DNA from: Chloroflexota bacterium
Lineage (GTDB): Bacteria > Chloroflexota > UBA11872 > VXOZ01
DNA: 64,000 bases
NCBI GenBank assembly: GCA_958295775.1
Contig: CATQHC010000008.1
Span: 62,001-126,000 of the forward strand
Direction of reading: 5' to 3'
Numbering within the stretch: the first letter of the stretch is position 1; each line of letters starts with the position of its first letter. Below, in pieces: positions 1-64,000 of the stretch. Position numbers and translations under genes: made by a program. The notes beneath the pieces are model-generated. The model made no database searches and was not told where the DNA came from. It worked only from the letters and a program-made list of their open reading frames with translations.

Positions 1-375
1 GAACTCTTGGTCTCGCTCCACGAAGACGTGTCCGCACACTGCTTCTACATGTATGAGAGCGGCGTCCGGGAGCGCGCGCTATTTTCCCAAATCATCGCTG
101 ACGACGTGGCGCTGTTGGATGCAATCGAGTCCCAGGGGTACGCCGTCTGCGCCGGCAATCAGGTGGACGGCAACTACAACCGCAACGGGCTCGTAGTCTC
201 GAACCCCGGCTCCGTGCGCGCGAGCCGCTCAGGCGCGCTCGAACCCACGCTGCTGCGGCACGGCGTCATCCGGCGGGTAGTGGGCTTCGAAACACCGGGC
301 CGGCTGCCTCTCTCCGACCGTATCCAGCAACAACTGGTCGCGCTGCGTCACGTTCTCGAGTCATTTCTGGTGTAG
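1..375 (+). CDS. C-terminal part of an unrecognised protein (5' partial)
   Basis: The reading frame is open from the first base of the window to a TAG at 373-375, so only the last 124 residues or so of a longer protein are visible; the TTG at 7 is probably internal. The fragment is soluble, with no membrane segment or signal. It contains a glycine/asparagine-rich stretch (CAGNQVDGNYNRNG) and an amphipathic C-terminal helix. I do not recognise the family. Codon use matches its neighbours, so it is likely a real gene end. The next feature downstream is a tRNA gene on the opposite strand. Confidence 0.5.
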   Translation, partial: ELLVSLHEDVSAHCFYMYESGVRERALFSQIIADDVALLDAIESQGYAVCAGNQVDGNYNRNGLVVSNPGSVRASRSGALEPTLLRHGVIRRVVGFETPGRLPLSDRIQQQLVALRHVLESFLV

Positions 376-545
376 TGGCACTATGTCCTGTCATTGCGCA
401 CTGTTCGCTGCGTCCAGGACAAACGGCGCGGCAAGCCGCTCGTCTTGCGGCTGCCTTGAGGTACATATAGGGCTACTGCACAGTATCGGGGCAATTCTGG
501 GCGTGCGAACGGGAGCGGCCTCAGTCGAAATACTTAGTAAAGGCA

Positions 546-567
546 GAAGCGCCCCAGAGGGCGCTTC
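546..567 (-). terminator. Hairpin downstream of tRNA-Cys
   Basis: A 9-bp perfect stem (GAAGCGCCC with GGGCGCTTC) and a 4-base loop lie about 40 bases past the 3' end of the tRNA on its strand. Only a short, interrupted T-rich tail follows, so it may be a weak terminator or a processing hairpin. Confidence 0.4.
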
Positions 568-608
568 GAAGACAGACTGTCACAGGTTGGTGTAGCAACT
601 AGAATTGT

Positions 609-683
609 TGGAGGCGACGAGCGGAATCGAACCGCTGTATAAGGGTTTTGCAGACCCTCGCCTTACCACTTGGCTACGTCGCC
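609..683 (-). tRNA. tRNA-Cys (GCA)
   Basis: On the minus strand the sequence folds as a cloverleaf. The acceptor stem is GGCGACG paired with CGTCGCC, the T-arm carries GGTTCGAATCC, and the anticodon loop is CTGCAAA with anticodon GCA. The discriminator is U, as usual for tRNA-Cys, and CCA appears to be encoded at 609-611. It stands alone, with no other tRNA next to it. Confidence 0.95.
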
Positions 684-800
684 GCTCTGCGCAAGGATGG
701 ATTTATTCACCCCATTTTGCTACCTAAAGTATAGCCCTGGGAGTATTGCGAGTCAAAAGCGAAAACGTGCTATGCTGCCCCTTGGGAGTAGACACGCACC

Positions 801-1556
801 GTGCGAGACTGGTACCAACGACTACAATTCGATCGCCTCTTCGTGCTGAGCGCGATCGCTACCACTGGCGTCCTGCTCACATTGCGGGCCACCATGCCGC
901 TCCTGGCCATCGCGGTCGTTGTACTGCTGGCCGTCGAAATAGCGGCATTACGTCAAGTGGTTTCCGCTGGCGGCGGTGATCCAGCGTGGATGCTGACGCC
1001 ACTCCTGCTGACGATAGCGAGCACCCTGTTTTGGCGGACCATACCTAACGAACGGGCAGCCTTACTTGGGAGCGCTCTCTTCGGCATTCTGTTCCTCATC
1101 GCAATTGTGGACTATCACCAGAGCCACTTCAGCCGCCCCGCGCGTCCCATCACCTGGCCCAACCAAGCAATTGTCTACATTGCGGTCACCATGCTCTTTG
1201 CCACGTTCAACACGTGGAATCTGCACATCGCGCTGCATGCCGCGCTTGGCGCCATTGCTGCGTACGCTGCCGGTGTCTCCATCCTCTTTCGCGAAGGACT
1301 GCCGCGCGACGCCACGCAGCGGTATAGCGTTTTGATTGCGATCGTCACAGGTGAGGTTGCGTGGGCGCTCACCTATTGGCCGCTGCCGACATTCCAGGTA
1401 GCGCTTGCGCTCTTGCTGCACGTTCACATTGTTCTTGGCATGGCCCGTGCCTTCCATGCCAAACAGCTTGGCTTCTCGCGCGTGTTGGAATATGGCGCCG
1501 TAGGCGCGATAGCCGCCGTCCTGCTCATGTGGAATGTGTTCCGTCCGTTAGGGTAA
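801..1556 (+). CDS. Polytopic membrane protein, function unknown
   Basis: The 251-residue product is almost entirely hydrophobic, with about seven predicted membrane helices and short polar loops, the longest around residues 105-120. I see no transporter signature or catalytic motif and do not recognise the family. The GTG start is chosen because a -10-like GCTATGCT lies at 769-776 and the frame is not convincingly open upstream. Its last 32 bases overlap, tail to tail, the end of the asparaginase gene on the other strand, so the two convergent genes share their 3' ends. Confidence 0.7.
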   Translation: MRDWYQRLQFDRLFVLSAIATTGVLLTLRATMPLLAIAVVVLLAVEIAALRQVVSAGGGDPAWMLTPLLLTIASTLFWRTIPNERAALLGSALFGILFLIAIVDYHQSHFSRPARPITWPNQAIVYIAVTMLFATFNTWNLHIALHAALGAIAAYAAGVSILFREGLPRDATQRYSVLIAIVTGEVAWALTYWPLPTFQVALALLLHVHIVLGMARAFHAKQLGFSRVLEYGAVGAIAAVLLMWNVFRPLG

Positions 1557-2547
1557 TTCGCGGCCGTATCTCTCCCACCGCGACCCCGGCGGTGTTGCAG
1601 ACTTCCGGAGCGTGGAGTTCGCGAAGCCGGTATTGTTGATCTGCGCTTATTACCCCCAGCGCCGCCAAGACCTGCGGCACCAAGATTGGATGCGCGCGCG
1701 CGTTGCCATCTTCGATCTTGATGGCAATGCCCAAGCCCTGGGACAACGCACCGGCGCAAAAGAGCGCTTCCGCGCCACTCTTGGAAACGATGTTGTCGCC
1801 CGCAACGCGCATGAGGTCGGTGGTAAAGCCGCCGGTACCGTCTACCATTTCTGGATGCGCACGCATCGCACGGGAGATGCGGTGGGCTGCGGCCTCACGC
1901 TCAGCCGAAACGCCGGCAGGTCGCGCAAGCACCCCGAATGCGCGAGCAATGTTCTTCAGTGGAATCGCGAACACCGGCGCGTTGCACCCGTCTACGGCCA
2001 CATAGACATCCGCCGGAGCCACGCCGGACACCTCCGCCAAGACCTGACGCAGCCGCGCCTGCGCCGGGTGGTCCGGAGCTGTATAGTCCGCTATGGGCCA
2101 CCCAAAGTGCTGGCACAGGGTGAGCATGCTGGCGTGCTTACCGGAACAGTTGTTGTGAATCTTGCGCGGGTGCGCACCGGCGCGGATGAGCGCCTCCGCG
2201 CTCGGCGTGTGGGTTGGCGCATGCGTGCCACAGGCAAGCGCGCTTTCATCCAGGCCAATCTTCTGCAGTATGCTCTGTACTGCGGTCACGTGGAACGGCT
2301 CGCCATGGTGCGAGGCACACATGACCGCGACTTCACGGTCGGTAAACTCGTACTTCGCCGCGGCGCCGCTCTCAACCATCGCGAGCGCCTGGATCGGCTT
2401 CGCCGACGAACGCAGAAACGTCACGCGTTCGGGGTCACCGGCAGCGTGCAGGATTCTTCCGGCAGAATCCACTACCGCGGCGTGCGCGCGATGCACGCTC
2501 TCAACCAGGTCGCCGCGCGTGACCTCGATTCGCAGTGGTTCAGTCAT
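1525..2547 (-). CDS. L-asparaginase II family protein
   Basis: This 340-residue protein matches the Asparaginase_II (PF06089) family, which hydrolyses L-asparagine to aspartate and ammonia and is unrelated to the classical E. coli AnsA/AnsB fold. Family hallmarks are visible: FLRSSAKP at 44-51, SHHGEP near 79-84, HNNCSGKHA at 131-139 and VDGCNAP at 185-191. Length is typical and there is no signal peptide, so it is probably cytoplasmic. The ATG start at 2547 gives a normal N-terminus (EVTRGDLVES). It is transcribed alone and ends convergently over the neighbouring membrane-protein gene. Substrate preference cannot be read from sequence. Confidence 0.9.
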   Translation of the reverse strand: MTEPLRIEVTRGDLVESVHRAHAAVVDSAGRILHAAGDPERVTFLRSSAKPIQALAMVESGAAAKYEFTDREVAVMCASHHGEPFHVTAVQSILQKIGLDESALACGTHAPTHTPSAEALIRAGAHPRKIHNNCSGKHASMLTLCQHFGWPIADYTAPDHPAQARLRQVLAEVSGVAPADVYVAVDGCNAPVFAIPLKNIARAFGVLARPAGVSAEREAAAHRISRAMRAHPEMVDGTGGFTTDLMRVAGDNIVSKSGAEALFCAGALSQGLGIAIKIEDGNARAHPILVPQVLAALGVISADQQYRLRELHAPEVCNTAGVAVGEIRPRITLTDGTHST

Positions 2548-2863
2548 GTCTCTCTCCTATCTCCTTTTCAGCACCCGCCAGCGTACCATAGAATGGCAAT
2601 GACGGGAGTGCGCCCCAATTGAGCGCGGCAATACTTCATACTGTCAAGCGGATAGACAACATCTCCGCAGCGAGTCGCAGGGACAAAGAACAGAAAACTT
2701 GGAGGGCGCAGCGCACCGGCTAACCCAAGATCTCTAAGGCTCTTACAGCTCGGGCAGCGACTCAATGCCGGGTTGCGCCAGCAGGAAAGGAGGTTTCTAC
2801 CGAATACACGGCAATTGTGACCTGGCGTGACGTCTCGTTTGTATTGCAGAGGAGGCTCTAACT
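2548..2863. other. Intergenic region between divergent genes
   Basis: This 316-base gap separates the asparaginase gene and the Gfo/Idh/MocA gene. It holds the ribosome-binding site of the latter (GGAGG near 2850). It also has a perfect AAAGGAGGT at 2786-2794 with no start codon at a useful distance. I see no small gene or stable RNA fold. Confidence 0.5.
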
Positions 2864-4054
2864 ATGGACCGTCTCAATATCGCTCTCGTAGGCGCCGGAC
2901 GGCGGGGGGCCGGCGCGCATGCGCCGGTTCTCGCCGCACTCGACGACGTGTTCAACTTTGTCGCGGTTTGCGACGCAACCGAGGAACGGGCGCAGGAAGT
3001 AGCTGCCCGCTATGGGTGCAGAGCCTACACCTCGGCCCGCGACCTCGTAGAGAACGAAAGGCTCGATATTGCCGACGTGGTGGTGCCGGGAGTCTCGCAC
3101 CACGCGCTGAGTTGCTTCTTCTCCAATCGCGGTATTCACCAAATCGTCGAGACACCCATTGCGGTTACGTTGCCTCTCGCCGATCTCATGATCGAAACCG
3201 CCCAGCAGAATCGTGTGAAACTGGAAGTTGCGGAGAATTACCATCGCCAGCCGCTCCTTCGTCTCCGGCAGGCAGTCATCGATTCCGGCGCGATTGGTAC
3301 CGTCAGCCGCATCTACCGCATCTTCGAGGAGGGCGGCGACCATGGCATGAGCGTCCTGCGCATCTGGGCGGGAGCGAATCCCACGGCGATCATGGGCATC
3401 TCCCATACCAGCCCCGTCGTACCCATCATCGACCGGATGCTGCGGCATCACGAGAGCGAAAGTCTTTCCATCGGCATCATTGAATTCGCCAACGGGGTCA
3501 CCGCGTTCTCTGCATATTCCAACGTCATACACGCCCGCTCGCTCGGCCGGGGTGTGATTCGCTTCTCGCAGATCGATGGGACCCATGGCGCAATCGTGGG
3601 CGAGGAGGTCCACGCGGTTCCGTCCGCTGATTTGCTGACAGGCGCCCAGTCTACGCCGGCCCTGCCCCAGCGCATCACAAGTGAGCGCAACGGCGTCGAA
3701 ATCCTCGAACGCCTAGAGGTAGCGCTTCCCGACAGGTCGGTAATTTGGGAGAATCCATTCCGTCAGTATGCCTTGACCGAGGGTCAGGTGCAGGTCGCCG
3801 ACGAACTGCTCAGTATTGCCACCGCCGTACGCGAGGATACCGAGCCCGCCTATGGCGCACGCGCTGCCCGCCTCGATCAGGAGATGGATATCGCGATGAG
3901 GGAATCCGGCGGCAGCGACCGTACCACGATCCCCTTGCCTTTGCAACAGACGACGCACTGCGAGGAACTTATCCACGAGAGCTTCTTGGACAGGTTCGGC
4001 TGCGCGCCGACGGACGTAGAGAAGCTGGTGGACACGTTCTTCCCCCGCCATTGA
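2864..4054 (+). CDS. Gfo/Idh/MocA family protein with altered catalytic motif
   Basis: A 396-residue NAD(P)-dependent dehydrogenase-like protein. It has an N-terminal Rossmann fold (VGAGRRGAGAH near 9-19) and the C-terminal alpha/beta domain typical of glucose-fructose oxidoreductase and inositol dehydrogenase relatives, which oxidise or reduce sugars and cyclitols. The usual Glu-Lys-Pro motif carrying the catalytic lysine reads Glu-Thr-Pro at 96-98, so canonical hydride-transfer chemistry may be lost. The ATG follows a good GAGGAGG site. A cupin gene lies 86 bases downstream and may be co-transcribed. The substrate is unknown. Two other members of the family occur in this window and keep the lysine. 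Confidence 0.88.
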   Translation: MDRLNIALVGAGRRGAGAHAPVLAALDDVFNFVAVCDATEERAQEVAARYGCRAYTSARDLVENERLDIADVVVPGVSHHALSCFFSNRGIHQIVETPIAVTLPLADLMIETAQQNRVKLEVAENYHRQPLLRLRQAVIDSGAIGTVSRIYRIFEEGGDHGMSVLRIWAGANPTAIMGISHTSPVVPIIDRMLRHHESESLSIGIIEFANGVTAFSAYSNVIHARSLGRGVIRFSQIDGTHGAIVGEEVHAVPSADLLTGAQSTPALPQRITSERNGVEILERLEVALPDRSVIWENPFRQYALTEGQVQVADELLSIATAVREDTEPAYGARAARLDQEMDIAMRESGGSDRTTIPLPLQQTTHCEELIHESFLDRFGCAPTDVEKLVDTFFPRH

Positions 4055-4140
4055 GTTGTATAACGGTCGTGAGAGACAACTGAAGGACCGGTTTGCGAAG
4101 CATGCAATGAGTTTGATCCACATTGGGAAAGGAATATCCG

Positions 4141-4476
4141 ATGCAAAAGCCTGTCATTGTCCCGTGGGACGAAGCGCGCAAGCGCATGCACGAGCGCGGG
4201 TTCTCTTTGCCATTCGTCGGGGAGGAGACCGGCGCGGAGAGCTTGCGCCTGCACTTATCCTCGATCAACCCCGGAGAAGCCGCTCATCCCCCACACGAGC
4301 ACGAGGGGGAAGAGATCGTGTTTCTCATCTCCGGCAGCGGCATGGCAACTCTGGACGACGACGAGCATCCCATGGAAGCCATGGCCGCCCTGTTTGCACC
4401 CGAGGGTACGCGTCACGGACTCCGCAATAACGGCGACGCGCCGATCACGTACCTCATCATTCGCACCAGCGCCTAG
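4141..4476 (+). CDS. Small cupin-domain protein
   Basis: A 111-residue single-domain cupin. The metal-binding motif is seen as PPHEHEGEEIVFLISG (roughly 53-68) followed by a second motif with GTRHGLRN near 90-97, giving the usual His/Glu metal ligands. Such proteins are small sugar-binding proteins, isomerases or dioxygenases; none can be chosen here. I start at the ATG at 4141 because GGGAAAGGA precedes it at good spacing; an in-frame TTG lies 18 bases upstream. Its position after a Gfo/Idh/MocA gene suggests sugar-related metabolism. Confidence 0.85.
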   Translation: MQKPVIVPWDEARKRMHERGFSLPFVGEETGAESLRLHLSSINPGEAAHPPHEHEGEEIVFLISGSGMATLDDDEHPMEAMAALFAPEGTRHGLRNNGDAPITYLIIRTSA

Positions 4477-4678
4477 GACTAGCCGGATTGGCCGGAAACC
4501 GGATTTTGCGACCAAGGGCGCCTATGAGGTGCCTGCGATGTTTCCTCCAATGGGCTCGCCCAATTGGGATTCTCTTCAATGCCTCAAGCGCCCGCTGCTT
4601 AAGAATTTAGCATATTGACAAGCACACTGCTGCGTGGAAACAACTGCGGCGCGCTTGCAGTGCGGCCCCGCGCGTGCT

Positions 4679-4708
4679 TTGACCGTAGATTCAGCGGAAT
4701 GCTATATT
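4679..4708 (+). promoter_or_regulatory. Promoter of rpmH block
   Basis: A -35 TTGACC (4679-4684) and -10 TATATT (4703-4708) are separated by 18 bases, about 33 bases before the rpmH start codon. The -10 is preceded by GC, giving GCTATATT, a form that recurs at other starts in this window. Confidence 0.7.
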
Positions 4709-4741
4709 AGAAGCAGACAAAGGAAAGAAGGATACTACTGG

Positions 4742-4879
4742 ATGCCGAAAAGAACCTATCAACCAAAAGTGCGGCGCCGGTCGCGCAGACATGGCTTTCG
4801 GGCGCGCATGTCCACGCGAGCGGGACGACGGATACTCAAGCACCGGCGCGAAAAACAGCGCTCGCAGCTTTCTGTCTGA
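4742..4879 (+). CDS. rpmH: 50S ribosomal protein L34
   Basis: The 45-residue product is the very basic L34, with the family pattern [13 protein letters not shown] at the N-terminus and [14 protein letters not shown] in the middle. L34 is a structural protein of the large ribosomal subunit. The ATG follows AAAGAAGGA at good spacing. It is the first gene of the conserved rpmH-rnpA-yidD-yidC-jag block. dnaA, often found upstream of this block near the replication origin, is not here. Confidence 0.97.
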
Positions 4880-5002
4880 GCCTGCTCGCCCTTCTTCATC
4901 CTTTCCGTTCAGTGCGCATTGTTCTGACGTGCCCCCATGGTGGCAGTGCGAGAGCAGCAGTCGTCAGAGCATTTCGCCGGTTTTGCAGGCTCTGCGTGAG
5001 GA

Positions 5003-5353
5003 TTGAACCAAACGGAGAAGATCAAGAAACAACGTGACTTTGCTGCCGTCCTGGCCCAGGGCAAAGCGTGGTCGGCGCACACCATCAGACTGATTGTCAG
5101 GCCGAACCACCTCCCGCGCAGCCGCTGCGGTTTTGTTGCTTCGAAGCGCGTCGGCAATGCTGTAACGCGAAACCGCGTCCGGCGGCGCCTGCGCGAATCC
5201 ATGCGCCTGCATTATCCGTATCTCCAGCCGGGCATGGACCTCGTCTTCATTGCTCGACGAGGAGCAGCGAACGCCCCCTTCTGGGAGCTTCACCGACACG
5301 TGCACACAGCACTCAGGCGCGCGCGCTTGCTGCCCCCTGACTATCGATTGTAG
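5003..5353 (+). CDS. rnpA: Ribonuclease P protein component
   Basis: This 116-residue basic protein is the protein subunit of RNase P, which helps the catalytic RNA bind and trim 5' leaders of precursor tRNAs. The diagnostic motif near the middle, RVGNAVTRNRVRRRLRE, is the family's RNA-binding RNR signature, preceded by KIKKQRDFAAVLAQG at the start. A stop codon lies six bases before the TTG at 5003, so TTG is the most upstream possible start. Position after rpmH is canonical. Confidence 0.95.
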   Translation: MNQTEKIKKQRDFAAVLAQGKAWSAHTIRLIVRPNHLPRSRCGFVASKRVGNAVTRNRVRRRLRESMRLHYPYLQPGMDLVFIARRGAANAPFWELHRHVHTALRRARLLPPDYRL

Positions 5354-5408
5354 CTACCGTGAGGCTTTTTCGGACGGCCTCGCGTAAAGAATTTGGAGTA
5401 GATGCCTC

Positions 5409-5675
5409 GTGTCCCTGAGCAGCACAGTAGCCTTGCGGCTCATTCAAGCGTACCGGCTGGCAATTTCGCCGCTGCTGGGGCCAAGCTGCCGCTATGCGCC
5501 CACGTGCTCCGAGTATTGTTACAATGCTATCGCCGAATACGGGCTGATCCGGGGCGGCTGGTTGGGCTTGAAACGGATTGCGCGGTGCCATCCATTTCAT
5601 CCGGGCGGCGTCGACCCTGTGCCTGAGCTTGCCGCCGGCAAGTCCGCGGCGCAAAGCCGGCCGCGGCAGGCGTAG
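5409..5675 (+). CDS. yidD: Membrane protein insertion efficiency factor YidD
   Basis: An 88-residue YidD protein with the conserved core [21 protein letters not shown] (about 16-36) and [13 protein letters not shown] (about 60-72), including the family's cysteines. YidD is a small amphipathic protein at the inner membrane that assists YidC-dependent insertion. The GTG start at 5409 gives the normal N-terminus. It lies 55 bases after rnpA and 119 bases before yidC, in the usual order. The tail after residue 75 is variable in the family. Confidence 0.95.
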
Positions 5676-5794
5676 TACCCTACCGAGCAGAATGGGACAG
5701 TTGTTGTGACCCTAGTGAAAGTATTCCGCAGCGAGACAAGAGTCCGGCGCGTAATGACAATTGCTATGATAGACAAGGTGAGATAACGGATCCA

Positions 5795-6865
5795 GTGGAA
5801 TTCTTTAGCAGTCTTTGGAACGACATCCTCGTCGGCGGCTTGCAGAGCGGGTTGCTCCGTCTCTACGATCTGACTGAATCCGCGGGCGTGCCGAGTTTCG
5901 GCATCGCCATCATCATCTTTACCATCATCGTACGCCTTATCCTCTTTCCGCTTAGCGTAACGAGTCTCCGCTCCTCGCGCCGCATGCAGTTGCTGTCCCC
6001 TCGTCTCAAGGAGCTGCAAAAGCAACACAAAGGCGACCGCCAAGCCATGGCGCAGGCGCAGATGGAACTCTATAAGGTGCACGGTGTAAATCCGCTGATG
6101 GGTTGCCTGCCCCAGTTAGCCCAACTTCCGGTTCTCTTTGCGCTCTATTGGGCCATCATCGGTGTGACGAGAGACAGCGCCAACCTGGAAATGGCGTTCC
6201 TCTGGATCTCCGACCTTGCCCAACCGGACGTCTGGTTGCCCCCGGGCATCGAACTCCCCTTCGGCTTGCCAGGCGTGTTCGCGCTCACCGCCGGCGCCAC
6301 GCAATGGGTCGTGCAGCGGATGATGATGAATCGCATGACGACGGACCCGCAGCAGCAGATGATTCAGAACGTGATGCAGTTCATGCCCATCATGATCGTC
6401 TTCTTTGCAATGCAGTTTCCCGCGGGACTTGCCCTATACTGGGTGGTATCGAATATATTCAGCGTCGGTCAGCAGTGGTTCATCATGCGGGACAAGAGCC
6501 TCAGCGTACCGGTAACCGCGCCGGCGGACGCGCCGACGGGAAACAAGGAAACGGAGAAGCCCAAAACGACCCAAGCTGCACCAAGTGCGCCTAAGAAAAC
6601 TGAAGGGAAGAAACCGGAGCCGTCTCAGGCGCCCAAGCTGCCGCAAACAGAGCAGGCGCCAAGCCGCCCAAGCGGACTCTTGGGTGGGTTATCATTCGGC
6701 GGGGGAAATCGTAGTGGCATTCCCGACTTAACCGAAACGACGTTACAGGAACTCGGCCTCGATGTCGCCGACGGTCAGACAGACGGCGCCTCCAATCAAG
6801 CGCCCGCTAGCGGCAAATCAAGGTCGCGCAGGAGGGAGAAGAAAAAAGGTGGCGGAAAGCGTTGA
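5795..6865 (+). CDS. yidC: Membrane protein insertase YidC/Oxa1
   Basis: A 356-residue YidC of the short type without the large periplasmic domain of E. coli. Five membrane segments can be placed: near 27-50, the hairpin region near 105-125, and three between about 150 and 230. MGCLPQLAQLPVLFALYWAI and PAGLALYWVVSN are family signatures. The last 110 residues are low-complexity, rich in Lys, Pro and Ala, and end in RRREKKKGGGKR, a basic tail of the kind that contacts ribosomes. It catalyses insertion of membrane proteins alone or with SecYEG. GCTATGAT at 5763-5770 may be a local -10. The last 17 bases overlap the jag start. Confidence 0.95.
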   Translation: MEFFSSLWNDILVGGLQSGLLRLYDLTESAGVPSFGIAIIIFTIIVRLILFPLSVTSLRSSRRMQLLSPRLKELQKQHKGDRQAMAQAQMELYKVHGVNPLMGCLPQLAQLPVLFALYWAIIGVTRDSANLEMAFLWISDLAQPDVWLPPGIELPFGLPGVFALTAGATQWVVQRMMMNRMTTDPQQQMIQNVMQFMPIMIVFFAMQFPAGLALYWVVSNIFSVGQQWFIMRDKSLSVPVTAPADAPTGNKETEKPKTTQAAPSAPKKTEGKKPEPSQAPKLPQTEQAPSRPSGLLGGLSFGGGNRSGIPDLTETTLQELGLDVADGQTDGASNQAPASGKSRSRRREKKKGGGKR

Positions 6866-7583
6866 AGCAACAGGCAAAACAGTCGAAGAAGCAATCCAAA
6901 GTGCTCTTGAAGAACTCGGCGCCTCCCGCGACGCCGTGACCGTTCGCGTCCTCAGCGCAGGTACCGGCGGGCTTTTCGGCCTTGGCGGGGAGGAAAGCCG
7001 CGTGCTGGTGGAGTTGAAACCCGAGGGCGCGGCTGAAGAAGCCGACCAGGAAGAGGCACCGGAGGTTGCAGACGCTCCTGAGGCCGAGGCGGAGCCATCC
7101 GATCTGCCGCTCTCTCAGGAACAGCTTGACGATGCAATGGAGCTGCTCCGCGAGTTCTTTCATCACCTGGGCAGCGCGGTCACGATTGCAGTTTCCGGCA
7201 CCGAACCGCTCCGCCTCAATGTTACCGGCGAGGGCACCGACGCCTTCATCGGCAAACGGGGGACCACGCTGCGTTCGATCCAGTTCCTCTACAATCTCAT
7301 GCTGACAAAACAGCTCGGTGAGCATGATCTCGTGGTGGTAGACATCGGCGGCTACCGCCAACGGCGCGAGGAACTGCTCATAGGCATGGCGCGTCGCTTG
7401 GCCGACCTCGTCCGTGAGAACGGCAAGCCGATTACATTAGAAGCGATGCCGCCCCACGAGCGGCGCATCATCCATCTTACGCTCTCGGAAGACGATGCCG
7501 TTGAGACCCATTCCACGGGCACCGGCGACGAACGCCGCGTTGTGATTGAGTTGAACCAAGGGGATGCCGAGGCCCAGGAATAG
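6849..7583 (+). CDS. jag: RNA-binding protein Jag/KhpB
   Basis: A 244-residue protein with the three Jag domains in order. The Jag-N domain (about 1-52) begins ESVEATGKTVEEAI. An acidic linker follows (about 60-90). The KH domain contains IGKRGTTLRSIQFL near 137-150, and the C-terminal R3H domain contains PPHERRIIHLTL near 201-212. KhpB binds RNA, often with KhpA, and affects cell envelope growth. I start at the GTG at 6849, where homology begins and an AGGAGGGAG site precedes it; this overlaps yidC by 17 bases and suggests translational coupling. mnmE, a common next gene, is absent. Confidence 0.93.
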   Translation: MAESVEATGKTVEEAIQSALEELGASRDAVTVRVLSAGTGGLFGLGGEESRVLVELKPEGAAEEADQEEAPEVADAPEAEAEPSDLPLSQEQLDDAMELLREFFHHLGSAVTIAVSGTEPLRLNVTGEGTDAFIGKRGTTLRSIQFLYNLMLTKQLGEHDLVVVDIGGYRQRREELLIGMARRLADLVRENGKPITLEAMPPHERRIIHLTLSEDDAVETHSTGTGDERRVVIELNQGDAEAQE

Positions 7584-7768
7584 CAGCCCGCTCTCAATCC
7601 ACGGTTAGAAAAGGGCCGCCAGCGTAGCTTGACGGTCCTGCGCGGGGCGGGCGACGGGACTCTATCCGGCGTGTCCGAAAGCGCTGGTGCTCAGTAGCGT
7701 GATTCTCCTTCAACTGAACGCGTTTATTGGGCACAGCGCCCGCTGTCCGCATGCCCCTTCCGCCACCT

Positions 7769-8554
7769 TTAGTCGTCAATGCGGACCTGCGCGTCGCCGG
7801 CCGCGTGCCGCAGCACCTTACCAGACTCGGTGCGCACACAGAGATATCCATCCCGGTCTTGGTCGACCACGAGACCGCTGTGCCGCTTATCGCCGTCAAC
7901 AATCTGCACCTGCCGGCCAATGAGGTACGCTTCGGCCCGCCACGCTTGCCAGACCTCATCCGCGTCCGCAAGCCAGCGGGCGTACCATGCTTCGAACGAC
8001 TGCAGGCAAGCGATCAGCAACTCTTCGCGAGAAACCACTTCCCCCAGTTCGTCTAAGAGCGTGGTGAACGGTTGGTCCACAGCGAGATCCGCCGCGGGGA
8101 AGTTCACGTTGAGCCCCGCGCCAACCACCACGCCGTCGGCGGAGGTTTCAGCAAGCAGGCCCCCAAGCTTCTTGCCGCGCGCGACCAGATCATTCGGCCA
8201 CTTGATCGCCGCGCGCAGGCCGGTCACGCGCTCGATGCCTTCATGCAAGGCCAACGCAAACGGCCACAGGACGTGCGGCCACTCGCTTCGGGGTAGAGAA
8301 GGCCGCAACAATATCGAGAATAGTAAGCTGCTCTGCGGCGGCGCGAGCCATGAACGCCCCTGCCGTCCCCGCCCGGCGGTTTGGGCGTCTGCCACCGCTA
8401 CCCCGCCGGATGCCGCGCCTGCCCGCCCCAGCGCCTGGCACACTTCCATGGTGGAATCGACTTCAGCGCGATAGAAGAAGCGGCGGCCTATTCGTTGCCG
8501 CCGGACGGCTTGGGCTACTTCCTGCCACCGCAGCGGCCTGCGCGCTCGCTTCAC
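7769..8554 (-). CDS. birA: Biotin--[acetyl-CoA-carboxylase] ligase
   Basis: A 261-residue biotin protein ligase that activates biotin with ATP and attaches it to the carboxylase carrier protein. Motifs visible are the biotinyl-AMP loop AGRGRQGRSW (about 60-69), the KWPND motif (about 118-122), and GGLLAE followed by GAGLNVNF (about 131-152). It lacks the N-terminal helix-turn-helix of E. coli BirA, so it is a class I enzyme without repressor function. The C-terminal domain (about 220-261) is present. It is monocistronic, facing the jag end and divergent from the O-antigen-ligase-like gene. Confidence 0.93.
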   Translation of the reverse strand: MKRARRPLRWQEVAQAVRRQRIGRRFFYRAEVDSTMEVCQALGRAGAASGGVAVADAQTAGRGRQGRSWLAPPQSSLLFSILLRPSLPRSEWPHVLWPFALALHEGIERVTGLRAAIKWPNDLVARGKKLGGLLAETSADGVVVGAGLNVNFPAADLAVDQPFTTLLDELGEVVSREELLIACLQSFEAWYARWLADADEVWQAWRAEAYLIGRQVQIVDGDKRHSGLVVDQDRDGYLCVRTESGKVLRHAAGDAQVRIDD

Positions 8555-8692
8555 AACGTCCCTCTCTTACCCACGTGTGCATTGAGAAATAACGCCGCAG
8601 GACATGCAATTCACCTCGTGCCGCAAGAATAGAGGTCATGCAGGCGGCCGGACAGCCTCCGGGATTCCAGTCCTGGCGGCACACGACCCCAT

Positions 8693-8710
8693 GCTATAGT
8701 GAAAGCCATG
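8693..8710 (+). promoter_or_regulatory. Probable leaderless promoter, -10 TATAGT
   Basis: GCTATAGT at 8693-8700 places a -10 hexamer exactly 7 bases before the ATG at 8708, so transcription should begin at or next to the start codon. No Shine-Dalgarno sequence precedes the ATG. No clear -35 is visible. The same arrangement is seen at 41126-41143. Confidence 0.45.
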
Positions 8711-10219
8711 ATAGAACAGAGCACGGCTCTTTCCAATCTCATTCACAGACGCCAACGCGTCGCGCTGCAACGATGGCGGTTGCTCGGCATCGTGGCGCTG
8801 TGCGCCGTCCTCCTGGCGGCCTGGTTCTTGCCGCCTTTGTGGACGATCGTTACAGTTGGTGCGCTGGCCGGCATTCTCGTCATCTTCGCCTATCCGGTTG
8901 CGGGCGTCGGCGCGCTCCTGCTCACCGTGCCCTTTGGCAGAGTGCGCACAATCAGCTTGCCGGACAACGTAGAGATCACAGTCAACGAGCCGTTAGTCCT
9001 GCTCCTTCTCCTCGCTTGGCTCGCAGGCTTGATCGCCGGACGGTGGCGCATTTCTGCATTACCCTCGTTGACGATCCCCATCGTAATCGTGCTCGTTCCT
9101 ATGTGTCTCTCCGCGCTTGCGGCTGAAAGTCTGCTGCTGAGCCTCAAGGAGATTAGCAAGTGGTCTGAGTTGTTCGTAATCTACCTGGTTACCGCTACCA
9201 CGGTCCAAAACCGCCGCGTGCTCGCGGCGTTGGTTGGTGTGTTGCTGCTCGCGGCCCTGGCAGAAGTGGGTATCGGCCTCGTGCAGGTAGCGTTTCAAAT
9301 TGGTCCGCCCCACTTTCTGGCGGGGGGCGTACTGATGCGCGCGTACGGCACGTTCGGACAGCCAAACCCTTACGGAGGGTACCTCGCGCTGCTGCTGCCA
9401 ATCGCCCTCGCAATCGCTCTCTCCGCGCCGAAACCCGGTCTGCGACTGACAGCTTGGGGTGTAAGCAGCGCGCTCGCAATCGGCATTGCCGTCAGCCTCT
9501 CCCGCGGCGCCTGGCTGGGAACCCTGGCGGCGCTAAGCATGGTCTGGCTGCTTGAGAGCCACGTCAACCGCCGGCGGGCCGTTGCGCTGGCCTATCTCGG
9601 CATTACGGGACTGATAATCGCACTGATGTTGAGGATACTGCCGGACGCAGTCTTGGGACGCGTAACCGATCTCTTTGTGTACGGCTCACGCTTGGTACAA
9701 GAGCTGCGCGCCGGTCCCAATCCCGAAAATTGGGCAATCTTGGAGAGAGTCTCGCAATGGTACGCAGGTTGGCAGATGTTCGCCAACAACCCCTTCTTGG
9801 GCGTGGGCATCGGCAATTACCCAAGAGCATACGAGACCTATGCCCTACAAGGCTGGCCGAGCGGCGTCGGCCATGCCCACAACTACTATCTCAATCTGGC
9901 CGCAGAGGGCGGCCTGCTGACTTTCACCGCCTTCATGCTCTTCCTGATTCTCGTCTGGCGCTTGGCCGTCCGTGCCTGGCGGCACGCGCCCAATGCGTGG
10001 GCTCGCATCCTCGGCCTGGGCCTGATGGGCAGTCTGGCGGCATTCTCCGCGCACAGCCTCGTCGATAGTCTCTTCGTGCACAGCATCGGCATCCTATTGG
10101 GTATCCTCCTGGGGCTGCTTTCCGCAATGGAACAGCCGGAGCTGTGGAAGGACCAGACGCCGGCTACAACCGGGGAGGGGGCGGAGTGGCGCAGCGGCGC
10201 CGTTACGAACGCTCGCTGA
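8708..10219 (+). CDS. O-antigen ligase/Wzy-like membrane protein
   Basis: A 503-residue polytopic protein with about 11-12 membrane helices. The Wzy_C (O-antigen ligase, PF04932) signature is seen as FGQPNPYGGYLAL, followed by SLSRGAWLG and the large loop ending VGIGNYP and GHAHNYYLNLAAEGG, whose histidines are typical. Members ligate or polymerise surface polysaccharide at the outer face of the inner membrane using undecaprenyl-linked substrates. I start at ATG 8708; a GTG at 8699 is the alternative. It is far from the glycosyltransferase cluster at 41-47 kb, which lacks such a gene, so it may serve that cluster in trans. This link is inference. Confidence 0.87.
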   Translation: MIEQSTALSNLIHRRQRVALQRWRLLGIVALCAVLLAAWFLPPLWTIVTVGALAGILVIFAYPVAGVGALLLTVPFGRVRTISLPDNVEITVNEPLVLLLLLAWLAGLIAGRWRISALPSLTIPIVIVLVPMCLSALAAESLLLSLKEISKWSELFVIYLVTATTVQNRRVLAALVGVLLLAALAEVGIGLVQVAFQIGPPHFLAGGVLMRAYGTFGQPNPYGGYLALLLPIALAIALSAPKPGLRLTAWGVSSALAIGIAVSLSRGAWLGTLAALSMVWLLESHVNRRRAVALAYLGITGLIIALMLRILPDAVLGRVTDLFVYGSRLVQELRAGPNPENWAILERVSQWYAGWQMFANNPFLGVGIGNYPRAYETYALQGWPSGVGHAHNYYLNLAAEGGLLTFTAFMLFLILVWRLAVRAWRHAPNAWARILGLGLMGSLAAFSAHSLVDSLFVHSIGILLGILLGLLSAMEQPELWKDQTPATTGEGAEWRSGAVTNAR

Positions 10220-10377
10220 AGAGAAGGCGGCCAGGCCTGAGCGCAATTCGCCCAGCGAGAGCCTCCTGCAATAGGCTTATCTAAGTTTCGCTCGCCGCTG
10301 CCTGCAATGGTTGCGTATCACCGAGGCGACCGGTGCACATCGCATCCGGCTGCAGCGGGCCTTTGGCCGAACGCGGG

Positions 10378-11556
10378 CTAGCTCCGTAGACGAGCCAGGG
10401 CCGCCCGGGCCTGCTCGAGCATCTGTTCCGAAGCAGGTATGGAGAGAACGCGGGTAAAGTCCTCTATCGCTTTATCTTTTTCGCCCAGCTTTTCGTAGAT
10501 CTCCCCGCGCTGCAGGAATGCCTGCGCCAAGCCGGGATCTATCTCCACGGCACTGTCGAGGTCTCGCAAAGCCTGCGTGTTGTTGTCCTGCGCCGCGAGG
10601 ATCGCCGCACGGGTCACGAGGAAGCGCGGGTCGCCCTGCCCCAAGTCAATGGCGCGATTCGCATCATCGAGCGCGCGGGCAAGCTGGCCCATCGCCTGAT
10701 ATACCTCGGCACGCGCTGCATACGGTTCGGGACTCTGCGGCGTTATATTGATTGCTTGCTGCAAGTCTGTGAGCGCGTCCTCATAGCGCTCCATTTCCTG
10801 TAAGATACCCGCGCGGGCAACATAAGGTTGCGGCTGGTCCGGCGCCAACTCAACCGCTTTGCTCAAGTCAGCGAACGCCGACTCCAAATCGCCCTGCACC
10901 TGCTGCACCAGACCGCGCACGTAATAGGCCTCGGCGTACTCGGCATTTATCTCAACCGCCTTCGATAGGTCGTCTATGGCGCCTTGATAGTCGTTTTGCG
11001 TCAAATAGAGGCTGGCGCGGCGGAAGTAGAGCTCAGCTTCATTGGGGCGCAGTTGAATTGCCGTGCCGAGGTCTGCCAACGCCTCGTCTAAGCGATTCTG
11101 CGCGTAGTAAATCGAGGCCCGCGCAAGATACGCTTCCACAAAGTTAGGATCAAGTTCGATGAGGCGCGTGAGGTCTTCCAGCGCGCCCTGCAAGTTTCCT
11201 ATGTTGAGGTATATGCCCGCGCGGAAGAAGATATGGCTGGCATCAGTGGGATCGCGCTCAATTGAGCGGTCCATGTCGCGCAGCGCGTTCTCGATGTCAC
11301 CACTCTGCGCGTGTACCAGGGCACGTTGGTGGTAGGGATGCGATTCATTGGGATACTTGTCAACGGCCTCGTTATAGATATCCAACGCCGAATCCAAGTC
11401 GCCCTTCTGCAAGGCTTCCTGTCCGTTGGCGAGCAACTCTTCAAGGCCGGCTTCGTCACCTGACGAAAAGAATGGAATGCTCGGCGTGCACGCGCTGAGA
11501 GCCAGCGTCAAAAGGACGCCAGCCAGAACTAACTGCCACCACCTCCATACACGCAT
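10378..11556 (-). CDS. TPR-repeat lipoprotein
   Basis: A 392-residue secreted lipoprotein. The N-terminus MRVWRWW, a hydrophobic stretch and the lipobox LSAC (Cys near residue 23) form a type II signal. The rest is about ten consecutive 34-residue tetratricopeptide repeats, from about residue 35 to the end, with the usual W/L-G-Y-A-F-A-P pattern (for example NPNFVEAYLARASIYY-like units). TPR solenoids act as scaffolds, here on the outer face of the cytoplasmic membrane. I prefer the ATG at 11556 because it begins a clean signal peptide; an in-frame GTG lies at 11580. The partner is unknown. Confidence 0.88.
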   Translation of the reverse strand: MRVWRWWQLVLAGVLLTLALSACTPSIPFFSSGDEAGLEELLANGQEALQKGDLDSALDIYNEAVDKYPNESHPYHQRALVHAQSGDIENALRDMDRSIERDPTDASHIFFRAGIYLNIGNLQGALEDLTRLIELDPNFVEAYLARASIYYAQNRLDEALADLGTAIQLRPNEAELYFRRASLYLTQNDYQGAIDDLSKAVEINAEYAEAYYVRGLVQQVQGDLESAFADLSKAVELAPDQPQPYVARAGILQEMERYEDALTDLQQAINITPQSPEPYAARAEVYQAMGQLARALDDANRAIDLGQGDPRFLVTRAAILAAQDNNTQALRDLDSAVEIDPGLAQAFLQRGEIYEKLGEKDKAIEDFTRVLSIPASEQMLEQARAALARLRS

Positions 11557-11858
11557 TTCGCTTTCACGCTCGCTTTCCACTTCCGGGTTGCATTAATTTC
11601 ATTCTACCACCCGTGTCGCCCAGGCGTGTTCAGAGCGGCTGCGTCATCGCAGGCGCGTCTGGCGTGCAGACGACGAAATTGAGCAAGCGAGACTACCCGT
11701 AACTTGCAGGGTGCGCCGACTCTCCGGCATTGTAACCGCCTTATGTCATGCCGCACCCCACAGACTTTGCGACAGCGATACGCACCTACTGTGCCCTGCT
11801 CGACGGGCTACAACTCTGGAGCAGTAGGTGCGCTTGCCAAAACTGCGCTGCTTCTCGG

Positions 11859-12800
11859 CTACCCGATCACTGGATTGCGCAGGGTTCCCAGCCGCTCGAT
11901 GGTCGCCTCGATCTGGTCGCCGTCCTTGAGGGATGCCCCGGCTGCCGCGCCGACTCCGGCCGGTGTGCCGGTCGAGATCACGTCGCCGGGCTCCAGCGTA
12001 ATGATGCGCGTAAGGTACTCGATGAGCTCGAAGCAATTGAAGATCATCTGGCCGGTGTTGCCCCGCTGCCGCTCGATGCCGTTGACGCTGAGCGACATGG
12101 CGAGGTTGTGGGGATCGGGAATCTCATCCGCCGTCGCGATGAACGGTCCCATGGGGCCGTGGGTGTCGAACCACTTGCCGTTCAGCCAGTCGAAGAAGTC
12201 GTCCATCTCGCGCTCCTCGCGCTCCCACGGCAGGTTCATGTCCCGCGACGAGATATCGTTGAAGATCGTATAACCGGCGATGTGTTTAGGCGCATCGGCA
12301 GCGGAAATGTCGCGGCCGGCTTTGCCGATGACGGCAGCCAGCTCAAGTTCCCAGTCCACATTGGCTGACATCTCCCACAGCCGCACCGGCTGGTCCTGGC
12401 CCACGAGCACGGAATTGGGTTTCCAAAAGTAGCGGGGGGTCTGTTGCGACTTCTCCGGCGGCACATCGCCGCCCTCGCGAATGTGGTCGGCAAAATTCCC
12501 GGCCAGGCAAATAATCTTGCTCGGCTGCGTAATGGGGGGCAGCAGGGTCACGTCGGCTGCACCGTGAGCAAACGGCGCTTCACCGCCCTGCTCTTGCGCG
12601 AATGCCAACACGCGCCGCGCTTGGCCCAGACCAACATCGCCCAATTCAAGCAGTTCCTTGACGTCACTTGGCAGTTTCGCGCCGACCGCACCGGCCTGTG
12701 CCGTGAATGCGTCAGCAGCGTCCTGCAAATCGTAAACGTGGCCTCCGTCCAGCAATCCCGCCCGCGGGCCGCTATCCTGCGCATACGTGACAAGCTTCAT
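11859..12800 (-). CDS. Fumarylacetoacetate hydrolase family protein
   Basis: A 313-residue FAH-superfamily enzyme. An N-terminal domain (about 1-85) is followed by the catalytic domain with KIICLAGNFADHI, the Glu-x-Glu metal site in VDWELELAAVIGK, IFNDISSRD, and GDVISTGTPAGVG near the end. These enzymes cleave or hydrate acylpyruvates and 2-oxo acids with a divalent metal; fumarylpyruvate hydrolase and 2-keto-3-deoxy sugar acid hydratases are relatives. It stands alone, so the substrate cannot be inferred. The ATG at 12800 opens the normal N-terminus MKLVTYAQ. Confidence 0.92.
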   Translation of the reverse strand: MKLVTYAQDSGPRAGLLDGGHVYDLQDAADAFTAQAGAVGAKLPSDVKELLELGDVGLGQARRVLAFAQEQGGEAPFAHGAADVTLLPPITQPSKIICLAGNFADHIREGGDVPPEKSQQTPRYFWKPNSVLVGQDQPVRLWEMSANVDWELELAAVIGKAGRDISAADAPKHIAGYTIFNDISSRDMNLPWEREEREMDDFFDWLNGKWFDTHGPMGPFIATADEIPDPHNLAMSLSVNGIERQRGNTGQMIFNCFELIEYLTRIITLEPGDVISTGTPAGVGAAAGASLKDGDQIEATIERLGTLRNPVIG

Positions 12801-12968
12801 GTGTGTTTCCTCCCACTACCGTTCGTTGTACTTAGGTTCCAATCCGCTGTCGTCTTGCCGTCGGCCGCTCTCACTAGCCGCGGCGCCAGCCCAATCTATA
12901 CCATACAGCGACAGCTTGCGTCGCGCACATCGCCGCCATTCGCGCGGCGTCCTTCGCGTGCGGTTGCT

Positions 12969-12997
12969 TTGTGCCCTGTCTAGCTGCCAAGTATACT
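12969..12997 (+). promoter_or_regulatory. Promoter upstream of dehydrogenase gene at 13.0 kb
   Basis: TTGTGC (12969-12974) and TATACT (12992-12997) with a 17-base spacer lie about 50 bases upstream of the GTG at 13046 on the same strand. Confidence 0.55.
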
Positions 12998-13045
12998 GAC
13001 AAAGAATCTTCAGACTTTATCTAGCGAGGGTGAGGTGATGAGCTA

Positions 13046-14035
13046 GTGGAACCAATTCGCTGCGCAGTTCTCGGCACAGGGCATTCGCATGCGCTCGGCA
13101 AGCTCAACGTGCTCCGAAACTTTCCAGAATGGGAACTGGTGGGCGTCTGCGAGCCGGATGCAAGCTGGCGTCAGCAGCGGCAGCAGGAAGCCAACTGGGA
13201 CGGCGTTGCGTGGCTGGAGGAAGCGGAAGTCCTCGACGACCCCACCATCCAGATGATCTGCGTCGAAAGCGAGGTGCCCCAACTGCTGCCATTGGGAGCA
13301 AAAGCCATCGACGCCGGTAAGCATATCCATCTCGACAAGCCGGCGGGCACGGACCTCGGCGAGTGGAAGGCAATCCTCGACAAGGCCGCGCAGCAGGAAC
13401 TCATCATCCAAATGGGCTACATGTTCCGCTACAATCCCGGCTTCGACCTGGTGCGGCAGGCAGTGCGGGAGGGCTGGCTGGGCGATGTTCATTACGTGCG
13501 CGGCGGCATCAACTCCGCGAGCGATCCCGACACCCGCAACCGGCTGTCACACTACCCGGGCGGCATCATGCTGGAACTGGGCTGTCACCTGCTCGACATG
13601 ATCACGCTGATCATGGGTCGCCCGGAAAAGGTCACGTCCTTCCTGCGCGAGGACGGGCAGTTTGACGTCACAATGTCGGACAACACTGTGGCCGTGCTGG
13701 AATACGCACAGGCGGTGGGAATTATAGAGAGTTCGCTCCTCGAGCAAGGTTCGCAGGACCGGCGGCACTTCGCCGTCTGCGGCAGTGAGGGCAGCATCGT
13801 TCTGACACCCCTGGAACCACCGGCGGGACGCCTCTTCCTCAATGAGCCGCGCGGCGGTTTTCAGGCCGGCTGGCAAGACGTGCCCTTTGAGAACATCCCT
13901 CGCTACGAGCGCGACCTGGTGGAACTCGCCGCCTGCATCCGCGGCGAAATGGCGTTTCCCTACACGAAAGAGCATGACTACATCACGCAGGAGACCGTCC
14001 TGCGGATATGTGACAGCGCAGGAGGGCCGGCGTAG
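13046..14035 (+). CDS. Gfo/Idh/MocA family oxidoreductase
   Basis: A 329-residue dehydrogenase with an N-terminal Rossmann domain (VLGTGHSHALGKL near 8-20). The catalytic lysine is retained in HLDKPAG (Lys98). The C-terminal domain carries the substrate-site segment GYMFRYNPGF and LGCHLLD, whose His corresponds to the family's substrate-binding histidine. It likely oxidises a sugar or inositol derivative with NAD(P). The GTG start at 13046 follows GAGGTGATGAG. A polysaccharide-deacetylase-like gene follows after 170 bases containing a long hairpin. Confidence 0.9.
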   Translation: MEPIRCAVLGTGHSHALGKLNVLRNFPEWELVGVCEPDASWRQQRQQEANWDGVAWLEEAEVLDDPTIQMICVESEVPQLLPLGAKAIDAGKHIHLDKPAGTDLGEWKAILDKAAQQELIIQMGYMFRYNPGFDLVRQAVREGWLGDVHYVRGGINSASDPDTRNRLSHYPGGIMLELGCHLLDMITLIMGRPEKVTSFLREDGQFDVTMSDNTVAVLEYAQAVGIIESSLLEQGSQDRRHFAVCGSEGSIVLTPLEPPAGRLFLNEPRGGFQAGWQDVPFENIPRYERDLVELAACIRGEMAFPYTKEHDYITQETVLRICDSAGGPA

Positions 14036-14110
14036 AGTATGCCCTCCCACGGGAGCCTGAATTTGACCGAGGCGCAGGTGCTTGCAGGCTCCCCTTGCGG
14101 CCGAACGATA

Positions 14111-14161
14111 GCCCCTCAACCGTTCGTGCTGAGCTTGTCGGAGTATGAACGGTTGAGGGGC
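14111..14161 (+). repeat. Long inverted repeat (REP-like hairpin)
   Basis: Arms at 14111-14125 and 14147-14161 are perfect 15-bp inverted complements. Five further pairs inside (two of them G-U) extend the stem to about 20 bp around an 11-base apex containing GAGCTTGTCGG. The apex resembles a palindromic element I know from many bacterial intergenic regions. No T-run follows, so it is not a standard terminator. Confidence 0.75.
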
Positions 14162-14205
14162 TTGCACGTAATCGACGCACCCTCTGCACACAGAAGGAGT
14201 CTGCC

Positions 14206-15249
14206 TTGAATGACGCGACTGAAATCCAGGTAGAGATCACACCCTGGAAATACGACGCCCAGTTTGTTTACTCCATGACCTACGATGAAGGCACTATCGA
14301 CGCCATTTGTAACTCGTTCCCGATTCACGAGGAACACGACATTCCCGGTCACGTCTGCACCGTGAGCGGGCACTTAGGCCAGCAGCGCCTGGAACGCGGC
14401 ACCTCGATGCGCGAGGTTTTTTATATGAACCCGGAACAGTTGCGGTTCCTCATAGGCAAGGGGTGGACGATCAGCAGCCACTCCCACACCCACGTGCCGA
14501 CGGACCAGGACGGCATCGACCTGGACCTGGAAGTGCGCCTGAGCAAGTGGGAACTGGAGAAGGCGACCGGTCAGCCGGTACGGCTGTTTGCCTACTGGGG
14601 CAACCTGCGCATCGCCGACAAGATCCTGCCTGTGGCGCAGGCAGCGGGCTACCAAGGCATGCTCAGCATCGGCTACCCGTGGAATACGTCCGACTACGAC
14701 GTATGGGACATCATGCGCGCCACCATCGGACGCGATCTGGAAGGCTGGCTCCAGGAGCCGTCGGCCTCGCTCTACCGCCACACGCGGGATGCCTTCCCGG
14801 GTGAACTGAGGAAAGAGACCACGCGCGGCCACTGGCTCGTGGACATTTCGCATATCGTGGTCGACCGCCTGCCCGCAGCTAACGGCCCCGGCCTCTGGAA
14901 CCGCTGCATGACGCCTTCAATCTTGGATGCGCGCCTGCGTGAGGTGCGGGCTCTCTGGGGCAACGAACTGTGGGCGACGGTGCCGGAAGACGTCGTGGAG
15001 TATACGCTTCTGCGCAGGGCTTCTTCGGTGGCGGTAACGGCTAATGGCTCCGACCGCGCGACGTGCACCGTATCCCTCAACGGCCTGCGCGACGACGTGA
15101 CCGCCCGTGAATTAACGTTCCGCGCCCAAACGCCCTGGCGTAATGCCACGGTCAACGGCAGGGCAGTCTCCTCACAGATGAAAGACGGCACACTGGTCTG
15201 GACCGCGGCGGTCGAGGATGGGACTGAGTTTGTGCTTACAGCGAGCTAA
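14206..15249 (+). CDS. Polysaccharide deacetylase-like protein
   Basis: A 347-residue protein with a divergent NodB-type deacetylase domain. Motif 1 appears as SMTYDEGT (23-30), with the catalytic aspartate and a Glu in the second acidic position, and motif 2 as SHSHTH (91-96), giving the metal-binding histidines. Later segments FAYWGN and GYPWNTSD fit motif 3 and the TIM-barrel core. The last 75 residues form a beta-rich C-terminal domain. Such enzymes remove N- or O-acetyl groups from glycans; no signal peptide is visible. The TTG start follows a strong AGAAGGAG site. Confidence 0.8.
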   Translation: MNDATEIQVEITPWKYDAQFVYSMTYDEGTIDAICNSFPIHEEHDIPGHVCTVSGHLGQQRLERGTSMREVFYMNPEQLRFLIGKGWTISSHSHTHVPTDQDGIDLDLEVRLSKWELEKATGQPVRLFAYWGNLRIADKILPVAQAAGYQGMLSIGYPWNTSDYDVWDIMRATIGRDLEGWLQEPSASLYRHTRDAFPGELRKETTRGHWLVDISHIVVDRLPAANGPGLWNRCMTPSILDARLREVRALWGNELWATVPEDVVEYTLLRRASSVAVTANGSDRATCTVSLNGLRDDVTARELTFRAQTPWRNATVNGRAVSSQMKDGTLVWTAAVEDGTEFVLTAS

Positions 15250-15260
15250 GCTACACAGCG

Positions 15261-15308
15261 TCTCTTAGCAATCGTCTGCCGCTGTGTCTCTTAGTAATCG
15301 TCTGCCGC
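15261..15308 (+). repeat. Tandem duplication, period 26
   Basis: Copies at 15261-15282 and 15287-15308 are 22 bp each with one mismatch (TCTCTTAG, C or T, AATCGTCTGCCGC). Confidence 0.8.
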
Positions 15309-15345
15309 AATCGCGCTCGGAAGAAGCCAGTGGCAACAATCCGCC

Positions 15346-15374
15346 CGTCATTCCCGCTTTCGCGGGAATCCATC
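15346..15374 (+). repeat. REP-like element, 29 bp
   Basis: CGTC, an 8-bp stem ATTCCCGC/GCGGGAAT with loop TTTC, then CCATC. The same 29-base element occurs at 29515-29543 with the loop reversed to GAAA. Confidence 0.8.
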
Positions 15375-15403
15375 TGTATTACGTTTTGCGAATCATGTGA
15401 AAC

Positions 15404-15434
15404 CCGGAGCGGGGGACAAGCCTCCGCGCTGCAC
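15404..15434 (+). repeat. 31-bp hairpin repeat, copy 1
   Basis: This unit contains a GC-rich inverted repeat, GCGGGGG with CCTCCGC around ACAAG. A second copy at 15621-15651 differs at two positions. Confidence 0.8.
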
Positions 15435-15620
15435 AAGCTGGCAGCATGATCCCGCCCTTTGCCCTTCGACTATACCCATGGCGAACGGCTATGCTATCGC
15501 GACACCCGCGAATTGGAGCATTTTGATCGAGCCACGCTGGACGAACCGTCTTTGCTGAGGGCTCCACGAAGCCTCTGTCGCAGCATGCAGGGTGAGAAAG
15601 GTTCCCTCTCGCACTCTGCA

Positions 15621-15651
15621 CCGGAGCGGGGGACAAGCCCCCGCGCTACAC
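15621..15651 (+). repeat. 31-bp hairpin repeat, copy 2
   Basis: Same element as at 15404-15434. Here the stem is perfect: GCGGGGG pairs with CCCCCGC around ACAAG, so the T-to-C difference restores pairing. Confidence 0.8.
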
Positions 15652-15684
15652 AGTCAACCGACAACATGGGATCCAACCTGGGGC

Positions 15685-16926
15685 TCACACTCGCTCCGCG
15701 GTTCTCTCAACACTAAACGCCCCCTGCACCTTTGCCACGGCGTCCACGATCTGCTGCATGTCCGCTTCTTTTGCGAGCAGCACACTTTGCGACAGCCAGA
15801 CCCCTTCCTCGTGGGCGATGCGGTCGGTGTTGGGCAGGGGACGGTCCAGCGGATCGTCCGTGCGGCCGAGTTTTTGCAGAATGTCCCTCACCGAATTCTT
15901 GACGGCATTCTGCTCGTGGCAGGGCCAGTCGTAGCCTGGTGAACAGGGGATGCCCTCCGCATTGAGCGCCTTGATAAACGCCGCGCGGTCATTGCCGCCG
16001 AAAGCCGCCTTGTCATAGCGCAGCATATAGAGATGGTGGGCGTGGCCGGTCACCTGCGGCGGACGATGTTGGGGCGTAATGCCGGGAATCTCCGCGAGAT
16101 GAGTATCCAGGTAGCGGGCATTGGCCTCGCGGAGTGCCATCTGCTCGGGCACACGGGTGAGTTGCGCCCGCAGCAGCGCGCCGTGGAACTCGCTGAGGCG
16201 GTAGTTCCAGCCCAAGCGCTCGTGCTGGTACCAGGCGCCCTCGCGCAGGCGTCCCACGTTCATCACCGACCAGGTCAGCTCGGCCAACTCCTGGTCGTTC
16301 GTGCAAACCGCGCCGCCTTCACCGGCGTTGAGATTCTTGCTCGACTGAAAGCTGAAGCTGCCGAGGTCACCAACGCCGCCCACGCCCTGATCGCGCCAGG
16401 AAGCGCCGTGGGCCTGCGCGGCATCTTCCAGCACGCGCAGACCGTGCTTTTTCGCTACCGCCAGAATGCCGTCCATGTCGGGCGGCTGACCGGCGATGTG
16501 CACCGGGATGATTGCTTTGGTGCGCGGCGTAATGGCAGCCTCGACCGCAGCGGGATCGAGCTCGAACGTGTCGGGGTCAATGTCGGCAAACACGGGAATA
16601 GCGCCCAGGAAGAGCGGCGCGGCTGGGGTAGCGACAAACGTGTACGACGGCACGATCACCTCATCGCCAAACTCTACATCCAGCACCCGCAGGCCGAGTT
16701 CCAACGCGCATGTGCCGTTGACAAGCGCAATGCAGTACTTCGTGCCCTGAAAGGCCGCGAATTCCTCTTCAAATTCAACCACCTGCGTGCCGGAATTGCG
16801 TCCCCACTCGCCGGAACGCAAGGCTGCCAGCAGCGCCTTTTCATCCACGCCGTCCCACACCGGCCAGGTGGGAAACGGCGCCGTCCGCACCGGCGTGCCG
16901 CCATCACGGGCCAGTTTCTCATTCAT
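15685..16926 (-). CDS. DegT/DnrJ/EryC1/StrS family aminotransferase
   Basis: A 413-residue PLP-dependent sugar aminotransferase-like protein (fold type I). The cofactor lysine is Lys198 in FSFQSSKNLNAGEGG. NGTCALELGL (70-79) and PSYTFVATPAAP (93-104) bind the cofactor phosphate and substrate, and Asp168 in LEDAAQAHG stacks at the pyridine nitrogen. Relatives make amino sugars or are non-catalytic regulators in antibiotic clusters. It is monocistronic. A second member of the family is at 32505, so two related enzymes lie in one window. The substrate is unknown. Confidence 0.92.
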   Translation of the reverse strand: MNEKLARDGGTPVRTAPFPTWPVWDGVDEKALLAALRSGEWGRNSGTQVVEFEEEFAAFQGTKYCIALVNGTCALELGLRVLDVEFGDEVIVPSYTFVATPAAPLFLGAIPVFADIDPDTFELDPAAVEAAITPRTKAIIPVHIAGQPPDMDGILAVAKKHGLRVLEDAAQAHGASWRDQGVGGVGDLGSFSFQSSKNLNAGEGGAVCTNDQELAELTWSVMNVGRLREGAWYQHERLGWNYRLSEFHGALLRAQLTRVPEQMALREANARYLDTHLAEIPGITPQHRPPQVTGHAHHLYMLRYDKAAFGGNDRAAFIKALNAEGIPCSPGYDWPCHEQNAVKNSVRDILQKLGRTDDPLDRPLPNTDRIAHEEGVWLSQSVLLAKEADMQQIVDAVAKVQGAFSVERTAERV

Positions 16927-17012
16927 GCGTTGTTCTCCCTTACGAAAATTGGTATGTCTTTAGCCATGTCTTGAATTCTCGCGCGCCCGCTAGGTGACAG
17001 CATTTTGAGACG

Positions 17013-17038
17013 TAGGGGCACGACATGTCGTGCCCCTA
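17013..17038. repeat. Perfect 26-bp palindrome
   Basis: TAGGGGCACGACA is followed directly by its exact reverse complement. It lies between two minus-strand genes with no T-run on either side, so it looks like a mobile palindromic repeat, not a terminator. Confidence 0.75.
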
Positions 17039-17149
17039 CATTGTCGCTCCAGCCGTGTTTCTGGCAACGCCGCTCACCCAATGCAGTGTGCGCGCGATAC
17101 CGATAGGAACCGGCTCTCTCCCATGCTCCTACCGTGGATTATACGCGCA

Positions 17150-17842
17150 TCACCGCACGGCCACACCGCGCACCACCAAGGTGAATTCTCCGCGTGGCTC
17201 GATTTCCTGGAAGTGAGCCAACATCTCCGTAATCGTACCGCGCAGCACTTCCTCGTGAATCTTGGTCAACTCACGGGCGACCATGATTTCGCGATTGCCA
17301 AGGCACTCTTGGCATGCCTTGAGATCGTTCACCAAGCGGTAGGGTGAAGCGTAGATCACAAGTGAAAACGGTAACTCCGCCACACTTGCGAGTACGCGCT
17401 TGCGTCGAGACGGGCGGCGCGGCAGGAAACCCAAGAAACAGAACATGCTCCCCGGAAAACCGGCAATGGACACGGCGGCAGCAGACGCGGTTGGTCCCGG
17501 CACCGGGATGACCGCAATTCCACTTTCCACGGCGGCGGAGATAAGCGGCTGTCCGGGATCGGCTATACCGGGCGTGCCGGCATCCGTCACCAAGGCAACG
17601 GTTTTTCCTTCATCCAGAGTCCGAAGAATGCGTTCCAAGCGGGCGGCGCCGCTGTGGGCGTGGAAGCTTGTGAGCGGCGTGTGAATATCCAGGTGCGCGA
17701 GCAGTTTACGGGTGTGGCGGGTGTCCTCGGCGGCGATCACGTCCGCCTCGCGAAGGATACGCACCGCCCGCAGGGTAATGTCTTCCAGATTGCCGATGGG
17801 TGTGGCTACCACGTAGAGAAGACCGCGCGTTGTGCCCATCAT
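17150..17842 (-). CDS. rsmI: 16S rRNA (cytidine(1402)-2'-O)-methyltransferase
   Basis: A 230-residue tetrapyrrole-methylase-fold enzyme that 2'-O-methylates C1402 in the ribosomal P site. Motifs in order: YVVATPIGNLEDITLRA (about 10-26), AAEDTRHTRKLL (about 37-48), SFHAHS (59-64), VTDAGTPGIADPG (about 85-97) and PVPGPTA (about 112-118). Typical RsmI is about 280 residues; this one ends after the catalytic domain and lacks the C-terminal helical domain seen in E. coli. nadE starts upstream on the same strand, 44 bases away, so they may share a transcript. Confidence 0.93.
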   Translation of the reverse strand: MMGTTRGLLYVVATPIGNLEDITLRAVRILREADVIAAEDTRHTRKLLAHLDIHTPLTSFHAHSGAARLERILRTLDEGKTVALVTDAGTPGIADPGQPLISAAVESGIAVIPVPGPTASAAAVSIAGFPGSMFCFLGFLPRRPSRRKRVLASVAELPFSLVIYASPYRLVNDLKACQECLGNREIMVARELTKIHEEVLRGTITEMLAHFQEIEPRGEFTLVVRGVAVR

Positions 17843-17886
17843 CTTGCCCCGTGTTGCGCCGACAGACCTATGAAGACGAACACCGG

Positions 17887-18747
17887 TCAGCGTCCCCAGT
17901 CGCGCGGATAGCGGAAGTCTCGTTCTATCGTGCGCTGGGAGAGCTTGGCGATGATGGGCGGGCGCCGCTTGTACTGCATGGACTGCACAACGCGCGCTAC
18001 CCTTTCCACAAAGTCTCGCTCGAACCCGGCTGCAATCAACTCTTCAGGACGATAGCGCTCGTCCACGAGCAAGTAGAGCACGTGGTCCACATCCTCATAC
18101 GAAAACCCCAGTTCGCCCTCGTCCGACTGCCCCGGCCAGAGATCGGCGCTGGGTGGTTTTTCGATAATTGGCTGCGGAATTCCCAGATGGCGGGAGAGTT
18201 GCCGCACCTGGGTCTTGTAGAGATCGCCAATCGGATTCACGGCGCTCGCCATATCACCGTGGAGCGTGCTATAGCCTAGAAGCAACTCAGTCTTATTGCT
18301 TGTCCCCAGCGGCAGGCTGTCGAATGCGACCGATTGGTCGTAGAGGACGATCATGCGCGCCCGCGCCAACACGTTGCCGCGCCGCTTTACGTCCATATCG
18401 GCAAACTCGGCAAAATAGGAATCCACCAGGGGCGTAATCTCGACGAGTTTGGATGATATGCCCAGCGCCGCCACCACGGCTTCGGCATCGCTTCGGCTGT
18501 CGGGGTTGGACTCCCGGTAGGGCAGCAACAGCGCCAGCACGTTTTCCGGCCCCAGGGCGCCGGCGGCCAAGTAGGCGGAGAGCGCGGAGTCGATGCCGCC
18601 TGACAGGTTCAAGACGGCGCGCGTAAAGCCGAATTTGTGCACCTCATTACGAATGAAGCTATGGAGAATGCGCTCGGTAAGCGGCAGGTTGAGGTCCAGC
18701 GCATTCCGCGCTTTCGCGACGAGGTCTGTCTTGACACTCGCACTCAT
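17887..18747 (-). CDS. nadE: NAD(+) synthase, synthetase subunit
   Basis: A 286-residue NAD synthetase of the adenine nucleotide alpha-hydrolase fold. The ATP-pyrophosphatase P-loop is [13 protein letters not shown] (48-60). [20 protein letters not shown] followed by [11 protein letters not shown] (about 148-178) is the deamido-NAD and metal region. It converts deamido-NAD and ATP to NAD. No glutaminase domain is fused. Its start codon overlaps, by 4 bases, the stop of a nitrilase-family gene that looks like the missing glutaminase half, so the pair probably makes a two-subunit glutamine-dependent enzyme. Confidence 0.93.
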
Positions 18748-19661
18748 CGATACCGCTCGCGGTAAATGCGACGTAACTCACGGTATGTGAGGTCCAGCCG
18801 TTCGTCGCGCAACAACGGCAAGAGCGACCGCTGGCGGCGCAAGGCCGCGGCGGATATCTCCGCCGTGACCAGGGTTTCTTCAAAGTACGGCGCCCGCACG
18901 ATCACGGCGCCGTCGGGGCCAACCACTTCCGATCCGCCCCAGAAGTTAACACCGTCCTCGTAGCCGACGCGGTTGCAATACACGACGTAATTGGTGAACA
19001 TGCGGGCGTACAGGTTATTGAGATTGTGCCAGGTTTGCGCGCTGCGCAAGTCTTGGGACTCGCCGGACACGCCGCGTCCAGGGCCGCTGGAGATTCCGAG
19101 GATGAGGTCCGCGCCATCGGCATGGACGACGCTCACGGCCGATGGGTGCCAGAAGTCTTCGCAGATCAGGACGCCGAGTCGGCCAAAGCGCGTGTCAAAG
19201 GCGCGCAAATGCTCTCCTGCTGCCAAATACCGGCCTTCATCAAACATGCCGTAGGTGGCCAGATATACCTTGCGGTGTACATGATGCGCCTGTCCGGCCT
19301 CAAGGTACACGCCGCTATTGTAGAAGCGCTGATCGGCGGATTCCTCCACCATGCCGAAGAGCAGGCTCATGTGCTGGCTGGCCTCGAAAAGCGGTTCCAA
19401 CCGCGAGTCATCCAGACAAATGGCCGTCTCGGAAACCAGGTCTTCCAGGAAATACCCGTTGAGGGAAAGTTCTGGAAAAACGAGCAGGTCTACGGCTTGC
19501 GTTTCCGCCTGCGCGATCACGTCCACGTGCTTTTGAATGTTCCGGGAGACATCGCCCAAGTGCGGGTTAATTTGCGCAAGGCCGATGCGAAACGATTGCA
19601 AGGGTTTCTGCGTTCGTTCAGGAAGCAACTGGGCGTTCAACCTCTCTACTGCGCAAGTCAT
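18744..19661 (-). CDS. Nitrilase-family protein, probable glutaminase subunit of NAD synthase
   Basis: A 305-residue carbon-nitrogen hydrolase with the Glu-Lys-Cys triad: Glu in [10 protein letters not shown], Lys in [19 protein letters not shown] and Cys in [11 protein letters not shown]. These segments closely resemble the N-terminal glutaminase domain of fused glutamine-dependent NAD synthetases. It would release ammonia from glutamine for nadE, whose start overlaps this stop by 4 bases (ATGA). I choose the ATG at 19661; the frame is open to 19757, and homology begins only around [12 protein letters not shown], so a later start is possible. Confidence 0.85.
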
Positions 19662-19890
19662 TTGGGGAATGCGCTCGAAATCACCATCATTGTAACGGTC
19701 TGTAAGTATGTGGGCTAGTGCACGGCCGGGACGGAATGTGCGCACTAGGCATCCCACACGCCTGCGATACCCACCTACAACAGTCAGCAGGCTAGAGAGA
19801 ATGCACCACTAAGAATAAAATGTGTAAGATACATGTCAGTAACGTTTCCAGGCTAATTCCGTGGTAGCCTCGCAGGAGGGCAAGCAACCG

Positions 19891-20925
19891 ATGGCAGCGA
19901 CGTATCGTGTAGGCATTGTCGGTTTGGGGCGCGTAGCCAACACCATTCAGGAGGAAGTGCTGAGCTATGCGGGCCGTATGCTATTGCCCTACTCCCATAC
20001 GCATGCATACGCTGCCGTACCGCGCACGCGCGTCTGCGCCGTTGCCGACATCGATGCGCAGAAGACCGCAGCCTACGTCGCGCAATGGCAGTCGGAATTC
20101 GGTGAGATTGCTGCCTATGCTTCCTACGACGAGATGCTGCAGAACGAGCAACTCGACATCGTGAGCGTCTGCACCCACGCGCCGCTGCATGCGCCGGTAA
20201 CGCAAGCGGCGGCCCAAGCTGGGGTCAAGGCGGTCTTTTGTGAGAAAGCGATTGCGACAAGCTTGGCCGAGGCCGATGCCATGATTGCGGCTTGCGCGGC
20301 ACAGAACATAAAGCTCGTGATCAATCACACGCGCCGGTGGGATCCTTACTACGAAACGGCGCTCGCGCTCCTGCAAGAAGGCCGGATTGGCAGTGTCCGC
20401 ACCGTTTCAGCTCACTTCGCCGGCGAGCTTGTGCATACGGGCACCCACTGGCTCGACGCGATGCTGCTCTTCAGCCAGAGTTCGGCTGCATGGGTTTCCG
20501 GCGCGCTTGCCCCCGGCGCCGACGTGGCCCGGGATGCCGGAGGCTCGGCCCAGGTGGGTTTTCACAACGGGGCAGTCGGTTTCATCGACGGCCAAAGCGG
20601 ACCGCAATTCGAGATAGACGTGCTCGGCACCGCCGGTCGTCTGCGCCTCAGCAACAGCGATGCGGAGTTCTTCACGTTCGATATTGCGACGCGCACCATG
20701 GTAAAGCGGCCATTCCCGTTGGTCGCCTACCCGCGCAGCGGCATGCAGGGAGCCGTGGCAGAGATCGTCCACTGCATCGAGGAAGATCGGCCCAGCCGCT
20801 CCGACGGCCACGCCGGCCGCGCCGCGCTGGAGCTTGCGCTCGCGGTCTACGCCTCGGATGCCTCCAATGGCGCGCGCATACACCTGCCGTTGGCGGAACG
20901 CGACCGGGTCGTGCTCTCCCGCTGA
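19891..20925 (+). CDS. Gfo/Idh/MocA family oxidoreductase
   Basis: A 344-residue NAD(P)-dependent dehydrogenase. The Rossmann motif is VGLGRVANTI (about 10-19), the catalytic lysine is Lys119 in FCEKAIAT, and the substrate-site region is INHTRRWDPYY followed by HTGTHWLDAML with the conserved His and Asp. The start is the ATG at 19891 because AGGAGGG precedes it at normal spacing; the frame extends 30 bases further to a GTG. It is monocistronic. The substrate is likely a sugar or related polyol but cannot be fixed. Confidence 0.9.
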   Translation: MAATYRVGIVGLGRVANTIQEEVLSYAGRMLLPYSHTHAYAAVPRTRVCAVADIDAQKTAAYVAQWQSEFGEIAAYASYDEMLQNEQLDIVSVCTHAPLHAPVTQAAAQAGVKAVFCEKAIATSLAEADAMIAACAAQNIKLVINHTRRWDPYYETALALLQEGRIGSVRTVSAHFAGELVHTGTHWLDAMLLFSQSSAAWVSGALAPGADVARDAGGSAQVGFHNGAVGFIDGQSGPQFEIDVLGTAGRLRLSNSDAEFFTFDIATRTMVKRPFPLVAYPRSGMQGAVAEIVHCIEEDRPSRSDGHAGRAALELALAVYASDASNGARIHLPLAERDRVVLSR

Positions 20926-21109
20926 TGTGCCGCCGCGGTCCATAGTCCGCTAGGCAAGCCCCTATTTCGCGCCATCCTGCGTTAAATTGCGCCGGTGTCG
21001 GAGCGCCGGTTCCGCTATCATAGTGCTACGCGAGACGGCAGTTCATTGAAGAAGATTCCATCCAAGGAAAGTCTCGCCGCAGGGCCCAACACCAAAAGAG
21101 GATTGTGTA

Positions 21110-22447
21110 ATGGTACGAACTGAGCAGAGTGCGTCACTCTTTGCCGAAGCCGAGGCCTACGCGCCGGGCGGCGTGCATACGTCTATCCGCAACGTGGAAC
21201 CGCGCCTGGTCTTCAATCGCGCCGAGGGCGCCCGCATCTGGGACGTTGACGGCAATGAGTTTCTTGACTACCATGCCGCCTTCGGTCCCTTCATCTTAGG
21301 TCACGTGCATCCCTTAGTCGTGCAACGTGTTGAAGAAGCACTGTGGGAGACCGACCTCTACGGTGTCGGCGCGACGCCGCAAGAAATCGCGCTCGCCAAG
21401 AAAGTCGTCGAGCACGTCCCTTCAATCGAGCAAGTGCTGTTTACAAACGCCGGTTCGGAGGCGACGTTCCACGCCCTGCGCGCGGCCCGCGCCTATACCG
21501 GGCGCAGGAAGATTATCAAGTTTCAGGGCTGCTACCACGGCTGGCATGATGCCGTGCTGCGCAACGTCATCAGCACGCAGGACATGGTCGGCAAACGTGA
21601 CTTGCTCTCGGCAGGGATGATGGAAGAGACCGCCGATGCCACGCTCATTTGCACGTTCAATGACGCGGATGACGTGGAAGACACCATCAAGGCGCACGCG
21701 GGCGAGATTGCGGCCATCATCGTAGAGCCAATTCCCCACAACATCGGGTGTGTGCGACCGGTCCCGGGCTTCCTGGAGGCCTTGCGCGAACTGAGCGACG
21801 CCCACGGTATTGTGCTGATCTTCGATGAAGTTATCACCGGCTTCCGGCACGGTCTCGGCGGATTCCAGGAGGTCGCCGGCGTCACCCCGGACGTCACTAC
21901 CCTGGGCAAAGCCATCGCTAACGGTTTCCCGATTGCCGCAGTTGGCGGTAAGAAAGAAATTATGTCGCGCTTCAACACGGCACCCGGCGGCGACACGTTC
22001 TTTGCGGGTACGTATAACGGTCACGCGGTGGGCACCGTGGCCGCCCTTGCAACCATCGAAGTCATGGAAACGCAAGGCGTGCACAAGGAAGTCTACCGCC
22101 TGGGCGCGCGCGTGCGCGCGGGTCTGTCCGAGATCATGGCAGATGCCGGCATTCCCGCTCTGGTCGAAGGTTTCGGCTCCGTTTTCGTGACCTATTTCAT
22201 GGAGGGCCCGGCGCGCAACTTCACCGATCTCCTGCAAAACGATGCCGGCTTCTTCGTGCGTTACCGCCAGGAGTGCATCAAACGCGGCGTTTTCAAGCTG
22301 CCCATGAATATCAAGCGCAACCACGTCAGCTTTGCCCACACGGACGCGGATATCGACCGGACGCTGCAAGTGGCGGAAGATGCCATTAACACCTTGGTGC
22401 GACAAGGCGTAAGACCGGAATCGAGTAAGGTGATGGCAATGACGTAA
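21110..22447 (+). CDS. Class III aminotransferase, GSA-aminomutase-like
   Basis: A 445-residue fold-type I PLP enzyme close to glutamate-1-semialdehyde aminomutases and related omega-aminotransferases. Features: PGGVHTSIRN at the N-terminus, TNAGSEATFHALRAAR (phosphate cup, about 108-123), GCYHGWHD, the FDEVITGFRHG motif (Asp near 243), and the Schiff-base lysine in TLGKAIANGFPIAA (near 270). There is no haem pathway around it, so a role in amino-acid or amine catabolism is as likely as tetrapyrrole synthesis. The ATG follows AAGAGGA. A 24-bp palindrome overlaps the stop codon. Confidence 0.88.
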   Translation: MVRTEQSASLFAEAEAYAPGGVHTSIRNVEPRLVFNRAEGARIWDVDGNEFLDYHAAFGPFILGHVHPLVVQRVEEALWETDLYGVGATPQEIALAKKVVEHVPSIEQVLFTNAGSEATFHALRAARAYTGRRKIIKFQGCYHGWHDAVLRNVISTQDMVGKRDLLSAGMMEETADATLICTFNDADDVEDTIKAHAGEIAAIIVEPIPHNIGCVRPVPGFLEALRELSDAHGIVLIFDEVITGFRHGLGGFQEVAGVTPDVTTLGKAIANGFPIAAVGGKKEIMSRFNTAPGGDTFFAGTYNGHAVGTVAALATIEVMETQGVHKEVYRLGARVRAGLSEIMADAGIPALVEGFGSVFVTYFMEGPARNFTDLLQNDAGFFVRYRQECIKRGVFKLPMNIKRNHVSFAHTDADIDRTLQVAEDAINTLVRQGVRPESSKVMAMT

Positions 22448-22465
22448 GGCGCTAGCGCCTTACGT
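22442..22465. repeat. Perfect 24-bp palindrome across a stop codon
   Basis: ACGTAAGGCGCT is followed by its exact reverse complement. The TAA stop of the aminotransferase gene (22445-22447) lies in the left arm. No T-run follows, so it may protect the mRNA 3' end or be a repeat. Confidence 0.6.
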
Positions 22466-22666
22466 CCCCGCGACGCGTGGCTATAGAGTCGCGACTCATC
22501 GGAACCTTGCGCGTCCGAGATTGACCGCTTCACCCTAATCCAGCGGTAACGAACAATGGCGGCGCCGAAACGGTATGTGGGGGCTGGGGCTTTCTGCCAC
22601 GCGCCCAAGCCACCGCACGCAGGAAGTATCCGCGGCATCAGGAGTAAGAACTACAGGAGAATCATC

Positions 22667-24331
22667 GTGCAGAGCACATCCGACACGTACATACCCCAAC
22701 CCATTACCGCAATCGCAGGCCGTCTTGATCTCCAGGCCGAAGAGTTCAGCAGCTACGGGCCGCTGATGGGCAAGGTACGCACACAAGTCTTGGAACGACT
22801 TGCAGATAAGCCGGATGGCAAACTCATCCTCGTGACGGCAATTTCCCCCACGTCGGCGGGCGAAGGCAAGACCACCGTCACCGTGGGGCTGGCGCAGACG
22901 CTCTTCAGCCTGGGTCTGAATGCCCTCTCGTGCACGCGCGAGCCGTCATTGGGGCCGGTCTTTGGCATCAAGGGCGGCGCTACCGGCGGCGGCAAAGCAA
23001 CCCTGGAGCCTTCGCTAGAGATCAACCTCCACTTTACCGGCGACTTTCACGCCATTACTGCCGCGCACAACCTTCTCGCCGCAATCCTTGATAACCACCT
23101 GCACCAGGGCAATGCGCTCGGCATCGATCCCCGGCGCGTAACCTGGCGGCGGACGATCGACATGAACGACCGCGCGTTGCGGAACATCGTCGTGGGTCTG
23201 GGCGGCAGGACGGAAGGCGTGCCGCGGGAAAGCGGCTTCGACATCACCCCCGCTTCCGAGATCATGGCGGTCCTCTGTCTCTCCAGCGACCTTGCTGACT
23301 TGAAAGACCGCCTTGGCCGCATCGTTGTCGGCGAGACGTTCGCGCGCAAGCCGGTCACTGCGGCCGACCTGAACGCCCACACCGCCATGACGATACTGCT
23401 GCGTGAGGCCATTCACCCCAACCTGGTGCAGAACATGGCCGGTGGGCCCGCCCTTGTGCACGGCGGACCGTTTGGCAACATCGCCCATGGCTGCAACTCC
23501 ATCATCGCGACACGGGTCGGACTGAAACTCGCCGATTACGTGGTGACGGAGGCGGGCTTTGGCACAGACCTCGGCGCGGAGAAATTCTTCAATATCAAGT
23601 GTCGGCGCGCCGGTCTCACGCCGGCAGCCGTTGTGCTGGTTGCCACCGTGCGGGCGCTCAAACTGCACGGCGGCGTGCGCCCGGCCGATTTGGAGATTGA
23701 GAATCCGGCCGCGCTGGCAGCCGGCCTCGCCAATCTGCAGAAGCACATTGAAAACATCAGGAAGTTTGGCCTCGAAGTGGTCGTGGCCGTCAACCGTTTC
23801 CCATCGGACACAGCCAATGACCTGCGCACGGTTGCGGAGTTCTGTGCTGCCGAGGGTGTGCCCGCCGCTGAGACGGATGTCTTTGCCGGCGGTATCGACG
23901 GCGGCAAGGCGCTCGCACAAGAGGTGCTTCATCTCCTCGAGAGGGATGCGCCAAGCAACTTTGCGCTTCTCTATCCCGACGACATGACGCTTAAGGACAA
24001 AATCGCAACTGTTGCCCGGGAGATCTATGGCGCCGCGAAGGTCAACTATGCGCCCGCCGCCAACCGCACGCTGCGGCAACTGCAGCGCAGCGAACACAAG
24101 CGTTTGCCGGTCTGCATGGCAAAGACCCAGTCATCGTTCTCCGACAATCCCCGCCTGCTGGGTCGGCCTCAGAACTTCAGCATTACGGTGCGGGAGGTGA
24201 AGCTTGCAGCCGGCGCGGGGTTCGTGATTCCGTTGACGGGCGACATTCTCACGCTGCCGGGCTTGCCCGCGGTTCCCGCCGCAGATGGTATGACCATTGA
24301 CGACGACGGTAATGTCGGCGGCCTTACCTAA
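22667..24331 (+). CDS. fhs: Formate--tetrahydrofolate ligase
   Basis: A 554-residue formyl-THF synthetase, which joins formate to tetrahydrofolate with ATP in one-carbon metabolism and the Wood-Ljungdahl methyl branch. The P-loop is SPTSAGEGKTT (60-70), followed by EPSLGPVFGIKGGATGGG and NLHFTGDFHAI, all family signatures; EAGFGTDLGAEKF and the C-terminal LPGLPAVPAA are also typical. I start at the GTG at 22667, preceded by GGAG at 7 bases and matching the family N-terminus. No other folate-pathway genes adjoin, so it may supply formyl-THF for purines from formate. Confidence 0.95.
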   Translation: MQSTSDTYIPQPITAIAGRLDLQAEEFSSYGPLMGKVRTQVLERLADKPDGKLILVTAISPTSAGEGKTTVTVGLAQTLFSLGLNALSCTREPSLGPVFGIKGGATGGGKATLEPSLEINLHFTGDFHAITAAHNLLAAILDNHLHQGNALGIDPRRVTWRRTIDMNDRALRNIVVGLGGRTEGVPRESGFDITPASEIMAVLCLSSDLADLKDRLGRIVVGETFARKPVTAADLNAHTAMTILLREAIHPNLVQNMAGGPALVHGGPFGNIAHGCNSIIATRVGLKLADYVVTEAGFGTDLGAEKFFNIKCRRAGLTPAAVVLVATVRALKLHGGVRPADLEIENPAALAAGLANLQKHIENIRKFGLEVVVAVNRFPSDTANDLRTVAEFCAAEGVPAAETDVFAGGIDGGKALAQEVLHLLERDAPSNFALLYPDDMTLKDKIATVAREIYGAAKVNYAPAANRTLRQLQRSEHKRLPVCMAKTQSSFSDNPRLLGRPQNFSITVREVKLAAGAGFVIPLTGDILTLPGLPAVPAADGMTIDDDGNVGGLT

Positions 24332-24444
24332 GCTCGGTCTCACTCAGGACGATCAAGGGTCGGCCGCCAGCGCTGGGGTAAAGCTTGCCGGCATAACTGC
24401 CGTCAGCCAATGTATTCCGCCCTAGGCAGCGCACTAGAATCACC

Positions 24445-26811
24445 CTACAGGCGCCATGGCCCTCGCCGCGTCAGTCTCGGCAGGAGCAGCGCGAGCACAA
24501 CGAGCCAGCCGCTGAGACTAACGACGGCGCCGATCTGAAACCAACGGGGCTGGTACTGAAACACGACGGTATGGTCGCCCGACGGCAGCAGCACACCGCG
24601 CAATGCCAGGTCCACGCGATACACCTCTGTAGGAGTGCCGTCGATAGTTGCCGTCCAACCCGGGTAGAAGGCGTCAGAAAGCACGAGCAGTCCCGGCTGG
24701 GACGTAGACGCCTGGATTTCCACGCGTCGCGGGGACTCCGCTTCCACTGTGGCTGGGACGGGATTACCGGTTGCGCCCACAAGCTCGGGGATGGGCCGCT
24801 CCACGAGTGCCTGGCGCGCCACGTCAATTTCCCGCAGCCGTAACGGATCATCATCTACCACCGTCTCGTAGACTACGAAGGCCCGGGGCAAGAGCGCGTC
24901 ATTCTCAAAGACAAAGGGCCCTTCCTCGCGCAATTGGCCGACAAGCTCCCACCCAGGTCCCGGTTCCCGTCGCTGAAAGTCAGTGACAAGAAAGCGCACG
25001 TTGAGCAAACCCCAAAGGGTGGCATCCAGTTCTCTACGGTCGGTATCCGGCAAGGCAAAGTGCGGCGGCACCTCTAAGTTGTCAAAGAGCGCCCTGCGCA
25101 GCTCCGTATAGCTCTGCGTAGGCAGTATGCCGCCGTCATACCCGTCCGCGCTGGCAATGCCTAGCGGAAGATTGAGATTGGCGCGAAGCTCTTCCTTGTA
25201 TCTCTGGTACTGCATTGCAAGACGCGCCCAATGGTCCGGCAAAGTCTCCAAGAGTTCCTCTCTACGCGCTTCTTCATCTTGTAGAGCGAACTGCTCCTTC
25301 GCGAGACTTATGAAACGAGAATCACGCCAATGTACCGACAGTTGTTCTGTTTCGGCCGCCGGCGCGTAGATGTCCGCTGGCATAGCCTGGTTGAATTCCA
25401 GCGGGCGGGAAGCGAAGAAGAGTTCGCCCGCCACAAGTGCGCCAAGCAGCCCATAGGACAGCGTATTGGCCAAACCATGATTGAGCACCAGCAAGATTGT
25501 TGCATAGGATATCAGCGCGATTATTACCCAAAACACCACCATCTTGGGCTCCGGCAAAGACTGATGCGAGCGGACCAGATACATGCGCCCAATAAAGGCG
25601 ACCAAGACAACCATCGCGGCGAGCGTACTCGATAGAACCAGCAACGAAAGGTGGCGACGTTCGCCGGGACGAAGGTCGTCGCGAAGCCGGTCTGCCCCCA
25701 GTGCAGCCAGTACCGAAAGACTGAAGCTCACCAGGAAGAGCCACCGTCCAGCAACCCGGAATGAGGAGAAGCCCGGCATAATCTGGTGCAAGAGCCCGAA
25801 GATCGGTGTATACGTGCCCAATGCCAGCACAAATGCAAACGCGGCGAGCAGCAGGAAGAACGGCACCCAACGCTGCCTCACGAGCTGCAAAGCGCCGAAG
25901 AATGCGAGCATGGCGCCGCTTACGCCAATATATCCCGCGGTCTCCACATCCGGTGGCGCCTGCCAAAAGTTTGGCAGCAAATGGAGCAAGACGTCGTTGC
26001 GATTGAGCGCTTGTTGTCCTGCCTCTTGCAACGAAACGCCGCCAAGTCGATAGGACTGCCCAACCGCCTCCAGCGTTGGGAAGAGCTGCGCCGCGCTCAA
26101 GACCCCCCCAATGAGAATGAAAAGCGGCGGCACTACCAACGGCCACCAGCGCGAGGTGAGTTCCGTCGGCGTTGCAAACGCCAGATACGCGCAGAATAGT
26201 CCCACGGCCACGAAAGAGTAATAGAACTCCTGTGTATGTCCCGCCGTGAAACTAAGCGCCGTCACAATGCCGCCCAGGAGAACCCAGGTCGTAGATGGGC
26301 CGCACGCGCGCCGCGCGCACAGCAAGAGCCAGGGAAGCCATACGGCGGTGTGTATCTGATTGAGATGCCCGATGTGCGGCAGCAAGAATCCGCCCACACC
26401 GAAGCACAAGGCGCCAATCCACGCGGCAAAGACCGTCGTGTCGAGTCCGTACCGTAGGAAGAGGTACATCCCGGCCAGCGCCAACCATATGTGGAGGACG
26501 ACGCTCCATGTCAGCGCCCCCGGAAATGAGAAGATCAAGAACAAAGCGTCCAGCGGATAGAGTACGCTGGTCTGAATATTCGCAAGCAGCGGCACGCCAA
26601 GTTGGATGAGAGGATTCCACAGAGGGAACTCTCCTTGACTAATCAATTCGCGAATGTAGGTCTTGTAGGGGTAGAAGAGTGTGACTAAGTCGAAGCTGCC
26701 GATAACTCCCCGGCCCAGCACTGACTTCCAAAAGAAGACGAGCACAAGAATGAAGAAGCTCGCCAAGGCGAAAAGGTCAATAATGAAAGGCTGTCGTTGT
26801 TGTACAGTCAT
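24445..26811 (-). CDS. YfhO-family polytopic membrane protein
   Basis: A 788-residue protein with about 12-13 membrane helices in residues 1-470 and one near the C-terminus, around a soluble region (about 480-755). The N-terminal pattern (GSFDLVTLFYPYKTYI, PLWNPLIQLGVPLLAN) and the closing LSDAFYPGWTATIDG fit the bacterial YfhO family (PF09586). These are GT-C-fold-like proteins implicated in glycosylating cell-wall polymers with lipid-linked sugars. The start may be the ATG at 26811 or a TTG 9 bases upstream. TAGTAT lies 8 bases before the ATG, hinting at a leaderless mRNA. Confidence 0.88.
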   Translation of the reverse strand: MTVQQRQPFIIDLFALASFFILVLVFFWKSVLGRGVIGSFDLVTLFYPYKTYIRELISQGEFPLWNPLIQLGVPLLANIQTSVLYPLDALFLIFSFPGALTWSVVLHIWLALAGMYLFLRYGLDTTVFAAWIGALCFGVGGFLLPHIGHLNQIHTAVWLPWLLLCARRACGPSTTWVLLGGIVTALSFTAGHTQEFYYSFVAVGLFCAYLAFATPTELTSRWWPLVVPPLFILIGGVLSAAQLFPTLEAVGQSYRLGGVSLQEAGQQALNRNDVLLHLLPNFWQAPPDVETAGYIGVSGAMLAFFGALQLVRQRWVPFFLLLAAFAFVLALGTYTPIFGLLHQIMPGFSSFRVAGRWLFLVSFSLSVLAALGADRLRDDLRPGERRHLSLLVLSSTLAAMVVLVAFIGRMYLVRSHQSLPEPKMVVFWVIIALISYATILLVLNHGLANTLSYGLLGALVAGELFFASRPLEFNQAMPADIYAPAAETEQLSVHWRDSRFISLAKEQFALQDEEARREELLETLPDHWARLAMQYQRYKEELRANLNLPLGIASADGYDGGILPTQSYTELRRALFDNLEVPPHFALPDTDRRELDATLWGLLNVRFLVTDFQRREPGPGWELVGQLREEGPFVFENDALLPRAFVVYETVVDDDPLRLREIDVARQALVERPIPELVGATGNPVPATVEAESPRRVEIQASTSQPGLLVLSDAFYPGWTATIDGTPTEVYRVDLALRGVLLPSGDHTVVFQYQPRWFQIGAVVSLSGWLVVLALLLPRLTRRGPWRL

Positions 26812-27129
26812 TTGTGTCAATACTACAAAGCGGGTCTATGCGCTACGGGGATTGTATATGCTTCACAGTCACCAAGTACAGTGCTGCAGTTGCTCGCCAT
26901 CCCGCAGCCCGGCTGCTTCCCAGGCGCCGGCGCCACAATGCGTTGGCCTCTTGCGACATGCGTTCCACGGGAATCATACGGCGTAGTCACAGCAGCCCTA
27001 GGCCAATGCGCTCTCGATTGAGACGGCGCGGTCAAGTGATGTAGGCGCTACGCCTCTTGCACGGCGGTCCAGTCCTGCCTTCTCGCCAGAGTCCCAAATC
27101 TAGGCGCAATCTCACAGCAATTAGGCAGC
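26812..27129. other. Intergenic region, no gene seen
   Basis: This gap separates two minus-strand genes. A short inverted repeat (AGGCG CTA CGCCT near 27044) is the only structure I see. Confidence 0.4.
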
Positions 27130-28272
27130 TTACCACGCTGCTTGGTAGAGCGCTACAATGTCCGCCCGGCTAAACGCTCGCGCATTGTTGTCCAGCAATC
27201 TACGGATAGTGTACGCTTCTGCCGCTAACGACGGTATTGTGCATTCTTCCACGCCAAACTCTTTCAGGCCGGTTGGCGTCGCCAGCACGCCGAGCAAATG
27301 CTGCACCGCATCAACTACGGCGGCACATTGTTCTTGAACACCGCGTGCGTCATTCTCCTGGGCAAGGGCTGCGTAAGCCTCCGGACACGCAGCCACATTT
27401 TGTTGCAGCACGTGCGGCAGCAGCATCGCGTTTGCAATGCCATGGGGCACGCTGATCTTGCCTCCCAACGGATAGGCCAGCGCGTGCACTGCGCCGGCGC
27501 CGGCGTTGGCAACGGCAATACCCGCATATAAGGCTGCTTCCGCCATCTTGCTGCGCACATTCAAATCGTCTGCATTCGCTACCAGCGGCGGCAGCCACGC
27601 CATGATGAGGCGATAGGCTTCCCGAGAGTACAGCCGGCTCATTGGGCTCGCCCGCCGCGCAGCATAGGACTCTAGCGCATGGGTGAGGGCGTCCACGCCA
27701 CAGGCAATTGCAATGTGCGGCGGTAGGCTGCGCGTGAACGTGGGATCGATGACGGCAACCACCGGCTGCACAGGGCATCCCGTGAGACGACGCTTGCGTT
27801 CCCGATGCGTGACAATGGCTCCCGCCGTAGCCTCGGCTCCCGAGCCTGCCGTGGTAGGCAACAGGAAGATGGGCAGCCCCGGAGGCACCCCCTCGTCTTC
27901 GCGATCAAGCTGGTCAACGAGAGGCTTGCAATAGCCCGCGAAACCGCCCACGATCTTCGCGCTATCGAGCACACTCCCGCCGCCCACGCCCACCACGACC
28001 GCCACATCGTGTTGGGCGGCAAAAGAACGGCAGCGCTCTACGTCTGCGAGATGGGGTTCCGGTGGAATGTCCTGAAACGTTACCACTTCGCTGCCAGCGG
28101 CAGTCAAGACATCCACCACGACTGGAGCGACGCCGGCCGCCGCCAGCCCGGGATCGGTAATCAAGAGCACACGCTGACTCGAGTACGCCCGCATTAGCTC
28201 AGGAAGTCGCTGAGAGACTCCGGGGCCGAAGTGAATGGCTTCAGGAATTCGAAAGGAGAATGCCTGCGACAC
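27130..28272 (-). CDS. Iron-containing alcohol dehydrogenase
   Basis: A 380-residue group III alcohol dehydrogenase. The NAD-binding motif GVGGGSVLDSAK (near 95-106) and the metal-ligand region are visible: Asp and His in GVDALTHALESY, and His residues in HALAYPLGGKISVPHGIANA. Such enzymes oxidise alcohols, reduce aldehydes or act as maleylacetate reductases. I start at the GTG at 28272, where homology begins and AAGGGGA precedes at good spacing; the frame is open to 28362. Its upstream region overlaps the end of the rseP gene's neighbourhood, and the two may be co-transcribed. Confidence 0.92.
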   Translation of the reverse strand: MSQAFSFRIPEAIHFGPGVSQRLPELMRAYSSQRVLLITDPGLAAAGVAPVVVDVLTAAGSEVVTFQDIPPEPHLADVERCRSFAAQHDVAVVVGVGGGSVLDSAKIVGGFAGYCKPLVDQLDREDEGVPPGLPIFLLPTTAGSGAEATAGAIVTHRERKRRLTGCPVQPVVAVIDPTFTRSLPPHIAIACGVDALTHALESYAARRASPMSRLYSREAYRLIMAWLPPLVANADDLNVRSKMAEAALYAGIAVANAGAGAVHALAYPLGGKISVPHGIANAMLLPHVLQQNVAACPEAYAALAQENDARGVQEQCAAVVDAVQHLLGVLATPTGLKEFGVEECTIPSLAAEAYTIRRLLDNNARAFSRADIVALYQAAW

Positions 28273-28336
28273 GCGTGAATCCCCTTCGCTGCGCACCCCA
28301 GACCGACAGGACTGTGCCCACATTGTAGCACATGCC

Positions 28337-29365
28337 TTACCCGATAAGCCGCACGATGTCACGGTAGGTAATCAGGACCGTGAGCGTGAGGAGTATGACG
28401 ATCCCGGCGAAGTTGATCGCGGCTTCCCGCTTTGGAGGTATCGGACGACCGCGCACCATCTCCACCACAGTGAACAAGAAGCGCGCGCCGTCAAGCCCGG
28501 GAAAGGGCACAAGGTTGATGATGGCCAGGTTTATGCTCAAGAATCCCGTGAACGTCAGCAGCCGGGACAGGCCGGAACGGGCAACCTGCCCCGTCAACGA
28601 CGCGATGCCCACAGGGCCAAGCACGTCCGCGTCCTCACTGCCCTGAATGAGGCTTGCAACGCCGATACCAATGAGCACGAACACTTCGCCCGTCCGCTGG
28701 ATGCCTCGCCATGCCGCCTCCCACGGCCAGTAGCGTTTGATAGTGTGCTCGGGCAGCAGAACAACGCCAATCGCCAGGCGTTCGATTTGCGGATTGAATT
28801 CAGGCGCCACCCGCAGCGTTATTTGCCGGCTCTCTCGTGCGACGGTCAACCGAACTGGCGTGCCCTCTTGCACATTGCCAATCTGCTCGCGCACCTGCGG
28901 CATCGTTGTAATCACAACGTCGTTGATCGTGAGAATGTGGTCGCCCGCTTGCAGGCCAACCGCGGCGGCCGGACTCTCCGGCACTACCTCCTGTACGAAT
29001 ATGCGGTCGGTATACACCGGTTCCCCAATCATGAACGCAGCCGTGAAGAGCACCGGCGCCAAGAGGAAGTTCATGGCAACGCCCGCCAAGATCACTATCG
29101 ATCGCTCCACCGGCCGCTTGCTCATGAAACTGCCGGGCTCATTGCCGCCAAATTCCCCAAACATGCGCACAAAGCCGCCCAGAGGGAGCAGATTGAGCGA
29201 ATATAAGGTATCGCCGAAACGCCGCGAGACCAGTCGCGGCGGCCAACCAATGCCGAACTCAACCACCCGGATGCCCACGCGCCTGGCCGCGACAAAGTGC
29301 CCAATCTCGTGGATGAGTATGAGCAGCGAGAGGACAGAGACGAACGCAACTATCGTCGTCAACAT
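28337..29365 (-). CDS. rseP: RseP/site-2 protease family zinc metalloprotease
   Basis: A 342-residue intramembrane M50 protease. The zinc motif HEIGH (19-23) lies in the first membrane helix, a PDZ domain follows (about 110-185, with GLQAGDHILTIND), and the third ligand region NLVPFPGLDG lies near 285-294. Four membrane segments fit the family. It cuts membrane-bound anti-sigma factors or remnant signal peptides. dxr lies 151 bases upstream on the same strand, the order dxr-rseP seen in many bacteria. Confidence 0.93.
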   Translation of the reverse strand: MLTTIVAFVSVLSLLILIHEIGHFVAARRVGIRVVEFGIGWPPRLVSRRFGDTLYSLNLLPLGGFVRMFGEFGGNEPGSFMSKRPVERSIVILAGVAMNFLLAPVLFTAAFMIGEPVYTDRIFVQEVVPESPAAAVGLQAGDHILTINDVVITTMPQVREQIGNVQEGTPVRLTVARESRQITLRVAPEFNPQIERLAIGVVLLPEHTIKRYWPWEAAWRGIQRTGEVFVLIGIGVASLIQGSEDADVLGPVGIASLTGQVARSGLSRLLTFTGFLSINLAIINLVPFPGLDGARFLFTVVEMVRGRPIPPKREAAINFAGIVILLTLTVLITYRDIVRLIG

Positions 29366-29457
29366 AGCGTGACCTGATTCTGTTTCTTTAAAGCTTGGTA
29401 TACCTTCATTACGCTGTACGCCATGCGCGCAACCACTTCAGTCATCCCACACCTGCC

Positions 29458-29514
29458 CGTCATTCCCGTGCCTCTTCGTCATTCCCGCGCCTCATCGTCA
29501 TTCCCGCGCCTCAT
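29458..29514 (+). repeat. Tandem array of 19-bp units
   Basis: Three 19-base units (29458-29476, 29477-29495, 29496-29514) of the form CGTCATTCCCGYGCCTCWT lead into the REP-like element at 29515. Each begins with the same ten bases as that element, suggesting stuttered partial copies. Confidence 0.85.
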
Positions 29515-29543
29515 CGTCATTCCCGCGAAAGCGGGAATCCATC
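29515..29543 (+). repeat. REP-like element at the end of dxr
   Basis: CGTC, ATTCCCGC, loop GAAA, GCGGGAAT, CCATC. It matches 15346-15374 except for the inverted loop. The minus-strand stop codon of dxr (29517-29519) and its last eight codons lie inside it. Confidence 0.85.
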
Positions 29544-30725
29544 CCTCACCTTGCCCTGACTCACCACTCTCGCCGAGGAAGAGGAGGACTCTGCACTCGC
29601 TTCAAAGACCCGTTGCCGCGTCTCGGCAGCGACGCTAAGCACGTGATCCAGGGACTCTACGGGTGTGCTGGCATGGCCGTCCAACGCCCCTGCAATTAGC
29701 CGAGGAATGTCAAGAAAACCGATCTTGCCGTGCAAGAACAACTCAACGGCAACCTCATCGGCAGCGCACAATACAGTCGGCGCGGTCCCGCCGGTTTCCG
29801 CCGCCTGCCGGGCCAGCGCGAGGCAGGGAAAATTCTCGGTATCCGGCGCGGAAAACTCCAGTACCGGGGCCTTGGCAAAGTCGAGGCCGCCCCAATACGT
29901 CGGCAGCCGCTGCGGATAGCTCAACGCATGTTGGATTGGTAAGCGCATGTCAGGGTGGCTCAACTGCGCCATCACCGCCCCATCTACAAACTCGACCAGG
30001 GCATGCACAATGCTCTGCGGGTGAATCACGACCTCGATCTTCTCATAGGGCAACCCGAACAACCAGTGCGCTTCGATGATCTCCAGACCCTTGTTGAGCA
30101 ACGTGGCGGAATCAATGGTAATTTTGGCGCCCATGGACCAGGTGGGATGCTGCAGGGCTTGCGCCGGCGAAACGTCTGCGAGTTCCTGTGCCGTCGTCGT
30201 GCGAAACGGGCCGCCCGACGCGGCAAGAATGAGTCTTCGTACAGCGGTTTCGTCCTCGCCGCGCAAACACTGCCAGATGGCGCTGTGTTCGCTATCGGTC
30301 GGCAAGACTGAAGCGCCGTTGGCGGCGGCCGTGCGCATGACCAGATCGCCGGCCATGATGAGGGTCTCTTTGTTTGCCAACGCCACGTCCTGGCCCCGCT
30401 CCAGTGCGGCCATGGTCGCGGGCGCGCCGACCATCCCCGGCGTACCCACCACGGTCACGTCTGCCTCGACTTCCCCGATTAGGCGGGTGATACCGTCATT
30501 TCCGGTGAGAATACGCGTATCTCCGCCTACGCGGCGCTCCACAGTGCCCGCAGCGCAAAACGCCGCCTGCGGCTTGAACTCGGCAATCTGCTGAGCCAGT
30601 GTCTGCGCGTCGCGGCCTGCCGCCAACCCGACGACGGTAAAGGCATCAGGGTTCGCCCGCATCACGTCGAGCGTCTGCCGGCCGATGGAGCCGGTGGAAC
30701 CCAGCACCACTACGCGCTTCTTCAC
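29517..30725 (-). CDS. dxr: 1-deoxy-D-xylulose-5-phosphate reductoisomerase
   Basis: A 402-residue DXP reductoisomerase, the second step of the MEP isoprenoid pathway, using NADPH and a divalent metal. The NADPH motif LGSTGSIGRQT is at 8-18; NKETLIMAGD, PTDSEHSAIWQCL (metal and substrate), and NKGLEIIEAHWLF follow. I start at the GTG at 30725, with GAGGA upstream and the normal KKRVVVLG beginning; the frame is open to 30815. The C-terminus is unusual: after a Ser-rich stretch the last eight codons are supplied by a palindromic intergenic repeat. Confidence 0.94.
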   Translation of the reverse strand: MKKRVVVLGSTGSIGRQTLDVMRANPDAFTVVGLAAGRDAQTLAQQIAEFKPQAAFCAAGTVERRVGGDTRILTGNDGITRLIGEVEADVTVVGTPGMVGAPATMAALERGQDVALANKETLIMAGDLVMRTAAANGASVLPTDSEHSAIWQCLRGEDETAVRRLILAASGGPFRTTTAQELADVSPAQALQHPTWSMGAKITIDSATLLNKGLEIIEAHWLFGLPYEKIEVVIHPQSIVHALVEFVDGAVMAQLSHPDMRLPIQHALSYPQRLPTYWGGLDFAKAPVLEFSAPDTENFPCLALARQAAETGGTAPTVLCAADEVAVELFLHGKIGFLDIPRLIAGALDGHASTPVESLDHVLSVAAETRQRVFEASAESSSSSARVVSQGKVRDGFPLSRE

Positions 30726-31019
30726 AAACTGCTTTCCTCGTGGGATAAGCGGAGATCTCTTCTCTTCCATTATAAGCGAGCGGATGATCGCAATTTGCGT
30801 GAGAGCTGTCGTCATTTAGAGTCAAGTCGGCTTGACGTTTACCCGGTCTTGCATGAAACACCCGTCTTCTCGCCCGATTCTAGTTCCACTCTCAAGGAAG
30901 CTCGCTAGAAGCCAAGAGCGGCGCGCTGGGTCTAAGGAAAATCTCGCGTTACTTTTCTAATCGATCGGCCACGAGTATCATGATAGGCGTACGCAATCGT
31001 ACCGGAGAGGAGAGCATCC

Positions 31020-32297
31020 ATGCGAACTGGACTTCACGCCGCGTTTACCGACGTAGACATTACCCCCGACCAGGACCGGCAGACAGCCGCCGGCAAGAAG
31101 AACAACCGGAGCTATCCTATCTACGACCCCCTCAAGGCACGGATATTGTTGCTCCAGGACGGCGATGATACGGCCGCCGTCGTCGCCGTGGATGGCTTCG
31201 AACTGGGAATCGGTTTCGATGAGAAAGTAGCCGCGGCCCTGGCAGCGCGCGGCATCGCACCTTTTCCCACCCTCTTCTGCCCCTCGCACATTGGTTCTAC
31301 GCCCATCTCCAACTACGGCGCGTACATCATGATCTTCGCGCAAGACCTCATCATCGAGAATTACGAGGATGAGATCAGCAACCGTATCGCCGAGGGAATT
31401 CAGCACGCCTTCGAGAAGTTGGCGCCGGTGCGGATGGCATCGCGGGCCGGACATGCCCCCGACGTGTGCTACAACCGGCGCTTCATAAAGCCGGACGGCT
31501 TGGTGCACATGGTCTTCAACCGCCAGGAGTCCCCGCCCGATCCGGGCTGGATCGAGCAAGGCATAGACGACGAGGTGAGCGTGCTCCGGTTTGATTCCTT
31601 GGCGGGCGAGGCCATCGGCGCGTTCATCAACTTTGGCTGCCATGCGCTTTGCTCCACCGACAAGTACGGCGGCATTTCCGCCGACTATCCGCGCTACGTG
31701 GCGGATGTCTTTGGCGAGGTGGCGGGGCTGCCAATAGTCTTTGCCCAAGGCGGATTGGGCGACGTGGTGCCCATCGAGCGCGATGGCTGGGCGGCGCGCC
31801 GGATCGGGCGCTCGGTCGGCGCCCAGGCCCTCTATGTCTTCGAGCAGATCAAGCCGGAAAGCACCCCGGCGATGGCGACACACCAACTTGACGTTGAGAT
31901 ACCGGCGCGGGTGTGGCCCGAAGAGCCGGAAGAAATGCGCTTCAATTTCAAGGCGATGCACAATCGCTACCACCGCTTCCTCTATGAGTGGTACGAGCAA
32001 AATCCCACTATCCGGTACCCGATCAAGGTGATTACGCTCGGCGATACCGCGCTCGTCCACATGCCGGGCGAACTGTTCCACGAGACGGCGCTCGCCATCA
32101 AGGAGGCCTCGCCGTTCAGGCACACGGTTGTCATCAGCCGTCCCACGCGCGAGGTTGCGTACGTGCCTACGCCGGAAGCATTCGAACAGGGCGGCATGGA
32201 GCCTAACCTCGCTGCCATCGCGCCTTCCAGTGAACCATTGATCCGCCAGGCCGCCATCGACGTGCTCGCGGGACTCCGCGAGCCGGTGGCAGTCTAG
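31020..32297 (+). CDS. Neutral/alkaline ceramidase-like hydrolase
   Basis: A 425-residue protein resembling the N-terminal catalytic domain of neutral/alkaline non-lysosomal ceramidases (PF04734). Segments include AFTDVDITP at the start, the His-rich SHIGSTP near 90-96 (HTH in classical members), NFGCHALCS near 204-212 and FAQGGLGDVVP near 240-250. Classical ceramidases are secreted and about 650 residues; this one has no signal peptide or C-terminal immunoglobulin-like domain, so it likely acts in the cytoplasm on another amide. The ATG follows a GGAGAGGAG site. Confidence 0.82.
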   Translation: MRTGLHAAFTDVDITPDQDRQTAAGKKNNRSYPIYDPLKARILLLQDGDDTAAVVAVDGFELGIGFDEKVAAALAARGIAPFPTLFCPSHIGSTPISNYGAYIMIFAQDLIIENYEDEISNRIAEGIQHAFEKLAPVRMASRAGHAPDVCYNRRFIKPDGLVHMVFNRQESPPDPGWIEQGIDDEVSVLRFDSLAGEAIGAFINFGCHALCSTDKYGGISADYPRYVADVFGEVAGLPIVFAQGGLGDVVPIERDGWAARRIGRSVGAQALYVFEQIKPESTPAMATHQLDVEIPARVWPEEPEEMRFNFKAMHNRYHRFLYEWYEQNPTIRYPIKVITLGDTALVHMPGELFHETALAIKEASPFRHTVVISRPTREVAYVPTPEAFEQGGMEPNLAAIAPSSEPLIRQAAIDVLAGLREPVAV

Positions 32298-32504
32298 ACG
32301 ACGGGAGCGCCGCGCAGAGTGTCGTTTCATTTGGGCGTTCACGCAGATGCGCCCTTGGATTCTGGGCATTGCGTTGGGCATTTTCCGCCAAGCGCAATGA
32401 CGGACTATGCAGCGCTGAGATAGCCTCAGGTACGCAGTGAGCAAGCGCTTGACCGCCACCGCAACTGCCATAGCATTCGCTTACTAATCTTAGGAGGAAA
32501 CGAT

Positions 32505-33800
32505 ATGGGAAACCTGGCACTCACTGGTGCACCTCCGGCGATTGCGGCGCCCTTGGGAGTCTCCTGGCCGGTTTTTGGTGAAGAGGAACAAGACCTCCTG
32601 CAAGGCGTGCTGCAGAGCGGCATCTGGTGGCGGGGCGGACACGCCGACCAGGATGAGTCCCAGGTGGGCCGCTTCGAGCGCGACTTTGCCGCATTTCAGG
32701 ACGCCAAGTACGGCATCGCTGTGGCCAACGGCACTGTCGCCCTGGAGGCGGCGCTGCGCGCAGTGGGCGTGGAGGCGGGGGACGAGGTCATTGTCCCCGC
32801 GGTCACCTTTGTGGCTACCGCTACGGCGGTCCTGCAAGCCAACGCAATTCCCATCTTCGTGGACTGCGATCCGCGCAACTACACCATCGACCCGCACGCC
32901 GTCGCAACCGCGATTACGTCCAAGACCCGCGCCGTCATGCCGGTTGACTACGGCGGCATGCCGTGCGACATGGATGCGCTGCAAGCGGTCGCGGCCAAAC
33001 ACGATGTCGCCATCGTCTCCGACTGCGCGCACTCCCACGGTTCCCAGTGGCAGGGCGTGGGCACGGGGGCCATCGCCGATTGCGGAGGTTTCAGCTTTCA
33101 GATGGGTAAGACGCTTACCACGGGCGAGGGCGGCATGATTCTCACCAACCGCGAAGAGGTCGCGGCGCGGGCGTCGTCTTACCACAACATCGGACGCTAC
33201 CCGGGCCGCCCGTTCTACGAGCATCACATTCCCAGCACGAACATTCGCATGACCGAGTGGCAGGGCGCAATCGGCAATGCGCAACTGGCGCGTTTGGCGG
33301 GGCAGACCGCCACTCGTGAACGCAACGTCACGTACTTGTCACAGGAATTGGATGGGATCGATGGCTTTGCGCCAATATTTCGCGATCCCCGGGTCACCCG
33401 CTGGGGGTTTTATTTCTGGCACTTCAAGTATCACGGGGCCCGGTTCGGTGGCATCAAACGCGACACCATAATCAAAGCCTGCAACGCGGAGGGACTGCGC
33501 GTCCATACCGGCCACACCCACCCGGTCTACCGCAATCCGATCTTCCAAGAGATGAACTTCGGCCGCACGGGGCACCCCTTCACCTGCTCCCTTTACGGCA
33601 AGGAGGTAGACTACCGGCAGGTCTACTGCCCCGAATCGGAACGGATCTATGCGGAAGAAGCGCTCTGCATGCCGCATGCGACGTTTCTGGGCCCGCAGAG
33701 TGACATGGACCGCATCCTCGACGTCCTGCACAAGTTAGAGCGCAATCAGGATGCACTGCGCGCCTGGGAGTGCGAGAATCAGACCGATGCCGCATCCTAA
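32505..33800 (+). CDS. DegT/DnrJ/EryC1/StrS family aminotransferase
   Basis: A 431-residue PLP sugar-aminotransferase-like enzyme. The Schiff-base lysine is Lys202 in FSFQMGKTLTTGEGG; ANGTVALEAAL (74-84), PAVTFVATATA (99-109) and SDCAHSHGSQW (172-182) are the other cofactor-site segments. The ATG follows AGGAGGAAA. It is followed after 63 bases by an exonuclease gene, probably by chance. It resembles the protein at 15685 in layout but diverges enough to suggest a different substrate. Confidence 0.92.
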   Translation: MGNLALTGAPPAIAAPLGVSWPVFGEEEQDLLQGVLQSGIWWRGGHADQDESQVGRFERDFAAFQDAKYGIAVANGTVALEAALRAVGVEAGDEVIVPAVTFVATATAVLQANAIPIFVDCDPRNYTIDPHAVATAITSKTRAVMPVDYGGMPCDMDALQAVAAKHDVAIVSDCAHSHGSQWQGVGTGAIADCGGFSFQMGKTLTTGEGGMILTNREEVAARASSYHNIGRYPGRPFYEHHIPSTNIRMTEWQGAIGNAQLARLAGQTATRERNVTYLSQELDGIDGFAPIFRDPRVTRWGFYFWHFKYHGARFGGIKRDTIIKACNAEGLRVHTGHTHPVYRNPIFQEMNFGRTGHPFTCSLYGKEVDYRQVYCPESERIYAEEALCMPHATFLGPQSDMDRILDVLHKLERNQDALRAWECENQTDAAS

Positions 33801-33863
33801 ACTGCGGAGAAAACGGGAAGGTGCGCCCGGCTCACCGCGGCGGCGCAGCCGGAGAGAAACTGC

Positions 33864-34559
33864 ATGTCCTCACAGCCGTTAGCCATAGACGTGGAGACTG
33901 TCGGCTTGCCTTGGGCAGGCTTCATGCCCGCGATTCAGGAATACCTGCTGGAGCGGGCGCGGGACGAAGAAGAGCGGGCGGCGTTCCCAGACCAATTGGC
34001 GCTCTATCCCGGCGCCGCGCGGGTCGTTGCCATCGGCATGTGGATGCCCGGCGAGCAGCGCGGCGGCGTGCTTGTCAATAACAGCACCGGTGAGCGGGCT
34101 TGGACGGAACTGTACGACGGCGCCCGCGTCTATCACGGCGACGAGGCGGAGATACTCACAGAGTTCTGGCGGCTCATACAGCACTCCGACACCATCATCA
34201 CCTTTAATGGCCGCACGTTTGATTGCCCCATTCTCATGCTGCGCTCGGCCGTGCTGGGAGTCCGGCCCTCGCGCAACCTGATGCCGTACCGCTATAGCTT
34301 TCAGCAGCACTGCGACCTGCTGGAAGTACTGAGCTTCCACCGCGCTATCACGCCCTACACGCTGCAGTTCTGGTGCCATCAGTTTGGCATCGAAGACCCC
34401 AAAGCCGGCCTTACCGGCAGCGCCGTCCCCAAAGCCTTTGAGGCAGGGGATTGGGATTCAATTGCCCGCTACTGTCTCCAAGACGCCCGGGCTACCGCGG
34501 AGCTGTATGAGCGTCTGCTGCCGACTATTGAAGTCCAGGAAGGCAATCGCCGCGACTAG
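33864..34559 (+). CDS. Predicted 3'-5' exonuclease, PolB-like DEDD fold
   Basis: A 231-residue ribonuclease-H-like protein with the three exonuclease motifs: AIDVET (Asp9, Glu11), TFNGRTFDCPIL (Asp near 117) and YCLQDARATAEL (Asp near 209). This matches the stand-alone DNA polymerase B-type proofreading exonuclease family (PF10108) and is a DEDDy or DEDDh nuclease. It would degrade DNA or RNA from the 3' end with two metal ions. No polymerase gene adjoins. The ATG lies at 33864 after a GGAGAG site. Confidence 0.85.
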   Translation: MSSQPLAIDVETVGLPWAGFMPAIQEYLLERARDEEERAAFPDQLALYPGAARVVAIGMWMPGEQRGGVLVNNSTGERAWTELYDGARVYHGDEAEILTEFWRLIQHSDTIITFNGRTFDCPILMLRSAVLGVRPSRNLMPYRYSFQQHCDLLEVLSFHRAITPYTLQFWCHQFGIEDPKAGLTGSAVPKAFEAGDWDSIARYCLQDARATAELYERLLPTIEVQEGNRRD

Positions 34560-34596
34560 CGGCGAATGACTGAGAACCCGAATTATCAACAGACCG

Positions 34597-34830
34597 CTAG
34601 GCTTCTCCCGCCTTGCCCGCGCTTGCCCTCAGGTTTTCTAGCTCAATAACAGGTACTTGGCCTTCACCAAGGACCTGCGATGCGTCGAGAATCTCAATGC
34701 CGACGAGCGCCTCGCCAGGACCAACATTCAGAGCGATTTCTTCGTTAAGCCGTAGCGTGCGGCACTCTTGCTTGCCCTCGATAATCCGTATGTAAAGGGC
34801 GTCAACTTCCGGGTCATAGCTAAGTTTCAT
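34597..34830 (-). CDS. DUF2283-family small protein
   Basis: A 77-residue protein of the DUF2283 family: MKLSYDPEVDALYIRI at the start, then an alternating strand pattern ending GIEILDAS near 50-57. DUF2283 genes are often found next to DUF4258 genes, a pairing thought to be toxin-antitoxin-like, and here a broken DUF4258 gene lies 105 bases upstream on the same strand. I choose the ATG at 34830; a GTG lies 12 bases upstream. A TATAAT at 34869-34874 could give it its own promoter. Confidence 0.85.
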   Translation of the reverse strand: MKLSYDPEVDALYIRIIEGKQECRTLRLNEEIALNVGPGEALVGIEILDASQVLGEGQVPVIELENLRASAGKAGEA

Positions 34831-34868
34831 ATTCCCGCCCACTCTATAATCCTGCCGTCCAACTCTTA

Positions 34869-34874
34869 ATTATA
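34869..34874 (-). promoter_or_regulatory. -10 element for the DUF2283 gene
   Basis: A consensus TATAAT on the minus strand, preceded by GC, lies 38 bases before the ATG. The -35 match 17 bases upstream (TTCATG) is poor. Confidence 0.45.
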
Positions 34875-34935
34875 GCCCTTGCACATCATCACATGAACAA
34901 TTCAAGCGATTGACTGAACAGTTGGTCAATGAAAA

Positions 34936-35190
34936 TCAGAAGTAGAAAGTGTACACGGTGATGACTACAGTCTCCTCAGGTTCTTCAATGATTACGGCAG
35001 CGACCTGCTTTATGGAATAGTGCGAGCCTTGCCACATGCGCCCAAACGGCACGTTAAAGCGACACATTTCTCACCCAAGTTTCGCCGGTTCTCGTATTCC
35101 ATCCTCAATTGCTTGTATAACTTCACTTTCAATCGCACCTCGTTCTGCGCATTGCTCGCGGGCATGTCGCGTCAATCGAATTGGCTTCAT
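34936..35190 (-). pseudogene. DUF4258 gene with an in-frame TGA
   Basis: From the ATG at 35190 the minus strand reads an 84-residue DUF4258-like protein, except that codon 40 is TGA (35071-35073). The part before it reads MKPIRLTRHAREQCAERG and ends EPAKLG. The part after it, in the same frame, reads EMCRFNVPFGRMWQGSHY and ends VVITVYTFYF, the usual family C-terminus. A single CGA- or GGA-to-TGA change explains it. The two halves are otherwise intact, so the loss looks recent, or the stop is read through. It pairs with the intact DUF2283 gene downstream. Confidence 0.82.
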
Positions 35191-35200
35191 TCTCACAGCT

Positions 35201-36433
35201 CTATACGGGCAACGTGTTCTTCTTCTGCTCAGCAGCGGAGTGCTTTTCTCTCTGCCCGTACTCCACCACTTCCGCTTCCGCTATGCCTTGCTGCACCAGA
35301 GATTCCACGTCCAAGGCCGATTCCGCGGCGCGAATGCCCTTGAGGTCCGTGTGGATGGAGGGGTTGGACGGCACGAAGAGCGCGCAGCAGTCCTGATCGG
35401 GTTGGATGGAGAGGGCGTACGTGCCAATGCGCTCGGCCTCATCCGCGATTTCCTGCTTGTCCATGCCGATGAGCGGGCGCAGGATGATTTGCGTGGCGGC
35501 GTCCTCGACCGCAATGAGATTCTCGATGGTCTGCGAAGCGACCTGACCGAGGCTGTCGCCGGTGACGAGCGCTTGCGCGCCGTGCCTCTCGCCCAGCGCC
35601 TCGGCAATGCGCACCATGAAGCGGCGGTACAGCACGACGCGGTACGGCGCGGGACAGGCAACGACGACCTTGCGCTGGATTTCCCCCAACGGCACCAGAT
35701 AAAGCACGGTGTCGCCCTGGTACCCACGTATGATTTGCGCCAATTCGCGCGCTTTCTCTTGAGAAGCGCGATTCAGAAACGGAAACGAATGAAAGTGCAC
35801 GAGGGTTGCGCGCGACCCGCGCTTCAGCATGCGGCAAGCGGCAACGGGCGAATCTATGCCACCGGAAAGAAGCACAGTTACCGGCGCGCTGCTCCCCACC
35901 GGCAGGCCGCCGGGACCGCGAATCTTGTCAAAGAAGAAGAGGGCGCCTTGAGGCAGCACCTCAACGTAGATCGTCATGTCCGGCGCGCTGAGATTCACCC
36001 CCGCGCCGCTCGCCTGCTGGACGGCGGCGCCTAATTCTACCGCGATTTCCCGCGACGAGAGCGGCAGATCCTTGAATGCCCGCCGCGCGCGCACGGCAAA
36101 CGTGGCGAATGCGCCTGCTTCAGGCAAATGCGCCAATACGCCTTGGATTATGGCGGCGAGACCGGGTTGCACCGCATACCCACGGGAAAAATTCACCACA
36201 CCAAAGACGCGCGCGATGCGCTCGCGCAGCGGCTCCCAAGCAGCGCCCGGCTCCAGCCAGAGCAGTATGCGGCCGCTGGCCCGCTCGACGCGCTTTACAC
36301 CCAAGCCGGCGGTGGCCCGGCGCAGGTTCTGCTCAAGCGTTTGCAAGAAGAAAGGCCGGTTGCGGCCCTTCAAGCCCACTTCGTGATAGTGCACTACGAC
36401 ACAGGGCCGCAAGCGCGGTTGACCTTCCGGCAT
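35201..36433 (-). CDS. thiI: tRNA 4-thiouridine synthase ThiI
   Basis: A 410-residue ThiI that activates U8 of tRNA for thiolation. Domains in order: ferredoxin-like start with HYHEVGLKGRNR (about 15-26), a THUMP domain (about 60-165), and the PP-loop ATPase with LLSGGIDSPVAACRM (about 189-203). It lacks the C-terminal rhodanese domain of E. coli ThiI, so sulfur must come from another carrier; this short form is common outside enterobacteria. I start at the ATG at 36433; the frame runs to 36601 but without homology. The C-terminus ends in a Lys/Glu-rich tail. Confidence 0.94.
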   Translation of the reverse strand: MPEGQPRLRPCVVVHYHEVGLKGRNRPFFLQTLEQNLRRATAGLGVKRVERASGRILLWLEPGAAWEPLRERIARVFGVVNFSRGYAVQPGLAAIIQGVLAHLPEAGAFATFAVRARRAFKDLPLSSREIAVELGAAVQQASGAGVNLSAPDMTIYVEVLPQGALFFFDKIRGPGGLPVGSSAPVTVLLSGGIDSPVAACRMLKRGSRATLVHFHSFPFLNRASQEKARELAQIIRGYQGDTVLYLVPLGEIQRKVVVACPAPYRVVLYRRFMVRIAEALGERHGAQALVTGDSLGQVASQTIENLIAVEDAATQIILRPLIGMDKQEIADEAERIGTYALSIQPDQDCCALFVPSNPSIHTDLKGIRAAESALDVESLVQQGIAEAEVVEYGQREKHSAAEQKKNTLPV

Positions 36434-36828
36434 CGTAGGAGGCTCTCCCTCTCTTCGATTAGTCAAGGCTTCCCACTGAAGCATGTCACCAAACGTGCGG
36501 CAGGTTGGCGCAGCCAGCGCAACACGCTTTTCAGCCCCTGGCAGTTTGTCCGGGACGCTCGGCAACGACTTCACGATACCACAACGTCTCCGGGCTCCCA
36601 CGCTGTCGCTGCTGTCGCCTCTAACTTCCTGATTTACAACGCTACAGAAGGCATAATGCCCTGCGGCTGCGGGAAGTTCTGACCGAGCGAATCTGGATAA
36701 AATCTTGCTCGCTTAGGATAGTGGCACACCGCGAAGCCAGGCACGGGCAGCGCGGCGCTTGCACGTTCGCATTCCGGCTCCTGCCCTGTGCTACCCTTAA
36801 TCGCGAGAGTATCAAGATTCGCGGAGGC
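36434..36828. other. Divergent intergenic region
   Basis: Between thiI and a membrane-protein gene. An eight-codon open frame (MPCGCGKF, 36656-36682) is too short to support. No stable RNA or repeat is evident. Confidence 0.4.
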
Positions 36829-37740
36829 ATGAAAAACCTGAGCGTTATGGATGACATCTTGCCCGCGTGGCGTACCGCAACGCACTACTTCACGCGCGGC
36901 GTCTCCTTGGTGCACCGCTACCGGAGCACATACCTCGCCTTGACCGCGCTCTACGTTACGCCGGCCCTCCTCGCCGCGGCGTTGACGGCGCTCATCTCAG
37001 AGCCAAATCTATGGGAGCAGGCGCTGCTCTATATGCTGCGTTCCATCACCGTCGTGCTTGGCACGCTGGCGGTTATGGTGATGGTGGCGTATCACGTCCA
37101 AGGACGCGCCCTCAGCCTCGCGCAGGCAAGCCGGATTGGGCTGCGCTGGGTGTTTCGCTATCTTTGGACGAATGCCCATACGAGCCTGATCTTCTGGATA
37201 CCATTCACGGCGCTCGTTTGGTTGCACGCGCGGCAGCAGGATTTCTTGCCGCTTGGGGATGGTCTCCAGCCGCTAGGAGACGTAGTCTGGTGGGCAGCCA
37301 CTGGCGCCGTTGCCCTGGCAATCCACACACGCACCATGCTGGCGCCGTTTCTTGCCGTGCACGGTGATCTGCCCGCCACATTGGCGACTTTCGAATCTTG
37401 GCGGATGAGCGGACGCAGGTTTTGGCTCTGTGTGAGTACCCTCGTGCTCGCGAGCACACCGGTCGCGCTCCCGCTGGGCGTAGTGGGCGGTGGGTTGCTG
37501 CTCGCGCTGCCGACCGGGCCGCGGGCACTGCTGCTGCTCGCATTGCCCGACCTCACCTGGGCTGCAATCCAGCTTATCCGGCCCTTCCTCATCCCCGCAG
37601 TCTACGCGCTTTACAAAGATTTTTGGGGGGAAGGCCATGACAGCCGGGCGCTTGCCGCCCTGGCATCACATCCCCCACTGCTCACGCGCCCGCTCTTGGC
37701 CGTCACCAAGCCGCTCCCGCACCTGGGACGCTGGGAGTGA
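36829..37740 (+). CDS. Polytopic membrane protein, function unknown
   Basis: A 303-residue membrane protein with about six hydrophobic segments between residues 40 and 250 and a cytoplasmic-looking start and end. The last segment is followed by a soluble tail ending KPLPHLGRWE. No signature that I can name is visible. The ATG at 36829 is chosen, with GGAGG unusually close (2 bases) upstream; the frame is open to a GTG at 36721, and an ATG at 36847 is another option. It converges with the aldo/keto reductase gene. Confidence 0.65.
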   Translation: MKNLSVMDDILPAWRTATHYFTRGVSLVHRYRSTYLALTALYVTPALLAAALTALISEPNLWEQALLYMLRSITVVLGTLAVMVMVAYHVQGRALSLAQASRIGLRWVFRYLWTNAHTSLIFWIPFTALVWLHARQQDFLPLGDGLQPLGDVVWWAATGAVALAIHTRTMLAPFLAVHGDLPATLATFESWRMSGRRFWLCVSTLVLASTPVALPLGVVGGGLLLALPTGPRALLLLALPDLTWAAIQLIRPFLIPAVYALYKDFWGEGHDSRALAALASHPPLLTRPLLAVTKPLPHLGRWE

Positions 37741-37773
37741 GCCGCTGCCTCGCGCAACCGCGCCGGTTCGCAC

Positions 37774-38715
37774 TCAGTTTCCTATGGATTCGACAATGTG
37801 CCCGAAGAGTTTCTGCAAGCGCGCATGATCGGCCTCCGGGAGCGTAGGCTCCTCAAGCGCACGCAGATTGTGCTCGAAGTGCGTTAAATTTGCGGTTCCG
37901 CTCAACACCGAGCTCACCGCCGGGTGCATTGCCGTGAATTTATACGCGGCGCTCGGGACGGAGTCCACATTCCCACGTATCAGCCAGTCAAGAGGCTGCC
38001 GGTCCGGCAGGGCATTCGGTGCGACCAAACCACGCTTTTGTAGATCAGCGATGGTCTGCTCCAAACGATCGGTCGTTGCAAGCACGCGCCGCACGGCAAA
38101 CATGATGAATACCCCCACGTTGTGCTCAAGACATTGCGGGTACACCAGGTTGTCGGCGCTTTGATTAAGCATGTTATAGCCGACCATGGCGGTAGCAAAG
38201 TGGTTGTCCGCCAGCGCCATCTGCAGCATTTCATGCGCCCCGTCCTCGCCGTATTGTTCGGTGATTCCAATCCAGCGGCATTTGCCTTGATCCCGCAACT
38301 TCAGCACCGCCGGCAGGAGGCGCTCCATGACGGCGTGATACCGTTGTGGACGTACACCGTGAAATTGGAGTACTTCAACGAAGTCCGTCTGCAAGCGGGT
38401 GAGACTGCGCTCCACGGATTCCACTACGTCCGCCGGTGTGACGACTTCATCATCACGTTCCGGGGTGAATTTCGTAGCCAAGTAATAGCGATCCCGCGGC
38501 ACGCCCTGGAGCGCCCGCCCCAGGATGGCCTCGCTGTCGCGGTATCCCGCGGCAGTATCGAAGATGTTGACCCCAACCTCGAGCGCCCGTTGGACGAGGC
38601 GGTGAATGTCTGCCTCCGGCACCCCGGACCGTTGCCCAAAGTTACTCGGCCCCCCTGTGCCGACGCCCAGTAACGAAACTTTGAGTCCCGTACGACCCAA
38701 CGTGCGATATAACAT
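37774..38715 (-). CDS. Aldo/keto reductase
   Basis: A 313-residue TIM-barrel NADPH-dependent reductase. The catalytic tetrad is visible: Asp and Tyr in NIFDTAAGYRDSE (about 50-62), Lys in YYLATKFTP (about 81-89) and His in LQFHGVR (about 117-123). These enzymes reduce aldehydes and ketones of sugars and other metabolites. I start at the ATG at 38715 (MLYRTLGRTGL, the family start), preceded by GAGGGGAGA; the frame is open to 38826. A TATAAT at 38756-38761 on the minus strand may be its -10 element. Confidence 0.93.
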   Translation of the reverse strand: MLYRTLGRTGLKVSLLGVGTGGPSNFGQRSGVPEADIHRLVQRALEVGVNIFDTAAGYRDSEAILGRALQGVPRDRYYLATKFTPERDDEVVTPADVVESVERSLTRLQTDFVEVLQFHGVRPQRYHAVMERLLPAVLKLRDQGKCRWIGITEQYGEDGAHEMLQMALADNHFATAMVGYNMLNQSADNLVYPQCLEHNVGVFIMFAVRRVLATTDRLEQTIADLQKRGLVAPNALPDRQPLDWLIRGNVDSVPSAAYKFTAMHPAVSSVLSGTANLTHFEHNLRALEEPTLPEADHARLQKLFGHIVESIGN

Positions 38716-38889
38716 CAGGCATCTCCCCTCTCGACAGCGTAGGTAGTCTGGGCATATTATACGAGAGGGAACGCCAGCCGGGCGCGTGAGACAAGAATTG
38801 GCTGCAGGCGGGGGGCCGAACGGCAAGAGTGACGAGCGCGCCGCTTGCGCACGGTTCGCGCCTAACGCACTTGTGGGGAGACTCTTCGG

Positions 38890-40452
38890 GTGAAACGTCG
38901 AACTTTACTCACATGCTCGCTCGCGGGTCTACTGGCGCCTCTGATATTGGCATGCGGCGATAAACGGACCGGCGGGACAGTGCGCATTCAGATGCCGCTG
39001 CCCGCAGACCTCGATCCGGCAACGTTGCAGACCGACCTTGACGCGCAGCTAGCCGCCCACACCTACAGCGGGCTGGTAATGCTGAACGCCGAGGGCGAAC
39101 CCATTCCCGATTTGGCCCAACGTTGGGCGATTTCCCCTGACGGCCGCACCTATCAATTTCCCCTGCGCCCGGGCCTGCGCTTCCATACCGGAGAACAAAT
39201 CGCCGCCGAACACGTCAAAGACTCCTGGGAGCGTGCGCTGGACCCGGAGATCGAGATGCCGGGTGCGCTCCGGTTGCTCGGCAAGATTGCGGGTGTGGCC
39301 CGTTATCGCAATGGTCTCGCGAGAGACATTAGCGGTATTCGCGTCATCGGTACGCGCAACCTTGAAGTAGAGCTGACTGAGGCCGAACTCACGTTCCCGG
39401 CCAAATTGACGCATCCGCACACGTACGTCCGGTCGCCCACGCAGAGCGCGGACAACAGGCTCCCGGCGGGCAGCGGGCCCTTTGCCGTGACCGATTGGAT
39501 TCCCGGGGAGATGCTAAACCTTGCGCGGAGCGAGGACTTCTACGGCTTTGAACCCCTGCTCGATCGCATCGAAGTCACCGGCGGCGTTGACGCTGAATCT
39601 CTTGATCGCTATGCCCAAGATGAGCTTGACATACTCTATGTCGGCGTGAATGATCTGCCGCTGGTGCTCGACAGGAACAATCCCCTGAACAAAGACCTAC
39701 ATACGTACGATGGTCTTGACATGACATACTTGGCGATGAACAACCGCCTCCCGCCCTTCAATGATGAAGGCGTGCGGCAGGCTTTTGCCTTCGCAATTGA
39801 CCGCGCCGCAATTGTCGAGCAAGTGTTTTCAAACGCCGTGGGCAAGGCTACCTCGCTGCTGCCGCCTGCACTGGCGCGTACCGGTGACGCTGCCACGGCA
39901 GACTTTGATGTTTTCAAGGCGCGGCAGGCGCTGTCCGATTCCCGCTACCGCGACGCAAGCAACCTGCCGGAGGTCACGTTCACCGTGCCCGGTACGCGCG
40001 GTCCTGCGCCCGCGACGGTCTTGGCCTTGATCAACATGGTGCAGCAACATCTCGGAGTAAGCATTCAGATCCAGCGAGAGCCCTGGGCCGCGTTCCTCGC
40101 AAATGTTGAAAGGCGAGACAATCCGTATCAACTATTCCTCTTCACGTGGCATGCCGACTATCCTGATCCACAGTCAGTGCTCGATCCGCTCTTCAGGTCG
40201 AATAGCTTGTCGAACAACAGCGGCTATGTCAATCCGGAAGTGGACAATCTCCTGCTCGCGGCCCGGGGCGAACGCAGCAGCAGCGAGCGTCAGACGACGG
40301 TAGCGGAGATTGAACGGCGCGTCACAGTAGATGCCCCGGTAACGCCGCTTTGGCACAGCAAAACGTACTTGCTCATCAAGCCCCGGCTGCATGACGTCCA
40401 ACTCTCGCCGTCTGCCCGCCCCTGGCTCAACCGTGTGTATCTTGAGTCCTAG
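38890..40452 (+). CDS. ABC transporter substrate-binding lipoprotein (family 5)
   Basis: A 520-residue solute-binding protein of the oligopeptide/nickel type (SBP_bac_5). The N-terminus KRRTLLTCSLAGLLAPLILAC has a type II signal with the lipid-modified cysteine near residue 22. The mature part has the family layout, with GLVMLNAEGEPIPDLAQRW near 57-75 and AFAIDRAAIVEQVF near 300-313. Homologues deliver peptides or other solutes to a DppBCDF-type permease, but no permease or ATPase gene adjoins. The GTG start follows GGGGAG at 9 bases. Confidence 0.92.
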   Translation: MKRRTLLTCSLAGLLAPLILACGDKRTGGTVRIQMPLPADLDPATLQTDLDAQLAAHTYSGLVMLNAEGEPIPDLAQRWAISPDGRTYQFPLRPGLRFHTGEQIAAEHVKDSWERALDPEIEMPGALRLLGKIAGVARYRNGLARDISGIRVIGTRNLEVELTEAELTFPAKLTHPHTYVRSPTQSADNRLPAGSGPFAVTDWIPGEMLNLARSEDFYGFEPLLDRIEVTGGVDAESLDRYAQDELDILYVGVNDLPLVLDRNNPLNKDLHTYDGLDMTYLAMNNRLPPFNDEGVRQAFAFAIDRAAIVEQVFSNAVGKATSLLPPALARTGDAATADFDVFKARQALSDSRYRDASNLPEVTFTVPGTRGPAPATVLALINMVQQHLGVSIQIQREPWAAFLANVERRDNPYQLFLFTWHADYPDPQSVLDPLFRSNSLSNNSGYVNPEVDNLLLAARGERSSSERQTTVAEIERRVTVDAPVTPLWHSKTYLLIKPRLHDVQLSPSARPWLNRVYLES

Positions 40453-40579
40453 CCTCATTTGTATTGACATTGTTGCAATTCGACCGCAACGGCTCTCGGT
40501 CCGCCCGCAATTTGAGTTGAGAGTGCGCGTGTGCAGCAAGAACCGACAAAAAACCGCGGATTTTTCGTCTCGTAACCCC

Positions 40580-40608
40580 TTGCATGCGCGCGCTAGGCAT
40601 GGTATTCT
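40580..40608 (+). promoter_or_regulatory. Promoter of the riboswitch RNA
   Basis: TTGCAT (40580-40585) and TATTCT (40603-40608) with a 17-base spacer. Transcription would begin near 40615, about a dozen bases before the first riboswitch stem. Confidence 0.65.
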
Positions 40609-40626
40609 GGTTGCAACGTAGAAGTG

Positions 40627-40730
40627 CGCCAAATCCAATACTGGAGCGGGGGACCCGCCAAGCGGGGTGAACCGCGATTACGCGGAGGGTGACTCTTTCC
40701 ACCCTAACCCGACAGCTAACCTCGTAGGCG
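40627..40730 (+). ncRNA. c-di-AMP riboswitch (ydaO/yuaA type)
   Basis: The sequence carries the conserved ydaO blocks in order: GGAGCGGGGGACCC, GGGGTGAA, AGGGTGAC, an ACCCTAACCC segment, and GACAGCTAACCTCGTAGGC. The closing P1 stem pairs CGCC (40627-40630) with GGCG (40727-40730). This class (RF00379) binds cyclic di-AMP and usually turns off cell-wall, potassium or osmolyte genes by termination. An intrinsic terminator begins right after it. No recognisable gene follows within the transcript, so its target is open. Confidence 0.87.
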
Positions 40731-40734
40731 ATAG

Positions 40735-40772
40735 AAAGAGCTATTGGCTGACCATGCCAAGGGGCTCTTTTT
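40735..40772 (+). terminator. Riboswitch expression-platform terminator
   Basis: AAAGAGC (40735-40741) pairs with GCTCTTT (40764-40770), with an inner TTGGC/GCCAA stem, followed by a run of Ts. It starts 5 bases after the riboswitch P1 stem, the usual place for ligand-controlled termination. Confidence 0.75.
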
Positions 40773-40780
40773 GTTGTTAA

Positions 40781-40906
40781 ATGGACGTACTCGCCCTTCA
40801 ATTCTCCCAATTTGCTTCGGCGATTCCTTCCCATCTTTGCCCACGGTTGGGCGGGGGCAGCGCCTTAGTGATATCCCGTCTCCTATCCGACAAGAGCGTC
40901 CTATGA
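40781..40906 (+). CDS. Possible 41-residue small protein behind the riboswitch
   Basis: An ATG at 40781 opens a 41-codon frame (MDVLALQFSQFASAIPSHLC at the start, ISRLLSDKSVL at the end) that closes with TGA at 40904-40906. It is the only forward frame between the riboswitch terminator and the next terminator. There is no Shine-Dalgarno sequence and no homology I recognise, so it may be chance. Confidence 0.25.
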   Translation: MDVLALQFSQFASAIPSHLCPRLGGGSALVISRLLSDKSVL

Positions 40907-40945
40907 CTATGCTACTTTCCTGAATACTCCTCCTGTTCGCACCAC

Positions 40946-40984
40946 CCCACACCGGCCCTTCCCCCCAAGGGCCGGTGTGGGTTT
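40946..40984 (+). terminator. Intrinsic terminator before the glycan cluster
   Basis: A perfect 15-bp GC-rich stem (40946-40960 with 40967-40981) closed by six Cs is followed by a short T-run (GTTTAAA). It should isolate the glycan cluster from riboswitch transcription. Confidence 0.65.
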
Positions 40985-41125
40985 AAACGCCTAAGACTGT
41001 CACCGACCTCAGCCTGTCTGTTGCTTGCCGCTTGGCCTCGTGGCCGTGCCAATGCATGGAAGATCACGCCCTCTCCGCGCGCTCTGGCCTAAGCCGCACT
41101 GTGCGGCCAGTGCTCGCGGCTTAAC

Positions 41126-41143
41126 GCTACAATACAGAGCATG
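41126..41143 (+). promoter_or_regulatory. Probable leaderless promoter, -10 TACAAT
   Basis: GCTACAAT at 41126-41133 puts a -10 hexamer exactly 7 bases before the ATG at 41141. No Shine-Dalgarno sequence is present. The geometry is the same as at 8693-8710. Confidence 0.45.
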
Positions 41144-42247
41144 CCAAAGGTTCTTCACATAGTCACGTCGCTTGCGGTTGGCGGCGCGCAAAATCATTTA
41201 AAGACCCTTGTGGCGGGACTCGCAGCGCACGGCTGGCATAGCGACATCGTCTTCTTCAAAGACCCGGCGCTGGTGCCGGAATTCACGCCGCTCGCGGGCA
41301 CCGTACGCCAGGCGCCGCTGCCATACGCGCTCTGGCAAGTGCATCGCATCATCAGAGCCGGCAACTACGCCATCGTCCACACACACCTCCTCAAGGCCGA
41401 CGCTCTGGGAGCACTCGCAGCGGCGCCCGTCTCCATACCTGTGATTAGCACTAAGCATAACGACGAACGCGCACTGCTCAACCCTTTTTTCAGCGTCATC
41501 CACGGCCTGCTGGCTCGCCGCAACGCCCGGACTATCGTCATTTCGCGGCACGTGGGCAGCTTCATGCGCAGCCACGGCCGGGTGCCCCCGGACAGAATTA
41601 CGCACATACCTTACGGCCTATCATGGCCTGGGCAGCTTCCCGCCGCCGCACCTGAAGCAAATCAGAAGCAGCGGCCTCCCCGGTTTGTCAGCATCGGCCG
41701 CCTCGATCCGCAAAAGGGTTATGAGACCCTTCTGCGCGCCACGGCCCTTGTGCTACAGCAAGTTCCCGGGTTCGAGCTGTGGATCGTGGGCGGTACGCAA
41801 CACGGCGGCGAGGCCTATCTCGCCTCGCTGCATTCACTCAGCGCGGAACTCCGCGTCTCCCCACACGTCAAGTTTCTTGGTGTCCGCGCGGACGTCGACC
41901 GCCTGCTCGCCCAAGCTGACGGCTTCGTGCTGGCTTCGCGCTGGGAAGGCTTTGGGCTCGTCTTTCTTGAAGCCATGGCCGCAGGCAAGCCGGTCGTCGC
42001 GACCCGGGTGAGCGCGATACCGGAAGTTGTGGTGGACAACGAGACGGGCCTGCTCGTCCCGCCCAATGATCCTGCCGCCTTGGCAAACGCCCTGCTCGCC
42101 CTTATTCAAGATCCGCAAAGAGCCCAACGGCTGGGTGCGGCCGGTCATGCGCGTGTTCGCGCGCACTTTACCGCAACCACGATGATTGAACGGACTCTGG
42201 CGGTCTATGACGCATGCCGCGGTGTGACTCCAGGAACTTCTCGCTAG
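41141..42247 (+). CDS. Glycosyltransferase family 4
   Basis: A 368-residue GT-B glycosyltransferase and first gene of the surface-glycan cluster. The N-terminal domain opens with VLHIVTSLAVGGAQNHL, the acceptor-side glycine motif. The C-terminal domain has FVSIGRLDPQKGYETLL (about 183-199) and the nucleotide-sugar site ASRWEGFGLVFLEAMAAGKPVVAT (about 266-289) with the family's E-x7-E. It transfers a sugar from a nucleotide donor to a lipid-linked chain at the cytoplasmic face. The donor cannot be read from sequence. Confidence 0.92.
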   Translation: MPKVLHIVTSLAVGGAQNHLKTLVAGLAAHGWHSDIVFFKDPALVPEFTPLAGTVRQAPLPYALWQVHRIIRAGNYAIVHTHLLKADALGALAAAPVSIPVISTKHNDERALLNPFFSVIHGLLARRNARTIVISRHVGSFMRSHGRVPPDRITHIPYGLSWPGQLPAAAPEANQKQRPPRFVSIGRLDPQKGYETLLRATALVLQQVPGFELWIVGGTQHGGEAYLASLHSLSAELRVSPHVKFLGVRADVDRLLAQADGFVLASRWEGFGLVFLEAMAAGKPVVATRVSAIPEVVVDNETGLLVPPNDPAALANALLALIQDPQRAQRLGAAGHARVRAHFTATTMIERTLAVYDACRGVTPGTSR

Positions 42248-42510
42248 AGGTTCACACCGCAGCCGGCGTTGTCCGCGCTGGTGTCGCATTCCGGGCCGGC
42301 AATGCCGCCGGCGCGTGCGGCCCGCGTCAACTGCCCTCACCGCCCTGCCCCTATCGAATCGAACGCCGCCATGTGGTAAGCTAAGGGCTGAAATAGCTGG
42401 GCGCCTGCCCAGACGGCCAGGATTGAATCCCGCCCCGAGCAACGACGAACACCCCTTCAGCACAAAATGCTGTTTTCGCAGAATATTACTGCAACCGCAG
42501 ACCAGTCGCC

Positions 42511-43704
42511 ATGAATCAGCAGCGCGTGCGTGTGCTCCACGTCCTGGAGGCCACCATCGGGGGCACCAAACGCCACGGCTACACGCTGGCCACCGGTCTC
42601 GACAGCACGAAATTCGACGTGACGGTTGCCTGCCCGCTCGTCCGCTCCGAGGCGCAAGGCGACACCTCGTTCGTAGCGGACTTGCGGGACGCGGGAATTC
42701 GCGTGCTGCCGGTACCCATGATTCGCGCCGTGCGTCCGTGGGAAGACGCGCGCGCCGCCGGCATCCTCTATCGTCTAATGCGCCGAGAGCGTTTCGACAT
42801 CATCCATACCCATAGCTCGAAAGCCGGCATTCTCGGTCGAGTCGTGGGACGCGTGGCGACGCCGGCGAAGATAATTCACTCCCCACAAGGATTCTACTTT
42901 CTCGGCAGCGCCGGTAGCGCGCGGCAGTTCTTTCTCAGCCTGGAACGCTTCGCCGGCCGGCTCACCGATCAACTGGTGGCGTTGTCGGCCTCCGAGCGCG
43001 ACGTGGCGATTGCGCACGGCGTGGCTCCCCAGAACCGCGTGACCTTAATTGAAAATGGTGTCGATATCGCTGACATACAGCAACGGGCGCAGGCGGCACC
43101 GGACCGCGCAGCGCTAGGGATCCCGCCGGACGCACCCTTGGTTAGCACACTTGCGCGCTTCATCCCGCAAAAGGCGCCTGAAGACACATTGGCCGTCATA
43201 CAGCGCTTGAGCGCCATGCTGCCAAGTATGCACTTCCTTTGGATCGGTCACGGCGGGGCGGTGGAAAGCACCATCCGCACGCAGGTCGTGGAACTCGGTC
43301 TCGAGAAGCAGGTGCATTTCCTCGGCTATCGCACCGACGCCCTCGGCCTGGTGCGCCTGTCGGACGTGTTTCTCCTCACCTCGCGCTGGGAAGGCATGCC
43401 GTACAGTATTCTCGAGGCGATGGCGTTGGCAAAGCCCATCGTCGCCACCGCCGCAGTAGGCACCAATGACATTCTGGAGCATAATAGAACAGGTATGCTC
43501 GCACCCGTCGGAGACGTAGCTGCGCTGGCAGCGCATGTGCATGCGCTCCTGCTCAATCCAACGGATGCGCACCAATTAGGAACGTGTGCTTTGCACACTG
43601 TAGAAACTCGATTTTCCCAGCAACGGATGCTGGACCTGACCGGGGAGCTCTACATGAACGTGCTGCGCGGTGCGCCAGTGCCGGACCGGGAACTATCAAG
43701 GTGA
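42511..43704 (+). CDS. Glycosyltransferase family 4
   Basis: A 397-residue GT-B enzyme. VLHVLEATIGGTKRHGYTLA (about 8-27) is the N-terminal glycine motif. IIHTHSSKAGILGRVVGR resembles the UDP-sugar WbnK/PglA-like subgroup. The C-terminal site LLTSRWEGMPYSILEAMALAKP (about 285-306) carries the E-x7-E pattern. The stop codon (43702-43704) lies 18 bases before the next start, so the genes are co-transcribed. A 263-base gap separates it from the first glycosyltransferase. Confidence 0.92.
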   Translation: MNQQRVRVLHVLEATIGGTKRHGYTLATGLDSTKFDVTVACPLVRSEAQGDTSFVADLRDAGIRVLPVPMIRAVRPWEDARAAGILYRLMRRERFDIIHTHSSKAGILGRVVGRVATPAKIIHSPQGFYFLGSAGSARQFFLSLERFAGRLTDQLVALSASERDVAIAHGVAPQNRVTLIENGVDIADIQQRAQAAPDRAALGIPPDAPLVSTLARFIPQKAPEDTLAVIQRLSAMLPSMHFLWIGHGGAVESTIRTQVVELGLEKQVHFLGYRTDALGLVRLSDVFLLTSRWEGMPYSILEAMALAKPIVATAAVGTNDILEHNRTGMLAPVGDVAALAAHVHALLLNPTDAHQLGTCALHTVETRFSQQRMLDLTGELYMNVLRGAPVPDRELSR

Positions 43705-43722
43705 TTGGAAGAGGTTTGTACC

Positions 43723-45147
43723 GTGCTTAGGCGCATGCGCTTCAAATTCACCGCTACGATCTTCTCCCTGGACTTGCTCCTCACGCTGGGCGCGCTCTGG
43801 TTGGCGAATTGGCTGCGCCATGAGTACCCAATGGTGCCTTTCGGCAATCCCGGTTTTGCTTCCAGCCAGGTCTTCCTTGCTCCCAGCGTCTTTGTAGGGA
43901 CTCTGGCAATTTGGGCGTTCTTCCTCTGGTATTTCGGAGTCTATGACGAACGGCGTACCCACAGTTTCTTCCTTGAGGTACAGTCGCTGCTCATTGCCGT
44001 AACCGTGGCCACCGTTGTCTTCAGCGCCTTCCTCTTCTTCTACGTTGAGTTCTTCTCCCGCTTGATCGCAGTGTACTTCTACGTCATAAACTTGGCGTTG
44101 CTCATAAACCTGCGGTGGATCTTCCGCCTCGTCCTGCGCACCGTGTTAGCCGACTGGGAGGCCCAGCGGCCCGTGCTCGTTATCGGCACGGGAGAAATCG
44201 CGAAGGAGATCATTAGGTTACTGCGTGAACGGCATTGGATGTTTTTGCAGCCTCTCGGCGTCGTCGGCCTGGATGCCAGCGACAAGCCGGCAGACGACAG
44301 TGTGCGTCTCCTGGGTACGATGGGCGATCTGCCGCGGCTCGTGGCCGACCACCGTGTGGAAGAGGTGATCATTGCCCTCTCGGTGAAGGAACACGAGCAC
44401 ATGGTGGCTGCGGTGGAGCAACTCGCCGCCCTGCCGGTGCGGGTGCGCATTGTGCCCGATCTCTTGGAACTGGTGACGGCGCGGGCGCAAGTTGAAGACC
44501 TGAACGGCATCCCGCTCATTGGCATTCGCGATCCGGCCATCACGGGCTTCGATCGCATAGTAAAACGTGTCTTCGATCTGGTGCTCGCAACCTTGGCCAT
44601 TGTTCTGCTCGCGCCGCTCATGGCTGTCATAGCTCTGGCTACAAAGTTGGATTCTCCGGGAGAGATCATCTTCAAGCAGCGGCGCGTTGGCGAAAATGGG
44701 AGAAACTTCATGATGTGCAAGTTTCGCACCATGGTTGCGGATGCCGAACGCCAGATTGAGGAGAGAATCGCCCGCGGCGCACGCTTAGAAGAGGTCTACA
44801 AACCCCGGCAGGATGCGCGGGTGACGCGGGTTGGCCGCATTTTGCGGCGGACAAGCTTGGACGAGTTGCCCAATCTCTTCAACGTAGTCAGGGGAGAGAT
44901 GAGCTTGGTGGGGCCGCGGCCGGAGCTACCGTGGATGGTGGAACGCTACGAGCCGTGGCAGCGCAAGCGCCTTGCCGTAGCGCCGGGCATGACGGGCTGG
45001 TGGCAAATCAACGGCAGAAGCGATCTCCCGCTGCATCACAACGTGCAATACGACCTGTACTACATTCAAAATTACTCGCCGCTGCTCGATCTGATCATTC
45101 TCTGGCGGACGATCTGGATTGTCTTACGCGGCAAGGGGGCATATTAG
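43723..45147 (+). CDS. Undecaprenyl-phosphate sugar-1-phosphate transferase
   Basis: A 474-residue polyisoprenyl-phosphate sugar transferase (WbaP/WcaJ type), which starts glycan assembly by moving a sugar phosphate from a nucleotide sugar to undecaprenyl phosphate. Four N-terminal membrane helices (about 8-125) precede a CoA-binding-like Rossmann segment (VIGTGEIAKEIIRLL). A hydrophobic hairpin (near 290-310) leads into the catalytic domain with FKQRRVGENGRNF, KFRTMVADAE, RRTSLDELPNLFNV and GPRPELP. I choose the GTG at 43723, with GAAGAGG 7 bases upstream; a TTG lies at 43705. Confidence 0.93.
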   Translation: MLRRMRFKFTATIFSLDLLLTLGALWLANWLRHEYPMVPFGNPGFASSQVFLAPSVFVGTLAIWAFFLWYFGVYDERRTHSFFLEVQSLLIAVTVATVVFSAFLFFYVEFFSRLIAVYFYVINLALLINLRWIFRLVLRTVLADWEAQRPVLVIGTGEIAKEIIRLLRERHWMFLQPLGVVGLDASDKPADDSVRLLGTMGDLPRLVADHRVEEVIIALSVKEHEHMVAAVEQLAALPVRVRIVPDLLELVTARAQVEDLNGIPLIGIRDPAITGFDRIVKRVFDLVLATLAIVLLAPLMAVIALATKLDSPGEIIFKQRRVGENGRNFMMCKFRTMVADAERQIEERIARGARLEEVYKPRQDARVTRVGRILRRTSLDELPNLFNVVRGEMSLVGPRPELPWMVERYEPWQRKRLAVAPGMTGWWQINGRSDLPLHHNVQYDLYYIQNYSPLLDLIILWRTIWIVLRGKGAY

Positions 45148-45353
45148 GGGCATGTCTCGATTTGGCCGCAACGGACTTGGCGAGCGGCACTATCCGCGGA
45201 ACAAGCTGGACCGGGCTGCGGCGCCTGCGCTTCAATCGAAACTGTCGAAAATGGATGCTACACTCTTATCGGGCGCCAAATCGGACACAACGCCCGCATT
45301 CACATTTCGTTCTTCAAGAGAGCCACAAGAAGGAAACATAAACTAGCTATCAA

Positions 45354-46106
45354 ATGTCAATGAAATCGTCGGCGTCGCCGCAACTGACAATCTCGCTCGT
45401 GCTGCCTGCCCTCAACGAGGCTGACAACATCGCGTCAACCGTAGAAGACTGCGTGCACACTCTGGAGCGTGTGGCGAGCGACTATGAGATCATCGTCGTA
45501 GACAACGATAGCACCGACAACACGGCGGACATCGTCCGTCAAATCCAGTCCGAGAATGGACGTGTAAAGCTAATCCATCAGCCGATCCGCGGCTATGGTT
45601 CTGCCATTTGGACCGGACTGAAGGCAGCCAAGATGGAGATCGTCGGCTGGCGCGATTCCGATACGCAGTACCGCACCGCCGACATTGTGCCCATGCTCAA
45701 GTCCCTGGATACCTGTGACGTGGTTGTAGGCCATCGCATCAAGCGCCAAGATCCCTCACATCGCCTCCTCTTTGCATTGCTTTGGAATTTCCTCAACCGC
45801 ACGCTCTTTGGTTTCGTGGCACATGACATGGACTGCGGCTGCAAGATCTTTCGCCGCGAGGTAGTCGATACCCTCGACATCAAAGCTACGGGCGCTGTCT
45901 TTAACATTGAGTTCCTCGTTCAGGCCAAGCGCGCCGGATTCCGCGTCGGCGAGGTCTCCATCAGCCATCAACCGCGCCACGCGGGCGAAAACACCGGAGG
46001 CAGCCTGGCGGTGATCCTGCGCGCCATGCGCGAGGTGTTGCGGTTGCGGTTGCGCCTCTTGCGCGAACGTCGACCTAGTCGAAAACCGCGCCCGACGCGG
46101 AGCTGA
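45354..46106 (+). CDS. Glycosyltransferase family 2 (DPM1-like)
   Basis: A 250-residue GT-A enzyme with the family sites LPALNEADNIASTVED (about 17-32), VDNDSTDNTADIV (about 53-65) and the metal-binding WRDSDTQYR (Asp-x-Asp near 100-102). It resembles dolichyl- or polyprenyl-phosphate mannose/glucose synthases but has no C-terminal membrane helices; it ends in an Arg-rich tail. It likely makes a lipid-linked sugar donor or adds a sugar to the chain. The next gene starts 3 bases after its stop. Confidence 0.9.
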   Translation: MSMKSSASPQLTISLVLPALNEADNIASTVEDCVHTLERVASDYEIIVVDNDSTDNTADIVRQIQSENGRVKLIHQPIRGYGSAIWTGLKAAKMEIVGWRDSDTQYRTADIVPMLKSLDTCDVVVGHRIKRQDPSHRLLFALLWNFLNRTLFGFVAHDMDCGCKIFRREVVDTLDIKATGAVFNIEFLVQAKRAGFRVGEVSISHQPRHAGENTGGSLAVILRAMREVLRLRLRLLRERRPSRKPRPTRS

Positions 46107-46109
46107 AGT

Positions 46110-47336
46110 GTGGGCTACCACATACTGAAGATCGCCCCCACGTCGTTCTTTGCCGACTACGGCTGTCACGTGCGCATCTTGGAGGAAGCGCGCGGACTGC
46201 AGGCCCGCGGCCATCACCTCACCGTCGCTACCTACCATACGGGTGCGACCCCACCCGCTCTGCCCGTCGTCCGGATTCCCCGAATTCCGTGGCATAGTGA
46301 GGTGCGTGTCGGTTCGCACTGGCACAAATTCTACTTCGACGCCTTGCTCACCGCCCGGGCGCTCGCCTGGGCCCGCCGGCAGCGTGTGGACATCGTGCAC
46401 GGCCATTTGCACGAAGGTGCGCTTGTCGGCGGCATCGTAAGCAAGGCTGCACGCGTGCCCCTCGTCTTTGACTTTCAAGGCAGCCTGACCCGCGAGATGA
46501 TCGATCACAAATTTCTGAAAACAAACAGCCCCTTCCTGCCGCTGTTCGACCGCGCCGAACGGACTATCAATCACTTTGCCGACCACATCATCACAAGTTC
46601 AGCCAGTGCCACGGAGCTTCTCATAGACGACTTCGCCATTTCCCAGGAACGGGTGACTACCGTAGCAGACTGTGTGGACACGTCGAGCTTTAGGCCCAAC
46701 TGGTCGGATAGCGCCGTGGCGGAGAGGGCGGCAGCGCTGCGGCGCAAACTTGAGATTCCGCCGGAGCGCGACGTAGTGGTGTTCTTGGGCCTGCTTGCCG
46801 AGTATCAAGGGATATCGCATTTACTGCAAGCCGCGGCGGAGATAGTGGCAGTGCGCCCACAAACCCACTTCCTGATAATGGGGTACCCCGGTCATCATTA
46901 CTATCAGAGCATCGCGCAGCGCATGGGCATCGCCGGCCACACGACGTTCCCGGGCCGCATTCCTTACGCTGACGCCCCTTACTATCTGACAATTGGCGAC
47001 GTGGCGGTCTCCCCCAAACTCTCCGAAACCGAAGGCAACGGCAAATTACTCAACTACATGGCCTGCGGTCTGCCCACCGTTACGTTTGCAACACCGGTGG
47101 CACAGGAAATCCTGGGCGAGCACGGTGTCTACGCGGCTGTGGGCGATTCGACATCCCTCGCGGAAAAGCTGCGCGCACTGCTGGATGAACCCACCCACCG
47201 TCGCCACTTGGGGCAAGTGTTGCGCGACCAAGCTGTTCAAGAGCGCTCCTGGACGGGCGCTACGGCGAAACTGCTGGAGGTCTACCAACAGGCCTGGCGC
47301 CGGCGCGGCGGTGCGCAGACAGACGCGGCATGCTGA
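46110..47336 (+). CDS. Glycosyltransferase family 4
   Basis: A 408-residue GT-B enzyme. The N-terminus ILKIAPTSFFADYGCHVRIL carries the acceptor-domain pattern and HGHLHEGALVGGIVSK a membrane-associating helix. The C-terminal domain has VVFLGLLAEYQGISHLLQA (about 226-244) and VSPKLSETEGNGKLLNYMAC (about 298-317), the nucleotide-sugar site in a slightly divergent form. It starts with GTG 3 bases after the GT2 gene and overlaps ybeY by 7 bases, so the tail of the cluster is translationally linked. Confidence 0.9.
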   Translation: MGYHILKIAPTSFFADYGCHVRILEEARGLQARGHHLTVATYHTGATPPALPVVRIPRIPWHSEVRVGSHWHKFYFDALLTARALAWARRQRVDIVHGHLHEGALVGGIVSKAARVPLVFDFQGSLTREMIDHKFLKTNSPFLPLFDRAERTINHFADHIITSSASATELLIDDFAISQERVTTVADCVDTSSFRPNWSDSAVAERAAALRRKLEIPPERDVVVFLGLLAEYQGISHLLQAAAEIVAVRPQTHFLIMGYPGHHYYQSIAQRMGIAGHTTFPGRIPYADAPYYLTIGDVAVSPKLSETEGNGKLLNYMACGLPTVTFATPVAQEILGEHGVYAAVGDSTSLAEKLRALLDEPTHRRHLGQVLRDQAVQERSWTGATAKLLEVYQQAWRRRGGAQTDAAC

Positions 47337-47821
47337 CCATCCTCTGGGAAGACGCGGCTGAAGATGCAGCCCAGACCGCGCTGCTCGAGCGTGTGTTTTC
47401 TGTGGTTTGCTTGGTTACGGGCGCTCCCGCGTCCGTTGAGGTTACCGTATTGCTTGCCGGCGACGCGCGCCTCCAAGCGCTAAACCGCTCTTACCGCGGC
47501 GTAGATACCCCCACGGACGTGCTCTCATTCGCCCTGCGTGATGGCCCGCGAGAGGACGCAGGATCCAAACCTGCGCTACCGGCGGAACATGCCGAGATTC
47601 TAGGAGACATCGCAATCTCATTGGACCGCGTACAAGCGCAGGCAGCGGCCTCCGGCCATAGCCTTGAGCGGGAACTCGCCTACCTGTTTGTCCACGGCTT
47701 CCTGCACTTGTTGGGCCACACGCACGCTGAAGACACAGGTTACAAGCGCATGCGCGCGCAGGAAGAGGCGATTCTCAGCGAGGCCGGATTACCGCGTCCT
47801 ACCGGCGCTACGCAAGAGTGA
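47330..47821 (+). CDS. ybeY: Endoribonuclease YbeY
   Basis: A 163-residue YbeY, needed for 16S rRNA 3'-end maturation and ribosome quality control. The zinc site is HGFLHLLGHTH (His122, His126, His132), and NRSYRGVDTPTDVLSF (52-67) is the other hallmark. It overlaps the upstream glycosyltransferase gene by 7 bases, an unusual partner; phoH, era or dgkA are common neighbours. An insert near residues 72-88 is longer than in E. coli. Confidence 0.95.
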   Translation: MLTILWEDAAEDAAQTALLERVFSVVCLVTGAPASVEVTVLLAGDARLQALNRSYRGVDTPTDVLSFALRDGPREDAGSKPALPAEHAEILGDIAISLDRVQAQAAASGHSLERELAYLFVHGFLHLLGHTHAEDTGYKRMRAQEEAILSEAGLPRPTGATQE

Positions 47822-47858
47822 GCTTCCAACCCGCAGGCTTATGGCTGCTGCAATCATG

Positions 47859-48131
47859 CTACTCTGCCGCTTTTGCTTGCTGGAGCCGAAAGTTGCGCTC
47901 AATGCCGAGCCAAATAGTCGCACTAAGGCCTAGCACCTGCTCAAACTGAATTGCGGTCTCGGGGCTAATTGGAGCCACACCGGCGACTATCTCGCTAATG
48001 AACTTTGGCGGGTAGCCGCACCGGCGAGCGAACTCCGCTTGCGATATGCCCCATGTCTCAAGATAATCACGCAATACCCAGCCCGGCGGAACCGCATAGT
48101 CCGGCTCGTACTGGTTGGTTGGCGTAAGCAT
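47859..48131 (-). CDS. HigA-like XRE antitoxin, orphan
   Basis: A 90-residue helix-turn-helix protein of the HigA addiction-module type. YAVPPGWVLRDYLE leads into the XRE domain with SQAEFARRCGYPPKFISEIV (about 30-49) and ISPETAIQFEQVLGLSATIW. HigA binds its toxin and represses the operon. No HigB-like toxin lies on either side: upstream is a nitrilase-family gene and downstream ybeY on the other strand. Related proteins with this N-terminus often carry an IrrE-type peptidase domain, missing here. Confidence 0.88.
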   Translation of the reverse strand: MLTPTNQYEPDYAVPPGWVLRDYLETWGISQAEFARRCGYPPKFISEIVAGVAPISPETAIQFEQVLGLSATIWLGIERNFRLQQAKAAE

Positions 48132-48183
48132 CTTCTTCTCCCTAGTTCAATGATAGCAACCCACCAAGGCTGAATCGCCAACA

Positions 48184-48978
48184 CTACTGCGGATACCACT
48201 CAGGTCGATACCGCCGGGCGTAGAAGCGCGTTGCCTTGGACACGTCGAGGTCGGCGATGAGAAGGTCCTCCTTGCCGTAGGGGACGTGCGCCATGAGGTT
48301 GCCCTGGGGATCGATGAGACTTGTGGCTGAGTTCTGGTAGCGCATGGCCTGGTTCACGCTGGCAAAGTAGATACCGTTCTCGCCGGCGCGGCCCTGCATG
48401 GCCTTTTCGTAGAAGGACTCTCCCCAAGTGGTGAGCGTCTTGCCTGGCTTGTCACTGCCGGTGACCTGCGGCTGGAACACAATGCGCGCACCGCGCACCG
48501 CCGGCCAGCGCACGGTTTCGGGATACCGCCACCCCTCGTGGCAGATGGTGATGCCGAACACCACTCCCGCGGTACGGAAGACCCGCCGTTTGCCGTCCGG
48601 CACATAGTTTCGCGACTCGCCGCCCGGCGTGATCTGGTTCTTCGTCTGGTGGCCGAGCGCGCGACCGGCGGCGGAGATTACTACGGCCCGATTTTCCAAT
48701 CCCAGTTCGCTCACCCACTCCAGCCCGACAATGGCAGCCACGCCGTGGGCACGGCAGGAAACGCGCAGCCGTTGCAGCGCCTCTTCCATAGCGGGTTGGT
48801 CTACGGCGGGCAGAGCAAAGCTCGCACCCCGCAGACCGGGCAAGTAGGCCTCTGGAAAGCAGACTATAGCAACCTGTTCCACAGCACACGCGGCGAGCAC
48901 ACCGTCAATCTTCTCGACGCCGTGAAACACGGAATCCGGCTGTCGCAGGGGCGCGAGCCCGATGCGAATTGTCTTCAT
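48184..48978 (-). CDS. Carbon-nitrogen hydrolase (nitrilase superfamily)
   Basis: A 264-residue nitrilase-fold enzyme with the triad visible: Glu in VCFPEAYLPG (about 39-48), Lys in HQTKNQITPGG (about 108-118) and Cys in GITICHEGWRYPE (about 145-157). Members hydrolyse amides, nitriles or carbamoyl groups. The substrate is unknown; other amide-active genes lie at 51-56 kb. It has its own ATG start at 48978 and is not fused to another domain. Confidence 0.9.
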   Translation of the reverse strand: MKTIRIGLAPLRQPDSVFHGVEKIDGVLAACAVEQVAIVCFPEAYLPGLRGASFALPAVDQPAMEEALQRLRVSCRAHGVAAIVGLEWVSELGLENRAVVISAAGRALGHQTKNQITPGGESRNYVPDGKRRVFRTAGVVFGITICHEGWRYPETVRWPAVRGARIVFQPQVTGSDKPGKTLTTWGESFYEKAMQGRAGENGIYFASVNQAMRYQNSATSLIDPQGNLMAHVPYGKEDLLIADLDVSKATRFYARRYRPEWYPQ

Positions 48979-49142
48979 GGGAATGAGACCTGCTACTCTC
49001 TATTGCAGCTCGGATGACGTCTACACATCAAGATCGAAGAGACATGCGGGAGCGTCTCGAACGAGTTGCTGCCATGTGGTGAAAGTCAATTGTCATATGA
49101 ATCCCTTGCCCTTCACCAGACGCAATTGCCAGTCCTATGCCA

Positions 49143-50516
49143 CTAGAAAGGCGCTCCGTTGGTCTTCTGCGTTTCCGGCTTGTCTTCAAACGCAAAGAAC
49201 TGGTTCAGGAAATTCAGCGTGATCGTGCCCGTGGGCCCGTTGCGGTGCTTGGCCACGATGATGTCGGCCTCACCCTTGCGTGGGGAATCCTCGTCGTAGA
49301 GTTCATCACGGTAAACGAACATCACCAGGTCCGCGTCCTGTTCCAAGGCGCCGGATTCGCGCAGGTCCGAGAGCATGGGCCGGTGGTTTTCCCGCTGTTC
49401 CACCGCGCGCGAGAGCTGTGAGATCGCGATTATGGGGATATTGAGCTCACGTGCGAGGGCTTTGAGCGAGCGAGAAATCTCGGATATCTCCTGCACGCGG
49501 TTCTCGCCGCCGCGACGGCCCTGGATAAGCTGCAAGTAGTCCACGATAAGCAAGCCGATGTTTGCCCTTGCCTGCAGCCGTCGCGCCTTCGTGCGCAATT
49601 CCATGGAATTGAGGAAACCGCTATCGTCCACGTAGATCGGCGCGTCGGTCAAAGCGCCAACCATGCCGGTAAGGTTTTCCCACTCACGTTCGGTCAGTTC
49701 GCCCAAACGCAGGCGGTGGGAATCGACGCGCGCGAGCATGCAGAGAAACCGCTGCGCGAGCTGCTCTGACGACATTTCCAAACTAAAGATGCCCACCGGC
49801 ACGTGCGGGTCCAAGATTGCGAGACTGCTCGCGACGTTCAGCGCCAGGGTCGTCTTACCGGTAGAAGGTCGCCCCGCAATGATAATGAGGTCCGAGCGCT
49901 GCAACCCGGCCGTGAGGCGGTCAAGACCCTTAAAGCCCGAGCGAATGCCGGGGGCTTCCTGCTCGCCCTGGCGCGCTCCTATCAGCTTTTCCCAGTACTC
50001 GTCCACTATGGGGCGAATGTGCACGAAGTCCTGGTCTGCGGCGTGGCGAGCCAAGCTGAAGAGCACCTGTTCCGCTCGGTCCAACGCCTCGTCTACTTCA
50101 AGCTGGGTGTCATAGCCAATCCCCGCGATTTCGCTCGCGGCGCTGATGATGCGCCGCATCACCGCACACCGCTCCACGATATGCCCGTAATGTTCCGCGT
50201 GCACCGAGGTTGGCGTAACATTGGCGAGCGATGCGACGTACGTTTCGTTGCCAATGTCATCGAGCAACGACATGCGCCGCAACTCATCGCAGATGGTCAC
50301 AAAGTCGGTCGGCTCGCGGCGTTCGTAGAGTGTGAGGGACGCTTTGAATATATGCTGGTGCGCTTCGCGGTAAAAGTCCTCCGGTTGGAGAAACTGCGCC
50401 ACACGCTCAATGGCTTCGGGATCGATGAGCATGCTGCCCAATACCGCTTGCTCCGCCTCGATATTCTGCGGCGGCAGGCGCTCCATACCGGTGTTTGCGG
50501 CGAATTCGGCCGCCAC
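49143..50516 (-). CDS. dnaB: Replicative DNA helicase DnaB
   Basis: A 457-residue hexameric helicase that unwinds DNA at the fork. The N-terminal domain opens with RLPPQNIEAEQAVLGSMLID (about 13-32). The RecA-like domain has Walker A GRPSTGKTTLALN (near 204), Walker B LLIVDYLQL (near 317) and SQLSRAVEQR near 375-384. There is no intein. The GTG at 50516 directly follows the rplI stop codon and has GAGGAA upstream; the ATG at residue 11 is an alternative. The rplI-dnaB order is widely conserved. Confidence 0.96.
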   Translation of the reverse strand: MAAEFAANTGMERLPPQNIEAEQAVLGSMLIDPEAIERVAQFLQPEDFYREAHQHIFKASLTLYERREPTDFVTICDELRRMSLLDDIGNETYVASLANVTPTSVHAEHYGHIVERCAVMRRIISAASEIAGIGYDTQLEVDEALDRAEQVLFSLARHAADQDFVHIRPIVDEYWEKLIGARQGEQEAPGIRSGFKGLDRLTAGLQRSDLIIIAGRPSTGKTTLALNVASSLAILDPHVPVGIFSLEMSSEQLAQRFLCMLARVDSHRLRLGELTEREWENLTGMVGALTDAPIYVDDSGFLNSMELRTKARRLQARANIGLLIVDYLQLIQGRRGGENRVQEISEISRSLKALARELNIPIIAISQLSRAVEQRENHRPMLSDLRESGALEQDADLVMFVYRDELYDEDSPRKGEADIIVAKHRNGPTGTITLNFLNQFFAFEDKPETQKTNGAPF

Positions 50517-50978
50517 TTACGCTTCCTCTTTTTGCACGTCAACCGAAATTGCCGCTTCCACGGCATGTCCAAGCTTGATCGAGACGGTAAAAGTACCCAG
50601 ATCGCGGATCGGCTGTTCCAACTCAAGGGCGTGCCGGTCGATTTCAATGTCGGTCTGCTCCTTGATCGCCTCAGCGATCTGCTGACCGGTCACCGAGCCG
50701 TACAAACGGTCCTGTTCACCCACACGCGCGGCAACAACAACGGTGGCGCCACTCAGCTTCGCGGCGGTTTCCGTGGCTTCCTGCCGCTCCGATGCCGTGC
50801 GCCGCACCACGGAGGCCTTTTGTTCCTCCCACAAACGCTCCGCGCCCTTGGTCGCCTTTTGTGCAAAGCCGCGAGGGATAAGAAAGTTGCGCGCATGACC
50901 GTCGGCAACATCCTTTACCTCACCTGCCTGGCCGAGGTCCGGCACTTCCTTAAGCAAGACGACACGCATAGACTGCAC
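50517..50978 (-). CDS. rplI: 50S ribosomal protein L9
   Basis: A 153-residue L9 that spans the stalk base region of the large subunit. The N-terminal domain starts MRVVLLKEVPDLGQAGEVKD and includes GHARNFLIPRGFAQKAT (about 29-45). A long central helix rich in Glu and Arg (about 46-80) leads to the C-terminal domain with LYGSVTGQQIAEAI. dnaB follows immediately on the same strand. rpsF, ssb and rpsR, often upstream, are absent here. Confidence 0.96.
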   Translation of the reverse strand: MQSMRVVLLKEVPDLGQAGEVKDVADGHARNFLIPRGFAQKATKGAERLWEEQKASVVRRTASERQEATETAAKLSGATVVVAARVGEQDRLYGSVTGQQIAEAIKEQTDIEIDRHALELEQPIRDLGTFTVSIKLGHAVEAAISVDVQKEEA

Positions 50979-51133
50979 TCCTTAGATTCCAAAACGCTGT
51001 AGGGCTATACTACTGACTTGCGCACCATGTCTCAAGTGCCTCCAGCACCGTCTCTCAAGTTGACAAGGGGCAATCTGACGCGCAAGCTAAAGAAAATCCT
51101 GAACCTTTCTTACGCACCAATTCGCATACTCTG

Positions 51134-52774
51134 ATGTCAGCAAACCCACAGGCTCCCGAGCTCACCGTCGCAGCGTATATCGCCAGATTTCTCCGTCAGC
51201 AGGGCATCCAACGCTTTTGGGGTGTAACGGGCGGAGAGAACGTAGATCTCATCAACGCCTGTTACGCTGAAGAAGTCGATTTTCAGCTTGTCCATCACGA
51301 AAATACCGCTGCCTTCTTGGCCCAGAATACGGCCACTCTCACCGGAGCGCCGGCGGTCTTTCTTACCACGCTGGGCCCAGGGGCCACGAACATCATCAAT
51401 GCGGTCGCCGACGCGTATCTGGCGCGGCTGCCGCTCATAGCCATTACTGCCGACTTCGAAGACCCATCAGTGGAGTTTGCTACCCACCAGAACGCGCCGC
51501 TCCTGGAGCTATTGCGCCCTATCACGAAGTGGAATGTGCGCCTGACACCGGCCAACGTGGCGGACGCCCTCGCCTACGCCTGGGCGGTGGCGGCGCAAGG
51601 CCGTCCCGGACCGGTGCATCTGGCGTTGCCGGCAGCGGTTGCCCGCCAAACACTTGCCGCCGCGCCGTTGCAGGCCTCAGCCCGGCCGCTCGGCATTATG
51701 GATGCCGCGCCACTGTCCCGCACAGCCCTCGCACGACTGACAACCTGCGACGCGCCGGTCATCGTCCTCGGGCTGGAAACCAATCACCGGCTCGCACAGG
51801 AGTCAATTGTCGCACTGGCCGAACAGTGGGGCGCGCCAGTGGTCAACATGCCCATGAGCAAGGGCATCTTTCCTGAAGACCATGAACTCTTTGCCGGAAT
51901 TCACAGTGTGTACGGCTACGCGATCGTGGACGAGTTTCTCGATCAAGCCGATTGCATTCTGGCTGTCGGCCTGGACGGCTCCGACTTCATTCATCCCTGG
52001 CAGACGGAAGCTACCACCATTGCTATTCACGCGCACACCGAGGTTGATTCTGCCTTCAGCGCCGACTATGTCCTGGTCGGCGACTTGGACGCAACCGTAC
52101 GCAGGTTGACGCCGGAACTCTCCGATCACGGAGACTGGGGCCCGCGCGCGGCTGCCGCCTGCCGCGCGAAGATTCAGCAACGTTTGGCCCCCAGGCAGGC
52201 GGATCGCGACACCCTAGTCGCTCCCCAGCGTGTACTCTCCGCGCTGCGCGAACTCACACCGCCGGAGACGATCTTCGCGTGCGACGTGGGCTCGCACAAA
52301 CTGCTCTCATGCCAGCAGTGGCCGAGCACACAGCCGCAGACGTTTCTCGTCTCCAACGGCCTTTCAACCATGGGGTTTGGCTTGCCGGCGGCCTTGGCTG
52401 CCAAACTCTGGGAACCCGAACGCCCCGTAGTGTGTTTCACCGGTGACGGCGGCCTGTTGATGTACGCCGGCGAACTGGAAACCGTGAAACGTCTCGCGCC
52501 CCAGAGCTCTGCGCCGTTTGTCATTGTCGTCTTGGTAGACTCTACCTTGGCCCTGATCCGCACAAAGTCGGAAGAACGCGGCTATGACGGCAGAGAGAAC
52601 GACTTCGGACACACCGACTATACGGCGCTGGCGGCCGCCTTTGGGTTGCCTGCTTTCCACGTGCGTAGCGAAGACGAATGCGCCGCCAAGTTGCAGGAAG
52701 CGCTTGCGCTAAACCGGCCGGTGCTGGTTGCTATTGAAATCGACGTAGACGAATACCGCCACATGGGCGGCTGA
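51134..52774 (+). CDS. Thiamine pyrophosphate-dependent enzyme, IlvB-like
   Basis: A 546-residue protein with the three domains of acetolactate synthase relatives. The N-terminal PYR domain has the cofactor-activating glutamate in VHHENTAAFLA (near 56-66) and TLGPGATNIINAVADAY. The central domain is at about 195-330. The C-terminal PP domain has GDGGLLMYAGELETV (near 437-451). Possible activities include oxalyl-CoA, benzoylformate or phosphonopyruvate decarboxylase and carboligases. An acetamidase gene follows after 29 bases, which suggests a joint catabolic step. The start has no clear ribosome site. Confidence 0.88.
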   Translation: MSANPQAPELTVAAYIARFLRQQGIQRFWGVTGGENVDLINACYAEEVDFQLVHHENTAAFLAQNTATLTGAPAVFLTTLGPGATNIINAVADAYLARLPLIAITADFEDPSVEFATHQNAPLLELLRPITKWNVRLTPANVADALAYAWAVAAQGRPGPVHLALPAAVARQTLAAAPLQASARPLGIMDAAPLSRTALARLTTCDAPVIVLGLETNHRLAQESIVALAEQWGAPVVNMPMSKGIFPEDHELFAGIHSVYGYAIVDEFLDQADCILAVGLDGSDFIHPWQTEATTIAIHAHTEVDSAFSADYVLVGDLDATVRRLTPELSDHGDWGPRAAAACRAKIQQRLAPRQADRDTLVAPQRVLSALRELTPPETIFACDVGSHKLLSCQQWPSTQPQTFLVSNGLSTMGFGLPAALAAKLWEPERPVVCFTGDGGLLMYAGELETVKRLAPQSSAPFVIVVLVDSTLALIRTKSEERGYDGRENDFGHTDYTALAAAFGLPAFHVRSEDECAAKLQEALALNRPVLVAIEIDVDEYRHMGG

Positions 52775-52803
52775 TCCACCCCCAAAGAGAAAGGTACGTT
52801 GCC

Positions 52804-53772
52804 ATGGCTACCGTACATCGACATGAACCCAGCATCTACTACTATACGTTCGGCCCCCACGATCCCGCGTTGCGCATCAACTCCGGCGACCGGGTGATCG
52901 CGAAAACCGTGGATGCCGGCCACTGGGATAGCAACGGCGACCCGTTGGCGGAGGAATTGCGCCACTCCCGTCCCGATACCGAGTTTCGCCAGTCCAATCC
53001 GCAGGTCGGCCCCTACTACGTGGAAGAGGCCGAGGTAGGCGACGTCCTGCGCGTCCGCATACTGCGCGTAGACCTTAATCGCAGTTGGGCCTTCTCGCGC
53101 TTCAATCCCGGCTTCGGCAACTTGGGCGTGGAGGACTTCCCCGCCGGACCCACCGGTCTCAATGAACCGCTCCCGCAGAAGTACTATCATTGGGAGCTCG
53201 ACCACGACAACCACACAGCGACCTTGGAATTACCGGAAAGCAAACTCGGCAGCATTACCATCCCTTGTCAACCCTTTCTCGGCTGCATTGGGGTCGCGCC
53301 GCGCTTCGGCGAACACATCAGCACGCTCTCTTCCGCGAACCACGGCGGCAATATGGACTGCATCGAGACCCAGCCGGGCACGACGGTCTACCTGCCGGTT
53401 TTTGTCAAAGGCGCCTATCTGCAATTCGCCGACGTGCACGCCGCCCAAGGCGACGGCGAACTCTGCGGCGTGGCCTTGGAGACAACGGCGGAGGTAGAGG
53501 TGGAAGTGGAGGTCTGCAAGGCGAGCGAGCCCATCAACTGGCCGCGCTTCGAGGACAACGAGTGGATTATGACCGCCGCCAACGCCCGACCGCTCATGGA
53601 TGCCTACCGGATCGCCCACGTGGAACTCATCCGCTGGCTTGCCCACGACTACGGCTTCGACCTCTGGGAGGCCTTTCAGGTTGTCTCCCAGGTAGGGCGC
53701 ACCCGCGTCGGAAACGTGGTCGATCCGAATTATACCGTTGTTGCCAAGTTTCCCAGGCGATACTTGCCGTAG
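52804..53772 (+). CDS. Acetamidase/formamidase family protein
   Basis: A 322-residue FmdA/AmdA-type amidohydrolase (PF03069). Hallmarks visible: SGDRVIAKTVDAGHWD (about 23-38), GPYYVEEAEVGDVLRV (about 62-77), FLGCIGVAPRFG (about 159-170) and NHGGNMDCIE (about 179-188), with metal-binding residues. These enzymes hydrolyse short amides to acid and ammonia. The ATG has AGAAAGG upstream. It sits 29 bases after a TPP-enzyme gene, probably in one transcript. Confidence 0.92.
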   Translation: MATVHRHEPSIYYYTFGPHDPALRINSGDRVIAKTVDAGHWDSNGDPLAEELRHSRPDTEFRQSNPQVGPYYVEEAEVGDVLRVRILRVDLNRSWAFSRFNPGFGNLGVEDFPAGPTGLNEPLPQKYYHWELDHDNHTATLELPESKLGSITIPCQPFLGCIGVAPRFGEHISTLSSANHGGNMDCIETQPGTTVYLPVFVKGAYLQFADVHAAQGDGELCGVALETTAEVEVEVEVCKASEPINWPRFEDNEWIMTAANARPLMDAYRIAHVELIRWLAHDYGFDLWEAFQVVSQVGRTRVGNVVDPNYTVVAKFPRRYLP

Positions 53773-53873
53773 CGAACATTAGACTAGGCGGAGTTTAGAT
53801 ACGCGTTGATGTTATGCTGATTGGAGAGGCATATTTCGGAACCAATTCGAAGACTTTGTAAAACGGAGTCCAA

Positions 53874-54224
53874 ATGATGTCCGACGAGGATCGGGTGCAA
53901 TTGCACCACATGCTCGACGCATCGAAGAAGGCAATTGCCCTGGTCTCAGAAATCTCACTCGCGCAGTACACTATTGCGGAAAACTATGTGCTGCGTGCCG
54001 CCACGGAGCGGTTCATGGAGATCGTTGGCGAGGCGGCCCACCATGTCTCAGACGAGCTAAAGGAGCAGCACCCGGATGTCCCTTGGCAGCAGATCGCAGG
54101 CATGCGCAACCATCTGATTCACGGGTACATGAATACAGATGACGAGGTGGTTTGGAAAACAGCGGTGAAAGACGCGCCGCTACTTCTCAAAGACTTGGAA
54201 CGCATCCTGGGAACCGCATCATGA
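53874..54224 (+). CDS. hepT: HepT-like ribonuclease toxin
   Basis: A 116-residue HEPN-domain protein of the DUF86/HepT group. The catalytic R-x4-H-x-Y motif is intact as RNHLIHGY (Arg78, His83, Tyr85). HepT cuts RNA and is neutralised when its partner MntA adenylylates the tyrosine. The stop overlaps the mntA start by 4 bases (ATGA), so the two are coupled. The ATG at 53874 is followed by a second ATG. Confidence 0.88.
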   Translation: MMSDEDRVQLHHMLDASKKAIALVSEISLAQYTIAENYVLRAATERFMEIVGEAAHHVSDELKEQHPDVPWQQIAGMRNHLIHGYMNTDDEVVWKTAVKDAPLLLKDLERILGTAS

Positions 54225-54568
54225 TCCCTACGAGAGAGTATGTGCTGACGGAACTCTTCAAGGCCCGCGCGACGCTGCGCACATTCGGCGTGCGGCGCAT
54301 TGGAGTGTTTGGTTCGGTTGCCCGAAATGACGCCCGCGAAGATAGCGACATTGACATTCTCGCCGATTTTCCACGTGGACAGATAACCGCCGCCAGGCTT
54401 TTCGGGCTACAGGACTATCTGAAAGACCTTTTCCAACGCAAGGTAGACGTGATAACGGTGAGCGGTCTGAAGCCCTTCTCCCGCGACTTGGTCATGCGGG
54501 ACGCGGTGTTTCTCGAGGGTCTGCATGAAGGCGAGCCGGCGCCGGCAGAGACACTCACTCGCACGTAG
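54221..54568 (+). CDS. mntA: MntA-like antitoxin nucleotidyltransferase
   Basis: A 115-residue minimal nucleotidyltransferase. The active-site motif G-S-x10-D-x-D is intact in GSVARNDAREDSDID (31-45), and a third acidic residue lies in KVDVITV. In the HepT/MntA toxin-antitoxin module this enzyme adenylylates and inactivates HepT. It starts at the ATG at 54221, overlapping hepT by 4 bases. No phage or plasmid genes surround it. Confidence 0.88.
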   Translation: MIPTREYVLTELFKARATLRTFGVRRIGVFGSVARNDAREDSDIDILADFPRGQITAARLFGLQDYLKDLFQRKVDVITVSGLKPFSRDLVMRDAVFLEGLHEGEPAPAETLTRT

Positions 54569-54648
54569 TGCGGCTGACTTGCGTGAATACGCTTGTTCCA
54601 ACCAAAGTTGGTTCACAGCAATCGTCTCTTGATTGTAGAGCATAGGCC

Positions 54649-56220
54649 ATGACATTCGATCTAATCATTCGCAACGGCCGTGTCATAGACGGCATGGGCA
54701 ACCCGTGGTTTTCCGCCGACGTGGGTATCACCCAAGGCCGCATTGCCGCCGTTGGACGCTTGGATTCGAGCGACGCGGCGGCCGTGATCGATGCCAAAGG
54801 GAAAGTAATCTGCCCCGGCTTCATCGACGTGCACAACCACTCCGACCTGATCCTCCTGCGCGAACCCGACCACACTCCCAAAGTTGCGCAAGGCATTACC
54901 ACCGAGATTCTCGGCTCCGACGGCATTGGCTACGCCCCCATGTCGCTCAGGCACTTGCGGGAAACCGCGCAGCTCTACAGGGCCATCAACGGCGGCCTGC
55001 CGCGGGACGTCGAGCCCTGGCAGACCATCCCGGAGTACTTGGACCGCTTCGATGGCAACGTCGCCGTTAACGTCGCCTTTCAAGTGCCCCACAACGCGCT
55101 GCGGCTGGCAGTCATCGGGTGGGAAAACCGCGCCGCCACCGAGGAAGACCTGGCGGGGATGGCGCGGCTGGCTGCGGAAGCCATGGATCAGGGCTGTGTG
55201 GGCTTTGCCACCGGCCTTTCGTACCACCCGCACGTGTTCGGCACGCTAGAGGAGCTTGTCGCCATCAGCAAGGCCGTTGCCGCCTATGGCGGGGTCTACA
55301 ACACCCACATGCGCTACCACCTTGGCGACCAATTCCTGGACCCCGTGCATGAAACGTTGGACGTGGCGCGGCAAGCCGACATTCCGGTGCACATTGCCCA
55401 CTACCTGATCTCCGGCATACACACCTGGGGACTGAGCAGCCAACGCCTGGCGCTGGTGGATGCGGCCCGTGCCGAAGGACTGGACGTTACCTACGATGCG
55501 TATTGCTACCCGGCCGGTTCAACTACGGGTATGTTCGTGCTGCCGCTGTGGATGGGCGCCGATGGGCCAAACGCGCTGATCAAACGCGTACGGTCGCCCA
55601 ACGTCATGGCGCAAGTTCTGGACGAAATCGAGGGCCGGGAACGGGAGTTCTACGCCCGCATGCAGATTACGCACATTGGGCCGGAGCGGTATCGAGAATG
55701 GGAAGGCCGCCGGCTGGCGGACGTGGCCGATGAGGTGGGTGAAGCGCCTGACGCGCTGCTGCTCCGGCTCCTCGATGAGACCGCATTGGAGATCGGCTTT
55801 AACTTCCACTTTGGCAACGAGGCCGACGTGCAGGCCGTCATTCAACACCCGGCGCACATGGGGTCCACCGACGCCATCATGATGGGCAGTTCGCCCCACC
55901 CCCGCGCTTACGGCACTTACCCGCGCTTCCTCGGCCATTACACTCGCGAACTCGGCCTTTTCACGTTGGAAGACGCGATCCGGCGTTTCACCGGCTTCCC
56001 GGCGCAGCGTTTCGGGTTGCATGACCGCGGCCTCATCCGCAACGGTATGGCCGCCGATGTTGTGGTCTTCGATCCCGCCACGGTCATCGACCGATCGACG
56101 TTTGACGACCCGCGCCAATTCCCGATTGGCATCGAGCACGTGCTCGTGAACGGCACGCCCGTAATCGCAGGCGGCGCTCCCACCGGCGCCCGCCCCGGCC
56201 GGGCGCTCCGGCGAGGGTAA
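54649..56220 (+). CDS. N-acyl-D-amino-acid deacylase-like amidohydrolase
   Basis: A 523-residue metal-dependent amidohydrolase. LIIRNGRVIDGMGNPWFSAD (about 4-23) is the small beta domain, and the metal motif H-x-H is in FIDVHNHSDLI (about 59-69). NTHMRYHLGDQ and HIAHYLISG supply later ligands, and RNGMAADVVVFDP near 464-476 is the closing beta domain. D-aminoacylases deacylate N-acyl-D-amino acids; D-hydantoinase relatives are the alternative. The ATG lies 80 bases after mntA. Confidence 0.91.
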   Translation: MTFDLIIRNGRVIDGMGNPWFSADVGITQGRIAAVGRLDSSDAAAVIDAKGKVICPGFIDVHNHSDLILLREPDHTPKVAQGITTEILGSDGIGYAPMSLRHLRETAQLYRAINGGLPRDVEPWQTIPEYLDRFDGNVAVNVAFQVPHNALRLAVIGWENRAATEEDLAGMARLAAEAMDQGCVGFATGLSYHPHVFGTLEELVAISKAVAAYGGVYNTHMRYHLGDQFLDPVHETLDVARQADIPVHIAHYLISGIHTWGLSSQRLALVDAARAEGLDVTYDAYCYPAGSTTGMFVLPLWMGADGPNALIKRVRSPNVMAQVLDEIEGREREFYARMQITHIGPERYREWEGRRLADVADEVGEAPDALLLRLLDETALEIGFNFHFGNEADVQAVIQHPAHMGSTDAIMMGSSPHPRAYGTYPRFLGHYTRELGLFTLEDAIRRFTGFPAQRFGLHDRGLIRNGMAADVVVFDPATVIDRSTFDDPRQFPIGIEHVLVNGTPVIAGGAPTGARPGRALRRG

Positions 56221-56490
56221 TTCTATTTCCGACTGACGTCCTATGAGCGCTGCCTCGCCTCGCTGACGGTATCCCTCGCAATCCGCGCTACGAGGGTCTG
56301 CACGATTTCCTGTTCTCCTCTCTTGTGTGCACTCCTAGATTCTGCATACTGGTGGCACACGCGCCGCATACGCTAGCCGCGCGGTCCCACACAAACCCGC
56401 ACATGAAGTTCTGCTTTGAGCGAAATGAAACAATAATCTCAGTTAAGTGCCAATGTTTCTCATAAATGGTGATAGTTACTAAATTATAAG

Positions 56491-56519
56491 TTGCATTCTT
56501 CAAAAAGGTGCGCTATACT
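56491..56519 (+). promoter_or_regulatory. Promoter of the ABC exporter genes
   Basis: TTGCAT (56491-56496) and TATACT (56514-56519) with a 17-base spacer; the -10 is preceded by GC. Transcription should begin near 56526. Confidence 0.7.
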
Positions 56520-56525
56520 CCCCAG

Positions 56526-56646
56526 AAGGCATAGAATTCTAAACATGCGGTTAGGAGGGTAGTAAAGCCGCTACAGCCTGGATCGGACGTAAGTCCAGTC
56601 AAGTGCGTTCTCGCATCTTCGCAAACACGAGTGGAGGGAAACCCTA
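56526..56646 (+). promoter_or_regulatory. Long structured 5' leader, class unknown
   Basis: The roughly 120-base leader contains several local stems: GCGG/CCGC near 56546-56572, a GGAC-GTAA-GTCC hairpin near 56585-56600 with a GNRA-type loop, and GTGCG/CGCAT near 56604-56618. I could not match it to a known riboswitch. GTGGAGGG serves as the ribosome-binding site. Confidence 0.35.
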
Positions 56647-57567
56647 ATGGACTCTAACCCCGTCGTTCAGACGGAGGGTCTCACGAAGAGGTACGGCAGC
56701 ATCCTTGCCGTGGACGATCTCTCGCTGACGGTCCCGCGCGGGCATGTCTTCGGTCTGCTAGGCCCCAATGGCTCCGGCAAGACCACCACCATGGGCATGC
56801 TGCTGGGTCTCGTGCGACCGACTGCCGGCAGCTTCAGCCTGTTCGGCACGCATACCAACCATCAAGCATCCCTGCGCCGCGTCGGCGCTATCGTCGAGAC
56901 TCCGACGTTCTATCCGTACCTCACGGGCCGCCAGAACCTCGCCTATTTCCAGGGCATCTTGGGGCGAGGGGCAGCGCAGGAACTCGACGATTTGCTCGAA
57001 CAGGTCAGCTTGGCCGACCGCGCCGACGACCGCTTCCACACCTATTCCCTGGGCATGAAGCAGCGGCTTGGTTTGGCATACGCGCTGCTTGGCGATCCGG
57101 GACTGCTCTTCCTGGATGAGCCCACCAACGGCATGGACCCCGCCGGCATGGCCGAGATGCGCGGATTGATCCGCAGCCTGGGGACGCAAGACCGCACAGT
57201 TTTCCTCTCCAGCCACCTCCTCCATGAGGTCGAGCAGGTCTGCGATAGCGTGGTAATCCTCTCCAAGGGCAAGCTCATCGCGCAGGGGAGTGTGGCCGAC
57301 CTGCTCAAAGGGCGCGGGCAAATCCGCCTGCGCACCACCGACAACGCGCAGGCGCTCACGATCCTGACAGCGTTGGATTGGGTCGAGGAAGCAACGTTGG
57401 AAGACGAAACGCTGGTGGTGACGGCACCGTCTGAGCGCGCGCCGGAGTTGAGCGCCGCCTTGGGACGGGCCGACATCTACGTAACCGAAATGACATCCGG
57501 CAAGGAGTCGCTGGAAAGCTACTTCCTGGAAATCACCGCCGCGGAGGAAGGAGAAGAAGGCAGATGA
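56647..57567 (+). CDS. ABC transporter ATP-binding protein
   Basis: A 306-residue ABC ATPase of the multidrug/bacitracin exporter (CcmA/BcrA) type. Walker A is GPNGSGKTTT (about 39-48), the signature YSLGMKQRLGLAYALL (about 134-149), Walker B LLFLDEPTNGMDP (about 154-166) and the H-loop SSHLLHE (about 190-196). A C-terminal extension (about 215-306) is usual in this group. The stop overlaps the permease start by 4 bases, so both subunits are made together. Confidence 0.94.
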   Translation: MDSNPVVQTEGLTKRYGSILAVDDLSLTVPRGHVFGLLGPNGSGKTTTMGMLLGLVRPTAGSFSLFGTHTNHQASLRRVGAIVETPTFYPYLTGRQNLAYFQGILGRGAAQELDDLLEQVSLADRADDRFHTYSLGMKQRLGLAYALLGDPGLLFLDEPTNGMDPAGMAEMRGLIRSLGTQDRTVFLSSHLLHEVEQVCDSVVILSKGKLIAQGSVADLLKGRGQIRLRTTDNAQALTILTALDWVEEATLEDETLVVTAPSERAPELSAALGRADIYVTEMTSGKESLESYFLEITAAEEGEEGR

Positions 57568-58637
57568 TCGCCCACGTCTTGCGACTCTCCATTTGGGAAT
57601 GGCACAAGCTCCGCCGCCGCATGTTGCCGTGGCTCCTGCTGGCAATCGTCGTAATCCTGATGCAAGTGGCGGTATGGGGCGCCTACGCCGTGTACCGCAC
57701 CGAACCCTTCTCGCCGCGGCATGGCATCGGCATAGGCGAGACCGCAAGCGAGAACGCAGGCGAGAACGCAAGCGAGAACAAGGAAACGATCTTCGAAGCG
57801 GAATGGACGTGCAAGGACGTGCGCGGCAACCGCATCCCGCCGGGAGTCGAAGAGCTCGCTGACGAGCATCGCGAGAGTGCGCTGGCGAGTGTGGAGGAGT
57901 TCCGCGAATCCTGCGCGGGCTACGAGGAGTTCCGCACGTTCACTAGCAACGCCGTTTTGCTGCCAAATAGCATCCTCTTGGGCTTCACGCTGTTGCAGGG
58001 AACTCTGTTCATCCTCGTCAGCATCTTGGGCGCGGCGGCGCTGGGTGCCGAATACGGCTGGGGCACGCTACGCACGGTGCTTACTAAAGGCACCGGCCGC
58101 TGGCAATTCCTGACGGCAAAGATCGTCGCGCTCATGTTCACGGCGCTGGTTGGACTGCTCATTGCCTCAGCTACGGTGGCGTTGAGCAGCGTCTTGATTG
58201 GCATTTTCGGACTGGAAAGCGAAACGCTGCAGGGGACGGTGGAGTGGCTTGAGGTCCCGCTGAAAATCGGTGCATTGCTCTTTAGCTTCCTCCCTTACGT
58301 GATGCTGGCGCTCCTCGCCACGGCCTTGACCTCGTCTACGGCTGCGGGCATCACGACCTTCGTGGTCTACTACCTGATCGAGGCAACGATCTTTCCGGCC
58401 CTGAATAACTTCGATTGGTTCAAGCGGGCCTCCGAATACCTGCTCAGCCCGAATGCCACGGCCCTGCTCGAATCGAGCTATGGCGAGGTTTCCATCACGA
58501 TTGGAGAGAATGGCGACGCGGCGCAGCCGGACGTGCTTCATGCCCTTCTCGTCCTGGGAGCCTATACGCTCGTCTTCGGCGCGCTGACGTACTGGCTGTT
58601 CCAACGCCGGGACATCACCGGCGCCAAAGGCGGCTGA
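57564..58637 (+). CDS. ABC-2 type transporter permease
   Basis: A 357-residue permease with six membrane helices: one near 20-42, then five between about 140 and 350. A large soluble loop (about 45-135) sits between helices 1 and 2. The loop contains three copies of a four-residue unit (ASEN, AGEN, ASEN, near 61-72), encoded by three 12-bp repeats. With its ATPase it likely exports a peptide, antibiotic or lipid. The start codon overlaps the upstream gene. Confidence 0.9.
   Translation: MIAHVLRLSIWEWHKLRRRMLPWLLLAIVVILMQVAVWGAYAVYRTEPFSPRHGIGIGETASENAGENASENKETIFEAEWTCKDVRGNRIPPGVEELADEHRESALASVEEFRESCAGYEEFRTFTSNAVLLPNSILLGFTLLQGTLFILVSILGAAALGAEYGWGTLRTVLTKGTGRWQFLTAKIVALMFTALVGLLIASATVALSSVLIGIFGLESETLQGTVEWLEVPLKIGALLFSFLPYVMLALLATALTSSTAAGITTFVVYYLIEATIFPALNNFDWFKRASEYLLSPNATALLESSYGEVSITIGENGDAAQPDVLHALLVLGAYTLVFGALTYWLFQRRDITGAKGG
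57744..57779 (+). repeat. Three 12-bp coding repeats
   Basis: Units 57744-57755, 57756-57767 and 57768-57779 read GCARGCGAGAAC; they encode the four-residue repeats in the permease loop. Confidence 0.85.
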
Positions 58638-58680
58638 CCAGCGGTAGGGCTACAGCGCTCTGGAGCGCTCAAGAGTTGCC

Positions 58681-58722
58681 AACCCAAAGGGTCGCGACGT
58701 GTCGCGACCCTTTGGGTTTAAC
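58681..58722 (+). terminator. Terminator after the ABC exporter genes
   Basis: A perfect 18-bp inverted repeat (58681-58698 with 58701-58718) lies 43 bases after the permease stop. The right arm ends in GGGTTT and the next bases are AACC, so the T-run is short. Confidence 0.65.
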
Positions 58723-61145
<2,423 letters not shown>

Positions 61146-61228
61146 TCACATTCTGGCGCTCGTAACGGTAGTCTCCACCGCGTCTGAGGGCAGTGGTGTT
61201 GGTGCGGACCGTGGGGTACCAGTTGGCC

Positions 61229-61264
61229 CCTACTGCTCTGGAACGCTCTCAGAGTAGCAGTAGG
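61229..61264. repeat. Hairpin downstream of katG
   Basis: A 12-base arm (CCTACTGCTCTG) pairs with CAGAG...AGCAGTAGG with a 3-base bulge. No T-run follows. A related but diverged sequence lies at 58649-58679, on the other side of katG. Confidence 0.4.
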
Positions 61265-61438
61265 CAGTTGATCAATCTGCCCACCGACCCAGACGCGAGA
61301 AGTTTGGAACTAGTTGAATGTAGTCGCCTTGGCGACTTGAGGGACGGCCATAGCCGGAGACCTTGAGCGTCGCATCGCTGTCGAAGAGTTGCGTGAAGAG
61401 ACAGCGAACACTACGCGCGCATTCCAGTTTAGCCACTG

Positions 61439-62530
61439 ATGAGCCTTCGCCCTGCCGGCGTTCTTGCTGCTCAATTCCTAACCGAGCATTTTCGGATACG
61501 AGCCTTGGCAATCAGGCAAAACCTGCACAATCTACTTGCAGCCATTGCCAAGAGCCGTCTCACACGTGGCGGCTTGGCGCTTGCTATTGTCTTTCTGGTC
61601 GGCTCCACCGGCTTTGTCCTCATCGAGGGCTGGAACTACTTCGACGCAGTCTACATGACGGTAGTCACCATGACGACTGTGGGGTATGAAGAGGTGCGGC
61701 CCTTGTCGCCGCTCGGTCGTTTCTTCAATCTCTTCGTCATGCTGGCCGGCGTGGGATTGATGTTCTATATCCTCACGGTTACCGTGCAGACCGTGGTAGA
61801 AGATGAAATTCTCAGAGTATTCGTGCGGAGGCGACGAATGAGAAAGAAGATCGATGCCATCAAAGAGCACTTCATACTCTGCGGCTACGGCAGGGTGGGC
61901 CGCGAGGCTGCCAAAGCCTTTCACGGGGAAGGCGTGGACGTGGTCGCGGTTGACGTTGCGGAGGCTGCCGTAGAGTTGGCGGTGGAAGACGGACTCCTTG
62001 CCATCTGCCGGGATGCCACCCAGAACGAGTCCCTCCTCCAAGCCGGCATCGCCCGCGCCCGCGGTCTCATCGCCGCGACCGGCAGCGATAGCAGCAACGT
62101 GCTCATCACGCTCACCGCCAAGGCCATCAACCCCGACCTCACGTTAGTCGCCCGCGCCGACGCCATCGAAACCAGAGAGAAGGTCAGATTGGCCGGAGCA
62201 GACCAGGTTGTCACACCGTACAGTATCGGCGGACGGCGCATGGCCCTCTCGGCAGTGAGACCGCTCACTGCCGATTTTTTTGACAACATCGTAGACCCTT
62301 CACGCAACGGACCCCGGATAATTGAGATTCTCGTGGGTGAGGGGTCTGACTTTGCAGGGACAACCCTCGCCGAATTCGCGGCGGCGCGCCAGGTTCAGGT
62401 GCTGGCGGTGAGCAAGCATGACGGCCACCTGCTGCTCACACCAGCCGCGGAATCGGTCATTGAACCGGGCGACAGGCTGGTGCTGGCCGGGCGCGACGAG
62501 CAACTGCAACGACTGGAAGGCCGCGCCTGA
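61439..62530 (+). CDS. Potassium channel with RCK domains
   Basis: A 363-residue two-helix K+ channel. Membrane helices lie near 45-65 and 95-118, with the selectivity filter TTVGYEE between them (near 80-86). A RCK-N (TrkA-N) Rossmann domain follows with FILCGYGRVGREAA (about 140-153). A RCK-C domain (about 275-363) closes the protein. RCK-C domains bind regulators, and in other bacteria some bind c-di-AMP. The ATG start has no good ribosome site. It is a MthK-like channel for potassium flux. Confidence 0.92.
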   Translation: MSLRPAGVLAAQFLTEHFRIRALAIRQNLHNLLAAIAKSRLTRGGLALAIVFLVGSTGFVLIEGWNYFDAVYMTVVTMTTVGYEEVRPLSPLGRFFNLFVMLAGVGLMFYILTVTVQTVVEDEILRVFVRRRRMRKKIDAIKEHFILCGYGRVGREAAKAFHGEGVDVVAVDVAEAAVELAVEDGLLAICRDATQNESLLQAGIARARGLIAATGSDSSNVLITLTAKAINPDLTLVARADAIETREKVRLAGADQVVTPYSIGGRRMALSAVRPLTADFFDNIVDPSRNGPRIIEILVGEGSDFAGTTLAEFAAARQVQVLAVSKHDGHLLLTPAAESVIEPGDRLVLAGRDEQLQRLEGRA

Positions 62531-63004
62531 GGCAGGCAACGTCATAGCCACCCTCACGCCCCGCACTCGGTAACGGTAGCACGCAGGATACTCATCTTTC
62601 TTCACCGGCGGGGCAGACAAACTTCACGCGGCAAGCGGTGCAATCCTACCCTTTACTTAGTTCAGTCAACCTGGGTGAAGTCCCGTTTTCAGGACCACAG
62701 GGCGGACTCTTACTTAGGTCGCCCCCTTGCCGCGCACACGACCTGACGCGCCGGTTCCTGTGTGATAGCATTTTACTCGCTATGGAATGTTCAGGAAGCT
62801 CTGAGTATCCTTGATTGGCGATTAGAGCGGCTGCCGAGCGCAATTACTGTAAGTACCCATGCGCGCGGTCCCGCGGCAAGGGGCTCTACCGCCCCTCATT
62901 GGATTCACGGATAACCGGGGTTCCTAGCGGCAGGCCGCCCAGCAATGGGCGTCGCCTGGCTTCAGTGCAGTACTGCTTCGCATGAGAATTGCTGACAGGC
63001 TAGC
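62531..63004. other. Intergenic region, nothing identified
   Basis: No gene is supported in these 474 bases. Short hairpins occur (ATAGC/GCTAT near 62767-62785; GGGGC/GCCCC near 62880-62895) but no known RNA pattern. Confidence 0.4.
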
Positions 63005-64000
63005 GTGAGCTACAACTTCCAAACACTGCGTGGGGACATCTTTGGCGGCATCACGGCGGCCGTGGTGGGTTTGCCGGTGGCGCTGGCCTTTGGCGTCGCG
63101 TCCGGCCTCGGCGCCCTCGCCGGCATATACGGCGCAATTGCCGTAGGTTTCTTCGCGGCGGTTTTCGGGGGCACGAAGTCGCAGATTTCCGGACCCACCG
63201 GCCCCATGGCCGTCGCCATGGCCGTCATCGTCACGACTCACGCCGACACGCTTGCCGAAGCCTTCACCATCGTCGTGATGGCAGGTCTTATTCAGATCCT
63301 GCTGGGCGTGATGCGGATAGGACGCTTCGTGGCCTTCACGCCGTACTCGGTGATATCCGGCTTCATGTCCGGCATTGGCGTAATCATCATACTCTTGCAA
63401 ACTCTGCCATTTCTAGGAGCGGCAGGAGCCACTGGTGGGCCGGTGGGAGTCGTCCGCGCGTGGCCGAACGCGTTAGGCAACATAAACTTCAACGCTCTCA
63501 CTATCGCCGCGGTGACTCTGATCGTGGGCGTGCTCTGGCCTCGGCAATTTCGGAAGTACTTTCCGCCTACGTTGGCAGCGCTGGCCGCCGGTACGCTGCT
63601 GGGCGTGCTGTGGTTGACCAATGTGCCCGTCATCGGCGAAGTGCCTACCGGCCTGCCGCAGATCGAGATGCCGGCTCTGTCCGCCGGTATACTCGTCAGA
63701 GCCATCGAGCCTGCTCTGATTCTCGCCCTGCTCGGTTCCATTGACAGTCTGCTTACTTCCCTGATAGCCGACGCCATGACCCGCACCCGCCACAACCCGA
63801 ACCGCGAGTTAGTCGGCCAAGGCATCGGCAATTTGGTGGCGGGCTTCATTGGCGGCCTGCCCGGCGCCGGAGCTACCATGGGCACCGTGGTGAACATCCG
63901 CGCCGGCGGACAGACGCAAGTTTCCGGCACCCTGCGCGCGGCAATCCTGCTGGCGCTCGTGCTCGGACTCGGCAAATACGTGGAGGCGATCCCACACGCC
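63005..64000 (+). CDS. SulP family anion transporter (3' partial)
   Basis: The frame is open from the GTG at 63005 to the window end, giving 332 residues of a longer protein. RGDIFGGITAAVVGLPVALAFG opens the family's first helix, and GGTKSQISGPTGPMAV and TPYSVISGFMSGIGVIII are the SulP (SLC26-type) signatures. About nine membrane helices are visible. SulP proteins carry sulfate, bicarbonate or other anions; the substrate cannot be told and any C-terminal STAS domain is beyond the edge. An in-frame stop 10 bases upstream fixes the start. Confidence 0.92.
   Translation, partial: MSYNFQTLRGDIFGGITAAVVGLPVALAFGVASGLGALAGIYGAIAVGFFAAVFGGTKSQISGPTGPMAVAMAVIVTTHADTLAEAFTIVVMAGLIQILLGVMRIGRFVAFTPYSVISGFMSGIGVIIILLQTLPFLGAAGATGGPVGVVRAWPNALGNINFNALTIAAVTLIVGVLWPRQFRKYFPPTLAALAAGTLLGVLWLTNVPVIGEVPTGLPQIEMPALSAGILVRAIEPALILALLGSIDSLLTSLIADAMTRTRHNPNRELVGQGIGNLVAGFIGGLPGAGATMGTVVNIRAGGQTQVSGTLRAAILLALVLGLGKYVEAIPHA

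Follow-up and report, generated by a model that had tools for sequence, protein, structure and literature searches.

A c-di-AMP riboswitch of Chloroflexota with a conserved C-rich RNA element as its possible output

The window analysed in this study, a stretch of 64,000 nucleotides from the genome of an uncultured Chloroflexota bacterium, contains a c-di-AMP (ydaO) riboswitch without an evident target gene, which raises the question of what this sensor controls. The initial annotation left three options, namely a tiny protein, a regulatory RNA, or read-through of a second terminator into surface-polysaccharide genes. The comparison of the locus with its relatives favours the second of these, and suggests that a small regulatory RNA, and not the neighbouring sugar-polymer genes, is switched by the sensor.

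The riboswitch, its promoter and its terminator

The aptamer (40617-40745, plus strand) was matched by the RF00379 covariance model over its full length (model positions 1-134), with a score of 101.1 bits (E 7e-23; gathering score 38). Its identity as a riboswitch of this family is beyond doubt, and c-di-AMP binding and altered termination are predicted from it. This is the only RF00379 copy in the whole 3.42-Mb genome. A diadenylate cyclase domain was found in this genome and in all six genus genomes (6/6), including G003, which has no riboswitch. The promoter (40580-40608, plus strand) consists of a -35-like TTGCAT (40580-40585), a 17-nt gap and TATTCT (40603-40608) directly preceded by TGG, which provides the TG of an extended -10; the positions TTGC and TG.TA...T are unchanged in all five aligned genus genomes. 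An intrinsic terminator, the attenuator (40735-40777, plus strand), adjoins the aptamer and is conserved in the genus, with a stem at 40735-40770 that is followed by the U-tract TTTTTGTTGTT and a predicted fold of -14.4 kcal/mol for 40738-40785. The ydaO aptamer, the good promoter and the adjacent terminator of the initial annotation were thus all recovered, and its remark that no known target gene follows was borne out, as the usual target types are absent downstream. At the left end of the window, a tRNA gene was identified on the minus strand (612-683; Rfam).

The 5' arm of the attenuator (GAAAGAG) is complementary over 7 bp to the aptamer loop CUCUUUC, and this pairing is a possible candidate antiterminator. 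As a covariation test, the loop and terminator-arm pairing gave 7.4 bp for own and 7.1 bp for cross combinations, in a near-invariant consensus that leaves the comparison without power. The kdp riboswitch of B. thuringiensis likewise combines an RF00379 aptamer with an adjacent intrinsic terminator (PMC6488665).

A conserved element beyond the spacer, and the genes after it

The locus was aligned for five species of the genus (the window genome, G001, G002, G004 and G005), all of which carry the riboswitch, whereas it is absent from G003 (97% complete). Pairwise identity is 89.4% for the aptamer, 77.3% for the attenuator, 49.3% for the 136-nt spacer and 39.6% for the flank after the element, while 40918-40986 reaches 94.8% in the same alignment and is therefore above the aptamer. 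This conserved distal element (40916-40986, plus strand), a candidate sRNA module of 71 nt, has the sequence TTTCCTGAATRCTCCTCCTGTTCGCACCACCCC and, after it, a hairpin of 15 bp capped by a C5-6 loop. It is single-copy in the genome and was found in the same five of six genus genomes as the riboswitch, both being gone from G003.

An anti-Shine-Dalgarno-like CUCCUCC tract (40927-40933, plus strand) lies within a block that is invariant in the five species. In the fold of the isolated element this tract is mostly unpaired or in the loop of a weak 5-bp hairpin, and in the full-length fold it is 15-59% unpaired. The GC hairpin (40946-40981, plus strand) has a predicted energy of -32.9 kcal/mol (z -7.0), and 97% of its pairs are retained in the genus, with one-sided changes only and hence without proof by covariation. 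It is likely the 3' end of the RNA, although the exact end is unsure because a good U-tract is missing and the tail is UUU only. The hairpin that had been described as a second strong terminator is present, but the name was a guess, and its membership in a conserved 71-nt element had been overlooked.

An anti-Shine-Dalgarno-like pyrimidine run of at least 8 nt precedes the hairpin in 11 of 11 elements and in one of 130 control hairpins, which comprised other strong hairpins (at least 12 bp, both strands) from 19 neighbourhoods of the same genomes; as the elements were picked by their conserved sequence, this comparison is a contrast and not a blind test. A dispersed repeat or general terminator feature was rejected in view of the single copy and the rarity of the tract-plus-hairpin combination elsewhere. 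A phage origin was likewise rejected, since viral contigs contained no exact copy of the tract. A 78-aa ORF that crosses the element on the minus strand (40716-40952) was rejected, its reading diverging just outside the element in relatives.

Two short readings could supply a micro-protein as the target of the riboswitch. The first is the 41-codon frame in the spacer (40781-40906, plus strand), which the initial annotation had listed as doubtful. The frame does exist and its length is identical in four of five species, but no coding signal was found: there is no Shine-Dalgarno sequence, the start codon in the relatives is ATG, GTG, ATG and ATA, and substitutions are distributed about evenly over the three codon positions (5/4/4 in the closest pair). 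Together with an identity of 49%, this leads us to judge the frame a non-coding spacer. The second, a 20-codon reading within the element (MLLLFAPPHTGPFPQGPVSV), begins with ATG in four of five species and has a shared stop, yet its start in the window is ATA, it has no Shine-Dalgarno sequence either, and most of its changes alter amino acids whereas those in the stems, with one exception, preserve a standard RNA pair. A micro-protein target is highly improbable on these grounds.

The distal element might also be an sRNA transcribed from a separate promoter and no more than a neighbour of the riboswitch, and TANNNT-like hexamers do occur 10-14 nt upstream of it in each species. These hexamers are, however, out of register among the species and accompanied by no conserved -35. 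The joint presence or absence of riboswitch and element in the genus, and the f2 loci described below, where the tract lies directly 3' of a riboswitch-controlled ORF, also make an independent sRNA very unlikely.

Downstream of the element, the initial annotation had placed genes that build surface polysaccharide, and family-4 and family-2 glycosyltransferases and a sugar-phosphate transferase were indeed identified. The first of these, a family-4 glycosyltransferase (GT4; 41141-42247, plus strand; PF00534), is on the same strand as the riboswitch and starts 155 nt past the hairpin, and of the five genomes with the riboswitch at least four (window, G001, G004 and G005) have a GT2 gene no more than 5 kb downstream, as would be expected if the riboswitch read through the second hairpin to control the glycosyltransferase operon and thereby surface polysaccharide. 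Against this, the first gene downstream varies among relatives and a hairpin of -33 kcal/mol stands between the riboswitch and GT4. The glycosyltransferase cluster follows the riboswitch in two of the five genomes (window and G002), and in G001, G004 and G005 it is missing at the locus and other genes are present instead. In both genomes that carry it, the GT4 gene also has a conserved TACAAT (41128-41133, plus strand) 7 nt before its ATG (41141). Nearly nothing but this island is shared between the window and G002 in the interval from hairpin to glycosyltransferase, the rest being hardly alignable, and the island is likely the promoter of the gene itself, with TACAAT as its -10. Read-through into these genes is distinctly unlikely, and the glycan neighbourhood of the window riboswitch is probably an accident of position.

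The expectation that a link to glycan genes would be new was weakened, as a family-4 glycosyltransferase is the first ORF downstream of a c-di-AMP riboswitch at two other loci (L094 and L112, in G134 and G225). Such a link is therefore already present elsewhere in the phylum, perhaps for compatible solutes.

Comparable layouts in other Chloroflexota

A scan of 74 riboswitch loci gave 17 sense and 3 antisense hits, of which about six are weak and no better than background, and only the cases f1, f2, f78 and G162 are relied on here. The layout of f2, a family of the same class, was found at seven loci in five genera and consists of the riboswitch, a terminator, a small ORF, the tract CTCTCTCCTTCCTTCTCCTCACTCGC, a GC hairpin and a U tail. 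The tract is pyrimidine-rich and 26 nt long, with all 26 positions identical across the seven loci, whereas the hairpin varies with 7 compensatory pairs and 99% of cells paired. Among 84,980 species genomes, a 20-mer of this tract was present in six, as a single occurrence in each and always on an f2 riboswitch contig. The constancy of the f2 tract where both hairpin and ORF vary suggests a sequence-specific partner.

The small f2 ORF contains a C2H2-like motif, with a weak zf-met match below the cut-off. At L004, L005, L008, L009, L011, L013 and L015 it encodes an undescribed small C2H2-like protein with the C-terminal sequence HPVLRMD after the terminator, and an extra paralog lies in opposite orientation about 2.3 kb upstream in G012, G022 and G026. 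Second f2 riboswitch copies (L019 and L020, in G012:C15 and G022:C312) were seen shortly upstream of a DedA-like membrane protein, as judged by eye. No homolog of the f2 ORF was found anywhere in the genus genomes, so that a zinc-finger ORF moved elsewhere in these genomes was rejected.

In G284 and G296 of a further family, f78, a small Cys-rich ORF is followed by GCCTCCTCCTCCAACGGC and a hairpin, while in G349 the same tract and hairpin come directly after the attenuator in an ORF-less layout like that of the window. The f78 tract occurs exactly in three of 400 Chloroflexota genomes, at riboswitch loci only. G162 provides another similar arrangement. The ORF is thus dispensable and the tract-plus-hairpin is not. 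The tracts of f1, f2 and f78 share their general character without demonstrable homology, and may have arisen by common descent or by convergence.

These layouts bear on another explanation, in which the window riboswitch is the marooned remnant of a riboswitch-mRNA that has lost its small gene, and the element is a cis-acting terminator, a rut site or a stability or protein-binding element. A small zinc-type ORF does stand between riboswitch and element in f2 and in G284 and G296, the genus is without a homolog of the f2 ORF, and pyrimidine-rich, G-poor RNA suits Rho or cold-shock proteins. A leftover would be expected to decay, however, and in the genus, where the ORF is lacking, the element has kept 95% identity, more than the aptamer, whereas the spacer has drifted. 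A degenerate rut site or terminator would need no constancy such as that of the f2 tract amid a varying hairpin and ORF, and the ORF-less layout recurs in G349. We regard a marooned riboswitch as unlikely.

Other neighbourhoods of c-di-AMP riboswitches in Chloroflexota were also observed. A protein of about 150 aa (GIDDLAKYRIVQFL...LGFHSA), probably of the winged-helix type, is common after these riboswitches in many members of the phylum and recurs at L093, L102, L104, L106, L107, L110 and L121; the one member scanned had no Pfam match. Early ORFs at L101 and L139 resemble, by eye, the c-di-AMP receptor DarA/PstA, which suggests feedback. Genes resembling trehalose-6-phosphate synthase or trehalose synthase, again by eye, follow the riboswitch at L095, L096, L120, L125, L132 and L129 and fit osmolyte control.

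A probable noncoding output and its relation to known systems

With aptamer, attenuator and module each present, linked and conserved, we favour, with some reserve, a noncoding RNA as the output under riboswitch control; the C-rich module of this RNA would most likely work in trans. Transcription would begin near 40615, and aptamer through module would form one transcript. At high c-di-AMP the aptamer would favour the adjacent terminator and only a leader of about 160 nt would be made. At low c-di-AMP the polymerase would continue via the unconstrained spacer of about 135 nt and yield an RNA of about 370 nt with the conserved 71-nt module at its 3' end, comprising the CUCCUCC tract and the C-loop hairpin that probably closes the RNA. 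The sense of this response is predicted by analogy with a known c-di-AMP riboswitch, in which c-di-AMP promotes termination (PMC6488665).

The C-rich tract would most likely pair in trans with G-rich ribosome-binding sites of mRNAs. In both f2 and the genus, mRNA sites able to pair with the tracts over a long stretch were no more frequent than in reversed-pattern controls. Since no target rose above control and full-length folds leave the tract only partly open, a possible alternative partner is a pyrimidine-binding protein that the module would capture as a sponge.

The closest precedent is EutX/Rli55 of Enterococcus and Listeria, where an adenosylcobalamin riboswitch with a ligand-stabilised terminator is likewise followed by a noncoding module and no gene; with ligand a short RNA is made, and without it a long RNA whose module is active in trans (PMC5821096). 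A conserved, ORF-free noncoding module past the riboswitch terminator was equally found in the window. The two differ in ligand (here c-di-AMP), in host (here Chloroflexota) and in module, which is C-rich here and made up of EutV/ANTAR-binding dual hairpins in EutX/Rli55, with a different layout; the action of the window module is our proposal.

RoxS/FsrA, sX13 and 6C RNA have ordinary promoters and no riboswitch. They are marked by accessible C-rich tracts or loops and GC hairpins, which the C-rich tract and GC hairpin of the window element resemble. Membership in 6C RNA (RF01066) was rejected for the window element, which scored 28 bits against a cut-off of 47 with one hairpin matched instead of two. 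The C-rich regions of RoxS/FsrA act on mRNAs (PMC8216469), and the C-rich loops of sX13 act on G-rich motifs near mRNA start sites (PMC3771888).

The usual RF00379 members precede protein genes, whereas the window copy precedes a conserved noncoding element. The c-di-AMP riboswitches known so far control the adjoining gene in cis and, to our knowledge, this would be the first of them with a noncoding RNA as its conserved output. No such case was reported in the titles and abstracts of literature naming both "c-di-AMP riboswitch" and "sRNA", a body from which subscription journals are mostly absent. The locus also cautions that the function of an "orphan" riboswitch cannot be read from the gene that happens to adjoin it.

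More tentatively, Chloroflexota may possess a family of c-di-AMP-gated, anti-Shine-Dalgarno C-rich sRNAs that reach distant mRNAs in trans, and whose transcripts in some cases also encode a small zinc-type protein. A c-di-AMP riboswitch with a noncoding RNA as its conserved output would provide a second ligand class for a riboswitch-to-sRNA logic so far associated with cobalamin, and would bring genes at any genomic position within reach of c-di-AMP.
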